Source: a virus
Reading direction: 5' to 3' (one strand)
Length of the DNA: 45,613 nt
Virus record (IMG/VR): IMGVR_UViG_3300027852_000064
Location: 1-45,613 of that record
Shown: piece by piece, positions 1 through 45,613 of the stretch
How the letters are laid out: every line of letters begins with the position of its first letter
Numbering within the stretch: position 1 is the stretch's first letter
The notes under the pieces: generated by a model
What the model saw: only the letters and a program-made list of their open reading frames with translations
Told to the model about the DNA's origin: nothing
Databases searched by the model: none
Position numbers and translations under genes: made by a program

Positions 1-9
1 AACCCAACT
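1..9. other. Probable chimeric contig-end bases
   Basis: These nine bases do not match the sequence that precedes the same repeat at the right end of the window (45479-45487). Bases 1-13 are the exact reverse complement of bases 80-92, which is typical of a fold-back chimera or an assembly-end error. They interrupt the reading frame of the gene that crosses the circle join, whereas the right-end version keeps it open. Confidence 0.7.
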
Positions 10-135
10 GAGGCAACAAGTGTTCCTCCCATTCGTACCTCGGTCTTGTCCTCGATGAAGCCCTCGAAGGTGTAACTTACCTCAGTTGGGTTGGTTCCAC
101 CGGTCAGGTCACCAGGGGTGCGTGTTCCTGATGTA
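10..135. repeat. Terminal direct repeat, left copy (circle overlap)
   Basis: Identical over 126 bases to 45488-45613 at the other end of the window. The repeat lies inside a coding sequence that is continuous only when the two ends are joined. It is therefore best read as the assembly overlap of a circular or circularly permuted genome, not as a biological terminal repeat. Confidence 0.9.
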
Positions 136-221
136 ACTTTAACGAGCATACCAGTTAGCAACTGGCCCGAAAAGGCCGATGCGATCTCGCCAGCGATATC
201 AATACCAAAAAGATTAGGCAT
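10..221 (-). CDS. Head-tail joining-like protein, N-terminal part (crosses circle join)
   Basis: The gene starts at 221 (MPNLFGIDIAG...) and runs leftward off the window, continuing at 45487-45328. Joined, it encodes 123 residues. The start overlaps the stop of the upstream gene (stop 221-223), as expected for translational coupling. The C-terminal part, with a V-x-I-x-G-x-x-Y-K-I pattern followed by a D-P motif and an alternating strand, resembles small phage head-closure or head-tail joining proteins; that assignment rests on pattern and position only. It lies between a DnaT-like head-tail adaptor gene and the MuF-like gene. Read literally, the first nine bases of the window would corrupt the frame. 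Confidence 0.6.
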
Positions 222-808
222 CAGCTAAATCCTTTGTTAAGCCCATAGCCTTGCTGATCTTCCAGGAACGAACTCTCACCTGCTGTTCCGGATCCTGGAG
301 CGTAGGCACCAACGGAAGCGCTTGTCACGCGATCCATGAATTGCTGAACGAGGCCCCAAGCAGTTTCATCCTGGAGAGCTTTACCTTTGACAGGGGCAAA
401 ATACTCAATCTCTGCTGACCCAGCTTTAAGCCGTTTTTTATTGGATCCACCTGTTGCAGTCTGCGCAGTTGTAGCGTTGATTGCAATGGACCCAGCTAGA
501 AACATTGTGGCCTGACCGACTTCGATCGGGACCTCAGTTGTTGAAACTGTGGTGCCATCTTCGTACGTCACACCAGTTCGTGGCCAAGCGTCTGGCTGCG
601 TTCCTTCGCCATTCGTCTTTGTGCCCATCCAGTTGAGTGGGTTCAAACGCCGAGTGGCGGCAACGAGCTTTGCGCCTTTCTCGTCGTCAGTCAATGTTGC
701 CCAGGTTGCAGCTCGTACAGGATCAACAGCCAGAAATTCGTTAGCCTCAACCATAGAGGCATTGGACACATAATTTACTGCCGCGATGGTGATAGTTGAA
801 AGGGTCAT
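221..808 (-). CDS. DnaT-like head-tail adaptor protein
   Basis: 195 residues. The N-terminus 'NYVSNASMVEANEFLAVDP', with a following 'W..LTDDEKGAKLVAATRRLN' helix, is the pattern of the phage family annotated as DnaT-like ssDNA-binding protein, whose members sit in head-tail connection modules. The name is historical, and a connector or adaptor role is more likely given the portal and head genes around it. The C-terminal third is Gly/Ser-rich and probably flexible. It follows the upstream gene by 16 bases and shares its stop with the start of the next gene. Confidence 0.6.
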   Translation of the reverse strand: MTLSTITIAAVNYVSNASMVEANEFLAVDPVRAATWATLTDDEKGAKLVAATRRLNPLNWMGTKTNGEGTQPDAWPRTGVTYEDGTTVSTTEVPIEVGQATMFLAGSIAINATTAQTATGGSNKKRLKAGSAEIEYFAPVKGKALQDETAWGLVQQFMDRVTSASVGAYAPGSGTAGESSFLEDQQGYGLNKGFS

Positions 809-824
809 TTTCTCAGTTCCTATA

Positions 825-1364
825 TTAACCTAACGATGGGTCTTCGAACCAATCGACTACGACAGCAGCATCCGCCTGGCCCCCAGACAGATTATCAAGC
901 TCTATGATATAATCAGTGTTAGCCGCGAATATAAATTCGAAACCGTCTCTCAGCTCTCTGACGCCAGCGTTAGCAAGTATCTCATCTAACAGAAGTAGGC
1001 CTAAGTCGCTAGTCGTAGGGCTATGAAAGATCAAGGTGCCTGTCGTCAGTAAAGCAACTCTATTGCGACAAATAGCGGGCACCGAAGTGCCATTAGCACT
1101 TACTGTTGGGCCTTCATGCACGTGGATATCAATCTCTGCAGTGCCCTCCGCTCTGAAACCAAAGTGTATCGGTGTTGTGCCTACTCTAATTAGCAAAACT
1201 AAACTACCAGCGCCACCTATGCCTTGCTCTATGTGTGAAGCCGAAAATAGTTTACCTTCCTCAAGAAGTTCCTGCCACTGCGTCTCAGTAGCCATCGCCC
1301 CAGAAGTAGCGTCAACTCTTATATAGTTGCCATCTTCATCTTTTATAGTTATAGCCTGGGTCAT
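825..1364 (-). CDS. Beta-rich head-associated protein, function unknown
   Basis: 179 residues. The start ATG overlaps the portal stop (ATGA, 1361-1364), so the two genes are translationally coupled. The sequence alternates hydrophobic strands: 'VLLIRVGTTPIHFGF', 'IDIHVHEGPTVSANGT', 'NTDYIIELDNLSGG'. This matches a widespread but uncharacterised phage structural family that often sits near capsid or portal genes. The jelly-roll-like strand pattern suggests a decoration or fibre-type virion protein, but no catalytic motif is visible. Role inferred from context. Confidence 0.6.
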   Translation of the reverse strand: MTQAITIKDEDGNYIRVDATSGAMATETQWQELLEEGKLFSASHIEQGIGGAGSLVLLIRVGTTPIHFGFRAEGTAEIDIHVHEGPTVSANGTSVPAICRNRVALLTTGTLIFHSPTTSDLGLLLLDEILANAGVRELRDGFEFIFAANTDYIIELDNLSGGQADAAVVVDWFEDPSLG

Positions 1365-2770
1365 TCGTCTACTTTACCACCTGGAATTTCATCTTCACCA
1401 TCATTAACAGAACCTTCTTCGGTCTTGCCGCTAGTCAGCGAAGCATCATCCATGATTGTGAATTCATCCGGACGGCTGAGGCCTAACAGGTCACGCACTT
1501 CTCCGATTGCAGGATCATCAGGAGTAATAATTGCGCCAGCAGTAGCCATGTCACGGAGGCTTGCAGCAATCTGCTCGACATCCTGGAAACGCACAGCTTC
1601 ATTTGCGAGGGTAGGTTTGGCATCTTCTGGAAAGCCATTCAGCTGCCAGAGAGTTGTCAATAGATCATCCTGAACAGTTTCGGTTATCTCACGTAGCGTA
1701 CCATCGACCAGGAGGAAGAAGCTGTTCGTCTTGTCCTTACTCAGCGCATGAGACCCGACTGCATTGTCACCCAGGAGAAGCTGCTCAACGCCGAGGACAC
1801 GAGCCATTTCCTTGTTCACTCTTGAAATTGCATTTGCCATATCAGTGAAGCCAGTTGAACCACCTTTCAGCAACTCGATCTCCCACTGCTTAGCGTTAGA
1901 AGCCCGTTCAGTCTCGTCCTGGCTCTCATAGGTCTTGCTGTCTAACAGTAGGCCGAGCTTAGGGCTCTTGATGTGGTTCTCTATAAAGTCCCGGAAGATC
2001 GGCTCCAGGGCTATACGATCTGCGGCCTTTAGTGAGCCATCCTGTACCATCTCTGCCATAGCGGCAAATGGCCCACGCCCGATCGGAATGCCTCGCAGGT
2101 CGGTCTCGAAGCCGTAGCCTTCAAGCTGCTCATACCTGCGAAGTCTCGCTGCCGGAGCAACGAGGTGCCTGAAGATCCCTAACCCAGTCGGACTATCTTC
2201 AAGCGTGTCATCAACCATGTACATGACTTTCTGCCTTGGCAGATACACCTCACGTTGGGATTGAGGAAGGGTCTGATATATACCTCGAATATCGCCAGTC
2301 TTTTCGTCAATATCCCACCGCAGTAAGGTTCGCTGAGCACGAGGCGCTATATCAGCAAATGTGATCTTGCCATCTTCACGACGACGTGCTGTCCACTCCT
2401 GGACTGAGAAGCCATAGAAGCGATACATTGCTGCACGCCGAATGATACGATGCCATGGTGTGCGAGGATCCTCAGTGAGCATCTTTTCCGCAAGTTCTGC
2501 GTATTTCTCCCCCTCAGGATGATCGGCGGGGACAAATGACCATTCAGCCTTGGCGGTCAGATTAAGGAAGTAACGAACGCCTGTTGCCACAATACTTGTG
2601 TTCGCCAGGATCTCAGAATAGGTCTCAAACTTCTTATCACCGCGTAAGTTGGTAGAGGTCTCATTCTCCTGAATGAAGCCCCCATACACTGCTCGACCCA
2701 TACCGCCAATAGTCTGGGTGGGTTTAACAGCGGCTTTCTTGCTGAATAGATCTAATAGGGGATTGGCCAT
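1361..2770 (-). CDS. Portal protein (DUF935 / Mu gp29-like)
   Basis: 469 residues, about the usual length for phage portals. Features of the DUF935 (Mu gp29-like) family are visible: an N-terminal 'RGDKKFETYSEIL' region, 'WHRIIRRAAMYRFYGFSVQEW' and 'RTLLRWDID', then a long helical middle and an acidic C-terminal tail ('EEGSVNDGEDEIPGG'). A dodecamer of this protein would form the DNA gate at one capsid vertex and dock the terminase. It is separated from the terminase genes by a plus-strand cassette and one small gene, an unusual break in the packaging module. The ribosome site is an AGAGGA about 12 bases upstream of the ATG. Confidence 0.88.
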   Translation of the reverse strand: MANPLLDLFSKKAAVKPTQTIGGMGRAVYGGFIQENETSTNLRGDKKFETYSEILANTSIVATGVRYFLNLTAKAEWSFVPADHPEGEKYAELAEKMLTEDPRTPWHRIIRRAAMYRFYGFSVQEWTARRREDGKITFADIAPRAQRTLLRWDIDEKTGDIRGIYQTLPQSQREVYLPRQKVMYMVDDTLEDSPTGLGIFRHLVAPAARLRRYEQLEGYGFETDLRGIPIGRGPFAAMAEMVQDGSLKAADRIALEPIFRDFIENHIKSPKLGLLLDSKTYESQDETERASNAKQWEIELLKGGSTGFTDMANAISRVNKEMARVLGVEQLLLGDNAVGSHALSKDKTNSFFLLVDGTLREITETVQDDLLTTLWQLNGFPEDAKPTLANEAVRFQDVEQIAASLRDMATAGAIITPDDPAIGEVRDLLGLSRPDEFTIMDDASLTSGKTEEGSVNDGEDEIPGGKVDE

Positions 2771-2861
2771 TCCCGAGATATCCTCTTAACGTCTTGTCAG
2801 ATGTTTCGTGGTCAAAGATGCCGTCTGAGGATATAGGGTGCAAGCCGTCATTATTTTTAAC

Positions 2862-2890
2862 GGAAAAAGGACGCCACTTTCGTGACGCCC
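2862..2890 (-). terminator. Rho-independent terminator after the 72-residue gene
   Basis: On the minus strand, a 9-bp stem (two G-T wobbles) with a GAAA tetraloop is followed by TTTTT (2868-2864). It lies just downstream of the small gene ending at 2917 and before the portal, isolating that gene as a single-gene transcript. The plus-strand version has an A-C mismatch and a poorer T run. Confidence 0.75.
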
Positions 2891-2916
2891 TTTCATCCTT
2901 TCTCCATTATGGAAGG

Positions 2917-3135
2917 TTAATCTAAAAAGCCCTCCTTCTCTAACTCGCTCACCAACGTTGCGAGGTGGTCAGTGTCCGTGCGAATTGAGATCATATTGTG
3001 ATCGACTTCGCTGACAACGACGACATTATCCGCAGTATTAACTCTGAGAATAACTTCCTCAACCCGCTTAGCCGTAGCTACCGCAGTGCGATAGTCTGGC
3101 ATGACTAGATTGAGAATTACAAGTGTTGGTCCCAT
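2917..3135 (-). CDS. Small protein under its own strong-looking promoter, unknown
   Basis: 72 residues (MGPTLVILNLVMPDY...), alternating strand and helix with an acidic C-terminus ending 'SELEKEGFLD'. No family recognised. It has its own promoter (3168-3196), an AAGGAGA ribosome site and its own terminator (2862-2890), so it is expressed independently of the terminase/portal block it interrupts. The same promoter type precedes the small genes at 21831, 22212 and 22775, which suggests a shared expression class. Function unknown; an early host-directed role is only a hypothesis. Confidence 0.7.
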   Translation of the reverse strand: MGPTLVILNLVMPDYRTAVATAKRVEEVILRVNTADNVVVVSEVDHNMISIRTDTDHLATLVSELEKEGFLD

Positions 3136-3167
3136 AGGGTCTCCTTGGTTTGGTTGATCGTGAATTC

Positions 3168-3196
3168 AGTATGAGCTACCTGCCAGCGTTTGTAAA
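3168..3196 (-). promoter_or_regulatory. Promoter, TTTACA-N17-CATACT class, for the gene at 2917-3135
   Basis: On the minus strand, TTTACA (3196-3191) and CATACT (3173-3168) are separated by exactly 17 bases. The spacer begins AACGCTGGC. The bases upstream (GATGATGGGG) and downstream (TGAATT) are also shared with the copies at 22031, 22987 and (upstream part) 22152. A perfect 10-bp inverted partner of the CCAGCGTTTG element lies at 3229-3238, next to the divergent plus-strand start. Confidence 0.75.
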
Positions 3197-3215
3197 CCCC
3201 ATCATCACAATAAAG

Positions 3216-3244
3216 TAGAAAAATACACCAAACGCTGGTATTGT
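3216..3244 (+). promoter_or_regulatory. Possible divergent promoter for the plus-strand cassette
   Basis: A TATTGT hexamer (3239-3244), identical to the -10 of the plus-strand promoter at 22175, follows CAAACGCTGG (3229-3238). The -35 position at 17-base spacing (TAGAAA) is weak, so this promoter may need an activator. It lies about 57 bases upstream of the first cassette gene. Confidence 0.45.
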
Positions 3245-3300
3245 AATGATAGGATGGGTGGTACTAATAGTAGGACCGTAACATAATGGAGATTATTCCA

Positions 3301-3726
3301 ATGAGAGACCGAGACCAATTCATTTTTCACTTGTTGTCTGGCTTCAGCGTAACAAGGTATTTACTATGCAATACACGTGGCCGTGAAGATGGTTACGAGA
3401 AAGCTGAAGCGCATAAAGAGATGTGCCAGAACTTCATAGCCATGACTTTTATGTGTGAGCCTGATATAGCTTGGGACTTTGAGCGCAAACACATTACCCG
3501 TAAATTTGGCGATCATAAAGACCATAACTATACCTTCGGTGAAGGGTTGTATGATTTTGTGCATGACCACACCCAGAAACTGACATCACATCTTGACACA
3601 ATCGGAATGCCTACTGAGCTTGGGGTAATGCCCGACTACGAAAAGCTCGTGCCTATTTTTGAGGAAAGGTTTTTCGCTCTGGCCACTGAGGCTACTGCAA
3701 TGTGGAAAGCATCGGTGGAGATATGA
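3301..3726 (+). CDS. Hypothetical protein, first gene of plus-strand cassette
   Basis: 141 residues with ATG at 3301, preferred because GGAG lies nine bases upstream; the ATG at 3286 has no ribosome site. Rich in His, Phe and Tyr, with a 'DHKDHNYTFGEGLYDFVHDH' stretch and no recognised family. It is followed by a coupled gene (ATGA overlap at 3723). The cassette runs opposite to the terminase and portal genes that flank it, so it is probably an accessory unit with its own regulation. Confidence 0.65.
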   Translation: MRDRDQFIFHLLSGFSVTRYLLCNTRGREDGYEKAEAHKEMCQNFIAMTFMCEPDIAWDFERKHITRKFGDHKDHNYTFGEGLYDFVHDHTQKLTSHLDTIGMPTELGVMPDYEKLVPIFEERFFALATEATAMWKASVEI

Positions 3727-4007
3727 GCGCACTTAGCCACATAGAGCCATTGCAGCGTTTTACGACGGACGAATTTACTCTACGCCTTGATGGTACCAGG
3801 TGGGGATTATATAAGGAAGGTCTCCGGTATTTTTGGATCGATGATGGCCTGGTACAGGAAAGCGAAGACTTCACACCCGAGGAAATTGCCATGATGATTT
3901 TTGACAAAATCATTGAGGTTCATTGCAACGCAGCTCAGCTTGGTTTTGACCATGGCGTAGCAAAAAACCAGGAGCAAATCCGCAAGGCTTTGGGGATTAC
4001 CAAATGA
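3723..4007 (+). CDS. Hypothetical protein, second gene of plus-strand cassette
   Basis: 94 residues. The start is taken at 3723 because GGTGGAG lies just upstream and the ATGA overlaps the previous stop; an upstream ATG at 3702 would overlap much more. The C-terminal helix (H-x-x-A-A-Q-L-G-F-D-H-G-V-A-K-x-Q-x-x-I) resembles helices at the end of many small phage proteins. Function unknown. It is coupled to the next gene (4-base overlap at 4004). Confidence 0.65.
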   Translation: MSALSHIEPLQRFTTDEFTLRLDGTRWGLYKEGLRYFWIDDGLVQESEDFTPEEIAMMIFDKIIEVHCNAAQLGFDHGVAKNQEQIRKALGITK

Positions 4008-4237
4008 GATGGCATGTGAGAAAGAAAAAGCGCCGCGAGCCGAAAGACCCTCCTAGTTGGGAATGGCATCCATTTTTTGCTTGGCGTCCTGTTATTCTGC
4101 ACGGCGAAAACGTGTGGCTTGAATGGGTAGAGCGCAAGATTACCACCAATATAGATACAGTGCCAGGCGGCGGTATGTTTGGTGGGCCGAGGTATGATAT
4201 TGACACCAAAACTGACTACCGAGAAAGCCAGCGTTAA
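4004..4237 (+). CDS. Small basic, Trp-rich hypothetical protein
   Basis: 77 residues, with a strongly basic start (RWHVRKKKRREPK) followed by a Trp-rich segment (WEWHPFFAWRP, VWLEWVERK). The start overlaps the previous stop by ATGA. No recognised domain. The basic N-terminus could bind nucleic acid or acidic membrane lipids; this is speculation. Third gene of the cassette. Confidence 0.6.
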   Translation: MRWHVRKKKRREPKDPPSWEWHPFFAWRPVILHGENVWLEWVERKITTNIDTVPGGGMFGGPRYDIDTKTDYRESQR

Positions 4238-4312
4238 CGTAATTCGGCCACTATTACCTGCTATTCAATAATAACTAACTGCCTGGAGGGGCTTTTTTGA
4301 AGGATAACGTAC

Positions 4313-4795
4313 ATGAGAAAACTACTTTTAACGGGAGTAGCTTTTGCTGCTCTCAGTGCTTGCACCAGCCAGACTACGTTGGTGTGTAACCGAGAGGCTC
4401 AAGAGTGGACAAAGTTTGGGACGCAGAAAGATATGTGCCTCAAAGTTCCGAGTATCATCGTCCAAGTACCAGAAGACGATGGTGAAGACCCTTACTCTCC
4501 TGAAACACCAACAGACGATGATCCTGAAACACCGACGGACAATGATCCTGAAGATCCTGAAGATCCTGAAGATCCTGAAGATCCTGAAGATCCTGAAGAT
4601 CCTGAAGATCCTGAAGATCCTGAAGATCCTGAAGATCCTGAAGATCCTGAAGATCCTGAAGATCCTGAAGACGATGACAAAGAGAATAATGGTCATGGTA
4701 ATGGGGACCAAGATGCCCCAGGGAATTCTGGTGACCACAACAACGCCGAAAACTCGGAGCACTCTGGCCAAGGCAATTCAGGCCAGAACAAGTAA
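4313..4795 (+). CDS. Secreted lipoprotein with long Asp-Pro-Glu repeat
   Basis: 160 residues. The N-terminus MRKLLLTGVAFAALSAC is a clear lipoprotein signal with an L-S-A-C lipobox, so Cys17 would be lipid-anchored at the cell envelope. Two imperfect ETPTD units are followed by 14 exact DPE triplets and a tail rich in Asn, Gly, His and Ser. The ribosome site AAGGA lies about eight bases from the ATG. It is the last gene of the plus-strand cassette and is closed by a hairpin terminator. Phage lipoproteins made during infection often block superinfection at the cell surface (known for T5 Llp). That role fits but is not shown; a virion or adhesion role is the alternative. Confidence 0.75.
   Translation: MRKLLLTGVAFAALSACTSQTTLVCNREAQEWTKFGTQKDMCLKVPSIIVQVPEDDGEDPYSPETPTDDDPETPTDNDPEDPEDPEDPEDPEDPEDPEDPEDPEDPEDPEDPEDPEDPEDDDKENNGHGNGDQDAPGNSGDHNNAENSEHSGQGNSGQNK
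4544..4669 (+). repeat. 14 perfect tandem copies of a 9-bp unit (GATCCTGAA)
   Basis: Fourteen uninterrupted copies of GATCCTGAA encode the DPE repeat of the lipoprotein. Each unit is three codons, so gain or loss of units by slippage changes protein length without breaking the frame. Identity at every base, including third positions, indicates recent expansion. Confidence 0.95.
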
Positions 4796-4804
4796 ATGAT
4801 AATT

Positions 4805-4839
4805 GGCCGGATGGGAAACTGTCCGGCCTTTCGCTTTTT
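4805..4839 (+). terminator. Terminator of the plus-strand cassette
   Basis: GGCCGGA (4805-4811) pairs with TCCGGCC (4822-4828), followed by TTTCGCTTTTT. It lies nine bases after the lipoprotein stop and abuts the stop of large terminase on the other strand, so it may also limit read-through of the convergent terminase transcript. Confidence 0.85.
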
Positions 4840-6103
4840 ATAGATTGACACTCTCAGAGAACAGAGCAATCTTATTCCGCTTCTTTGCACGACGATCAGC
4901 TTCCAAGGCGTATCGTATACTGTCGATCACGTGATTATCCTTATCCGCGAGCTCAGGGAGTATCTCGTCAGTATGCTTGTCAATCTTATACTGGTACCAA
5001 GCCATCTCGTCCGCGGTGTGTGTGCAGCTCGGGTGGACGACTATATCATGGGCTTGCATGAACTCTATGCCCTCCTCGATCGACCCTGCGCCCTTTACGG
5101 CACCTTTTATATTGAAACCACGGTCGGACAGGTGCCGAATGGTCTGTGGATAAGAACTATCCGCAATTATCTGGCCGTTGTGGATGCCTTCAATGCCTTG
5201 GTGTCTAAACTGATTTGTCCACCTTGGCTGATCGATCCTAGTGTCTGTGCCAGCGAACAGAGATGGGGTTTCATCGATAGTGCAACCGACTTTATAGGCT
5301 TCGCGGGCAATATACAGGGTACGACCAAATCGATATATCTTGATCAGGACTGTTGGGTCTCGCATACCCCAGTCTGCACCAAACCTGGCTACACATTCAT
5401 CAGGAACCTGATCGTCCAGGTCATCGATAGTCCAGTTGCTAAATACCTTAGCCTCAGACCGAGACAGAGGTTCCCCCTCCCAGACGTGCTTCCACTTGTC
5501 AGGGTCTCGGCCTTTCATCCACATCATCTCGTCATAGAGGACCTTAGGGAAATACGGATTATCTCGCCAGTTTACATTCCGGACGATGCTATCGGGCGGA
5601 GGCTTCCCCCCTAGGAACAGGGCATCAACAGGATCAGTTGTCTGTTGTCGGTTATAGGAAAACCAAATCTCAGAGCCAGGTTTCCGTACTGTTGGAGTGA
5701 GTAGATCCAAGCTATTCTGTGAACACCTATCAGCTTCTTCGATCCAAGCCCCGTCAAGGTCCTCCATCGACTTCACACTATCAGGGTTTGACCTAAGGCC
5801 AGCGAACAGGAAGTGCGTACCATGTGGACCCCGGATCCCGTCTCGCGTGATATCATAGGCACCCTGAAGACCTTGCTCCACGATCTTATCAACCAGGAGT
5901 TGGTGTACAGATGTTGTCAAGGACTTCTGGATCTCACGTGCACAAAGCCATCTGGTTCGACGCTCAGCACCCCTGGTAATAAGAGCATCACCCATCGAGT
6001 GGGATTTAGCTCCACCCCGGCCACCGTGATAAACCTTATATCGTGCTGGACGATATAGATCTTGGAACGCAACTGGAATGCGTCTATGCGCCACCTTCGC
6101 CAT
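4838..6103 (-). CDS. terL: Terminase large subunit
   Basis: 421 residues, PBSX/Terminase_3 type. The ATPase shows Walker A GGRGGAKS (27-34), Walker B GAWIEEAD (118-125) and the coupling motif FSYN (148-151). The RNase H-like nuclease shows acidic residues in GADWGMRD (Asp244), IIADSS (Asp315) and NHVIDSIRYAL (Asp394). It is the motor that pumps DNA into the prohead through the portal and cuts the concatemer. It follows a 71-residue gene by two bases. Packaging type (cos or headful) cannot be decided from the sequence alone. Confidence 0.95.
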   Translation of the reverse strand: MAKVAHRRIPVAFQDLYRPARYKVYHGGRGGAKSHSMGDALITRGAERRTRWLCAREIQKSLTTSVHQLLVDKIVEQGLQGAYDITRDGIRGPHGTHFLFAGLRSNPDSVKSMEDLDGAWIEEADRCSQNSLDLLTPTVRKPGSEIWFSYNRQQTTDPVDALFLGGKPPPDSIVRNVNWRDNPYFPKVLYDEMMWMKGRDPDKWKHVWEGEPLSRSEAKVFSNWTIDDLDDQVPDECVARFGADWGMRDPTVLIKIYRFGRTLYIAREAYKVGCTIDETPSLFAGTDTRIDQPRWTNQFRHQGIEGIHNGQIIADSSYPQTIRHLSDRGFNIKGAVKGAGSIEEGIEFMQAHDIVVHPSCTHTADEMAWYQYKIDKHTDEILPELADKDNHVIDSIRYALEADRRAKKRNKIALFSESVNL

Positions 6104-6105
6104 TG

Positions 6106-6321
6106 CTAAACTTTATGATATGAGCGGTTAGGCTCTTTCTCTATCGCGAGGTCGAGGTCCTCAGCGACGGCTAGAGCAATACGGTGATCGAGCATAATAA
6201 CTATATACTCAACGCCTGGATCTGAATTCTGGATGTTGTCTCGGATTATATTCGGGAATTCTTGACGTCTTATGCAGCCAAGCTCTGTGCTTGTTGAGGC
6301 TAAGTCTAAGCTCTCAGTCAT
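6106..6321 (-). CDS. Small protein between the terminase subunits, unknown
   Basis: 71 residues (MTESLDLASTSTELG...). The ATG at 6321 overlaps the small terminase stop by 8 bases and the stop lies two bases before the large terminase start, so it is translated within the terminase operon. Longer versions starting further upstream would overlap small terminase extensively and are unlikely. The centre 'EYIVIMLDHRIALAVAEDLDLAIEKE' looks like a strand-helix unit. No family recognised. Confidence 0.6.
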   Translation of the reverse strand: MTESLDLASTSTELGCIRRQEFPNIIRDNIQNSDPGVEYIVIMLDHRIALAVAEDLDLAIEKEPNRSYHKV

Positions 6322-6922
6322 CTTCTTCGGATTTTGCATCTTCAGGCTCCTTAATAGGTGTAACGTCAATGATAGGTCGACCGGTATCCTCATCCCACTC
6401 AACATTATCCCAGTCAGGTGGTTCCTGGAAGTGTACTTCAATTTTAGTAGGAACCTTACCGTCACCTCCGCCGATCGACAATCCAACTCCCCCTGATTTC
6501 TTATGCTCAGGCAAGTTACCTGTCATAAGCGTCTCTAGGATACGGTCAGAATGCACAATCTCTGTCAAGACAATTGGCTCAAAGTTTTCATCAAGGACCA
6601 ACATGCCATCCAGGGGGTTCCGTCTGTACATCACCTCTCCTTTATAGATGACGACTTTCTCGACACCCTCAGCACGCCGCTGTGCCATATCGCGTAGATA
6701 ATCCCGATACTCTTCACGAGCTTCAAGCAATGCTTCAGCAAATTCTTCGTCTGAGTTCTTCCAGAGATAGGCGGTTGACGGTGGGCAATTTACCGAACGG
6801 CAAGCAGACCTGAGGGACGGAGCTTTCCGGTAAGCATCTACAATTTGCTGCTTCACAAAAGGGATATCCTCCTTCGTGATGTTGCCCGAAACTTTGATTA
6901 CATTGTCTACTGTACCTGCCAT
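6314..6922 (-). CDS. terS: Terminase small subunit
   Basis: 202 residues from the ATG at 6922 (MAGTVDNV...); a longer start at 6949 has no ribosome site. The N-terminal helix-turn-helix (SLRSACRSVNCPPSTAYLW) is typical of small terminases that recognise the packaging site. A coiled, charged middle (oligomerisation) and an acidic C-terminus (contact with large terminase) follow. The first residues (MAGTV, then VDAY and an A-R-x-V-N helix) resemble the N-terminus of the phosphoesterase at 23044-24696. First gene of the packaging operon. Confidence 0.85.
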   Translation of the reverse strand: MAGTVDNVIKVSGNITKEDIPFVKQQIVDAYRKAPSLRSACRSVNCPPSTAYLWKNSDEEFAEALLEAREEYRDYLRDMAQRRAEGVEKVVIYKGEVMYRRNPLDGMLVLDENFEPIVLTEIVHSDRILETLMTGNLPEHKKSGGVGLSIGGGDGKVPTKIEVHFQEPPDWDNVEWDEDTGRPIIDVTPIKEPEDAKSEEDD

Positions 6923-6982
6923 AGGCCTAACATAATTACTGACCCGCATTTAGCGAGCCAGCATTAATGCTGTGCCAATAGC

Positions 6983-7390
6983 TTAAGGCAAGTACCGCAC
7001 TTTGACTTTGTCTACGATTGGGCCTCTCACCCATAAACTGACAGAGCGCTTGCTGTACATACTGTCAATCCTATGCTCATACCTCGGCCCCACAAAGCCA
7101 AAGCGTCCTGGCCAAAATTTGCGAGTGGCAATATACTGATCAGCGCACAAACCAAGCCAATCAGACCGATCTCTGACGACCTCTTCAACGTATCCACCCC
7201 ATAGGACAAAACGCCAAGCCCAAGCTGGGTGAGTGTGAAATAAGCCTTTCTCATCTGCATTGTGGAACACATGAAAGCCAATCGCAAATACACCCACGTC
7301 AAACATGTAGCCACGAAATACCGGCTTAAAGTCTGGCGTGAAAATATTGAACTTTCGGAAACCGAAGCCGAATTCTGTTTTGGCCTTCAT
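6983..7390 (-). CDS. Cupin-like hypothetical protein
   Basis: 135 residues. The centre has 'FHNADEKGLFHTHPAWAWRFVLWGGYVEEVV', in segments: an H-x-H-P pair, then a W/F strand and a G-G-Y-x-E-E turn, followed later by 'YEHRIDS'. This order of metal-type His residues, strand, Gly turn and late His matches a cupin-like fold seen in many phage hypothetical proteins. Substrate unknown. Last gene of the tightly packed minus-strand operon, two bases after its neighbour. Confidence 0.6.
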   Translation of the reverse strand: MKAKTEFGFGFRKFNIFTPDFKPVFRGYMFDVGVFAIGFHVFHNADEKGLFHTHPAWAWRFVLWGGYVEEVVRDRSDWLGLCADQYIATRKFWPGRFGFVGPRYEHRIDSMYSKRSVSLWVRGPIVDKVKVRYLP

Positions 7391-7392
7391 AC

Positions 7393-7800
7393 CTAGAAAC
7401 TCCTATCTGCAGTACTTCTAAGTGGTGGTTTCAAGATAGCTGGCCAGGTCGGATATGGTAGCTTCTTCGCCAAATGATGAACACCAGGCTCTTTACGATA
7501 AGTCATCAAGCGTTCGTGATAATCCTTCATGCGAGCGTTTGCCTGTGAAACCTGGAGGGCTTTCTGTTTTCCACGCTTTGAACGTTCGCGTGTTGGCAGA
7601 GGGTTTCCCTCCGGGTCAGCTATATACAACAGCCATTCGACCGGTGTTACTTTGATACCACGAGCATATGCACGTTTACTGGTACGAGGCTTCGAGAAAC
7701 CGTCACCATTACGGGATAGAAGACCATCAAATATCTTGTCGACCATATTGGCTGCAACTTCAGGGATACTTTTGTGGCTGTTAAGTTTGTTGAAATTCAT
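7393..7800 (-). CDS. Hypothetical basic protein
   Basis: 135 residues, strongly basic, with 'RTSKRAYARGIKVTPVEW' and 'RERSKRGKQKALQVSQANARMKDYHERLM' segments. The start overlaps the previous stop by ATGA (7797-7800). The positive charge would suit a nucleic-acid or ribosome contact, but no domain is recognised. Confidence 0.6.
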   Translation of the reverse strand: MNFNKLNSHKSIPEVAANMVDKIFDGLLSRNGDGFSKPRTSKRAYARGIKVTPVEWLLYIADPEGNPLPTRERSKRGKQKALQVSQANARMKDYHERLMTYRKEPGVHHLAKKLPYPTWPAILKPPLRSTADRSF

Positions 7801-8165
7801 TGTCTCTTCACTTTCTGTTTTTTTGGTTTTACGTAGTTTGGGTTTGGTTCGAACATTGTCCAGGTTGCGTGCTTATCTAACCAGCGGCCAAAAGGGACAC
7901 CACTTATCTGCTCACGAATTGCTGTGAGATGCCCGTGGCTTGCAGTAGTTTTTATACAACCCATTTCTTCGTCTAACATCTCAGTTATTAAGCCATGAGA
8001 CACCAGGGATTTATAAGCTTTGAGAAACCGCTCACTTGCGATAATTGGCCCCTTATTCCCATTGAAGTGGAAACTGTGTGTATCAGGATAGAAATGGTAT
8101 ATCCCCACCATGATGCCGAGCTCATCGTTCGTTAGTTGTGAATAGTTGAACTTAATCTTCGCCAT
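7797..8165 (-). CDS. Hypothetical protein, possible winged-helix-like
   Basis: 122 residues preceded by a perfect AGGAGG seven bases from the ATG. The order 'NYSQLTNDELGIMVGIYHF', 'SERFLKAYKSLVSHGLIT', then a short strand 'GCIKTTASHGHLTAIREQI', resembles a small helix-helix-wing arrangement in which a 'GLI' step begins the wing. It could be a transcription or replication accessory protein; the assignment is tentative. Confidence 0.55.
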   Translation of the reverse strand: MAKIKFNYSQLTNDELGIMVGIYHFYPDTHSFHFNGNKGPIIASERFLKAYKSLVSHGLITEMLDEEMGCIKTTASHGHLTAIREQISGVPFGRWLDKHATWTMFEPNPNYVKPKKQKVKRQ

Positions 8166-8190
8166 AATGGCCTCCTAGTTTATACATTCA

Positions 8191-8364
8191 TTATAATGGG
8201 GAGCTGAAAATAGCTAACCCAGTATTGATTGCCCAGACCCAAGTAAGAGCGGCTAAGACCGTACCAATCGCAGTAACGAAAGGCATATCCTCCTCGCAAT
8301 TCGCTCGCCATGAAAACACGGTAAGCCAAATAGCCAACAATACTTTTATGATAAGCAATATCAT
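8191..8364 (-). CDS. Small membrane protein, two predicted spans
   Basis: 57 residues (MILLIIKVLLAIWLTVFSW...). The start overlaps the previous stop by ATGA (8361-8364) and a strong AGGAGG precedes it. Two hydrophobic segments, roughly residues 2-18 and 29-52, flank a short charged loop (RANCEED). No family recognised. Membrane insertion is predicted from composition only. Confidence 0.6.
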   Translation of the reverse strand: MILLIIKVLLAIWLTVFSWRANCEEDMPFVTAIGTVLAALTWVWAINTGLAIFSSPL

Positions 8365-8543
8365 TTACCCTCCTCTGAACTTACTGGAAAAGCAGTACGG
8401 TACAAAAGCCCTGTCATAGCAGTAGAGCCTTCGCTACGCAGTTTACTTACAAGCTGTAAAGCAAACAACTGAACCGCTAAGCCTCGGGCCTCTAAGATTA
8501 ACTTATTAATCTCTTCTTCATAGTCTTTATCATCATCGGTCAT
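8361..8543 (-). CDS. Small hypothetical protein, helical
   Basis: 60 residues (MTDDDKDYEEEINKLIL...). The start is taken at 8543 because it overlaps the previous stop (ATGA, 8540-8543) and has GGGGAG upstream. An acidic N-terminus is followed by one long amphipathic helix (INKLILEARGLAVQLFALQL). Function unknown. Coupled on both sides. Confidence 0.6.
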   Translation of the reverse strand: MTDDDKDYEEEINKLILEARGLAVQLFALQLVSKLRSEGSTAMTGLLYRTAFPVSSEEGK

Positions 8544-9076
8544 GTTGCTTCCATCTCCCCTTTTACCAATTCCATCCAAGCGACACCAGTCATGAGACCT
8601 TTAGACCAAGAGGGGCGCAGATAAATAACCTCACGGAAACTTTTACCGTGACGTTTAGCTGATGCCAGACGTGCTTTCATATCTCGGACGAATAAAGCGG
8701 TTAGGCCTTCTTCGTTGAGGCTCCTAGGTTTTTGGTTCCAAGGCATCTGATAAATTGGAGGCAATACAACTTTCCAGGCACCTGTTCCCTCAGCTACCAG
8801 CTGCACATTATCTACTAGGAACTGCGGATATCCAAGCTCTTCCATGTAGTCATGCTTGTTACTCCTTAAGAAACTAATAACACGCTCCATTGGGCTTCCG
8901 TCTGGCGATTTGTGGAAATGAGGCCCACTCTCACAGCCAGTGAAGATATAGATCTCGCCTTTCTGACACAAGATTTGAACAGATGATCCAATAGGAAATA
9001 TATCCTCTGCGTCACACCCATCGTGCTGGATCTCTAAACGGTCTGAGCATAGGCCGATACGAACATTTAAGGCCAT
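8540..9076 (-). CDS. Hypothetical protein
   Basis: 178 residues, the largest of the minus-strand small-gene block. It contains alternating strands early ('SSVQILCQKGEIYIFTG') and a basic helix later ('VRDMKARLASAKRHGKSFREVIYL'). It is preceded by TAGGAGA and by the promoter at 9113-9141, so it heads the 9076-6983 transcript. No recognised domain. Confidence 0.65.
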   Translation of the reverse strand: MALNVRIGLCSDRLEIQHDGCDAEDIFPIGSSVQILCQKGEIYIFTGCESGPHFHKSPDGSPMERVISFLRSNKHDYMEELGYPQFLVDNVQLVAEGTGAWKVVLPPIYQMPWNQKPRSLNEEGLTALFVRDMKARLASAKRHGKSFREVIYLRPSWSKGLMTGVAWMELVKGEMEAT

Positions 9077-9112
9077 GTTGTTTTCTCCTAGTTAGGACGA
9101 ATTATGCCCTGA

Positions 9113-9141
9113 ACGATACCACCTACTCCACCCCTTGTAAA
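9113..9141 (-). promoter_or_regulatory. Promoter, TTTACA-N17-TATCGT
   Basis: On the minus strand, TTTACA (9141-9136) and TATCGT (9118-9113) are separated by exactly 17 bases, 37 bases before the start at 9076. It shares the -35 and spacing with the other phage promoters here but lacks the CGCTGG core and the long flanking block. Confidence 0.65.
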
Positions 9142-9167
9142 TGGTTATTTCCCATTAAACACTGTTG

Positions 9168-9392
9168 TTACATTCTTTGCAAACTAGCTCTGAGATTATC
9201 AATACGGCGGTCGAGTATCTTAGTGATTGTCACATGGATTGTTTGTCGGTATTCATTCATCGCAGCGAAACTCTCGTCCGATATATCTAGCATCTTCTGG
9301 AGCTCAAGCAGTTCACTATTTGTTGATTTGTTCAAATGGACATACTGCCGCGAGTGGCGGTCAAATGACGTAATAAAACGCTTAGCAACCAT
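9168..9392 (-). CDS. Small helical hypothetical protein
   Basis: 74 residues from the ATG at 9392 (MVAKRFITSF...), chosen because AGGAG lies upstream; the longer version starting at 9434 lacks one. It is mostly helical, with an alternating charged pattern (ELLELQKMLDISDESFAAM; ITKILDRRIDNLRASLQ) suited to coiled-coil formation. It overlaps the previous gene's end by 11 bases. Function unknown. Confidence 0.55.
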   Translation of the reverse strand: MVAKRFITSFDRHSRQYVHLNKSTNSELLELQKMLDISDESFAAMNEYRQTIHVTITKILDRRIDNLRASLQRM

Positions 9393-9627
9393 TAGCTTGC
9401 TCCTGCTCAATATTCTGGCGGATAGTTGTGCCAAGGAATGGATGAACCTGGTCTAGAACTGGCTCGTCGTAGACGATGAGAGCTTTACCGACGACAAAAT
9501 ATCGACGTTTGTCCATCGGTGCTGAACTCCCAGGTCCATTCTGCTCAAAGCTTTTTAAGGCCTCAAGATTTTGTGGCTTATGAGGCCACGGCCATCCAGT
9601 TGGTTTATACCTTCCTTTATTAAGCAT
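9382..9627 (-). CDS. Small hypothetical protein
   Basis: 81 residues (MLNKGRYKPTGWPWPHKP...). AGGAGATAAGA directly precedes the ATG. A Pro/Trp-rich N-terminus is followed by short strands 'RRYFVVGKALIVYDEPV'. Overlaps both neighbours by a few bases. No family recognised. Confidence 0.55.
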   Translation of the reverse strand: MLNKGRYKPTGWPWPHKPQNLEALKSFEQNGPGSSAPMDKRRYFVVGKALIVYDEPVLDQVHPFLGTTIRQNIEQEQANGC

Positions 9628-9799
9628 TCTTATCTCCTCTGAATTTATGACCCAGGTAATTTACCAAAGCTACGAAGTCCCGATCCTTGACCGAGGGTGG
9701 AGCAGTTAGCATCACCTGGCCGAACGCTTTAATTGTGACATGCCCCTTCTTCTGATAGGTACCATTGTTTCGAGGGGTAAATTCAATGACGTTGCTCAT
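9620..9799 (-). CDS. Small hypothetical protein (59 residues)
   Basis: 59 residues (MSNVIEFTPRNNGTYQKKG...). The start overlaps the previous stop by ATGA (9796-9799) and the end overlaps the next start by eight bases, which fills an otherwise empty stretch of the operon. Compact strand-helix composition. Function unknown. Confidence 0.6.
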   Translation of the reverse strand: MSNVIEFTPRNNGTYQKKGHVTIKAFGQVMLTAPPSVKDRDFVALVNYLGHKFRGDKNA

Positions 9800-10131
9800 G
9801 ACGCATTCCCCTTACTTGAGCTGATCATATCACCTTGCAATGCGCGTATCTTATCCAGGAAGTCACTGACGTTAGGTCCTAAAGTCAATGACGAACACAT
9901 ACGTGTATTGCCAGGATGGGTTATGACCCCGTACTTCTTCAGCACCTCAACTTGGGAAGCATCAGTCAAGACATAATAATCAGGATCCACTAAAGCCCCA
10001 ATGAGCTCGTTTAGTTCAAATTCGACCTCCTCATCCAAGACTAGATAGTGGTTGACAATTGTGCACTCACGTGTGACCCCGCCGATCTGAATGTTTTTGT
10101 AAGCCTCAGTGATAAATAGGTCATCAGTCAT
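9796..10131 (-). CDS. Hypothetical acidic protein
   Basis: 111 residues, acidic in the middle (LDEEVEFELNELIGALVDPDYYVL), with a C-terminal helix ending in Ser/Lys. The start overlaps the previous stop by ATGA (10128-10131). No recognised domain. Confidence 0.6.
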   Translation of the reverse strand: MTDDLFITEAYKNIQIGGVTRECTIVNHYLVLDEEVEFELNELIGALVDPDYYVLTDASQVEVLKKYGVITHPGNTRMCSSLTLGPNVSDFLDKIRALQGDMISSSKGNAS

Positions 10132-10322
10132 AGCTTAAACTCCAGCGTGTCACCAGGATAAAAAATGTCAGTGGCATTTACTAGATACTGATCCACAAGC
10201 CACTGGTCTACGTGCTGAGGGCCCCATGTTGGATCTATGCAACACCAAAATCCATCTATTGAACGTCTCCAGAAGAAACGCTCCGCAGATATGAAACCAA
10301 TCATACTTATTTTACTACTCAT
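10128..10322 (-). CDS. Small Trp-rich hypothetical protein
   Basis: 64 residues with five Trp (FFWRRSIDGFWCCIDPTWGPQ). The ATG at 10322 overlaps the previous stop (ATGAGTAG), which favours it over the internal Met at 10304. Unknown function. Confidence 0.55.
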   Translation of the reverse strand: MSSKISMIGFISAERFFWRRSIDGFWCCIDPTWGPQHVDQWLVDQYLVNATDIFYPGDTLEFKL

Positions 10323-10467
10323 CTACTATATCCTTCAATTTGTGTTTCGATTTACGCGGTATAGTCTTCCCTTTATCAGGAACTACCAGTGTTCTGAGTG
10401 CCCCTTTAGACCTGGCGATCGATGCTGGGTTCCTAGGTTTAGGTGCATACTGCTGGTGCTTCTTCAC
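10315..10467 (-). CDS. Small basic protein with GTG start
   Basis: 50 residues (first codons read KKHQQYAPKPRNPAS after the GTG start). The GTG at 10467 overlaps the previous stop as GTGA, and the stop overlaps the next start, so it fills the operon exactly. Very basic, Lys/Arg-rich C-terminus (KGKTIPRKSKHKLKDIV). It could bind nucleic acid; no family recognised. Confidence 0.5.
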   Translation of the reverse strand: MKKHQQYAPKPRNPASIARSKGALRTLVVPDKGKTIPRKSKHKLKDIVDE

Positions 10468-10709
10468 TGCCCAAAATCCAGATCGATGACAGACTTAGGG
10501 TCAAGACAGATGTACCAGGTGCTGTTGGGATGATTTTTATACATCTCAGAAACGACAGGTATGCCCCCTTTACCGAGACATTCATTTACTGCCCTGATAG
10601 AATACTGATACTCTGCCACGCCCTTATCGATTTCAAAGACGAGGCTATAAACCCAAACAGACACAATGAGCACTAACAGTGTAATACCGATAACCCTACT
10701 CATACTCAT
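10464..10709 (-). CDS. Small membrane-anchored hypothetical protein
   Basis: 81 residues. The N-terminal hydrophobic segment 'VIGITLLVLIVSVWVYSLVF' is a single predicted span, followed by a soluble domain with two Cys (NECLGKGG; YICLDP) that could pair outside the cytoplasm. The start overlaps the previous stop by ATGA. An N-in orientation would place the Cys in the periplasm; this is inference. Confidence 0.6.
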   Translation of the reverse strand: MSMSRVIGITLLVLIVSVWVYSLVFEIDKGVAEYQYSIRAVNECLGKGGIPVVSEMYKNHPNSTWYICLDPKSVIDLDFGQ

Positions 10710-10888
10710 GATTTATCCTCCGCTCTTGGCCGACCAGCATCCACCCAAGACTTAACTGCCTCAAGCCATTCAGTGTCATCATCAATACGCTGCTGAGCTT
10801 CGTCGACCTCATCAGAGACCTCCCTATCAGTAAAAGCATTGAAGTCACCGGCATATTTTCGCCATAGGTCTTCTGTTTTATCAGGCAT
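10706..10888 (-). CDS. Small acidic helical protein
   Basis: 60 residues from the ATG at 10888 (MPDKTEDLWRKYAGD...), eight bases inside the previous gene's end and preceded by GGAGAAAG. Strongly acidic helices (EVSDEVDEAQQRIDDDTEWLEAV). Function unknown; its charge resembles DNA-mimic or inhibitor proteins but nothing more can be said. Confidence 0.55.
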   Translation of the reverse strand: MPDKTEDLWRKYAGDFNAFTDREVSDEVDEAQQRIDDDTEWLEAVKSWVDAGRPRAEDKS

Positions 10889-11168
10889 AATCTTTCTCCA
10901 CAATACATTTCGCCGTTACAGTGCAAGTCAAGTCTTCGGGGCTAACAGTCATGTTAGACCAATCACCCCCACCAGGGATATGGACCTGGACCTTCGCATC
11001 TAGATAATTCTGATACAGCTCAGGGCGCTCAAGAAGGACTGATAGTTTACACGTATAAGAATGCTCCGTTGTAATCGTGGTTTTACTTGAAACGTCTACA
11101 CCATCTACTTCATCGAATTTGATTTCAGAAAAAGCCTGGCCGGTTATATTACCTGTTTGGTTTGGCAT
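10881..11168 (-). CDS. Hypothetical beta-rich protein
   Basis: About 95 residues (MPNQTGNITGQAFSEIKF...). The ATG at 11168 overlaps the previous stop (TGATG); a GTG three bases earlier is possible. Alternating strands (TTITTEHSYTCKLSVLL; LDAKVQVHIPGGGDW; TCTVTAKCIVEKD) suggest a small beta sandwich. Unknown function. Confidence 0.6.
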   Translation of the reverse strand: MPNQTGNITGQAFSEIKFDEVDGVDVSSKTTITTEHSYTCKLSVLLERPELYQNYLDAKVQVHIPGGGDWSNMTVSPEDLTCTVTAKCIVEKDYA

Positions 11169-11419
11169 CACACCTCCTCCCTGTCAGTGTGCTCTTTTAT
11201 CATACCACGAAAGATACCTGACCACATTGGTGTTTGCCATTGATTAATCTGCTCCCATGGTACCACCACAGTATTGGTAAGGCCTAACCAATACGCTTGG
11301 ATTTCAATGCCAAGTAGCTTAACCTCAGCTTTAAAGTGAACAGAACCCTTTAAGCCACCTGCTTCAGTTAGCCTTACAATCTCAAGCACTGCACTGAGAT
11401 TTTTCATTGTGTCAATCAT
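11168..11419 (-). CDS. First gene of the minus-strand small-gene operon, unknown
   Basis: 83 residues from the ATG at 11419 (MIDTMKNLSAVLEIVRL...), with AGGAG nine bases upstream. The same GGAGAT-A/T-ATTCC spacing precedes the plus-strand gene at 3301. Mixed strand and helix, no domain recognised. It is the first gene after the iteron-rich gene-free region and is coupled to the next by a TGATG overlap. Confidence 0.6.
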   Translation of the reverse strand: MIDTMKNLSAVLEIVRLTEAGGLKGSVHFKAEVKLLGIEIQAYWLGLTNTVVVPWEQINQWQTPMWSGIFRGMIKEHTDREEV

Positions 11420-11490
11420 CGGAATTATCTCCTGGTTGCATTTACCCCTCATCAATATCAGGTTGATTAGAGGGTGAATACCATTGATAA

Positions 11491-11517
11491 GTACGACAGG
11501 TACGACAAGTACAGACC
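11491..11517 (+). repeat. Three tandem 9-bp iterons (GTACGACAR type)
   Basis: GTACGACAG, GTACGACAA and GTACAGACC follow each other without gaps. The same three-unit series, on the other strand, occurs at 14955-14981 upstream of the primase. Confidence 0.75.
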
Positions 11518-11602
11518 AGGCTCATCAACCCACGCTCGCGTTGACCCTCCCATTCCAGACATATGTTGGCTATTTTAGCCTCCTTTTCCCAGCTGCCTAT
11601 TA

Positions 11603-11635
11603 GTACAGAGCAGGTACGGAGCACGTACAGATCAG
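11603..11635 (+). repeat. Three tandem 11-bp iterons (GTACRGAKCAS type)
   Basis: GTACAGAGCAG, GTACGGAGCAC and GTACAGATCAG are directly adjacent. The spacing of 11 bp, about one helix turn, would place a bound protein on the same face of the DNA. An ATACGGAGCAC unit of the same type recurs on the minus strand within 11716-11757. Confidence 0.75.
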
Positions 11636-11723
11636 CCTTTTTCGTCAATTTTACTGACGCTGACGATCGCTTCAACCAAAGAAATAGCTCCTTTTTGAGG
11701 GAAAAGGCTTGTTTCGTACCTGT

Positions 11724-11757
11724 CCGTATGTGCTCCGTATGTATTGAGCACATACGG
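11724..11757. repeat. Perfect 12-bp inverted repeat with 10-base loop
   Basis: CCGTATGTGCTC (11724-11735) and GAGCACATACGG (11746-11757) are exact complements, and the arms contain the iteron core. ATTTTT follows on the plus side, so it could act as a plus-strand terminator, as a cruciform, or as a two-fold binding site. The match of the arms to the neighbouring iterons favours a protein-binding role. Confidence 0.65.
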
Positions 11758-11917
11758 ATTTTTGGCCTTTTCAACCATATTATTAAGGCTTTTTTTAAGG
11801 TAAGAACTCTTTGTACTTATTGTACTTAACTATTTACTAAATTAACCTAATGCGCACGCATCGCACGTTGTCAAAATTCAACAATTATACTATACGATCA
11901 GTACCGGGCATACAGAC

Positions 11918-11943
11918 AAAAAAAGAGGCCCCGAAGAGCCTCT
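11918..11943 (-). terminator. Terminator of the primase/HNH transcript
   Basis: On the minus strand, AGAGGC and GCCTCT pair around an eight-base loop, followed by six T (11923-11918). It lies about 30 bases after the HNH-nuclease stop. Confidence 0.75.
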
Positions 11944-11971
11944 CAATTTGACGCCTAAATGCTCGGCCAGA

Positions 11972-12538
11972 TCAGTCTGCTCTGTCCGCCTCAGTCAGGA
12001 TCATCGCGTCTGCATACTTTGCTGCTTTAACTCGCCGTCTTTGGTTCTCTCTATGTGTGACCAATTCCAGATGATCGTCGGCGAAACATAACCTATTCCC
12101 GCACTTGTGGTCAATCTGCTTACGGTGTGGAATGATGCCATTTTCATTCGACCACCAGACCCGATGTACAGCCATCGTTGCTCCATCAATGGAGACCCTG
12201 CCATATCCGCCACCACGGCCATCACCAGACGTAGATCCCGTCCACTCTCTACAACCTTGGTTGGTGTACCGAACCTGGCTCAACAGACGCTCCCGGATCA
12301 TTTCTCGGCGAGTTAGCTGCTTTTCGACCACCGCGCGCTCACCGGCTCGTCTAAGAGCCAGACGGAGCTGTTCTTGACCAGACAGATGTGCTTGATCTTT
12401 GGTGGCAACGGAAAGCTCTGTCTTAGCAACAGGTGTTAAGTCTGCAGGTTTGTGGCTTTCGTACCTGTGGCCACAGTTTAAGCAGTCACCCATTGCCATC
12501 ATATCCGGGCTGTAGTCATTACACTCACAGAAGCTCAT
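11972..12538 (-). CDS. HNH endonuclease with N-terminal zinc-ribbon-like motif
   Basis: 188 residues. The start at 12538 overlaps the primase stop (ATGA) and has AGAGG upstream. The N-terminus carries C-x-C and C-x-x-C (Cys4, 6, 19, 22), a probable zinc site. The C-terminal half is an HNH_3-type nuclease: GYGRVSIDG, then A-V-H-R, then IDHKCGNRLCFADDHLELV with the central His and Cys pair. Such genes can be homing nucleases or serve in DNA processing; being coupled to the primase suggests a stable phage role rather than a recent intruder. Confidence 0.82.
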   Translation of the reverse strand: MSFCECNDYSPDMMAMGDCLNCGHRYESHKPADLTPVAKTELSVATKDQAHLSGQEQLRLALRRAGERAVVEKQLTRREMIRERLLSQVRYTNQGCREWTGSTSGDGRGGGYGRVSIDGATMAVHRVWWSNENGIIPHRKQIDHKCGNRLCFADDHLELVTHRENQRRRVKAAKYADAMILTEADRAD

Positions 12539-14925
12539 ACCTCTGTCCCCCATTCAACTTCAGCCCCAAGTAGGTGTGACATCTCTGCCCGGCAACGTCC
12601 AAGTGATGGTAACCAAATACCTGGAGCTCGACCATCTGCAGAGACCTTAACGTCATATCTGTCAGAAGAAACAACACACTTCACCTGCTGAGAGATATCC
12701 AACGCAGGACAATATGACGCAACTTCCTTCCAGAAGAACCGGTCGATCGACTTATTCATCGAGCCACTGTTAATGCGATTAGCTTGACAGAACTCATCAA
12801 ACGACTGGCGCACGTCAGAGCGGATCAGTTTCACATCATCCTCAGTCCAATCGTCTTCGTCTTCCATAAGAGGTATGTCGCCGAGGGTTCCGCTCTCAAG
12901 CAAGCTAAACCACCAAGCGCCGACAGGCGGCAAGTTGCGAAGTTTCTGCTCAACCAAAGCCTTAGATACAGGTATCACACCACGAGGAGCCCAATCACCA
13001 ATATCCAGCGCCAACAAATCGTGCAGCATGGCTTTCAGCCCTTGTCGGTCGTCGCCATACATCTCTGCATGGAACTTACTGAAGAATGCCCGGTCCTCCT
13101 TATGTTTGTTAGATACCTCGCCGACAAAGTAACGTCTCTCCCCATCTGCAGTGCCGGCGTCAACAAACCAATCTGAGTTTGAACACATCAACATATGGAT
13201 TTGGTTTAAGCCTGACTTGAGGTCCATGCCTTTCTGCTCATATACCTTATGCTTATCAGTGATCAGAGACTTCAAGGATGACTGTGCTTTGTAGTCCCTA
13301 GGAGCAACAGCTTCATCTGCAAACAGGAAAATACAATCCATTAAGTGCTGGTTGAACTTACCTGTAACATGGTCAGGGCTCGTGACGTGCAATCCGTGGC
13401 GACCGGCAATCGTGACCAATGCCTGACCCAAAGTTGATTTACCAGTACCTTTGTCACCCCGGAAGCATAACGCAACTTCAGGTGGTGTGCCCGGATGCTG
13501 AAACATATACGCAATCCACTTGATGCAGAAGTCATAGCTATCTTCATCACCTGAACACAGAATTTCCTTGATCAGATATTTCATCGTGTCCCAGGTACCA
13601 GGTGCAGGATCCACACCCCAACCAGTCCAGAGGTTCAAATAACCTTTGTGGTTCTGCTCAGGGTCAAAGATCACACCTGACACTGAGCGGCGTTTGCTCC
13701 ATTCGAGCCAGACATCTGCCACAGGAGTTGGTACGACTTCACCTTTCATGTTCTTCTTCTCCACTTTTTTGTTCGCTAATTCTTTGCGAAAATCATCGAA
13801 TGTCTGCACATTCCAATAGTAGCGCTCCATAACCGGGTCTCGCGTCTGGTGCATGATCCGAAACTTACCACCACCCACAGCCCAATATTTTTCGTTCATC
13901 AGAGCCATTGGACCTTTCTTCTCATGCGCCGGACTATCGTCTTGGTCACCTGGGTCGAATTCCATCCCATCAAATTCGTCATCGAAGTCATCTGGATCAA
14001 CCTTTGGCGGAGGCATCGCCGCTGATTTACCTTCGTGCTGTAGAACCATGCCAAGTGTTTTGTGTGTTACCGGCTGGGTTCCATCAGGGGCTTTACGATG
14101 CAAACTATCCCACCGACGTCCGACTATCCAGCTATCGTCGGCATATTCCGGGTCACGTGAACACCATTCTAGCCATTCATCCCGCGCTTCACCGTCTGAG
14201 GCGTGGTGACAAGCCATCATCAGTTTAAGCCAATCAACACCATGTAGATTTGCGCCATTAGAGCCAAAGTCTACCGGGTCCAGGACATCAAGCATCTTAG
14301 CAATGTCCAGGTGTGAGTATTCTCCACCATTACCGCCTGAGTTGTTTGTTTGCGTTGGTCGCTTGATCATCGTCATGAGCTGGTTTGGAGCGTCAGGCGC
14401 GTCCTCAAGGCCAGGATGTTCGAAGGTGTCATCCCAGTAGTATTTGTTTCCGTTCGGGTGGATCGAGCCAGCAGCAACTACCTGTCTGCCTTTCGTCTTG
14501 AACTCCACGCCTTCATATCCGTCAAGGGTATCAATCACCGGAACTTTCGGATCCTTCTTCATATACAGATGGAACCCACCTGAGCCAGTATTGACTTTTG
14601 GATAGTCGGTTGGGTCAAGGTCGAAAGCGTCACAAAGCTCTTGGAATGTGTCACGGTCTTTAGGTGAATTGCGAGGGTCAACATCAATAACCAGTTGGTC
14701 CGCAGTAAGCCGCACGCCCGCATTGTTGTTATCATTAGTCGATTTTTCAATCGTCTCTTTGTTGTTGTAAGGCTTCGTAGTCCAGTCGTTAGAAAGCGGA
14801 CGTTTACCATCTTGTCTGGTTTTATTTTTATGCGTGCTGGTGCTGTTCCACTTGTATAGTGGAATGAGAGTATACCCCTCTTTTGCGTAGATTTTCATCT
14901 CAGTAGGGTCAACAGTCTTCTTCAT
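12535..14925 (-). CDS. Primase-polymerase / SF3 helicase replication protein
   Basis: 796 residues from the ATG at 14925, chosen for GGAG six bases upstream; an in-frame ATG at 14988 lies beyond the iterons and has no ribosome site. The N-terminal prim-pol domain has IDVDPR (Asp81, Asp83), TGSGGFHLY (about 113-121) and an AAGSIHPNG strand. A PriCT-like helical linker (about 230-300) and an acidic stretch follow. The DUF5906-type SF3 helicase has GDKGTGKST (490-498), CIFLFADEA (531-539), a MLMCSNSD segment and GERRYFV. It would unwind and prime at the origin. With no separate polymerase gene seen, its prim-pol domain may matter more than usual. Confidence 0.9.
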   Translation of the reverse strand: MKKTVDPTEMKIYAKEGYTLIPLYKWNSTSTHKNKTRQDGKRPLSNDWTTKPYNNKETIEKSTNDNNNAGVRLTADQLVIDVDPRNSPKDRDTFQELCDAFDLDPTDYPKVNTGSGGFHLYMKKDPKVPVIDTLDGYEGVEFKTKGRQVVAAGSIHPNGNKYYWDDTFEHPGLEDAPDAPNQLMTMIKRPTQTNNSGGNGGEYSHLDIAKMLDVLDPVDFGSNGANLHGVDWLKLMMACHHASDGEARDEWLEWCSRDPEYADDSWIVGRRWDSLHRKAPDGTQPVTHKTLGMVLQHEGKSAAMPPPKVDPDDFDDEFDGMEFDPGDQDDSPAHEKKGPMALMNEKYWAVGGGKFRIMHQTRDPVMERYYWNVQTFDDFRKELANKKVEKKNMKGEVVPTPVADVWLEWSKRRSVSGVIFDPEQNHKGYLNLWTGWGVDPAPGTWDTMKYLIKEILCSGDEDSYDFCIKWIAYMFQHPGTPPEVALCFRGDKGTGKSTLGQALVTIAGRHGLHVTSPDHVTGKFNQHLMDCIFLFADEAVAPRDYKAQSSLKSLITDKHKVYEQKGMDLKSGLNQIHMLMCSNSDWFVDAGTADGERRYFVGEVSNKHKEDRAFFSKFHAEMYGDDRQGLKAMLHDLLALDIGDWAPRGVIPVSKALVEQKLRNLPPVGAWWFSLLESGTLGDIPLMEDEDDWTEDDVKLIRSDVRQSFDEFCQANRINSGSMNKSIDRFFWKEVASYCPALDISQQVKCVVSSDRYDVKVSADGRAPGIWLPSLGRCRAEMSHLLGAEVEWGTEV

Positions 14926-14954
14926 CAGGCACTCCATTCTGTCATATAAATATG

Positions 14955-14981
14955 GTTCTGTATTTGTCGTACTTATCGTAT
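14955..14981 (-). repeat. Three tandem 9-bp iterons upstream of the primase
   Basis: On the minus strand the units read ATACGATAA, GTACGACAA and ATACAGAAC, matching the set at 11491-11517 unit for unit in reverse position on the genome. They lie 30-56 bases upstream of the primase start, where they could act as an operator (autoregulation) or as a second origin element. Confidence 0.7.
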
Positions 14982-15037
14982 ATGTCAATCTAAATCATGC
15001 AACGACCGTCAGTCAACCAATAAGGGATAAATGATGG

Positions 15038-15077
15038 TAGTCACTATTTATGCCCCGGCTTATGCTCTCCTTACTGA
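15038..15077 (+). promoter_or_regulatory. Candidate promoter of the plus-strand replication operon
   Basis: TAGTCA (15038-15043), 17 bases and TATGCT (15061-15066) are followed by CTCCTTACTGA. The TATGCTCTYCKTACTGA block recurs at 19910-19926 before the last genes of the same operon. The promoter lies 31 bases before the start of the first gene and is divergent from the primase. Confidence 0.5.
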
Positions 15078-15100
15078 CACTTAAACAGACACACAGGAGA
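15075..15100 (+). promoter_or_regulatory. Conserved 26-base leader ending in the ribosome site
   Basis: The block from TGACACTTAAACAG to the AGGAGA ribosome site matches 25 of 26 bases with the minus-strand leader at 36640-36615, before the tail chaperone gene. Conservation in two unrelated genes suggests a functional leader, such as a translation enhancer or an RNA-processing site. Confidence 0.6.
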
Positions 15101-15107
15101 TTGCCAA

Positions 15108-15602
15108 ATGGCAAAGATTACGATTGAGTTTGACACCGGTGATGAAAAGGCGAATGATATCCTCGCTGCTTTCGTCGGTGGTACTGGGGGGGCCACAGTG
15201 ACCTCAATGCAGGTTGAGACTGCAGACAACAGCTCTGTAGAAAATACTAAATCAATGCATGACCAGACCCATGACGAAGAGGCTGATGCAGCAGCTGAGA
15301 AGAAAGCTGAAACTGCAGCTAAGCGTAAAGCCGCACGTGAAAAGAAAGCTGAAGCAGAAGCTGCGGCCAAAGCTGAAGCGGAAGCAAAAGAAGCGGCAGA
15401 CGCAGGTCTCGGTGACGACGACGACGAAGCCGAAACAGCTGGCCCAACCCGTGAAGATGTGCGTGCTGCTTTGAAAAAGTATGCCAAGCTTGAAGGTCAG
15501 CCAGCAGCGGTTTCTATCCTGAAAGACGCTGGCGCCTCAACCATGAGTGAGCTGGAAGAAGATAAATTCCAGGAAGTCATCGATGCGGCTTCAGTCGAAT
15601 GA
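15108..15602 (+). CDS. Ala/Glu/Lys-rich coiled protein, first gene of replication operon
   Basis: 164 residues. An ordered start (MAKITIEFDTGDEKANDIL) is followed by a long Ala/Glu/Lys helix (about 60-100) and an acidic Asp run. A compact C-terminal helical motif, 'REDVRAALKKYAKLEGQPA' plus an S-I-L-K-D-A-G segment, recurs at the ends of phage recombination and SSB-associated proteins. No enzymatic residues are seen; a scaffold-like or DNA-replication accessory role is possible. Preceded by AGGAGA. Confidence 0.65.
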   Translation: MAKITIEFDTGDEKANDILAAFVGGTGGATVTSMQVETADNSSVENTKSMHDQTHDEEADAAAEKKAETAAKRKAAREKKAEAEAAAKAEAEAKEAADAGLGDDDDEAETAGPTREDVRAALKKYAKLEGQPAAVSILKDAGASTMSELEEDKFQEVIDAASVE

Positions 15603-16201
15603 GCGCGTCTATAAAACCAAATGGCCAGATCCCCTTCGTAGAGGGGGATCTAGTCACCAAGGTCGGGGGTGACTATACTTTTACCGGTCCAGTTGTGGCT
15701 TGCTTCCTCCGGTTAGATGGCCAAACGCGGTATGTATGTGAAGACGACAGAGGCATTCTACATATCTTTGGTCCAAAAGCTTTAAGGAAGATAGGTCAAG
15801 CTTTTGACCTGGACATATTTCGCAACAAAGCTTTGGACGCCGTTGTCCGGTCTGCTCCTGTTTTTAATATCGGAGAATTTGTCGAGAAAGTAGGAGGAGA
15901 TTACCGCTGGCAAGGCACAGTGCGTTGTGCATTCTATAAAGTTGCTGGTCAGGACCGGTATATTGTGGAAAACCCAGACGGTATTCTTCACGTCTTTGGC
16001 TTAAAAGGCCTGAAGCGTATTGATACCCTGGATAAGACGCATGAAGAGTTGGTCGAAAATATTTTCAAAGATACCACAGAAAGGAGCGTCTTAAACGAGG
16101 TATCAGTTATCGAAGCAAGCAATAAAGCCCTTGGGGCTTGGCAGGAAGTTTTTGCCAGCATGCTAAACATCCCAATTGAAACAATAAAAGGTGAGCTCTA
16201 A
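15599..16201 (+). CDS. Protein with two tandem SH3/KOW-like repeats
   Basis: 200 residues. Two copies of one module are seen at about residues 14-65 and 91-141, each reading KVGGDY...G.V...F....GQ.RY..E...GILH.FG.K.L..I. The module occurs singly or repeated in many phage hypothetical proteins and looks like a small SH3/KOW-type barrel. A helical C-terminal tail follows. ATGA overlap with the previous gene. Possibly binds nucleic acid or a replication partner; function not established. Confidence 0.65.
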   Translation: MSASIKPNGQIPFVEGDLVTKVGGDYTFTGPVVACFLRLDGQTRYVCEDDRGILHIFGPKALRKIGQAFDLDIFRNKALDAVVRSAPVFNIGEFVEKVGGDYRWQGTVRCAFYKVAGQDRYIVENPDGILHVFGLKGLKRIDTLDKTHEELVENIFKDTTERSVLNEVSVIEASNKALGAWQEVFASMLNIPIETIKGEL

Positions 16202-16578
16202 TGGAGCCTGATATCGAAACTGAAGTACATCTTATGCCATTTAAAGGCTCTGGCCCTGCAGGCTTTTTCAACACTTTTCGGCTTGGTAAGAAATGGGCAG
16301 AAAAAGTGAAAGCTGGTCAGGTGATCAATCTATATGAAAACGCCAACGGTGAAGAAGACGCCTATTCTGAAGCTTTAGTCTTGCACGTTGACATCGGACC
16401 GATGGAAGATATGCTGGTCAAACATGCTAGTCTGAATGCTGCCGCCTTGGGTATGCAGGAAAATGCTGACCAACGTATCGCTGTTCAAAATGCTGTTGAT
16501 GTAGCTTATGGTAAATCGATCACCTCCGGTGAAGTCGTGACCGTCGTTTACCTTGTGACACGTCCCGAAGACCTTTAG
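16201..16578 (+). CDS. Hypothetical protein, possible PUA/ASCH-like fold
   Basis: 125 residues, start overlapping the previous stop by one base (TAATG). The order 'TFRLGKKWAEKVKAGQVINLY', then strand 'EALVLHVDIGPMEDML', then helix, resembles the start of ASCH/PUA-like RNA-binding domains, in which a 'K.....I..G....' segment precedes the barrel. Weak evidence; otherwise unknown. Confidence 0.55.
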   Translation: MEPDIETEVHLMPFKGSGPAGFFNTFRLGKKWAEKVKAGQVINLYENANGEEDAYSEALVLHVDIGPMEDMLVKHASLNAAALGMQENADQRIAVQNAVDVAYGKSITSGEVVTVVYLVTRPEDL

Positions 16579-16640
16579 GGACACAGGAATTCCAGGAGCA
16601 TGAAGGATGCAGCGCACTGACAAGTCGTGAATGGAGGAAT

Positions 16641-16697
16641 GTGAAGCCAAGCACTCGCCCTCTCTGGAATAACGGTCAACAAGAATGGGTCACTTAA
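16641..16697 (+). CDS. Possible 18-residue microprotein
   Basis: GTG start with a perfect GGAGG seven bases upstream, reading KPSTRPLWNNGQQEWVT after the start codon and ending TAA. It lies in a 162-base gap of the operon. The strong ribosome site is the only support; it could equally be a leader peptide or chance. Confidence 0.25.
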   Translation: MKPSTRPLWNNGQQEWVT

Positions 16698-16740
16698 GAC
16701 ACGATAATTCTACTAGACATTTAGACACGGAGGCTAAAGA

Positions 16741-18144
16741 ATGGCACACGCAAGATATTCAGCATCTCAGACCAAGCAATGGTGGGAATGCCCTGGCTCA
16801 CTGGCCACAAGCCTATACTTCCCTGAGGCACGTGGTGGCTCCGGGGTTCATGCTCAATTAGGTACTTGTGCTCACGCGCTTATCGAGAAGGTGCTTGAGA
16901 CCGGCGAGGACCCTTATGATTATGCTGGTCGGATCATTGAGATCATTAATCCAGACACCGACAAAGAAGGGACATCTATACTTAGCCCGAAGGCTAAAGT
17001 CCCTAAACAACCAGAGCGGGTTTGGTTCGAGATTGACGACGAAATGCTGGAAGCTGTTCAAGTAATGGTGGATTATGTCCGTAAACGTCAGGAAGAAACA
17101 GGCGCAGAGATGACGCTGGAAGGGTACACAATTCCATTGCCTGAGCGTGATGACACAGGTGGAACCGCAGACGTTACCCTGGACAGCTGGCCTGACGAAT
17201 TGGAGCTAGTAGACTATAAGAATGGCTCAGGCGTTTATGTCCCGATCGAAGGTAATAAACAGCTACGATCATATATTCTGGGCCGAGCAGAAGAGACCCA
17301 ATGGGCCCATGATAAATATACTATAACCATCGTACAACCACGGCATATCGATGCTAAAGTGGCGTCGGCTAATGGTGATGGTGTAACCAGCGAAACTATC
17401 ACGCGTGCTGAGCTCATGGAGTTCCGCGATGGGCTACGAGCTGCTGCTATTCGGGTCGATAAGGCCCGAGAAATTACAGCAGACTACGAAAAGCAAATGG
17501 GGCGTAAAATCCCTGGACCATTACCACTTATAGAGGTCCTATACGACGCAGGATGTATCAGTCTCGGCGATGATGGGGCACACTGTACATTTTGTGACCA
17601 CAAGGCCTCACCTTGTATCGCTTGGATCAAGAAGACAGAGGAGACGGTAGCTATGGATTTTGATGATGATCTTAATGATATTGAAGCTGCTAATCCAGAC
17701 AGCTATGCGAAGATCCTACCTTGGATCCCAGGTATCACCAAATTCCTCACTGGAGTAAAAAATAAAGCCAATGAGCAGATGATGGCTGGGACCACGATCG
17801 AAGGATATAAAATCGTGCGGAACAATGCCAAGCGTGTCTGGGTTACTAGTATTGACGGCGATGAGGTAGACCAGGAAACCTTAGGGGGTATGATGGTCCA
17901 AGAATTTGGGTTAGATAAGTCTGACCTTTTCACCGAGGTTGAGTTGATCACCGGGCCTGCGGCAGAGAAGCTGATTAAAGGTAAAGGCTCAGGTGAGAAG
18001 AAAAAAGACTTCAGCGCGCGTTACATGGAAAAGGTTCCTGGCTCATTGACCATTGCCCCTCTCGCTGATCGACGCAAGGAAGTTATCCCAGACCCAGCAT
18101 CTGACTTTGACGATGATCCGGACGCTGGAGGAGAATTGGAATGA
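16741..18144 (+). CDS. DUF2800 nuclease, Cas4/RecB-like with Fe-S cysteines
   Basis: 467 residues. The PD-(D/E)XK core is visible as His45 (GTCAHALIE), Asp144 (GGTADVTL) and the D-x-K of LELVDYK (Asp158, Lys160). Cys17 (WECPGS) plus Cys282, Cys285 and Cys292 form the spaced set that holds a [4Fe-4S] cluster in Cas4/AddB-type nucleases. The C-terminus is a helical domain and acidic tail. DUF2800 genes usually travel with a DUF2815 gene, as here (20116), and are thought to process DNA ends in phage recombination. GGAGG precedes the ATG. Confidence 0.85.
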   Translation: MAHARYSASQTKQWWECPGSLATSLYFPEARGGSGVHAQLGTCAHALIEKVLETGEDPYDYAGRIIEIINPDTDKEGTSILSPKAKVPKQPERVWFEIDDEMLEAVQVMVDYVRKRQEETGAEMTLEGYTIPLPERDDTGGTADVTLDSWPDELELVDYKNGSGVYVPIEGNKQLRSYILGRAEETQWAHDKYTITIVQPRHIDAKVASANGDGVTSETITRAELMEFRDGLRAAAIRVDKAREITADYEKQMGRKIPGPLPLIEVLYDAGCISLGDDGAHCTFCDHKASPCIAWIKKTEETVAMDFDDDLNDIEAANPDSYAKILPWIPGITKFLTGVKNKANEQMMAGTTIEGYKIVRNNAKRVWVTSIDGDEVDQETLGGMMVQEFGLDKSDLFTEVELITGPAAEKLIKGKGSGEKKKDFSARYMEKVPGSLTIAPLADRRKEVIPDPASDFDDDPDAGGELE

Positions 18145-18326
18145 AAATCATTGCTAAAGACAACTTTGACCGTGAGACTATTTCAGAGCGTTTAATCGAA
18201 GAAGGCCTAGACCCAGACGCTGCAGATACTGAATGCGCCAGGTTAAATTCTGACCCTAATGTATCATTATTCGACTGGTTTGTAGTTGTCCCTGAAGACC
18301 ATGTTTTGTATGAGGGGTCACAGTGA
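18141..18326 (+). CDS. Small acidic hypothetical protein
   Basis: 61 residues, ATGA overlap with the nuclease gene. It begins with a strand-helix unit 'DNFDRETISERLIEEGLDP' and ends in hydrophobic 'FDWFVVVPEDHVLY'. No family recognised; coupled to the nuclease, so probably made in similar amount. Confidence 0.6.
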   Translation: MKIIAKDNFDRETISERLIEEGLDPDAADTECARLNSDPNVSLFDWFVVVPEDHVLYEGSQ

Positions 18327-18451
18327 GTAGCAGTATCCTTTTCAGTCTCGCGGGTTTCGTAGCAGGGATCTTATTCGTACGATGGAATTCAATCAAAGTA
18401 AGGAAACGAAATGGGGATAATTCACAGGACTGGCGAATACCAGGGAAATGA
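18323..18451 (+). CDS. Single-span small membrane protein, GTG start
   Basis: 42 residues. The GTG at 18323 overlaps the previous stop (GTGA) with GAGGGG upstream. The hydrophobic segment ILFSLAGFVAGILFV is followed by a basic cytoplasmic tail (RWNSIKVRKRNG). Its last 41 bases overlap the start of the next gene in another frame. Function unknown. Confidence 0.5.
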   Translation: MSSSILFSLAGFVAGILFVRWNSIKVRKRNGDNSQDWRIPGK

Positions 18452-18650
18452 CCCACAGCTGAAAGGTCATCGTGCTTTAATCCGGTTTGTTAAAGGTTAT
18501 GGCCTTTGCGACGCCCAATTCACGACTGTTGAAGGCCGTAGTATAGATAAGATACCCCAAGGAGAGTTGCCAATTGGTGTTGAGAAATACCAGATGGATT
18601 GGCACGCATTTGCCTTGAGCGACTTCAAATTGTTAAGCGAGGACGAATAA
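18411..18650 (+). CDS. Small hypothetical protein
   Basis: 79 residues (MGIIHRTGEYQGNDPQLKG...). AAGGAAACGAA precedes the ATG. Short beta strands with a 'GYGLCDAQFTTVEG' segment, then 'DWHAFALSDFKLL'. The last part resembles small phage proteins that track SH3-like folds. No function assigned. Confidence 0.6.
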   Translation: MGIIHRTGEYQGNDPQLKGHRALIRFVKGYGLCDAQFTTVEGRSIDKIPQGELPIGVEKYQMDWHAFALSDFKLLSEDE

Positions 18651-18904
18651 TGGCCAACATAAAAGAGATCACTGTATCTAGGTCTGTCAGGGTAAATACT
18701 GGCAACTATGAAGGCACAGAACATTTTGTCTCAGCAAAAGCTGAGCTTGATGAGTTTGACGACGAGGCTGATATTTCGTCACAAGTCAGTCAAGTTGTGG
18801 AAAAAGCACTGATGGTGCAGCTAGTCCGAGCTTATAAAGTCCGTGGAAAGAAGATCTCTCCCGAGATAATTGGCAAGCAGCATGGTTTGACGTATGCACC
18901 TTGA
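18650..18904 (+). CDS. Small hypothetical protein, common phage type
   Basis: 84 residues from the ATG at 18650, overlapping the previous stop (TAATG); a longer start at 18599 lies inside the previous gene. The pattern 'KEITVSRSVRVNTGNYEGTE', then acidic strand, then 'VSQVVEKALMVQLV' helix, is frequent in phage recombination operons, where it remains uncharacterised. Likely accessory to the nuclease/SSB module by context. Confidence 0.6.
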   Translation: MANIKEITVSRSVRVNTGNYEGTEHFVSAKAELDEFDDEADISSQVSQVVEKALMVQLVRAYKVRGKKISPEIIGKQHGLTYAP

Positions 18905-19178
18905 AGACGAAACACCAGATCTCGCTGTAGACCTAGCCAACGGGGGTCTCTCAGCCTGGATCAAAACCTTGCGTATAGAGCCATCAGTAGCTACTCCGAT
19001 CCGGTTTTTATACCAAGATTATCAGGCGATGTGCCTGAACGAAGGCTTTCCTGAGGCAGACGTAGCTGACTTTGTTCGCTGGGTTTCTTTAATAGAGGGG
19101 ACAAGTATAATAGAGGGAGGGCATGGTTTACTGCGGAGGGTGGTTCTCGGCGTCATGCCGGGAGGTCATAAGTTATGA
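18894..19178 (+). CDS. Hypothetical protein with possible winged-helix part
   Basis: 94 residues, overlapping the previous gene by 11 bases. The segment 'IRFLYQDYQAMCLNEGFPEADVADFVRWV' (in its two halves) resembles the winged helix at the C-terminus of phage D5-like primases and some regulators (pattern: L-Y-x-x-Y-x-x-x-C-x-x-x-G). A DNA-binding role is possible but weakly supported. Confidence 0.5.
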   Translation: MHLEDETPDLAVDLANGGLSAWIKTLRIEPSVATPIRFLYQDYQAMCLNEGFPEADVADFVRWVSLIEGTSIIEGGHGLLRRVVLGVMPGGHKL

Positions 19179-19312
19179 AACTACCGTACTTTCGCGCACC
19201 GGAAGCCGATGACGGCATCGGGGCAATTCGTGGGCTAATGAACGCCATTTTGTTCTCAGTCTACATGTTCGGGTTTGTTTTTGCAATCCGAATGATTTAT
19301 AGCCTGGTATAG
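19175..19312 (+). CDS. Small membrane protein (45 residues)
   Basis: ATGA overlap with the previous stop. The N-terminus is MKLPYFRAPEADDGIG, then one hydrophobic span 'AILFSVYMFGFVFAIRMIY'. Function unknown; one of five tiny membrane-protein candidates in the early regions. Confidence 0.55.
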   Translation: MKLPYFRAPEADDGIGAIRGLMNAILFSVYMFGFVFAIRMIYSLV

Positions 19313-19337
19313 CCAGCAAAAAAAAGAAAGACAGACA

Positions 19338-19880
19338 ATGGACGTAATGATTGACCTGGAAACTATCGGGACCAGGCCTGATGCGCAAATCATTCAGATT
19401 GGCGCTGTATTCTTTGAGGCAAAAAACCGCGGGAAGATATTGAACGACAAAACTTTTAACCAATATTGTATGGTCCAAGATGGGCTTGGTTCGATCGACC
19501 ACGACGCATTAGCCTTCTGGCTGAACCAAGCTGCTGGCAATAAAGCTCACCCTATGGTTGTTGGTTTCAGCAAAAAAGCCAAACCAATGGACGAAGTGCT
19601 GCAAGATTTTCTAGCCTGGCCAGGTGAAATTGGTTGTACTTGGGGTGATATAACAACAGTGTGGGCTAAGCCATCTAACTTTGATCTCCCAATTCTCACA
19701 TCTGCTTTTAACACCTTTGGCATAGAAGCCCCTTGGGATCACCATACAACCCGGTGTCTACGCACTTTACTCGCGATAAAAGGTGAACCGCAAGTTGATT
19801 GGCAAGGGCTAACGCACCATGATGCTTTAGATAACGCTATAGGCCAAGCCATGACTGTTCAGGGGGCATTAGCGTTGTAA
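19338..19880 (+). CDS. DEDD-family 3'-5' exonuclease
   Basis: 180 residues. Motif ExoI is MIDLETIG (Asp6, Glu8), ExoII SNFDLPIL (Asp116), ExoIII HHDALDNA (His161, Asp165): a complete DnaQ/RNase T-like DEDDh active site, closest in pattern to the Rv2179c-like 3'-5' exoribonucleases found in phages. It could trim DNA ends, proofread for a host polymerase or degrade RNA. Lies between small membrane-protein genes in the recombination operon. Confidence 0.85.
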   Translation: MDVMIDLETIGTRPDAQIIQIGAVFFEAKNRGKILNDKTFNQYCMVQDGLGSIDHDALAFWLNQAAGNKAHPMVVGFSKKAKPMDEVLQDFLAWPGEIGCTWGDITTVWAKPSNFDLPILTSAFNTFGIEAPWDHHTTRCLRTLLAIKGEPQVDWQGLTHHDALDNAIGQAMTVQGALAL

Positions 19881-19909
19881 TGACGGCATTATCCAGGTTC
19901 TCCCGGGCA

Positions 19910-19926
19910 TATGCTCTTCGTACTGA
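19910..19926 (+). promoter_or_regulatory. Repeat of the replication-operon promoter block
   Basis: TATGCTCTTCGTACTGA differs at two positions from 15061-15077 and is likewise preceded by a CCCGG segment. It may restart transcription for the 38-residue gene and the SSB gene. No good -35 is visible, so it may use an activator. Confidence 0.4.
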
Positions 19927-19949
19927 TGTCGAAACAAGGAGAATTCAAA

Positions 19950-20066
19950 ATGCTTGATACACTTTTCTGGATCGGTGTCGGTCTCATCGTTGGTTGGAAT
20001 GTCCTACCCCAACCTGTCTGGGTGCAAATCCTGTACAGCAAAGTTGTGGGATGGTTCAAAAGCTAA
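19950..20066 (+). CDS. Small membrane protein (38 residues)
   Basis: MLDTLFWIGVGLIVGWNVL begins a single hydrophobic span, followed by PQPVWVQILYSKVVGWFKS. AAGGAGAATTCAAA gives a strong ribosome site. Located just before the SSB gene. Function unknown. Confidence 0.6.
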   Translation: MLDTLFWIGVGLIVGWNVLPQPVWVQILYSKVVGWFKS

Positions 20067-20115
20067 CCATTTCCGACCGACATAACTAGAAGCCAGCAGC
20101 AAGATAGGAAGCACA

Positions 20116-20724
20116 ATGGCAGAAGTAGTACGATATTCCACCCCGGTTTTCCGGATTTCATTCCCAGCTCTATTCAAAGCGGAAAGCTATGACGGTGGCG
20201 AACCAAAGTTCGGTTGCGCAGCGGTATGGACCCCAAGCAAATTTTCTGACAAAGAGAAGCAGCTTTGGAACAAAATCCGCAAAGCTCTTGATGCCGAAGC
20301 AATGGGTACCTTTAAGAAAAAACTAGACGACTTGCCTGCAAATATCCGGCGGGGCCTGCGTGATGGCTCGGAAAAAGCTGACATGGAAGGCTATGGCGAC
20401 GGGACAAAGTTCGCCAATCTGACCACGAAGATGCGCCCTGGGCTGATCGATCGGGCTAAGTTGCCAATCATCATGGACAGCGAAAAACCTCAGTGGGACG
20501 CTGAAGATAAGGAATATTCATCAGAAGATGTCTATCCTGGTTGCTTCTGTCGTGGCACAATCACGATCTATTCATACAACAACAAAGGCAAAGGTGTTGC
20601 TATGGGTTTGATGAACCTCCAGAAGGTTCGTGACGGGGAACGCCTTGACAGTCGTACAGATGCGGCCGAGGACTTCGACGATGATTTCCTAGATGATGAC
20701 GAAGATACTGGATTTCTTGACTAA
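20116..20724 (+). CDS. Single-stranded DNA-binding protein (DUF2815-like)
   Basis: 202 residues. The start 'YSTPVFRISFPALFKAESYDGGEPKFG' in its two halves is the usual DUF2815 opening, an OB-fold family related to T7 gp2.5. The protein ends in a highly acidic tail with a terminal aromatic (EDFDDDFLDDDEDTGFLD), the hallmark of SSBs that recruit partners. Paired with the DUF2800 nuclease upstream. Last gene of the operon, closed by the terminator at 20757-20793. Confidence 0.85.
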   Translation: MAEVVRYSTPVFRISFPALFKAESYDGGEPKFGCAAVWTPSKFSDKEKQLWNKIRKALDAEAMGTFKKKLDDLPANIRRGLRDGSEKADMEGYGDGTKFANLTTKMRPGLIDRAKLPIIMDSEKPQWDAEDKEYSSEDVYPGCFCRGTITIYSYNNKGKGVAMGLMNLQKVRDGERLDSRTDAAEDFDDDFLDDDEDTGFLD

Positions 20725-20756
20725 TGATTTGCTCCTAGTGATAAGTGACTGAGTAC

Positions 20757-20793
20757 AAAAAAGCCGCCGGTAATCCAAACCGGCGGCTTTTTT
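20757..20793. terminator. Bidirectional terminator
   Basis: A6, GCCGCCGG, nine-base loop, CCGGCGGC, T6. The symmetric A and T tracts let it work for both the plus-strand SSB gene and the converging minus-strand gene ending at 20814. Confidence 0.95.
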
Positions 20794-20813
20794 CGCTCAT
20801 ACTTATAGTGGCT

Positions 20814-21113
20814 TTAACTAGTAGCCAACCAGTCAACTACCTCAAATTCACTAGGATATAATCCCAACTTTTTACCATTCGGTAAAATAGCAGAAACTGC
20901 ACCATGTCTGTTTGTCCAAGCAGGGTATTCATTACCGGCAGCAGCATGTAATTCGTCATTAGCCAAATTAAATAGAGTATCAGTTTTGGTAGAACGAAGC
21001 ACTCTGATAGTTTTAGGCACCTTTCCGTTGAAGCGTTCCGGATAGTCAAATTCAGGTTTTTTATGGCCCTTGCACTTATCATGAACAGCGGGCCCGTGAT
21101 CTATCTTTTCCAT
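20814..21113 (-). CDS. Hypothetical protein after the SprT-like gene
   Basis: 99 residues. It begins with a His/Lys-rich segment (DHGPAVHDKCKGHKKPEF) and ends with 'LGLYPSEFEVVDWLATS'. It starts three bases after the SprT-like gene stop and is probably cotranscribed and possibly functionally linked. No domain recognised. Confidence 0.6.
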   Translation of the reverse strand: MEKIDHGPAVHDKCKGHKKPEFDYPERFNGKVPKTIRVLRSTKTDTLFNLANDELHAAAGNEYPAWTNRHGAVSAILPNGKKLGLYPSEFEVVDWLATS

Positions 21114-21116
21114 CGC

Positions 21117-21797
21117 TTATTTTACCTTAACTAGCTTTGTTAGCTCACTGATCTGCCAAGTGAGGAAAGCGTCAGTGCCTTCTTCCAACATTGCAGTGAC
21201 TTCATGATCGTTAGCGCAGAAGAGCGTCATATCCTTCTTTCCACGAGCGACGGACTTACAACAAGGGCAAGTGTATTTCATGTACTTTCCGCTTTTGCGA
21301 ACAGGGGGAGGCCCTTCGACTGCAACGTCTCCAACACGATCTAAATCCACTACCTTCAGAATTTCTGTAGCGACAGAAGCAAAAAGCCCGTTAGGGTCAA
21401 TTGCGTGAGTTACTGAGCTTCCAGTTATTTTTCCACCAGGTTTTGTCGGACGTGGTGGTAATCCGATTGAGTGCATCTTCGCCGCCCACTCAGCATTGTG
21501 ATGATTTGATTTTGTAACTGTCCCATAAATGTGCTGCCACTGATGCACCATCTCGTGAGCAAGAGTGCTCAGAGTCTCCATTGGTGAACGTAGGTTTGTG
21601 TATTGTGGGTTCATTGCAATCTCGTCAAGGGATTTACCAAAACGATCTTTACAGAAAAAACCGACGACATTCTTTTTGCGTTGTAAGGTGATTATCACCT
21701 GAGGCATGCTGTTATCAAAGATAGCTTCGTTCAATTTGTCGAAAGCTTTCTGGAGGTTTTCGTAAACCTCCATTGTTGGGGATACTGTCTTAGTCAT
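21117..21797 (-). CDS. SprT-like zinc metalloprotease
   Basis: 226 residues. HEMVHQWQH (His81, Glu82, His85) in a 'TLSTLAHEMVH' helix is the gluzincin active site; His100 in the 'NHHNAEW' segment is the likely third ligand. The C-terminal CPCC (177-180) with Cys194 forms a zinc ribbon like that of SprT/Spartan. Spartan-type enzymes cut proteins crosslinked to DNA; phage members may clear DNA-protein blocks or cleave a host target. The DNA-repair role here is inferred from the family. About 30 bases downstream of a 54-residue gene. Confidence 0.85.
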   Translation of the reverse strand: MTKTVSPTMEVYENLQKAFDKLNEAIFDNSMPQVIITLQRKKNVVGFFCKDRFGKSLDEIAMNPQYTNLRSPMETLSTLAHEMVHQWQHIYGTVTKSNHHNAEWAAKMHSIGLPPRPTKPGGKITGSSVTHAIDPNGLFASVATEILKVVDLDRVGDVAVEGPPPVRKSGKYMKYTCPCCKSVARGKKDMTLFCANDHEVTAMLEEGTDAFLTWQISELTKLVKVK

Positions 21798-21830
21798 TGT
21801 GTTCTCACTTTCTATTGATTAAAAGATTTA

Positions 21831-21995
21831 TTACAGCTCAGCTTTAGTAAGGCCCTTGTTGATAACAAGCTCTACTGTGAAGAAGTTGTTTGCCCATTCG
21901 ATAGCAGCTTCGCGTGTTGGGAATGTTTCCTTAGAAACGTTAACTTCGCGGCCCAGGTCTTGGTTGCGTTTGTCTATGCTTACTGAGTGGAACAT
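21831..21995 (-). CDS. Small protein (54 residues) under class promoter
   Basis: MFHSVSIDKRNQDLGREV..., with a central 'TFPTREAAIEWANNFF' helix that resembles short helical elements in small phage proteins. CGGAGAATACAA precedes the ATG, and the TTTACA-N17-CATACT promoter with the shared leader lies upstream (22031-22059). First gene of a transcript that may continue into the SprT-like gene. Confidence 0.65.
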   Translation of the reverse strand: MFHSVSIDKRNQDLGREVNVSKETFPTREAAIEWANNFFTVELVINKGLTKAEL

Positions 21996-22030
21996 TTGTA
22001 TTCTCCGTTGTTTAACTGTCTGATAAATTT

Positions 22031-22059
22031 AGTATGAGCTAAACGCTGGGGGTTGTAAA
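22031..22059 (-). promoter_or_regulatory. Promoter, TTTACA-N17-CATACT class, for 21995 leftward
   Basis: Minus-strand TTTACA (22059-22054), 17 bases, CATACT (22036-22031). The spacer holds CCCAGCGTTT, the reverse orientation of the element in the 3168 copy. The leader AAATTTATCAGACAGT is shared with the copies at 22987 and, in part, 22152. Confidence 0.75.
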
Positions 22060-22151
22060 CCCCCTCATTGCAAATAAGTGGAAATAACTGAAAATAAAAT
22101 TCCCCTATGTATATAGAGTGAAAATAATTGCCATTTATTGCAATGATGGGG

Positions 22152-22180
22152 TTTACATACACTAGTTGCCAGCGTATTGT
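22152..22180 (+). promoter_or_regulatory. Promoter, TTTACA-N17-TATTGT class, for 22212
   Basis: Plus-strand TTTACA (22152-22157), 17 bases ending GCCAGCG, TATTGT (22175-22180). Preceded by GCAATGATGGGG as in the minus-strand copies, and followed by a leader with ATTTACAGACAGTAA. It diverges from the 22031 promoter about 90 bases away. Confidence 0.75.
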
Positions 22181-22211
22181 GTATTTACAGACAGTAACCA
22201 AGGAGAATACC

Positions 22212-22433
22212 ATGTACGCGAAACTTACCCAGGTCCCTCATATTGATGGAAAAATGAGGACTGTTGGTGTTGGCGATGTTGTTGGCTTCAAGTGTGACAT
22301 CGAACAGTACCAACAGATTGTCGCAATCAAAGGAACTCGTCTTTACTTCCAGTCAGACGAAGGCTTCGAAGGCGAATACATTCGCAATGCCACTGAGCAT
22401 TCTGAAGAAGCAAGTGACTGCTGGGTCGATTAA
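22212..22433 (+). CDS. Small SH3-like hypothetical protein under class promoter
   Basis: 73 residues (MYAKLTQVPHIDGK...). AAGGAGAATACC gives a strong ribosome site. The run 'GVGDVVGFKCDIEQYQQIVAIKGTRLYFQSD' in short strands suggests a small SH3/KOW-like barrel similar to the domains in the 15599 and 22775 proteins. Function unknown; the promoter type marks it as one of the independently expressed small genes. Confidence 0.65.
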   Translation: MYAKLTQVPHIDGKMRTVGVGDVVGFKCDIEQYQQIVAIKGTRLYFQSDEGFEGEYIRNATEHSEEASDCWVD

Positions 22434-22457
22434 CCCAACCGAAAAAGGAAGGCCATT

Positions 22458-22646
22458 ATGCCTATTCAATTTCACGCTGATATTTCTGCGGCCGATCGCA
22501 GTGCAGCTTACTAGGGACTTAGCGAGATGTATCCTGAGAGCAATGTCATCCAGCTGGAAAGTCCGCAAGATACTCGCGATCGCGAGGGCGCGTTGTACCG
22601 TCAGTTTGACAGCGATCAGATCGACGAATTTTGGGATGAGTATTGA
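22458..22646 (+). pseudogene. Small gene with in-frame amber codon at position 19
   Basis: ATG at 22458 with AAGGAAGG upstream. The frame is open for 62 codons except for TAG at 22512-22514. The part before reads MPIQFHADISAADRSAAY; the part after reads GLSE then MYPESNVIQLESPQD... to DEFWDEY. Both halves have coherent composition, so this is either a gene broken by one mutation, a gene read through by a suppressor tRNA, a sequencing error, or two genes with a weak restart at 22527. TAG is a normal stop elsewhere in the genome (for example 19310-19312), so general recoding is unlikely. Confidence 0.5.
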
Positions 22647-22647
22647 T

Positions 22648-22728
22648 ATGGAAGAGGATACCTCACCCCCCGCACTCCCTGTAGATGATCCGTGCGATGA
22701 CTGCAGTCATTGGATTGGCAAAATGTAG
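22648..22728 (+). CDS. Possible 26-residue microprotein with C-x-x-C
   Basis: The ATG lies one base after the preceding stop and encodes MEEDTSPPALPVDDPCDDC then SHWIGKM. The CDDC-S-H motif might bind zinc. It ends just before a hairpin terminator. Too short for certainty. Confidence 0.35.
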   Translation: MEEDTSPPALPVDDPCDDCSHWIGKM

Positions 22729-22738
22729 ATAAGACAAT

Positions 22739-22765
22739 GCCCGCTGGTTATGACACCAAGCGGGC
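22739..22765. terminator. Convergent hairpin terminator
   Basis: GCCCGCTGGT (22739-22748) pairs with ACCAAGCGGGC (22755-22765), with one bulge. Only short T-rich tracts follow on either side. It separates the plus-strand genes ending at 22728 from the minus-strand gene ending at 22775. Confidence 0.6.
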
Positions 22766-22774
22766 ATCTTCGTC

Positions 22775-22957
22775 TTAAGTGAGGAGCATTGATACGTTTA
22801 CAATCTGAGTTGGCGCAATTGTCATATTGATGTTGGAAGGGTAGATCATGACTTTGCCGTCATACTCGTCCCCCATTGCAATCCAGATGAATTTGTCGTC
22901 ACCTTTGTCTTGCCATTCTGGCTTGATGAAAACTTGATCGCCTTTTGAGATGGTCAT
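22775..22957 (-). CDS. Small SH3-like hypothetical protein under class promoter
   Basis: 60 residues (MTISKGDQVFIKPEWQDKGD...). The opening 'GDQVFIKPEW', then 'FIWIAMGDEYDGKVMI' and a final 'PTQIVNVSMLL', follow the common phage small-barrel pattern (G-D-x-V, D-x-G, W). AAGGAGACTATCA precedes the ATG. It has its own promoter (22987) and terminator (22739), so it is a single-gene transcript. Confidence 0.65.
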   Translation of the reverse strand: MTISKGDQVFIKPEWQDKGDDKFIWIAMGDEYDGKVMIYPSNINMTIAPTQIVNVSMLLT

Positions 22958-22986
22958 TGATAGTCTCCTTACTGTCTGATAAATTC

Positions 22987-23015
22987 AGTATGAGCTATCT
23001 GCCAACGTTTGTAAA
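22987..23015 (-). promoter_or_regulatory. Promoter, TTTACA-N17-CATACT class, for 22957
   Basis: Minus-strand TTTACA (23015-23010), 17 bases starting AACGTTGGCAG, CATACT (22992-22987). Flanks GATGATGGGG (upstream) and TGAATTTATCAGACAGTAA (downstream) match the 3168 and 22031 copies. Lies in the 86-base gap after the phosphoesterase stop. Confidence 0.8.
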
Positions 23016-23043
23016 CCCCATCATCGCAAGTTAGGTGGATATT

Positions 23044-24696
23044 TTATGCACGCCACTTGTTCGACCACATCGTGATCAGCGCTCGCTTGCCATTGCCATA
23101 AGTGACGATGTGGCTGTGTGAATGCGAACTTGGTCCTTTTTGGTATACAAACCTTGCACCGCAAACCCCAGCAGAATATACTTCATCTCGGATTGCAGCA
23201 GTATGGTCGTGTCCTTTGTTGAGCGGTCGGCCTAGTTTCGTCAAGCCTTTTGTAGATCCACGTGATCCATTTGGGCCGAGATCACCATGCAATCCGTTCT
23301 CAACGCCTGCGACAACAAAACTCTCATCTTCAGATAGGAAGCGGATATCGTCATCCAAGCCTTCGCCAATCATTGCCCATTCTAGTAGGTCAAAGCCAGT
23401 ATCATCGTTCTCGATCGCACTTGTCATAGCCAGAGCAAGTTCCAGGTAATAACGGAGGTTTGCCGTGTCTGTCCACCAATCTCGCTTAGCAACTTCGATC
23501 CACTGCTCTAGGTGGCGGTGGTGATTGGAGGGTATCAAAACCATCTCACACCAATCTCGGTTGGCTTCATTTGCGAAGTCAGCGGTTAAGCGTACCTCGT
23601 CCTGTACAATCTCATCACCATCAATATGCTTCTGGAAAGAGCGGCGTATACTTGCCAACTCATGGTGGGACCTGGAACGCATTGAAAATATGTCACCATG
23701 GAATTGGTATTTTGGCCTGAGAGTGTCGAGCATTCCGCCTTTACCCCAGGACAGTTCCCGTACCCACAAAGCCATCTCAGCGACGTGACTATCGCCAAAA
23801 TAAATACCCTCGACGACACTCAACTCATTTACCTGGCCTAACTGGACATGAACACCTTTAGACCCTTCTGGGCCTATATCCATGATCGCATCGTCATTGT
23901 CAATGTGCAGCTGTCTAGCATACCAGTTGCCAGTGCTATCTACTTCAACCAGTAGTGCGCCATAGCAGTGATTGCGCTCAGCGACGATACCAGCCATCTT
24001 CTGGATGTAGTTCAACTGGGTCACAGTCCCAGTTGTATAGTTAAGCTTGGTCGCTTCATCTGGCATAGATGCCACGGAGCTCATCGCGATGCGTGTGTGT
24101 GGAAACACATTCGACTTCCTGCCATTGTAGTTAGCAAGGTTTGTGTTATCCAGTGGGTATTTTGTAGTCGGCAAGATGTTCATCTCACCACACCATACCA
24201 AACCGGGAGCGAGCTCCAGGCTGTTGTCAATTATATAGGGCTCAGCTTCCCTGGCGTACCAGAGGTCTTCGTCCTTCTGGGTATCCAGTGTTCCACGCTT
24301 TACAGCTTTGGATCCGTAAGTTGATTTCTGGTAGGTGTAGGTCCCAATGATTAGCTCACAAGACCCTTTCGGTAGATCGTCGAGCCATTCATGGTAAGCT
24401 AACAGATTGTTAAACCCCGGGTGCAAGTGGGTGTTGTTCTGGATTGAGGTCAGAATATACCTGGCGATGTGGCCCTTCTTCGGCAGCTTGCGCTGTGCAG
24501 TCTCAGCCAAGTCGATGCGACCATCTGCAACTTTACCTAGCTTAATACCAAGCCTGATCTGCGCCATCGCCAACCGGTCAGTGTAAGTTCGGCGTTTAAT
24601 ATTGACCATACGAGCCGCTTCAGACTTATTGCCTGCTGCCTCATAATACGCATCAACCACTAATTGTAATTCGTTGTCAGATACCGTACCAGCCAT
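23044..24696 (-). CDS. HTH plus calcineurin-like phosphoesterase protein
   Basis: 550 residues. The N-terminus (about 5-45) is a Fis-like helix-turn-helix (AGNKSEAARMVNIKRRTYTD). The C-terminal half has metal-ligand motifs of the calcineurin-like phosphoesterase fold: GDSH (301-304), FHGD (332-335), NHH (391-393), HGD (470-472) and GHDH (495-498). Related phage proteins are often called DNA transfer protein or T5 A1-like; for T5 A1 a role in early host DNA breakdown has been described. A metal-dependent nuclease or phosphatase targeted by its HTH is plausible. Lies after the lysis genes, 11 bases from its neighbour, with AAGGA upstream. Confidence 0.75.
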   Translation of the reverse strand: MAGTVSDNELQLVVDAYYEAAGNKSEAARMVNIKRRTYTDRLAMAQIRLGIKLGKVADGRIDLAETAQRKLPKKGHIARYILTSIQNNTHLHPGFNNLLAYHEWLDDLPKGSCELIIGTYTYQKSTYGSKAVKRGTLDTQKDEDLWYAREAEPYIIDNSLELAPGLVWCGEMNILPTTKYPLDNTNLANYNGRKSNVFPHTRIAMSSVASMPDEATKLNYTTGTVTQLNYIQKMAGIVAERNHCYGALLVEVDSTGNWYARQLHIDNDDAIMDIGPEGSKGVHVQLGQVNELSVVEGIYFGDSHVAEMALWVRELSWGKGGMLDTLRPKYQFHGDIFSMRSRSHHELASIRRSFQKHIDGDEIVQDEVRLTADFANEANRDWCEMVLIPSNHHRHLEQWIEVAKRDWWTDTANLRYYLELALAMTSAIENDDTGFDLLEWAMIGEGLDDDIRFLSEDESFVVAGVENGLHGDLGPNGSRGSTKGLTKLGRPLNKGHDHTAAIRDEVYSAGVCGARFVYQKGPSSHSHSHIVTYGNGKRALITMWSNKWRA

Positions 24697-24707
24697 GAGT
24701 GTCTTCC

Positions 24708-24980
24708 TTACTGAATTGGCGGCAGGCCTTTAGTAACGGCTATTTTAATACCGATCCAGGCTGCAGCAACTAGCCCTGATATAATCAAAAGTACGACTGA
24801 AAGCATACCCTTAGAAGTTACTGATTGAACTGCAATACGCCAATCTCGGAGGTGCTGCATATCCCGCTGCATATCAAGTGGATTTTCTGTGTCCAAGCCC
24901 ATGCGCAGAAATGCATCATCAACAGCCTCGCCCATAAGGTCTTTGAGCTGGTCACGAGTTAGGTGAACTACTTCAGTCAT
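24708..24980 (-). CDS. Tail-anchored membrane protein, DUF6127-like, holin candidate
   Basis: 90 residues. The soluble part 'LGLDTENPLDMQRDMQHLRDW' is close to the DUF6127 pattern seen in alphaproteobacterial phages and gene transfer agents. One C-terminal span follows (MLSVVLLIISGLVAAAWIGI). It overlaps the o-spanin stop by one base. A holin or antiholin accessory role fits the lysis neighbourhood but is not proven. Confidence 0.55.
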   Translation of the reverse strand: MTEVVHLTRDQLKDLMGEAVDDAFLRMGLDTENPLDMQRDMQHLRDWRIAVQSVTSKGMLSVVLLIISGLVAAAWIGIKIAVTKGLPPIQ

Positions 24981-25375
24981 CAGGATAATCCATTTCTGTA
25001 GTAATCGAGCTGCTGATTGGCTTCGGTTACATACCGAAGAACCTCTGCAACGTTGAGAGATAGCGTTTCATATTGCGCAGGGGTTAGTGCCAGGACGTTT
25101 CCATCCGTGGTCTTCACTACAATCCAGTCAAAGTCGAGGATGTTAATCGGTGCCGGTTTCGGGAGCGACGGTAATTGAGGTTGTGGGATAGACGTCTGTA
25201 CAGTCTTTACTTCCAGAGCCTGAGGCACATTTGAGCATGCGGAAAGCCCGATCAGAGCCATCATTAATACGACGAAGTACAAGCTCTGGACGTGCGTCCA
25301 AAAGCCTTGTAAGATCATGAGTACTGAATACTTCAATGAGCTTCTCGCGTTCTTCCCTGGCACCAGCTTGGCCAT
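24980..25375 (-). CDS. Outer-membrane spanin (Rz1-like lipoprotein)
   Basis: 131 residues from the ATG at 25375, with AGGAG seven bases upstream. A basic start and hydrophobic stretch end in a LIGLSAC lipobox (Cys47). The mature part is Pro-rich (SIPQPQLPSLPKPAP), as in Rz1 proteins, and ends in a helical domain (LSLNVAEVLRYVTEANQQL). More than half of the gene overlaps the i-spanin gene in another frame (25143-25375), the usual Rz/Rz1 arrangement. Confidence 0.75.
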   Translation of the reverse strand: MAKLVPGKNARSSLKYSVLMILQGFWTHVQSLYFVVLMMALIGLSACSNVPQALEVKTVQTSIPQPQLPSLPKPAPINILDFDWIVVKTTDGNVLALTPAQYETLSLNVAEVLRYVTEANQQLDYYRNGLS

Positions 25376-25727
25376 CTGCAATCTCCTGGAGCTTAACCTG
25401 TATTTTGGCTGAAGCTATTTTCCATTCCTCAAGCGCTGTTTCCTGCGCTTCTATCGTCGCATCCTGAACCTGGACAGCAGTTTCCAACGTTGATATAGTG
25501 GCCGCTAGAATTGCTTTTTCCTGGATAAGACTACTATATCCTTTCCAAAAAGCATACACCGATCCTCCTACGCCAAGAACCAACACAATAATCAATAAAC
25601 CTTTGAGCGCTCCAAAACCTGTTATTTTGCTGAACATTTTTCCTGCTCCTGAAACGAATTTAATGGCGCTAAAAGCTTTCATCGCACCACCCAAAATCGC
25701 CCATGTTGACAATACCCATGCTAACAT
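25143..25727 (-). CDS. Inner-membrane spanin (Rz-like)
   Basis: 194 residues. A span at about 41-62 (LKGLLIIVLVLGVGGSVYAF) is followed by a long coiled coil (ETAVQVQDATIEAQETALEEW) and a 'LLDARPELVLRRINDGSDRAF' region. With the overlapping lipoprotein it would bridge the envelope and fuse the inner and outer membranes at lysis. The stop of the endolysin gene lies three bases upstream. Confidence 0.75.
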   Translation of the reverse strand: MLAWVLSTWAILGGAMKAFSAIKFVSGAGKMFSKITGFGALKGLLIIVLVLGVGGSVYAFWKGYSSLIQEKAILAATISTLETAVQVQDATIEAQETALEEWKIASAKIQVKLQEIADGQAGAREEREKLIEVFSTHDLTRLLDARPELVLRRINDGSDRAFRMLKCASGSGSKDCTDVYPTTSITVAPETGTD

Positions 25728-25730
25728 AAC

Positions 25731-26486
25731 TTAAGCCTCGTTTTTGGAAACAACCTGTCCAGCTGAGTTCATTACAGGAATAGGTGGTAGCTTGTGCTTC
25801 CAGGTCTTTGGTTTACGATATCCCAAGGCTTTCTTCGGGGAGCGGTACCCGATGATGCGCCCTTCGTCCAACCAAGTGTCGTTTATCGAGTTACTCTGAT
25901 TACCACCGCGAACCCGGATCCGCTTCTTTACCGGGTCATATCCGACTGCTGTCCCGACATGCCCACCACCGTTTCTAGTTGCGGCGATAATGACGCCTAG
26001 GGCAAGTACATGTTCTTCACCGAGAAGAGCCCAATTGCGGGCCCAGTAAGGATTTTCGCCTAAAGCACCTGGAAAAGGCTCCTTCGGTAAAGTCAAGCGC
26101 ATAGCAGTGGCCATTGCATCACCACACCATGGTAGCTTAGCCGGGTCCCCGAGTGTTGCACCGTCTGAGCGTAACCACTCCTGCAGCTTGATGTTGTCGC
26201 GGACTTCATGCCAATGCATATGGCGACCGAGCTCATTAACCCACGGCGGAAATACAGGTTCGGACTTTAAGGCCCCAAGACTCAGTCTAGGCTCACTGAT
26301 ATTCTTTTGGCTGAACAGCAGCTTGATTGTTAGAGGCCCAATAAGTGGGCGCCTTAACAGGCCATTGTCACCTTTGAAGTTTGATATTGCGCGTTCTGTT
26401 TGTGGGCCCATAACCCCATCAACTTCGATCTTTAGCCCATGATAGACTAGAGCTTCTTGTATTTGTCTCACAGTATAGTTAGCCAT
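25731..26486 (-). CDS. Endolysin: peptidoglycan-binding domain plus TIGR02594/CHAP-like peptidase
   Basis: 251 residues. The N-terminal peptidoglycan-binding domain (about 5-60) has VRQIQEAL and VDGVMGPQTERAISNF. The C-terminal TIGR02594-type domain has Cys121 (LPWCGDAMA), His176 (GGGHVGTAVG) and Asn196 (GGNQSNS), a Cys/His/Asn papain-like site. It would cleave cell-wall peptides or amides at the end of infection. The start overlaps the holin-candidate stop (TGATG). No signal peptide seen, so a holin is needed for release. Confidence 0.88.
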   Translation of the reverse strand: MANYTVRQIQEALVYHGLKIEVDGVMGPQTERAISNFKGDNGLLRRPLIGPLTIKLLFSQKNISEPRLSLGALKSEPVFPPWVNELGRHMHWHEVRDNIKLQEWLRSDGATLGDPAKLPWCGDAMATAMRLTLPKEPFPGALGENPYWARNWALLGEEHVLALGVIIAATRNGGGHVGTAVGYDPVKKRIRVRGGNQSNSINDTWLDEGRIIGYRSPKKALGYRKPKTWKHKLPPIPVMNSAGQVVSKNEA

Positions 26487-26755
26487 CAGGTGTCCTCTCT
26501 TTCTACCTCGATCGCTTTACGATCAGTCAGTGTCGTTGCGCCGAAGTAAGCCAGGACAACAGAAACCCAAACGCCGAACAGAGTGCCGAGCAAGAAGTTC
26601 ATGCTCTCTATCCTGTCAGCATTAGCGTCAGAATATAAACCGAAGCATAGCAGAGGTATGCCAACCAAGAAAATAAGGCGAAAAGACCACCAAGCCATCT
26701 TGCGACGGTTCTGGTATCGATCAGCAATCTGGTTAGCGTCTAGTTTACTGGTCAT
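26486..26755 (-). CDS. Two-span holin candidate
   Basis: 89 residues from the ATG at 26755 (MTSKLDANQIAD...), with GAGGA upstream; a TTG 15 bases earlier is less likely. Spans at about 20-41 (WWSFRLIFLVGIPLLCFGLY) and 52-74 (NFLLGTLFGVWVSVVLAYF) with both ends charged suggest a class II holin. Directly upstream of the endolysin and overlapping it by one base. Confidence 0.65.
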   Translation of the reverse strand: MTSKLDANQIADRYQNRRKMAWWSFRLIFLVGIPLLCFGLYSDANADRIESMNFLLGTLFGVWVSVVLAYFGATTLTDRKAIEVEREDT

Positions 26756-26766
26756 ATTTTTTATCC

Positions 26767-28257
26767 TCAAGTTGTTATATCGCCGATCATTTTGTAAGTG
26801 TCTACCGTGTTTGTCGGGACTAAGTCGAATGATGAATTCTGACCATTAGACTTAGTAGCTGAAGATTTGCTCTCCAACGTACCGGTTCCAGAGACTGTTA
26901 TTTGTCCAGCTCCGCCTGCGATAACTTTCAGAGGGCCAGCAGTAGATAGACCAGTATTAAGAGTTAAAGTGATTGCCGCAGCATTATTCATTTCAAGAGT
27001 TCGTCTTCCGTTAAAATCAGCTGACGTAAGGGTTCTAGAAGTTCCGGTGTCCTCAACGTAATCAACAGTATCCTCTGAGCTCTCTAACACCCCCATGCTG
27101 AAAAAGGTGCTGTCATTATCCGCTACGTTTCCACCTGAGAGGGCAAACGTCAATCTGTAAATATCGCCCGCAAGTAGAGCGTAGACCCCAGAAGACATTA
27201 CCGTCCCATCCTGAGACGCAAAGCCACCTTGGGCTATTTTTACCCATGAGGACCCGCCGTCAGTGGAAACCTCAATATAACATGCTCCGTCCCTATTACT
27301 ATCAAGTTTTATACCAGCGTTGAATATCCCATACTTACCATCTAGGGATGCGGGTACCGTCAACTTGTTAGACGCAAACGCCCCCTCTGTATCAAAAAGT
27401 TCCGTACCCAATGTAACTTCTGTTTCTACCCAAGCAGTTATAGACTGAGCTGCCGAGTTAGTGGAGCGGAAGCCTTTGAAAGCCACTGGCATAGTTCCTC
27501 CGCCAGACATTGCCTCTGGCTGTGGTCCATCATCGTATCCTATGCAGCGAAGGTAAGTCCGGCCAGCACCAACTCCGGCTGAGTAAACTCCGAAACCGAC
27601 TTCGTCTATATCAGATATAGAATGGCTACTTGTAGTTCCGGAAGAAACTTGCATCCAGTCGAGCCCATCCATAGAAACATAGAATGTAATTGCTGTCCCA
27701 ACACGAGTCACCCTCATATAGAATTTGTCAACACTTGACGGGAATAAGCCAACTCGCTCATTAGTTATATTTACGCTTAGGACGTTTGGGGATGTATTAG
27801 TCCAGAATTGAAGTTCGATGTTTCTTCCGAAGCGATACAACTCAACAAGCTTTATTCCAGAAGAAGAATTACCACAGAAAATTGCCAATGATGCATCGTT
27901 GTCATCAACTATAGAGCCCCTTAAAGTGAAAACTTTATCAAAGTCTGCGCCTAACGTTACAGAAGCTGCTGCAAAAGAGGCATTGTCATCTGCATCGTGG
28001 TCAATGAGCCACGTGCTATCAGCAGCGTCATAAGCGTTAGCTACGGGTGTCCCCCCATTTTCAACTGTGAAAATATCACCTGGGCGCGTGAACTTTGCAA
28101 AACCTAAAGCTTGAGCTAATGGGCCTTTACCAACGAAATTAGCTAACTCGTCGAAGCTTACTTTCCTCGAGTTAGCTCCAACCTTAGCATGAAAGCTTTC
28201 TGTGCCATCAAGAGGTAACTCAGTAGTTGTCAGTTCATTAATTTGCTTATTAGCCAT
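26767..28257 (-). CDS. Tail fibre / receptor-binding protein
   Basis: 496 residues. The N-terminus (QINELTTTELPLDGTE) is the attachment-type start common in phage tail fibres. About residues 80-245 resemble a concanavalin/LamG-like sandwich, 255-390 a C1q/TNF-like jelly roll (WVETEVTLGTELFDTEG; GVYALLAGDIYRLTF), and the end a repetitive beta tip (TSADFNGRRTLEMNN). Domains assigned from strand pattern. Last gene of the tail operon before lysis, its start sharing one base with the stop of the tail-tip gene. It probably determines host range. Confidence 0.75.
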   Translation of the reverse strand: MANKQINELTTTELPLDGTESFHAKVGANSRKVSFDELANFVGKGPLAQALGFAKFTRPGDIFTVENGGTPVANAYDAADSTWLIDHDADDNASFAAASVTLGADFDKVFTLRGSIVDDNDASLAIFCGNSSSGIKLVELYRFGRNIELQFWTNTSPNVLSVNITNERVGLFPSSVDKFYMRVTRVGTAITFYVSMDGLDWMQVSSGTTSSHSISDIDEVGFGVYSAGVGAGRTYLRCIGYDDGPQPEAMSGGGTMPVAFKGFRSTNSAAQSITAWVETEVTLGTELFDTEGAFASNKLTVPASLDGKYGIFNAGIKLDSNRDGACYIEVSTDGGSSWVKIAQGGFASQDGTVMSSGVYALLAGDIYRLTFALSGGNVADNDSTFFSMGVLESSEDTVDYVEDTGTSRTLTSADFNGRRTLEMNNAAAITLTLNTGLSTAGPLKVIAGGAGQITVSGTGTLESKSSATKSNGQNSSFDLVPTNTVDTYKMIGDITT

Positions 28258-31200
28258 TATGTTTCATCTCCACTTAGCGCGACGCCGTCAGCGCCAGATT
28301 GTTCATCGCCTGACGTCAAAAGAACGTCATCGCCATCCGACATGTCTCCAGATAATTCCTCAAGCGAGGCAAGCGAAACTGGGAACCTGGCGTAGTAAGC
28401 GGATGACTTAGTGTCTCCGCCTGTCCGTCTAGAATATAAGCGTATTTCGCCAGAGCTACCGACCGCTGTTGTTAAGTCGACGGTATAAGGAGACGTTATA
28501 TTTGCCGCATCGAAGGTCACGTCTTGCGCCCCGTCTACCCAGAACTCAAAGTCGTACTGCTCCGTTTGATCAGGCACCTCATCTGCATCTTGTTCAAAAG
28601 TCACATATGTCTCGTCTCTGTTTGAGCTTACCCAAGTTAAGTCAAGACTACCAGACGGAATTATAGGGGTAATTCTTGTAGACCCTAGCTGCAAGTTTCT
28701 TGGGCGAAGTGGTCTATCTGGGATATCTAGTAAAGTATACGTAAGCTCTGCTTCGCTGGCGGCGTCTTTCTCTACGTCTCCGACTTGGTCAAGGTATTTA
28801 TAATATATTGTGCCGTCCTCAGTAAGTACTGCGGATATATCTCCACTGGCTAGTAGCTCAGGCGTCAAGATATATACCCTAGCATCAGCAAGGTGAGTAA
28901 GTGGCATTGTGCCAAAGATACCGCGGTTAACTGTATCCAGGGTGAAAGTGCCATTTCCGTTATCTGTGACGCCTTCGTAGGACATCCACTCACCTCCTAC
29001 ATATATAATACCAGCGGAGGCTGATAACACCTCGCTCGAAGTCGCAGAAGTTGGCGGACCATTCAACACGCTCTTAAGCGTAATACCTGTGTCATCTTGC
29101 CCTGTAAGAAACCCTGCATCGTCAAGATAATCAGTATTCATTAACCCAGTTACAGGGTAAGCTACTGTGTCTGGCTGAAAGTATCCCAGTTCCCCAGTCA
29201 CAGTGCCAGCGTTCATTGTGAAGCCCGTTGACCCCACCTGTGGCTCAATTGGGAAAGGAATAACATTGCCTTGTCCGTCAGCCAACGGTAGATCAATCAA
29301 TTGGCCTAGGAAGTATGGCATATCCACCAACTCGCCAGTAACTCCAGAAAAAGGCTCTATGCGGTTATTTACCCAGCCCGTATCTTCTGGCTCAGCCATA
29401 ACGGTTGTTGCAACAGCAAAAGTGTCCTGGACTAAATCTACTATTATGCGATTATCTTCAAGCTCACCAAGGTTAACCCTCTGTACCCGGCATATCAGCT
29501 CATTGATGCCAAACTCCGGAAATGTAAGTTTCAGCACATCTCCGACAGTTAAGGCATAAGCTGAACGGTTCATTACTGCTGTCAGGTTTATAATAGGTAT
29601 CGACAATTGTGCAAGCTCGCGCGCAGCGAGTGTAGCTGCGAGTGTTGGGTCATAGCAAAACGGAAATGACACCTCCGCAGTTTTTACGCGCCCAAGCATG
29701 TTCAGCGTAGCCATATTCTGAGCAATTGCAACCTTACTACTATCTTTTGTTCTAGACGGGAAAGACACCTTTACCTGGGAGACAACATCACGCCAAGAAG
29801 CTCTAGAGAAATTTGATATTTCAATAATGTCATCTTCGTCATATACAGTAAGGGCTGCTGGCGTATAATCGTACCGGATAAGTTTAAGTAAAACTTCACC
29901 AATAGAATTCTCGGCTAGAACCCCATCTATTTGGCGTAATATCTCCTTAACAATAGCTTTGCCTTGTTTTGAAGACGACACAACTAGTGAACCTGCGTTA
30001 CCCTCAGTGATCAAAGTTGAGGCGGCAGTTTGGAAGCTGGCAACGTTAAGCTTTGAGGTATCAATATCAAGGCCTGACCATCCGTTCACAATTATGTGAT
30101 ACAATGCCTCAGCTAGATTTATGTCGCTACCATCAGCCTGATTACGGCCACCAAAAGTAGTAGCTAAATCATTGGTATATCTGCCAAGTAAAAACTCCAT
30201 CTTACGTAGCTGAGGGCTTTCCCCAATGTAGTTGTTAGGCAAAACTATGTGACTGACACCCCTATACGCCGGCACGTCTGTTGTCCCTATGGACGCAACT
30301 ACGTCCGCGTCTTGGGCTTGGTCAAAAGCCCCAGCATAGAATGTAAAGTCTCCGACCCATCCACCTCCGCTCTCTTTACCCCCAAACAGCTCTGGCTCTA
30401 CTATGCTTGAAGAAACCTCCTCATAAACTGACCCTTCGCTGAAGATGACGAACTCGTCGGTGTCGGTATTTGGGTCTATAATTGAAAATAAGCTAAGAGT
30501 TGGAGATATCTGTGCCCCCCATTGTATCGACCTAGCCCCTACCGGCATTGTAAATTCTACTAGCAGATTAGCACCTCCTTGAGCAGAGGAGATATGTTCA
30601 ACCGCACCTACGCCCTCAATAGGGAATATCTCGACCCCACCTAGGTTTGTCGCGTTGAACACTTGAGTGTCTAGCCACCAAGTCCCATCTGCTGGCCCAC
30701 CGCCAGCAAGTGGCGTCAAAGTTACTGACACATCGAGCTTGCATCGTACTTTTATTTGGCCAGCTAGGGCGAGAGCGTCAAACTGCTCAGCCGTTAAGCT
30801 AAACTGGGTAAGTAGGTCATCTACTTGTTGGTAGTCTGGGCCTCCGCTGGCGTTTATATCGACGGTTAAATTTTGGTAGTAGTTATTCTCTTGTGTTGGA
30901 TATAAAGAAGTGCCATCTTTAACCTCTTCACTATCGATAAATATCTTCTTTAGCTCGACGTCGGGGCCTAAGCACAAACCTAGGTCTAGACTGAGATAAT
31001 ATTTATGACCTTTAACGATTTTTGTCGACGAAAATAAGCCAGTTTTAACCTTCTCAGTTATTTTCTGCGCAGCATAGTCGCCGTACCATAAAGTATTTGG
31101 GCCACGGATTTTTGCACAACCAAGCAGTAACGGAACAGGTGCGTCTTCTGTGGCCCTTGGAAAGTTCTCAGGGTCTAACTCTTGGGCGCGGGCATTCTCA

Positions 31201-31274
31201 AACTCTGGCTTAGGTGTTAGAAGAGCTGTCAGGACAAATGATACTGCAAACAGTATTAGGTTCCACCATATCAT
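28257..31274 (-). CDS. Tail tip / host specificity protein (J-like)
   Basis: 1005 residues. It opens with a hydrophobic segment (WWNLILFAVSFVLTALLTP) as in lambda J/GTA-type tip proteins, then 'PVPLLLGCAKIRGPNTLWYGD', followed by Phage-tail_3-like and hub regions and C-terminal fibronectin-like strands (about 850-970) ending in an acidic Ser/Gly tail. It would form the central tip of the tail, in contact with hub protein BR0599 (31271) and the fibre. The start overlaps the previous stop by ATGA-type overlap. Confidence 0.85.
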   Translation of the reverse strand: MIWWNLILFAVSFVLTALLTPKPEFENARAQELDPENFPRATEDAPVPLLLGCAKIRGPNTLWYGDYAAQKITEKVKTGLFSSTKIVKGHKYYLSLDLGLCLGPDVELKKIFIDSEEVKDGTSLYPTQENNYYQNLTVDINASGGPDYQQVDDLLTQFSLTAEQFDALALAGQIKVRCKLDVSVTLTPLAGGGPADGTWWLDTQVFNATNLGGVEIFPIEGVGAVEHISSAQGGANLLVEFTMPVGARSIQWGAQISPTLSLFSIIDPNTDTDEFVIFSEGSVYEEVSSSIVEPELFGGKESGGGWVGDFTFYAGAFDQAQDADVVASIGTTDVPAYRGVSHIVLPNNYIGESPQLRKMEFLLGRYTNDLATTFGGRNQADGSDINLAEALYHIIVNGWSGLDIDTSKLNVASFQTAASTLITEGNAGSLVVSSSKQGKAIVKEILRQIDGVLAENSIGEVLLKLIRYDYTPAALTVYDEDDIIEISNFSRASWRDVVSQVKVSFPSRTKDSSKVAIAQNMATLNMLGRVKTAEVSFPFCYDPTLAATLAARELAQLSIPIINLTAVMNRSAYALTVGDVLKLTFPEFGINELICRVQRVNLGELEDNRIIVDLVQDTFAVATTVMAEPEDTGWVNNRIEPFSGVTGELVDMPYFLGQLIDLPLADGQGNVIPFPIEPQVGSTGFTMNAGTVTGELGYFQPDTVAYPVTGLMNTDYLDDAGFLTGQDDTGITLKSVLNGPPTSATSSEVLSASAGIIYVGGEWMSYEGVTDNGNGTFTLDTVNRGIFGTMPLTHLADARVYILTPELLASGDISAVLTEDGTIYYKYLDQVGDVEKDAASEAELTYTLLDIPDRPLRPRNLQLGSTRITPIIPSGSLDLTWVSSNRDETYVTFEQDADEVPDQTEQYDFEFWVDGAQDVTFDAANITSPYTVDLTTAVGSSGEIRLYSRRTGGDTKSSAYYARFPVSLASLEELSGDMSDGDDVLLTSGDEQSGADGVALSGDET

Positions 31275-32083
31275 AGTCGACCTCCATAGGGGTTACGGTT
31301 CGGAACAAACGGGAAGCCTCCGAAGTTTATGGCATTGGTAAATCGATTAACACAATCGCCATTCATGGCGTGATCACACCCCCGCCTTAAAGTTACTGTG
31401 TCAGAAACTGACAGACCAGCGAATGAAGTAGCCAGGGTGAATGACGTCCCAATGTTCTCAACTATCATCTTACGCTCGCCACCTGCTGCGTAAATCATCT
31501 CACCAGCATCACATTCCCCATCTGGAAACGGATTATCAGCCACCACAACTACGTTAGCCGTTATAGATGACACTGTTGTGTCATGTGTATTAGCTGCATC
31601 TGTCATATCAATACCACATCTGCTATCACCTAATACGTGATTACAAGGCGCTTGGTACTTTACACCGGGAAGCGGACCATCAAATAGAAAAGAAAAAAGT
31701 GAAGGTACGCGGAGTTTTGCTACCCTACCCTTGATATTCCAAGAGATAACTTCACCGTCCCAGATTGTCAGGGCTGAGTTCAAGTCGTCAGGATGTACAC
31801 GAAAAACTTCTAAGCGCAGAGAAGGAGGGGGTTCATTAATAGCATACTCAGTTACCATCGGATGTGTGGCACGTATCTCGACATCCATATTTATATCATC
31901 ATCTTCCTGAGTGCCTGATGACGCTTTACCGCGGCGGATTGTGTCAGATAGGTATGTACCGTCAGTATTAATTACATCCTGGCCACGGTTAGTCAGCCGG
32001 TAGGTGTTGTAAGTTCCAGTGAATTTATACAACTCAATCGGCGATCCGTCTTGGATACTCTGTTCGTCACTAGCAAAAGTCAT
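31271..32083 (-). CDS. Tail hub protein, DUF2163/BR0599 (lambda L-like) with Cys cluster
   Basis: 270 residues. The N-terminal part (IELYKFTGTYNTYRLTN) is DUF2163-like and the C-terminal part is Phage_BR0599. Cys147 and Cys156 (PCNHVLGDSRCG) with Cys236 and Cys244 (RGCDHAMNGDC) are placed like the iron-sulfur ligands of lambda gpL. The family links the distal tail ring to the J-like tip; the cluster is inferred from the residues. Confidence 0.85.
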   Translation of the reverse strand: MTFASDEQSIQDGSPIELYKFTGTYNTYRLTNRGQDVINTDGTYLSDTIRRGKASSGTQEDDDINMDVEIRATHPMVTEYAINEPPPSLRLEVFRVHPDDLNSALTIWDGEVISWNIKGRVAKLRVPSLFSFLFDGPLPGVKYQAPCNHVLGDSRCGIDMTDAANTHDTTVSSITANVVVVADNPFPDGECDAGEMIYAAGGERKMIVENIGTSFTLATSFAGLSVSDTVTLRRGCDHAMNGDCVNRFTNAINFGGFPFVPNRNPYGGRL

Positions 32084-32089
32084 TTCATG

Positions 32090-33253
32090 TCACCCGTCGT
32101 CTGTTGTTCGGACCTCAAAAGCCAGCTCGCTCCAAATAGATTGGTGTCTCCATTCCAGCTTGTCCGACATTCTCACCTTGAGTAGATAGCTTATTTTATC
32201 TACAGATGTAACCTTCGCATCGTTTGGAAGTGCGGGGGTGAATGTAACTAGCTGGGCACCAGTAGACCCAGTTATTGTATGCTGGCTTACTGTGCCATCA
32301 GAATATAAGATCTCAAAGTTCTTGAAGGCCTCATTTGTGTGAAACAGTGTATCAAGATCCAGCTCGTTGATTGTCATTGTCGTGGCTGCAGCAACTAGGT
32401 CTGTGGCCAAAGTCATATCGTGTAGCTGTGTGTTTATCAAGAAGGCCTTCCAGTTGCCTTTCACAGTGTTAAGGAACAGGCGCCAGTAATCGGCGTCAGC
32501 TACGTCAGTAAGGCGGTTGACTTGATACTTACGCTTCATCACGATATCTAAGGCCGGATGTCTGGTGCCAATAGTACGTGCGCCAATGCCAAAGTCCGTA
32601 ATAGTCCTAGGGAACTCATATTTTTCCTGGCCACGAGCAAGGGCTGATTTCTCTAAGTAAGGGAGAGAGTTAAAAGTTGTAATTGACACAGCTGAGCCTT
32701 CACGCTCTACTTCCGGCTCAACCCAGGATTGCATGCTAAGAGACATTTTGCCAGCTGACTGAGCCCACTCCATAACAGACTTGTTATCAATTAGTGCCAC
32801 CATAGCTTTATACGCAACCCAGGAGGCATCAATATTTTGGGATAGATTTGTAGTCATTGTGGCGGTAGTCGAAGTCATTGACTGGACAAGCATAGACTGG
32901 GTCTCGCCAGTGTCAACATTTAGCAATACAACACGGTCACCCGTTGTTATCTGAGCTCTTTCGGTGTCGAAAGTCACAACTGCTGTTCCAGAGTTTGCCG
33001 AGGCCCCTACACGTGCTGACCAACCCCAGAGAGGTACAGTATCTGGATTATCTAAGTCTTCAGCAAGTAAGCGCATCATTTCACGACGCTCTGCAGGCTC
33101 AACTGCCTTGAATTGGACTTGCTGAGTTACCCTAGGCCTATCGAGTAAAGCCATCCGTGTTTCAGACCCATTCCAAGATGTCATAACATCGGTCTCCCAG
33201 GCCCAGCGTTCTTTTACGCCTCTCTCTGGAAGAATGCTAAACGTCGATGCCAT
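32090..33253 (-). CDS. Distal tail / minor tail protein
   Basis: 387 residues. The opening 'WAWETDVMTSWNGSETRMALLDRPR' in its two halves is the pattern of distal tail proteins that cap the tube. A similar fold half seems to repeat in the second part, from 'YEFPRTITDFGIG' to 'WRLFLNTVKGNWKAFLI'. Located between tape measure and hub, as expected. Beta-rich with no catalytic motif. Confidence 0.7.
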   Translation of the reverse strand: MASTFSILPERGVKERWAWETDVMTSWNGSETRMALLDRPRVTQQVQFKAVEPAERREMMRLLAEDLDNPDTVPLWGWSARVGASANSGTAVVTFDTERAQITTGDRVVLLNVDTGETQSMLVQSMTSTTATMTTNLSQNIDASWVAYKAMVALIDNKSVMEWAQSAGKMSLSMQSWVEPEVEREGSAVSITTFNSLPYLEKSALARGQEKYEFPRTITDFGIGARTIGTRHPALDIVMKRKYQVNRLTDVADADYWRLFLNTVKGNWKAFLINTQLHDMTLATDLVAAATTMTINELDLDTLFHTNEAFKNFEILYSDGTVSQHTITGSTGAQLVTFTPALPNDAKVTSVDKISYLLKVRMSDKLEWRHQSIWSELAFEVRTTDDG

Positions 33254-33256
33254 TTC

Positions 33257-35758
33257 TTACGATCCTAATATTGCTTTAGCGGAACGGGCGTTCCTTTCTA
33301 AACCTTGTACAATGAAGTCGTCTCCCTCAGAACCTGCAAGAGCACTCGTTATATCACGAGGGGATATAGCTACGGTAACATTTGGCGCTGGGGCTTGGAC
33401 CACAACGGGTTCGTTGTTTCGGCTTTGGTTACGTTGTTGCCCGGGAGTTGAAATATCGACGCGCTCGCCTGGAGTTGCGCGGAAAGCAACTAGAGAGCTA
33501 TCTGTGCCTCCAGCGCCAGTTACCATTCCGGATCCGCCAGACGCGAAACCTAATAAGTTTCCTATACCAGAAAGAAACCCGCCGCCACCTCCGCCGCCTA
33601 GGCCCCCTAGAAGCTGAGCGAAAAGCTGGTTAGTCGCAATTTTCAACATCTCGGCTGCTAACGAAGCGAACACTTCTTTGATGTTGAGCTCTCCAGTTTT
33701 TGCGAAATTTACAACAGCGTCAGTCAAGCCGTCAAAAGCGCCGACAACTGCGTTACTTACTAGTGATCCTAACTCATTAGCACGTTGCGCTATACGTGCA
33801 AAGCCATTTGCCAAACCCCCACTGAACGAATTATCAAGGGCGGTAACTTCTACATTAAGGTTACGCATAGCTTCAGTAAACTGCGTCACTGAAATTGCCC
33901 CTGTTTCGTATAGTAGCCGGAGATCTGCTGCCTTAGTGTTTAGCTCTGCTTGGCCTCCAGTAATTTCACGGATTAAGTCTTTACGGCGCTCTAAGACTTC
34001 GTTCACCTCTTTCTCGCCTTTTGCAGACCCGTCAACCCCACTACCCCCACCACTACCGCCAGCATTATCTACAACTTCGGCTATTGGAGGAGGCAGCAGG
34101 TTATTCATATCCAGAGGATTATCTAGATCTGCGCCACTGCTGATCATGCCTGCACGAGCTGCCAGAGCTTCCTCTGCCTGGGTTACGGCATTCTTCCGGT
34201 GCTCAATCTCAGTGGCTGTGATGCCAATTACATCGCGAACCAAGTTAGACCCGTTGTCCTCGAGGTCTGAAATTACTCGTTTCTCATTTTCTATCGCAGC
34301 ACGTACAGATGCCACATCGCTAGCGCTCCGTACGCGCTCGCCAATTATTGCCACGCTTTGAGCTCCGGATTGCTCTAGCGAAGCCATCTGACCACGTACA
34401 GACCGGATAGTTCCGATAAGGACACCTAGTGCAGTAACAATAAGGCCGATTGGGCCGAGCAAGGTTCTAATAGCTGCTCCGCCAACAACACCGAGGGTCT
34501 TTAGGGCTCCGCCTGCTACAGCCGAGGCCGTAGTAGTAGCACCTAAGGCGACTTCCAGAGCTATAATGGATTTAACGGCTGTGGAAATGGCACTAGCAAA
34601 CTTCAAAACTTTTCCGACAACAAATGCAGCCAGCATCAATTGTAGAGCGAGTGTGACTAGCTCGGCGTTATCGGCGAGGAAACGCAATACTGTAGCTAGG
34701 GCTTCGAGTGCCTTAACTAAAGCAGAGGTCACTCCAGCGTCACCCATAGCAATAACTAGGGCCTCAGCAGCAGACTTAACTGCCAGTAGAGACCCCATCA
34801 GGTTGTCGTCCATGACTTCTGCCATGGTCCGTGCAGTTCCTTCGGCATTGTCCAGGGCTTCAGTCATACTCTCAACATCACCCAGGCCTTCAGCCAAGAC
34901 AGCAAATGCTGGCCCCCCACGATCCCCGAATATATCTAGCGCTTGTCCAGTATCAACTCCTGCGTCCCTCAGAACCTGTAGAGCTTTTGTAAGACCAACA
35001 GCTGAAACTCTGTACTCTTCCTGCTCAACCCCTAGGCTCTTTAATATTTTCTTAGTTTTTGAAGCTGGGCTTTCAAGTTCAGCCAAGACCCGACGAAGGC
35101 CCGTACCGGCAAGAGATCCTTGGAGGCCTGCATTACTCAAGATGCCAATCGCTGCAGCAGCTTCTTCAATTTCCACACCTAAACCGGCAGCAACAGGCGC
35201 GACGAATTTCATCGCGTCGCCTAGCTGGCTTACATCGGTGTTAGCATTGTTTGCCGCAAAAGCCAGGACGTCGACCACTCGAGCTGCGTCAGATACAGGA
35301 AGCCTGAAGCCAGTTAGAACATTTGAAGCGATGTCCGCAGCTCGTCCTAGGTCCAAATTGCCCGCTTGAGCAAGCAGAAGGGTATCATTCAGGCTAGCCA
35401 GTACCTTTTCAGTTGAGAAGCCTGCACGGGCCAGGAATGCTGCACCTTCGGCTGCTTGACTTGCAGAAAACCTGGTTGTTGCGCCAAGCCGCTGAGTTTC
35501 TTCTCGGAGTTCTTTGAATTCTTTGGCGTTCGCACCCGTAATAGCTTTGACGGTACTCATCGCTTGCTCGTACCCGGCGAGGACACGGACAACAGAAGAG
35601 ATACCTACCGTCAAACCAGTAAGCACAAAGGCACGGCGCAGACTAGCTCCAAGGCGATCGGCTGCGGTCTTTGTTTTGTTTAGCTGAGTTTCAACTTGCC
35701 TTGCGCCAGTCTTTGCCCGAGTGGGGTCGACTGTAACAATGATCTTAAATTCTGCCAA
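33257..35758 (-). CDS. Tail tape measure protein
   Basis: 833 residues. The TP901/PhageMin_Tail core is clear (about 90-290: LGATTRFSASQAAEGAAFLA; ASNVLTGFRLP; TDVSQLGDAMKFVAPVAAGLG). Hydrophobic spans follow (LALQLMLAAFVVGKVL; ALKTLGVVGGAAIRTLLGPI), then a coiled middle and a Gly-rich segment (LLGGLGGGGGGGFLSGIG). Length sets the tail length; at about 0.15 nm per residue it predicts a tail near 125 nm. Ends with a small C-terminal domain near the hub genes. Confidence 0.92.
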   Translation of the reverse strand: MAEFKIIVTVDPTRAKTGARQVETQLNKTKTAADRLGASLRRAFVLTGLTVGISSVVRVLAGYEQAMSTVKAITGANAKEFKELREETQRLGATTRFSASQAAEGAAFLARAGFSTEKVLASLNDTLLLAQAGNLDLGRAADIASNVLTGFRLPVSDAARVVDVLAFAANNANTDVSQLGDAMKFVAPVAAGLGVEIEEAAAAIGILSNAGLQGSLAGTGLRRVLAELESPASKTKKILKSLGVEQEEYRVSAVGLTKALQVLRDAGVDTGQALDIFGDRGGPAFAVLAEGLGDVESMTEALDNAEGTARTMAEVMDDNLMGSLLAVKSAAEALVIAMGDAGVTSALVKALEALATVLRFLADNAELVTLALQLMLAAFVVGKVLKFASAISTAVKSIIALEVALGATTTASAVAGGALKTLGVVGGAAIRTLLGPIGLIVTALGVLIGTIRSVRGQMASLEQSGAQSVAIIGERVRSASDVASVRAAIENEKRVISDLEDNGSNLVRDVIGITATEIEHRKNAVTQAEEALAARAGMISSGADLDNPLDMNNLLPPPIAEVVDNAGGSGGGSGVDGSAKGEKEVNEVLERRKDLIREITGGQAELNTKAADLRLLYETGAISVTQFTEAMRNLNVEVTALDNSFSGGLANGFARIAQRANELGSLVSNAVVGAFDGLTDAVVNFAKTGELNIKEVFASLAAEMLKIATNQLFAQLLGGLGGGGGGGFLSGIGNLLGFASGGSGMVTGAGGTDSSLVAFRATPGERVDISTPGQQRNQSRNNEPVVVQAPAPNVTVAISPRDITSALAGSEGDDFIVQGLERNARSAKAILGS

Positions 35759-35771
35759 CGTCTAAGCCCCT

Positions 35772-36149
35772 TCAGCTCTTTGATCCTCCGGGCTTTGTTC
35801 CGCCAGTATTCTGTCGAGACATGCGCTCCTGTTCGGCGTCGCACCAATCACGATAGGTCTGATCCATCACACGGATTATCAGTATAAACGGGTCAAGCAT
35901 ATCACTATCAAGACCAGAATAATGCCCATATTGCGCTAACGCGTTCCATGGTATACTCCCCATCCCAAATCCGTTGTTTCTGCAGGTACTTATTTCGCCG
36001 AACGCCCGAATGTAGAACGTGTCGCCAGGCCTCAAAAGAGGTTCTTCCAGAAACCAATCTGGAAGATCCCTCTTTTTTCGCATAGCCGCTTCAATTGAAA
36101 AGCGATCGCGCTCCAGGCGCAGCTCCCAGGCTAAACGCTCGGCTAGTCT
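35772..36149 (-). CDS. Tail assembly chaperone, -1 frameshift extension (GT-like)
   Basis: After the slippery site the -1 frame reads RLAERLAWELRLERDRFSI and continues to 'GSKS', about 125 residues added to 153 of the first chaperone. An ATG at 36083 could give a separate 103-residue protein, but the frame is open back to the slip site and has a coherent charged helix there. Its content (IPWNALAQYGHYSGLDSD...RVMDQTYRDW) is typical of the T part of gpGT-like chaperones. It precedes the tape measure, which it would coat during assembly. Confidence 0.8.
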   Translation of the reverse strand, partial: RLAERLAWELRLERDRFSIEAAMRKKRDLPDWFLEEPLLRPGDTFYIRAFGEISTCRNNGFGMGSIPWNALAQYGHYSGLDSDMLDPFILIIRVMDQTYRDWCDAEQERMSRQNTGGTKPGGSKS

Positions 36150-36607
36150 TTTCCCTGGGTTGCGGCCTGTTCCAGGGTCATGGCTTCCCCTACAAAGTTG
36201 ATGTGATCACCATAGAAACCGCGGACTACTTCAAGAGTTTCGTTCGGCAGATGCTCAAACAGTCCAGCACATTCTGCCTGAGTAAACTTTACAGCTTCGC
36301 CTTTCGCATCAACGACGTTCTTCCAACCTTTGATCACATGAAGGGGGTACAGTTCGCGGTCATCTTCCCGGCCCTGTTTCACAAGGTCGCTATTGATGTC
36401 ACCGGCTTTTACCGCAGCCTGGGTTGTCGCGAGACGTTTACCTTGGCGCTTCAGCTGAGCATTCCAGTAAGGGGTGTTTGTCTCACCAGCGAAAATGCCT
36501 TCGAGGATAGGTGTAGATCCGTCTGGCATTGTGATGCCGTGCAGGGTTAGTTCTTTCGATGTGGCTCCCTGTACTTTTTGGCTGTCAAGGAATGAAAAAT
36601 CGGCCAT
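36143..36607 (-). CDS. Tail assembly chaperone (G-like)
   Basis: 154 residues (MADFSFLDSQKVQGA...), ending GKD just after the slip site. Contains 'REDDRELYPLHVIKGWKNVVD' and 'TQAECAGLFEHLPNETLEVV', as in G-type tail chaperones. Placed between tail tube and tape measure, with a well conserved leader (36640-36615) and AGGAGA upstream. Probably absent from the mature virion, by family knowledge. Confidence 0.82.
   Translation of the reverse strand: MADFSFLDSQKVQGATSKELTLHGITMPDGSTPILEGIFAGETNTPYWNAQLKRQGKRLATTQAAVKAGDINSDLVKQGREDDRELYPLHVIKGWKNVVDAKGEAVKFTQAECAGLFEHLPNETLEVVRGFYGDHINFVGEAMTLEQAATQGKD
36149..36155 (-). promoter_or_regulatory. -1 ribosomal frameshift site GGGAAAA
   Basis: On the minus strand the frame reads CAG GGA AAA GAC TAG, so G-GGA-AAA is a canonical slippery heptamer, three bases before the zero-frame stop (36145-36143). 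Slipping back one base continues as AGA CTA GCC GAG, opening the long second frame exactly as in lambda G/GT. Confidence 0.85.
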
Positions 36608-36614
36608 CGTTTAG

Positions 36615-36640
36615 TCTCCTGTGTTTCTGTTTAAGTGTCA
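36615..36640 (-). promoter_or_regulatory. Conserved 26-base leader of the tail chaperone gene
   Basis: Minus-strand block from TGACACTTAAACAG to AGGAGA, differing at one base from 15075-15100. It contains the ribosome site of the chaperone gene. Upstream is a small TGTCA/TGACA stem and the hairpin at 36654-36679. Confidence 0.6.
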
Positions 36641-36653
36641 ATAAAAATGACAA

Positions 36654-36679
36654 TGCCGCAGAAATATCATTCTGCGGCA
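36654..36679 (-). terminator. Hairpin after tail tube gene, probable partial terminator
   Basis: A perfect 10-bp stem (TGCCGCAGAA with TTCTGCGGCA, six-base loop). On the minus strand the T tract (TTTTT at 36648-36644) starts six bases after the stem, so termination is probably incomplete; this would lower chaperone and tape-measure expression relative to tail tube. Confidence 0.55.
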
Positions 36680-36711
36680 CCGTTGTTCTCTTGTTCGCGT
36701 TTTTTTTTCGG

Positions 36712-38277
36712 TTACGCGAAAGGTACAGGTATAAGGCTAATACCTATCGAAGTTCCCAAAGTGGCGTCATTGAAGGCTTCGCCAGTCGTATTGATGATCA
36801 CACTTTCATTGACCGGAAGTTCCAGTCCCCCGCCCCCTAGTGTCATTGACGGGATGTCAACTGCGATCACGCCATCGTCGTTCTTTACAACAAAGTCCAT
36901 TGTGATAGTCTCGTTATCACGGATCTTGTTGACAACCAGAGGGTTAGTGAAGAGCATTGATGCTTCGACATTCACCTCAAAGTTACCAGTGTTGACATAC
37001 GCTGCGCCAAGGGTTCCGAGGATCTTCTCTGGAGACACGTTGTTGTTCAACGTCAAGGTCAGCGATTTGAAGTCGGTTGTGATGCCATCTTCGTCCACTT
37101 CAGTCATACGCAAGCGAGCGATGTCTGAGGAAGTATTCAGCGCGCCGGTCTGAGTTGGATCCGACGCAGCACTTGCCCCGGACTTACGGGTCGTGGTTGG
37201 GTTATCGGTATCTGTTCCGATGAAGCCAAAGGTGACAGTCGCTTTGTTTGTCAATGGCAGGTTGAACGCAGCCGAGTTGCAGAAGTTACCTTTTGCATAC
37301 TGGAAAGCTTCGTCCGTGTTACCTAAAGTGCCATCGCCAAGGTTTGGCATAGCAGCTTCAAACTGGATTGACCGCTCCAGGAATTCGCTGTCGGACACTG
37401 AAACGTTCCGGATGAATTCGCCGAAGCAGATATCAACCGCCGTGGCCGGATCCGTCCCATCAGTGAATTGCAGAGCAGCGTCACACTTGTCAAACACAAC
37501 AGTGTCTGCATCGGTGAAGGACGATACGCGAGCATAGCCATACATGTCATTTGCAGCAGAATTCTCGAAGCCATTCTGGATTGCTCCGGCAAGGGCTGCG
37601 ATAGAACCGATGTGGACTATTTGGCCAACAGTCAGGCCTGCAGCTTGAAGCGCGGTACCAATACCAGTGGAAGCAAGAGTTCCGTATGGCGCAGACCAAG
37701 TCCAGGTCACAGTGTCAGCAGCAGGCGCCCGATATCCAGCTAGGGAGATCTGAGCAACTTGGCCAGTCTCTGCCGTCAAAGTGGCTGTAGGAACAAGCAA
37801 GCCAGTGTCAGAAGTTGTTGCACTAGTTGCAATTACATGAAGGCCGTTGTTCGCAGCTGTATCCATGCCATTTACCCAGATCAGAACGTCAGCGGCAAAC
37901 AAAGCAGCTTGAGCAGCAGACAAAGCCGTCATGCCGTCGAAGCTGTCATCGCCGCCTGCGCCATCGGTCACTGTGGTTGCAGCCAGTTGTGTCGCTTCAG
38001 TGTTGATCCCGGTTGCAAAACAGAAACCTTCGATGAAGTCACGCATAGCAGACATAGTAAGATCTGCTTCGAATTCTACCGCGCTGTCCAGGTCTGTAGT
38101 AGTGCCCTTCCGCCGTTGCCGGTTCTGGCTGATCGGATCCCGAGCAACCTTAGTGATATCTGCGCCGAAAGTGCTGATGTCATTTGGCTCGGTTTTGAAC
38201 CATGTGGTTCCTGCAACACCCAACGAAGTCTCGAAAGTGTAAGACAACTCGATGTTGTTAGTTAGGACGCGTCCCAT
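36712..38277 (-). CDS. Major tail tube protein
   Basis: 521 residues, long for a tail tube. The N-terminal 'NNIELSYTFETSLGVAGTTWFKTEP' (in segments) and 'FEADLTMSAMRDFIEGFCFA' match the Phage_tube_2 type. The extra length is a Thr/Ala/Gly-rich beta insert in the middle (about 105-265) that may form a surface domain on the tail. It is followed by a hairpin (36654) and the chaperone genes. Strong AGGAG precedes the start. Confidence 0.85.
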   Translation of the reverse strand: MGRVLTNNIELSYTFETSLGVAGTTWFKTEPNDISTFGADITKVARDPISQNRQRRKGTTTDLDSAVEFEADLTMSAMRDFIEGFCFATGINTEATQLAATTVTDGAGGDDSFDGMTALSAAQAALFAADVLIWVNGMDTAANNGLHVIATSATTSDTGLLVPTATLTAETGQVAQISLAGYRAPAADTVTWTWSAPYGTLASTGIGTALQAAGLTVGQIVHIGSIAALAGAIQNGFENSAANDMYGYARVSSFTDADTVVFDKCDAALQFTDGTDPATAVDICFGEFIRNVSVSDSEFLERSIQFEAAMPNLGDGTLGNTDEAFQYAKGNFCNSAAFNLPLTNKATVTFGFIGTDTDNPTTTRKSGASAASDPTQTGALNTSSDIARLRMTEVDEDGITTDFKSLTLTLNNNVSPEKILGTLGAAYVNTGNFEVNVEASMLFTNPLVVNKIRDNETITMDFVVKNDDGVIAVDIPSMTLGGGGLELPVNESVIINTTGEAFNDATLGTSIGISLIPVPFA

Positions 38278-38288
38278 ATTAGATCTCC

Positions 38289-38699
38289 TTATTTGGTCTC
38301 GTCATACTCGAAAGTCGCTTCCACGACCGTTTGATACCACTTTCCGTCCAGGCCAGCTTCGCGGATAATTACATCGCGGAACCTTACCGTTGTTCCTGTC
38401 AGACTTACGCCCTCGAAGATTGCACGTGCAGTAGCGGCTAATGTGTCGCTCGTTGTGGTCCCAGTGTTCTCCAGTGTAAATATCTGGATAAAAACAGCGC
38501 CAAAGCGCGCGAACTTTCTGTTGCCTGATCCACCTAAGGTCTCCTGTGTTGAGGCTTGGTGTCTTACTGACACCCGAGCCCAGGAAGCCTCATTCGGCGG
38601 ATCGTATTTTTCATTGTCAAATGTGAAGCTAGTCGTAGCTCCCCATGCTGTATTGAACTCATCATATATCGCTTCGCGGGCTTCTGGCAGAGTAGTCAT
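38289..38699 (-). CDS. Tail terminator protein (DUF4128-like)
   Basis: 136 residues. The pattern AREAIYDEFNTAWG, then WARVSVRHQAS, then GNRKFARFGAVFIQIFT, is that of DUF4128/gpU-like tail terminators, which cap the tube where it meets the head. It overlaps its upstream neighbour by one base and lies directly before the tube gene. Confidence 0.75.
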   Translation of the reverse strand: MTTLPEAREAIYDEFNTAWGATTSFTFDNEKYDPPNEASWARVSVRHQASTQETLGGSGNRKFARFGAVFIQIFTLENTGTTTSDTLAATARAIFEGVSLTGTTVRFRDVIIREAGLDGKWYQTVVEATFEYDETK

Positions 38700-39109
38700 C
38701 AGAATTTCCTCAAAGATACTGTCCGGACTGCTTTCAGGATTGAAGCTTGAACAAACGCAGCTGGAGCTTTCTTAGATGACCCTTCGTTAAGGACCGCGAT
38801 ATACGGCACACCATTTGCGATTGACACTCTGCCGCGTGGAAGTCTGTAACCTGTGACTACCGAAGCGATACCAGCTTGCTGGTTATTCTTCTGATATGTC
38901 GCAGCAGACTTCCGATCATCCCGGCTGCTAGGTGTCGCAGGCCCGAACTTCGGAGCACCTATAGAAGGCACCCAGTTCGCTCGAGCCCAACCAGTGTCAA
39001 CTGGAGTGCGTTCTATCAAGTTGGCGGTAGCTTCCAAGGTTAAAGCAACAACGACCTTTTCCGAGACCTTGTTAAGTTTCCCGAGTACCAACCTGATATT
39101 GTCTGCCAC
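38699..39109 (-). CDS. Tail completion protein (HK97 gp10-like)
   Basis: 136 residues. The TPVDTGWARANW motif (about 36-47) is the signature of HK97 gp10-like connector proteins, and the C-terminal 'VLNEGSSKKAPAAFVQASIL' is also typical. Predicted to form a ring between the head completion proteins and tail. Two bases after the upstream gene. Confidence 0.8.
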   Translation of the reverse strand: MADNIRLVLGKLNKVSEKVVVALTLEATANLIERTPVDTGWARANWVPSIGAPKFGPATPSSRDDRKSAATYQKNNQQAGIASVVTGYRLPRGRVSIANGVPYIAVLNEGSSKKAPAAFVQASILKAVRTVSLRKF

Positions 39110-39111
39110 GG

Positions 39112-39657
39112 TTAGGCCTCCTTGCCTGTTTCGGCTTCGTCAGCATTCTCGGTAGCTGTTTCATCGGTATTGGCAGTGTCAGTGCCGTCAAGCCAATCGT
39201 CAGCTTCCAGGTCACGCTCAGCATTCTCTGCTTCGGCTTCGTCCATGAGATCTTCAAGGATATCAGCCTCGTCGTCTGCAGCAGCTTCGTTGAAGTCGTC
39301 AAGAGCCTTCTGAGCTTTACCTTTCGAGGTATAGATCTCATCATACCCAGAGATTGTCCACTTACGATCGGAGTGCTTGATAAGCTCCCCCGGCACAACA
39401 GTATCAGCAGTAGCAGCAGTAGCAGCAGTAGCAGGCGCTTGGCCAGTAATTACGTCGGGAGCACTGAAGTCAGACAATTGAATGACGCCCGCTTCCCAGA
39501 AGCGGCGCAGCTTGTTCCGATTTTCAGTGAGTGATTTTGGGATTGGATCACCAATCTTGACCTGCTTGCCTTGCCATGTGACAGGTTTAATCCAGGTGAA
39601 TTTGGCGTCTTTGTTGAAACGCTGTTTCCAGTGTCTCATTCTACGAACAGGGCGCAT
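39112..39657 (-). CDS. Head-tail joining candidate with long acidic tail
   Basis: 181 residues. A compact basic N-terminus (VTWQGKQVKIGDPIPKSLTENRNKLRRFWEAGVI, in segments) resembles small phage proteins near connectors. A Lys-rich middle (YDEIYTSKGKAQKALDDF) and a strongly acidic C-terminal third (Asp/Glu/Ala/Thr) follow. The acidic extension is unusual and may be disordered or bind another head protein. AGGAGGATGC precedes the start. Confidence 0.55.
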   Translation of the reverse strand: MRPVRRMRHWKQRFNKDAKFTWIKPVTWQGKQVKIGDPIPKSLTENRNKLRRFWEAGVIQLSDFSAPDVITGQAPATAATAATADTVVPGELIKHSDRKWTISGYDEIYTSKGKAQKALDDFNEAAADDEADILEDLMDEAEAENAERDLEADDWLDGTDTANTDETATENADEAETGKEA

Positions 39658-39686
39658 ACTTGCATCCTCCTTTTGATGTGAGGGAA

Positions 39687-39711
39687 GGAGGGGGCCTGTT
39701 CAGCCCCCTCC
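39687..39711 (-). terminator. Strong hairpin after the major capsid gene
   Basis: GGAGGGGGC and GCCCCCTCC form a perfect 9-bp GC-rich stem around seven bases. Only TT-C-C-C follows on the minus strand, so it is more likely a stabiliser or attenuator of the capsid mRNA than a full terminator; the tail genes continue downstream. Confidence 0.6.
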
Positions 39712-39738
39712 ACGCTATGATTTTTGAGACAGTTGCCG

Positions 39739-40773
39739 TTAAGCAACAATCCCGCCGAAGAAGTAGCCGAGGTCGGCAGAGACCTTCTTCTGGTCATAGG
39801 ACATGTCGATCTCGATGCGATCGCTTTCCAAGTGATCCATGCGGAACCGTTTGATACGCATGCCTTCGTTACCAGAACCGACAAGACCAGTCCAGTTGAA
39901 GGTGTAACCTGCAGATGGCGTCATGATGCCAGGAGTTGCAGGGGCATACGAGAGCAAGGCGTGCTTGCCACCGATGAACGAATGCACCGCAGCTTGACCC
40001 TGCTTGGCAGTGTTCTGCACAGCGCTCATGATCAGGACCTTGTCGACTTCAAAGAGATCGGCAAGAGTGACCAGGTTCGCACGAGCCGCACCAGCTGTTT
40101 GACCGCGGTCGATACGGCCAACGATGTCTGGATGATCTACCAAAGCGTCATAAACAGCCTGACCAAGGGTCAGAGTGTTAGGCGAGAAGCCCGTTGCTTC
40201 AAGCACATAACGCTTACCTTGGCGGATATCTTCGATAGGCGTCGAAGAGGCATCATTCCAATGCAGCTTGTCGTTGTTCGACGCGTTAGTCGGATCAAAC
40301 GAAGCAGCTGCAGTAGCACCAGATGCAACGCCGTCGGCATCGAAAGTCCAAGTGTCACCAGGATTACTAGCTGTGAAGTAAGCTGACGACCAAGTGACTT
40401 CCCGCTTAAGTAGGCCTTTTTGCGTGACAAAATCAGTTGCCTCACGGTCCAACGAGATTGGGTCATCAGCATTCGCACGAATTTGGTCAGGAACATCACG
40501 GTGGTATGCACGTGTCCGGGCATAGTAGGTTTCGTTCCCGATTTCGTAAGTGCCACCAGCACTTTCGGTACCAGGCAGACGCTCTTCCATCTCATCGCGA
40601 TTAAACTCGCCACGATCATATGTGAAATAAGCGTCAGACTGCTTACTAACCGAGACCTGCGGGAATACTTGGCCCGCAACGAAGCGAGAAGCGTCCTGTA
40701 GGTAGGCGATCGAAATGTTAGTCAGAGGCCGATTGACGTGGACGTCGGACCGTGACGGTTGTGAGAAAGGCAT
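39739..40773 (-). CDS. Major capsid protein
   Basis: 344 residues. The start 'NISIAYLQDASRFVAGQVFP' followed by 'KQSDAYFTYDRGEF' is the common opening of gpE-like/HK97-fold capsid proteins, followed by an E-loop and A-domain region ending 'RIEIDMSYDQKKVSADLGYF'. Located after protease, scaffold and decoration genes and followed by a strong hairpin. Forms the icosahedral shell. Confidence 0.92.
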   Translation of the reverse strand: MPFSQPSRSDVHVNRPLTNISIAYLQDASRFVAGQVFPQVSVSKQSDAYFTYDRGEFNRDEMEERLPGTESAGGTYEIGNETYYARTRAYHRDVPDQIRANADDPISLDREATDFVTQKGLLKREVTWSSAYFTASNPGDTWTFDADGVASGATAAASFDPTNASNNDKLHWNDASSTPIEDIRQGKRYVLEATGFSPNTLTLGQAVYDALVDHPDIVGRIDRGQTAGAARANLVTLADLFEVDKVLIMSAVQNTAKQGQAAVHSFIGGKHALLSYAPATPGIMTPSAGYTFNWTGLVGSGNEGMRIKRFRMDHLESDRIEIDMSYDQKKVSADLGYFFGGIVA

Positions 40774-40809
40774 AGTTAACTCTCCTTTTGAGTTTCAGGC
40801 CAGACGCTA

Positions 40810-41232
40810 TTAAGCGCTGTGTGGTGCCGCGATTGGCATTGCGAGCATGCTGAAGATGTCGCCATCCACAGCACTCTCAAGGGCGATACCGATTGCCATG
40901 CTGTCAGCAGCAAGTGCACCAACACCAGTAACACCAGCTACACGGCCAGCAGTTACACTAGGTACAATCAATTGACCGGCGGTGATAGTAGCGCCAGCTT
41001 TTACTGCAACTTTACCCTGCAGCAAAACAACAGGAACGGTCTCGCCGTCAGTTGTGATATCTGCATTTGGGTTCTCAGCAAGAATGCCGATCACAGTTTC
41101 TGTAACGGCAGTTGCCTTGATAACCTTGCCGACGTCGCCGTCATCTTCAATTTGCAAGATCTCAAATACATCGCCGCGAAGGTCTTCACCAGCGATCAGA
41201 TTGACCGCCATGGTGCTTTCGAAAGAAGCCAT
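40810..41232 (-). CDS. Capsid decoration protein (DUF2190-like)
   Basis: 140 residues, Gly/Ala/Val-rich, with strands 'AVNLIAGEDLRGDVFEIL' and 'AVKAGATITAGQLIVPS' typical of DUF2190-like cement proteins that stabilise the expanded shell. Placed just before the major capsid gene. AGGAG upstream. Confidence 0.8.
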   Translation of the reverse strand: MASFESTMAVNLIAGEDLRGDVFEILQIEDDGDVGKVIKATAVTETVIGILAENPNADITTDGETVPVVLLQGKVAVKAGATITAGQLIVPSVTAGRVAGVTGVGALAADSMAIGIALESAVDGDIFSMLAMPIAAPHSA

Positions 41233-41273
41233 TTGGTTTTCTCCTTAACTTATGGTTTCAGGGTTGGCGGTTC

Positions 41274-41924
41274 TTACTGAACGCTTTTGGCGTAAAGGGC
41301 AGAACCTTTTGCTGTCTTCAAAACTTCGCCGTAGGCAACAGCTTCGGAAACATTGTGCTCTTCAGCATAGGTTTTAGCCAAAGCATCCAATTCTTCAGTC
41401 TCGGTGGAGCCAGAGATTGGCGTCTCAGAAGTTCCAGCAGCTTTGAAAGCTTCACCGAGAGCAAGGTCCTGGGCCTTCAGAGCTTCGAGTGCCGCGTCAC
41501 GCTTTTCAACATCTGCAATGCCATCAATTGCTTTCAGCATTTCAACACGGGTCTCAACATCACCAGGGATATGTACCAGAGCTTCAGCGCGTTTGGTCAG
41601 GCCAGCTTTGGCGATAGCAGCTTTTGATACAGCCAATTCTTCGCGGTCAGCATCACGGTCTTTGGCCATCTGAACCAGGCGTGGGTCATCAGACTTCGTG
41701 AATTCTGTACCGTCAGCCGATTTGAACACAACAGCATTACCTTCGGCTGCTTTTGCGATGTCAGCAATTTGCTCGGCGCTGGTCAGTTCCAGGAAAACAT
41801 TCTGGTCAGCTTCAGTCAGAGCATCGAAATGCTTGCGCACATCCCCTGACATCTTAGCGATAGTTTCTGCCCGCTCGGCGCGCTTAGTCATCGCTTCCAG
41901 CTCGGCTTTGTTGTCGTCAGACAT
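41274..41924 (-). CDS. Nested scaffold protein from internal start
   Basis: In-frame ATG at 41924 (MSDDNKAELEAMTKRAERAE...) with AAGGAGACACCCAA upstream, a near-ideal ribosome site inside the longer gene. The product would be 216 residues of mostly coiled coil, as in lambda Nu3 inside C. Such nested products let much more scaffold than the longer protein be made. Confidence 0.75.
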   Translation of the reverse strand: MSDDNKAELEAMTKRAERAETIAKMSGDVRKHFDALTEADQNVFLELTSAEQIADIAKAAEGNAVVFKSADGTEFTKSDDPRLVQMAKDRDADREELAVSKAAIAKAGLTKRAEALVHIPGDVETRVEMLKAIDGIADVEKRDAALEALKAQDLALGEAFKAAGTSETPISGSTETEELDALAKTYAEEHNVSEAVAYGEVLKTAKGSALYAKSVQ

Positions 41925-42449
41925 TTGGGTGTCTCCTTTAGTTACGACTTCGCCGACAGAGCCGGCATTTTCATTTGCAGTTTTAGTAAGGGCCGCAAGT
42001 TCACCCCCTTCGATCCAGGTTGTTTGACCTGTACCGTCGTTCTTCGTCATGAACAAGAGAGCTGAAGCCCTGATTTCGTCCATGTCAAGGTTGTGAGTAT
42101 GGCCGTGATTAACGCCCATTTCAAAAACCCCATCGCTGTTCTGAACGATTTGGTGATCATGCGTCTCCATATCCTCGTTCGGCCCAGCTGAATATTGTAC
42201 AACCATCCCCAAACCACCATCGCCATCACCGCTAACAAAACGAATACCATGCTGGTGTCCGTCTGTTTCACCGGTGAGCATGTCGACAAAATCGACGCCG
42301 CGTTTTTCTGTCAAGGGAGTGTCTCTTTTCATGATCATCGCCCGAGCGCCTTCTTGTGCAGGTCGGTCAACAGCGCTGATCTCATCAATACTGAATTTGG
42401 TCATAATGCGCCGTTTAGTCACATCTTGGGAGCCAGCATTTTTAGTCAT
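41274..42449 (-). CDS. Prohead scaffold protein with His-rich N-terminal part
   Basis: 391 residues from the ATG at 42449, with AGAGGAAAT upstream, overlapping the protease stop by 8 bases. The N-terminus contains 'KFSIDEISAVDRPAQEGARA', a motif typical near the protease of XkdF-type heads, and a His-rich middle (TDGHQHG; HDHQIVQNSDG; NHGHTHNLD) that may bind metal. The C-terminal half is a charged coiled coil typical of scaffold. A second start at 41924 makes the scaffold alone. Confidence 0.75.
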   Translation of the reverse strand: MTKNAGSQDVTKRRIMTKFSIDEISAVDRPAQEGARAMIMKRDTPLTEKRGVDFVDMLTGETDGHQHGIRFVSGDGDGGLGMVVQYSAGPNEDMETHDHQIVQNSDGVFEMGVNHGHTHNLDMDEIRASALLFMTKNDGTGQTTWIEGGELAALTKTANENAGSVGEVVTKGDTQMSDDNKAELEAMTKRAERAETIAKMSGDVRKHFDALTEADQNVFLELTSAEQIADIAKAAEGNAVVFKSADGTEFTKSDDPRLVQMAKDRDADREELAVSKAAIAKAGLTKRAEALVHIPGDVETRVEMLKAIDGIADVEKRDAALEALKAQDLALGEAFKAAGTSETPISGSTETEELDALAKTYAEEHNVSEAVAYGEVLKTAKGSALYAKSVQ

Positions 42450-42858
42450 TGGTAATTTCCTCTTGCTCAATCCGTCGCCCACCAATTGAAAAACCTGTAT
42501 ACTCGCCAGACCTGAATTTCTCTAGGGTTTCTTCGCTATCAGGGCGCATTGCAATCATAAGACCTGTACGGTCAGGCTCGCCAAGGCCCATGGCTTTGGC
42601 GATATCGGTAGTAAGCGGGAATGCGAAAACAACGGATCCGTTTGCTTCGCCCGTGTGCATTTCTTTAGCCACTCTGCTGTTAGACATAAAATCCGCCGCC
42701 GCGGGCACCATCGCTTCCTCTGGGATGTGGTCCCCTTGTACGTCGAAATAGTCTTCGCCTCTATCTTTACAAATTATGGCAAAACCGAAAACAAGGCCCA
42801 GGTCCTCATCAACTTTTGCGACCTTGCCATAAATATTCATCTTTTCTGGAGTAGACAT
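42442..42858 (-). CDS. Prohead protease (XkdF / Peptidase_S78_2-like)
   Basis: 138 residues. The pattern GFAIICKDRGEDYFDVQGD, then IPEEAM, then KEMHTGEANGSVVF, then GFSIGGRR, matches the XkdF-type serine protease, with His67 region and Ser in GFSIGG as likely catalytic residues. It would trim scaffold and capsid precursors during head maturation. Directly upstream of, and coupled to, the scaffold gene. Confidence 0.85.
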   Translation of the reverse strand: MSTPEKMNIYGKVAKVDEDLGLVFGFAIICKDRGEDYFDVQGDHIPEEAMVPAAADFMSNSRVAKEMHTGEANGSVVFAFPLTTDIAKAMGLGEPDRTGLMIAMRPDSEETLEKFRSGEYTGFSIGGRRIEQEEITND

Positions 42859-42923
42859 ATCAGCCCCTTTATTTCAAAAACAAGCATGTCGCGTAAGCGA
42901 GGGTTTGTGATCCAGCAATTACC

Positions 42924-43154
42924 TTAGCTTGATAATGCTAGCGTGACAGAAGCCACGGTGCCTTGAACTACGACTGCTGTTTTGTTGGTGAATTTTATCT
43001 TTGACCTCGTTGGAGTGCTATATTCAACCTGATCAATTGAATAGGCATTCACTGCATGGTCCTTGCCATTAGGTCGGAGGAAGAGCACAAATTTCGCAGG
43101 CTCATGCAACGTCACTTCTGCTCTCCTTCCATTTATGAGCGCTAGGAGCTTCAA
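42924..43154 (-). CDS. Small head-associated protein, unknown
   Basis: 76 residues, basic and beta-rich (KLLALINGRRAEVTLHEPAK; RSKIKFTNKTAVVVQGTV). One base separates it from its upstream neighbour. Unknown function; located in the head module, so possibly a minor virion component. Confidence 0.6.
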   Translation of the reverse strand: MKLLALINGRRAEVTLHEPAKFVLFLRPNGKDHAVNAYSIDQVEYSTPTRSKIKFTNKTAVVVQGTVASVTLALSS

Positions 43155-43155
43155 C

Positions 43156-43677
43156 TTAAGCTAGCTCAATTGGGTCATCGGCCTCGAAGTTGAATTCCGT
43201 TGTAGATGTTGCCTTGCCAACAAACTGATGGAAAGCTCCAGTAGTGGTCACCGGTGATGTGGTAATCGTGCCCGCTGTCTCGCTAAGGTAAATGCGCTGA
43301 CCTGGGACGAGACCAACCTGGTTACCGATCCGGCCTTCAAAGTTTACAAGAACGTTTGCTGCGGCCAAAGCTGCGGCATCTGCGTACCCGACTGCACCAC
43401 GAGGATTTGCTGTGTTGGCAGTAGCTTTGCGGGCACTTGGCGTTCCCCCATCGTCGAAGATCTCGACCAACTCATCAGCCGCGAGGTTCTCAAATGCAAC
43501 CACGAGAATGCTGTTTGCCCCAATACCTGATGGTAGCATGGAGCCATCGATTTCACCTGAGGCATTGAGGGCAACTACTTTACCTGCGTCGCCAGCACCA
43601 GCTGAAGCGTCAGCGCTCAGTTGTTCACGCGTGCGACCCGAAACCGCATCACGTTCTAGATATTTGTTACCAGCCAT
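43156..43677 (-). CDS. Head fibre/decoration-like protein
   Basis: 173 residues. 'GDAGKVVALNASGEIDGSMLP' in two parts is a recurrent phage motif in capsid fibre or decoration proteins, and the later 'GLVPGQRIYLSETAGTIT' matches the DUF2190-type beta module. The smaller neighbour at 43695 has the same type of ending, so the two may form paired surface structures. Confidence 0.65.
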   Translation of the reverse strand: MAGNKYLERDAVSGRTREQLSADASAGAGDAGKVVALNASGEIDGSMLPSGIGANSILVVAFENLAADELVEIFDDGGTPSARKATANTANPRGAVGYADAAALAAANVLVNFEGRIGNQVGLVPGQRIYLSETAGTITTSPVTTTGAFHQFVGKATSTTEFNFEADDPIELA

Positions 43678-43694
43678 TTTGGCCTCCTGAAGTG

Positions 43695-44087
43695 TTAGAT
43701 AAGAATTACCGCTTGGCCCAAAGACACAAACATTGTGTGAGCATCTATAGCAATTCCAACCTGTTGTTGAAAACCTGCGGTGGGAACGCTGTGCACGGGG
43801 AAGCCATTCGGCCCCAGAAAAAGTGGTTCACCTGGTGAAAGCCACCAGGTTGGAAAAGTCAAGTATCCTGAGGTCGCGATGTACCTTTCGCCAAACTTCA
43901 CCCCCATGAGCCGATCGGCGTGGCCAACAACTGTCGAGTTGGCAGCTATAATTGACCCAGATGCAGCACAGACAATCGTTCCGTCCTCAATATCGAGAGG
44001 CGGAATAGATGCAGTAATGAAGGTGACTGGGCCCGCGAACGTGACTTTACCTGTGAATAGCTGATCTTGATTATGGTTTAGGACCAT
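43695..44087 (-). CDS. Head decoration-like protein behind a 5' hairpin
   Basis: 130 residues. Its C-terminus 'LSPGEPLFLGPNGFP' then 'GFQQQVGIAIDAHTMFVSLGQAV' resembles the beta module of phage decoration proteins, as in 43156. The ATG lies four bases after a perfect 10-bp stem (44091-44123) that buries its GGGGG ribosome site, so translation may be controlled by that hairpin. The phage promoter at 44288-44316 lies about 200 bases upstream. Confidence 0.6.
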   Translation of the reverse strand: MVLNHNQDQLFTGKVTFAGPVTFITASIPPLDIEDGTIVCAASGSIIAANSTVVGHADRLMGVKFGERYIATSGYLTFPTWWLSPGEPLFLGPNGFPVHSVPTAGFQQQVGIAIDAHTMFVSLGQAVILI

Positions 44088-44356
44088 TGTGGCCCCCAGT
44101 CGTCTGCTACTAAACTGGGGGCCTTTTTGGTGGGAGAGTTTCCACTCAATCCCGTGACTTTGAGGCCAGATCCGAAGACCCTCGTTCCACTTCCTCGCCG
44201 ATCGAAGGGACTATTGTCCCAAACTTTGAGCCTGTAATTCCCTTGCTTAAGGGGCAGGTGGACGTCGCTCGCCGAGCAACTAAAAATAGGATACTCTGCG
44301 AGCCAGCGTTTGTAAACGTTTAAGTTATAAATAATGGAAAAAAGATTTTCAGCCAT
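44078..44356 (-). CDS. Doubtful open frame (92 residues) over a promoter and hairpin
   Basis: An open frame that starts inside the MuF-gene stop codon region and covers the promoter at 44288-44316 and the hairpin at 44091-44123. Its composition (many Ser, Trp and Arg with no repeated pattern) looks non-coding. It is listed because it fills the interval; a 5' untranslated region of the following gene is more likely. Confidence 0.25.
   Translation of the reverse strand: MAENLFSIIYNLNVYKRWLAEYPIFSCSASDVHLPLKQGNYRLKVWDNSPFDRRGSGTRVFGSGLKVTGLSGNSPTKKAPSLVADDWGPQWS
44091..44123. promoter_or_regulatory. 10-bp hairpin: 5' UTR structure (minus) and terminator (plus)
   Basis: GGCCCCCAGT (44091-44100) and ACTGGGGGCC (44114-44123) are exact complements. 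On the plus strand TTTTT (44124-44128) follows, so it could stop antisense transcripts. On the minus strand it lies three bases before the ATG at 44087 and includes the only ribosome-site candidate. Confidence 0.75.
44288..44316 (-). promoter_or_regulatory. Promoter, TTTACA-N17-TATCCT, for the decoration/capsid module
   Basis: Minus-strand TTTACA (44316-44311), 17 bases starting AACGCTGGC, TATCCT (44293-44288). It shares the -35, the spacing and the CGCTGG core with the early-type promoters but not their longer flanks. It would start transcription of the genes from 43695 onward. Confidence 0.65.
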
Positions 44357-45350
44357 TTCCAGACATCCTAGTTGTCAACACACAACGGCATTGAATTGTC
44401 TCAGAAGCTCGGCCATTTGGGTCCCCAGGAAACCTAAGCTCAGACCCACCCGAAGACCAAGTCTCTCCAACACTCCGCTCTTGACCACTTAGATGGGCAT
44501 GAGTATCCCGGACACGACCATCTCTAGCGGTCAGCCAAGTACGTGTCACGGCGTTTGGGTCCAGGTCCCCACTCTCGAAAGCCTGGTTGTACATTTCTTC
44601 GGAGCCTTCATGCACAGCTCTAAGAGCCTCTGTTCTACCGATTACCTCAGACCTGTACCTTACGTAGTTTGATTGGTATCTTGCGACCATGCTATCGATC
44701 TGGGCTTTGGGCAAAGGACGCTCCAGACGAATTGATCTGTTAACTGAAGCTGTGGACCTGCGATCATGTAGCCTTCTGGAAGCGGCTTCAGCCCTCTCTT
44801 CATTGTTACCATTAAGCAGCCGGCGATAGTTCGATACTGCCGCTTGCTGACGCTCAGTCAGGCCTACACTGTTCCGGAAGTTCCTTGCCTGGTCGATAGG
44901 ATTAAGGCCTTCACGAATTCCGTCGGTCATTGCCGCCCGGAGTGTTGCGCGCTGGCCATTACTGAATTCCCGTATAAGTCTCAAGCGGTTCTCTGAAATA
45001 GCCTGGACAGCACGACGATTTGATTGGTCAAAAGACACAGTAGCTGTCAAGGCTTCGTTCGACAGATACGCCGCGGTGTTCTGAGCGCTATGCGACAACG
45101 CAGCGCCGTACTGGTTCCCTATTAACTGAGCAGCGTTATCAATAGCAGCTAGCGCTTCTTCTAGTCTACCTTGAGAAAGCAATTCAGCCAGAGCATCTAG
45201 AGTGAAGGCGTCGCTAATGGTTTCAACGGCCAGTAGAAAGGTGCTCTGGAACCGACGATCGTGGAATGCTATTAGCTGCTCTATTCGAGAAGCCGGGTCT
45301 ATTGCTCCTCCTGCACGAACAGCCACCTTATACCTCCACGCGGCACTCAT
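44349..45350 (-). CDS. Minor head protein (Mu F-like)
   Basis: 333 residues. The C-terminal 'RSEVIGRTEALRAVHEGSEEM' then 'TWLTARDGRVRDTHAHLSGQ' and a 'ETIQCRCVL' ending is the Phage_Mu_F signature. The N-terminal part is helical. Family members sit inside the portal vertex and enter with or guide the DNA. Coupled to the joining protein that crosses the circle join. Confidence 0.9.
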   Translation of the reverse strand: MSAAWRYKVAVRAGGAIDPASRIEQLIAFHDRRFQSTFLLAVETISDAFTLDALAELLSQGRLEEALAAIDNAAQLIGNQYGAALSHSAQNTAAYLSNEALTATVSFDQSNRRAVQAISENRLRLIREFSNGQRATLRAAMTDGIREGLNPIDQARNFRNSVGLTERQQAAVSNYRRLLNGNNEERAEAASRRLHDRRSTASVNRSIRLERPLPKAQIDSMVARYQSNYVRYRSEVIGRTEALRAVHEGSEEMYNQAFESGDLDPNAVTRTWLTARDGRVRDTHAHLSGQERSVGETWSSGGSELRFPGDPNGRASETIQCRCVLTTRMSGNG

Positions 45351-45487
45351 ACATTGCCGCAGCTGGGTCTCGACCTACGATCTCAAGGATCTTGTACGTC
45401 GTTCCCTCGATTGTCACTTTGTCTGCTACCGCCGGGATGATGCCTGAAGTCAGGCTTCCCCCAAGGATCGAGACAGTTTTGCCGCCA
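45328..45487 (-). CDS. Head-tail joining-like protein, C-terminal part (crosses circle join)
   Basis: Continuation of the gene that starts at 221. It contributes about the last 53 residues, with an 'IEGTTYKILEI' strand pair and then 'GRDPAAAMYECRVEV'. This is the kind of compact beta ending seen in small phage neck proteins (family resemblance, not proven). The stop at 45328-45330 overlaps the start of the MuF-like gene at 45350 by 23 bases. Confidence 0.6.
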
Positions 45488-45613
45488 GAGGCAACAAGTG
45501 TTCCTCCCATTCGTACCTCGGTCTTGTCCTCGATGAAGCCCTCGAAGGTGTAACTTACCTCAGTTGGGTTGGTTCCACCGGTCAGGTCACCAGGGGTGCG
45601 TGTTCCTGATGTA
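45488..45613. repeat. Terminal direct repeat, right copy (circle overlap)
   Basis: Exact copy of bases 10-135. Joining base 45487 to base 10 gives a circle of about 45,478 bp and restores a complete 123-residue gene. Confidence 0.9.

Follow-up and report, generated by a model that had tools for sequence, protein, structure and literature searches.

The 516-bp interval at positions 11456–11971, located 3' of a primase–polymerase (prim-pol) gene and an HNH gene, is a candidate phage replication origin of the iteron type, strongly supported by comparison with related phages. The window (the whole stretch of DNA analysed, 45.6 kb, from IMG/VR) is part of the genome of a siphophage whose relatives include Ruegeria phage Tedan and the Roseobacter RDJL phages: its TerL is 62% identical to that of Tedan and 54–56% identical to those of the RDJL phages, and its prim-pol is 49% identical to the Tedan homologue. 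An iteron-controlled origin had been proposed in a sequence-only reading, and it is still the best reading, because the layout recurs 3' of homologous prim-pol genes in many phages despite different unit sequences. The kind of origin is best read as P4-alpha- or SaPI-Rep-like, with iterons that would be recognized by the C-terminal domain of prim-pol. The rep-ori principle is already known, and it appears here in siphophages with diversified iterons. As far as we found, the origin site of prim-pol siphophages, these phages included, has no earlier description: a full-text literature search for iterons and primase–polymerase phage origins gave no match, and the publications on related Mesyanzhinovviridae that were checked mention no origin of replication.

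Five arrays (A to E) lie in both orientations around an A/T-rich segment, and a further copy of the iterons is found in front of prim-pol:

11491–11517, plus strand: array E, three 9-bp units GTACGACAG GTACGACAA GTACAGACC
11603–11635, plus strand: array D, three 11-bp units
11648–11675, minus strand: weakly supported promoter-like site, TTGAAG-N16-TAAAAT, before the small-gene operon (which starts with an ATG at 11422)
11711–11742, minus strand: array C, three direct units TACGGAGCACA TACGGACAGG TACGAAAC
11768–11887, no strand: candidate DNA unwinding element, 71% A/T, the A/T maximum (120 bp) of the entire 45.6 kb
11807–11826, minus strand: array B, two 9-bp units AGTACAATA AGTACAAAG
11850–11861, no strand: alternating purine–pyrimidine palindrome ATGCGCACGCAT between arrays A and B
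11891–11917, plus strand: array A, three degenerate 9-bp units TACGATCAG TACCGGGCA TACAGAC
11923–11944, minus strand: intrinsic terminator of the prim-pol/HNH operon
11972–12553, minus strand: HNH endonuclease gene, between prim-pol and the iteron element
12535–14925, minus strand: prim-pol/SF3-type helicase of 796 aa, candidate initiator (AEP Prim-Pol, PriCT_2, DUF5906 and a C-terminal winged-helix-like domain)
12568–12834, minus strand: C-terminal winged-helix-like domain (residues about 698–786), candidate iteron reader
14955–14982, minus strand: leader iterons, three 9-bp units TATACGATA AGTACGACA AATACAGAA in the prim-pol 5' leader

The repeats, iterons of the type GTACGACAAG, are genuine, sit at the coordinates given for them and are not due to chance. 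All repeats named in the sequence-only reading are present, in both orientations; the weaker array A, whose place and orientation match array A of RDJL1 and Tedan, had been missed. The three 11-bp units are array D, and the two GTACTTA units reported near 11812 were located at 11813 and 11822, a spacing of 9 bp that corresponds to two AAGTACAA units on the minus strand. The related units described at 11716–11757 consist of a perfect 13-bp inverted repeat (11723–11735/11746–11758) and the three minus-strand direct units of array C, which it overlaps. The recurrence of the 9-bp units of 11491–11517 on the other strand at 14955–14981 was borne out as well: array E and the leader copy are identical at 27 of 33 nt, whereas the best match to the leader in 300 dinucleotide shuffles of the interval was no higher than 22 of 33. 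The interval had also been called gene-free and A/T-rich in places; the A/T-rich part is specifically 11768–11887, and two ORFs (110 and 88 aa), neither of which matched a PHROG family, cross the interval.

Tandem arrays equalling E arose in 0.05% of the interval shuffles and those equalling D in 0.7%, and a matrix built from E and the leader copy only detected 8 sites in the rest of the interval against 1.6 expected (P = 2 × 10^-4). At threshold 4, 16 tandem pairs were observed against a mean of 11 with column-shuffled matrices; because of this control, the pair counts alone are weak, and it is the clustering that carries the argument. Two features count against an origin, namely the unit spacing of 10–11 bp in arrays C and D and the degeneracy of array A. 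The sole exact match to the double unit in 2.9 million viral contigs (L212) lies in an apparently unrelated contig and was taken as coincidence, and a looser GTACGAC pair pattern matched more than 100 stretches.

In the relatives, an element of the same organization is found 3' of prim-pol at a distance of 0–7 kb, in a non-coding gap with short tandem repeats (mostly 9 bp, in both orientations) in which a private 7–9-mer is clustered in up to 7–16 copies. It lies directly 3' of prim-pol in the close relatives L130 and L176, in L131 and in DLP4-type phages, and 2–7 kb away in the RDJL phages, Tedan and RcSimone-Hastad. One HNH gene intervenes in the window; no HNH gene is annotated at the corresponding place in Tedan and the RDJL phages. 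No further close relatives emerged when a clade-specific alignment was used for searching. The iteron units differ as follows:

RDJL1 and RDJL2: GCTATACAA
RDJL6: CTGGTCCGA
Tedan: GCCTTACAA
RcSimone-Hastad and L172: GTCCGACCT
DLP4 relatives: GCTTAGATG
L165: GTCCAACCT
L170: AAGTCCTTA
L173: TTGTCCCGT
L130: CTTTACAAG

Tedan, RDJL1 and RDJL6 share a left-pointing array, a spacer, a right-pointing array, an A/T-rich stretch and a third array, which is the A-B-C order of the window read in the direction of prim-pol. When RDJL1 and RDJL6 are aligned, the arrays occupy identical places in the same register with the unit changed from CTATACAAG to CTGGTCCGA, and identity is 47% in the iteron columns and 61% in the other columns. 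Most relatives have units built on a skeleton G....AC..G, and in GTACGACAAG, the unit of the window, GT.CGAC as in RDJL6 is combined with ACAAG as in Tedan and RDJL1; since GYNNNACNNG shows hardly any enrichment in the interval (3 sites), this skeleton is a side-by-side comparison by hand and no detector. In Tedan the element is present twice, as diverged copies separated by about 950 bp, which recall the ori and crr of P4.

The AT-richest 120 bp of each locus was located without using the repeats and then compared with the previously mapped iteron clusters. It overlaps the iteron cluster in 12 of the 14 loci (P about 2 × 10^-18 under random placement, a value that overstates independence because the loci are related) and lies 3' of prim-pol in most; the A/T maximum is away from the iterons in RcSimone-Hastad and L183. 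Part of this overlap is accounted for by the A/T-richness of non-coding DNA. An alternating purine–pyrimidine tract is the longest of the locus in Tedan, RDJL1 and RDJL2, L130, L165, L172 and L173, and its absence from RcSimone-Hastad, L170, L183 and DLP4-type phages led us to discard it as a universal feature. A second conserved tract, CACGTG/GCGCGC, occurs further 3'.

A packaging (pac) or end site, recognized by the small terminase subunit, would leave the A/T maximum unexplained. Direct repeats do occur at some pac sites, and the gap precedes the terminase genes in DLP4 and Donnerlittchen; however, the interval and TerS (6314–6949) are separated by about 4.5 kb in the window, and the corresponding distance in RDJL1 is about 5 kb, the TerS proteins of RDJL1 and RDJL6 are 78% identical although their iterons differ, and the iterons recur in the prim-pol leader and not at TerS. 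A pac site is disfavoured as very improbable.

The candidate initiator has the make-up of the iteron-reading Rep proteins of the SaPI/PICI kind, namely an AEP primase and an SF3-type helicase. Pfam (PHROGs were also used) recognized Prim-Pol, PriCT_2 and DUF5906 in it, and its AlphaFold model (mean pLDDT 84) was closest in Foldseek to the CTR of NrS-1 (E = 1 × 10^-13, the nearest solved fold), with SaPI5 Rep lower in the list (E = 3 × 10^-8). Modelled alone, the C-terminal domain forms strand-helix-helix-strand-strand-helix (pLDDT about 88), and it gave only weak winged-helix matches in the PDB, the best being RFX (probability 0.82 but E = 0.3).

In SaPI/PICI, SCC and pRN1 the origin closely follows the rep gene on its 3' side (PMC6092414, PMC7581432, PMC4234260), and in SaPI, SCC Cch2 and P4 alpha it is a C-terminal domain of the Rep protein that reads the iterons (PMC7581432, PMC6092414, PMC4234260). 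SaPI/PICI pri-rep-ori and SCCmec Cch2 resemble the present system in having an AEP primase and a helicase (fused in SaPI5 Rep), iterons that flank an A/T-rich region and an origin just 3' of rep (PMC6092414, PMC7581432); in the phages studied here, likewise, iteron sets lie beside or flank an A/T-rich region and the candidate origin is found 3' of the rep gene, directly so in L130, L176, L131 and DLP4-type phages. Iteron reading by the C-terminal domain, established in these systems, is putative here. Unlike SaPI/PICI, the present elements belong to siphophages, consist mostly of 9-bp units and have copies in the gene's own leader, and in the window an HNH gene separates initiator and element. 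With genes for a terminase, a portal and a tail tape measure of its own, the window represents a phage and no PICI/SaPI satellite; prim-pol siphophages would be a close parallel outside PICIs.

P4 alpha likewise fuses primase, helicase and a C-terminal winged helix that binds the origin repeats (PMC4234260). However, its primase is of the TOPRIM type (PMC4234260) and that of the window an AEP Prim-Pol, so that membership of the P4 alpha family was rejected; the iteron sequences differ as well. ORF904 of pRN1 and the proposal for Bordetella phage BIP-1 share the AEP prim-pol, the SF3 helicase, the C-terminal winged helix and the origin 3' of the gene, and BIP-1-type phages share PriCT_2 with the window prim-pol (PMC4234260). 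In contrast to the window, the published description of those origins is of a large stem-loop that lacks iterons (PMC4234260); in BIP-1 the authors sought iterons and none fitted (PMC4234260). Such an iteron-free stem-loop of about 100 nt does not describe the interval, which contains iterons and whose longest perfect hairpin reported has a 13-bp stem and a 10-nt loop. Among solved structures, the prim-pol of phage NrS-1 comes closest to the helicase part; this polymerase starts its primers at TTTGGTTA or GTG motifs in the template (PMC8718748). As a mark of the interval the TTTGGTTA motif was discarded, TTTGGTT being scattered over the window (18 occurrences) and not interval-specific.

It is likely that prim-pol itself reads the iterons. 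A doubtful alternative is an iteron origin at which a separate phage or host protein reads the repeats and brings in prim-pol, in the manner of lambda O or RepC of RSF1010: the fold of the C-terminal domain is matched weakly, many of the small early proteins are without a known function, and the divergence of the prim-pol C-terminus does not track iteron change cleanly. Between RDJL1 and RDJL6, whose iterons differ, the core is 87% and the C-terminus 57% identical, and between RDJL1 and RDJL2, which have common iterons, the C-terminus is 89% identical; in L137 and L141, however, the values are 96% and 69% with the iterons little changed, and several other RDJL early proteins are as diverged as the prim-pol C-terminus. 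Because of this imperfect tracking, we infer binding by prim-pol from its kinship. Against a separate reader, all cases examined have prim-pol as their conserved neighbour, and in related AEP/SF3 Rep proteins it is the C-terminus that binds the protein's own iterons (PMC7581432, PMC4234260).

The leader copy had been taken as the other flank of the origin, a view that gave way to a different one: it follows closely on TTGACA (14983–14988) within the prim-pol 5' leader, where an operator fits better. Leader iterons of the prim-pol gene or operon occur also in L130 (two units 18 bp apart), RcSimone-Hastad and L172, and this sharing with three relatives suggests that the copy is a likely operator for prim-pol autoregulation; it agrees better with autoregulation by the iteron reader than with a role as the other half of the origin. 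Alternatively, all arrays might be operators by which a phage regulator controls the prim-pol and small-gene operons, that is, a complex promoter region with no role as an origin. The position of the leader copy right after TTGACA and its recurrence in the three relatives agree with this, as do the promoter-like sites before the small-gene operon that arrays D and E flank (6 such sites found against 3.8 expected in shuffles) and the CtrA-like regulator encoded by RDJL phages. However, up to about 20 units in a gap of 0.5–1.5 kb around the AT-richest segment would be excessive for operators, the gap remains tied to prim-pol across divergent phages, and no helix-turn-helix regulator was recognized among the early proteins scanned. 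Operators without an origin are therefore unlikely, and a dual role in origin function and autoregulation is part of the best explanation. An Rfam scan of 11000–15200 gave no match.

In the iteron-origin mechanism that we propose, the GTACGACAAG iterons, in short arrays in both orientations, would be bound by the phage initiator, most likely through the winged-helix-like C-terminal domain of prim-pol. The SF3-type helicase part, assembled on the iterons, would melt the A/T-rich 11768–11887, and the prim-pol part would prime the first strands for the phage polymerase; PolA and helicase genes, encoded by the relatives, are absent from the window, probably because it is a fragment. On the leader copy (14955–14982) the initiator would repress its own gene, and arrays D and E may couple origin firing with the small-gene operon. 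Cumulative GC skew, which had been recommended as a check on the origin, proved uninformative because it tracks gene orientation: the early-region minimum of the window is near 14–14.5 kb, and RDJL1 has no clear minimum.

A rule can be proposed for locating the candidate origin in many phages: prim-pol is found first, and the iteron cluster that surrounds the AT-richest segment is then sought on its 3' side. More tentatively, and with the balance somewhat against it, the prim-pol C-terminal domain and the iterons may change together as a fast-diversifying, specificity-switching pair within a fixed layout of bidirectional arrays, an A/T-rich segment, often an alternating purine–pyrimidine tract, and leader copies for autoregulation. 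If so, the origins of related phages that share a host would be mutually exclusive, as in the incompatibility groups of plasmids. Because the relatives keep the layout with different unit sequences, the pairing of iteron and reader is directly testable, and natural variants such as RDJL1 and RDJL6, from one host species, open initiator specificity to the same direct test.

In the Ruegeria phage Tedan (L123), the whole iteron element, that is, the short repeat arrays round an A/T-rich segment that form the candidate origin, exists in two diverged copies (L123:11586-11794 and L123:12544-12754), about 950 bp apart and both inside a 1.46 kb non-coding gap. In the window, one gene separates this element from that of the primase-helicase, prim-pol:

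window 11972-12553, HNH endonuclease gene

No HNH gene is annotated at that place in Tedan or the RDJL phages, and the window gene is therefore possibly a mobile insertion.

The prim-pol of another relative (L156) is 60-65% identical to those of DLP4-type relatives in the core, but only 17-23% in the C-terminal domain (L156:9020-9292), a sequence difference that suggests a domain swap. The gap 3' of this gene showed no tandem array. Besides prim-pol, a small early protein (window 18894-19178) is a conceivable origin-binding candidate; it weakly matches the Pfam Cdc6 C-terminal winged helix (E 0.046, below threshold).

Two further motifs were recognized in relatives. A ATCAAGGACTTAGG / CAGCGACTTAGG-like motif, for which the window yielded no confident counterpart, adjoins the iterons in many of them, and several have a second alternating CG/CA-rich tract, partly palindromic, farther 3' and just ahead of the next gene:

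L127:10371-10410 and other DLP4-type loci, ATCAAGGACTTAGG / CAGCGACTTAGG-like motif
L176:9450-9465, the same motif
L125 (RDJL1):10480-10500, the same motif
L176:9607-9640, second CG/CA-rich tract
L130:9623-9650, the same tract
L131:9732-9750, the same tract
L125 (RDJL1):10844-10862, the same tract

Unrelated to the iterons is a near-perfect 9-bp tandem repeat (unit GATCCTGAA, about 14 copies, window 4539-4678) within ORF 4313-4795, which encodes a short acidic repeat in a protein whose beginning resembles a lipoprotein signal.
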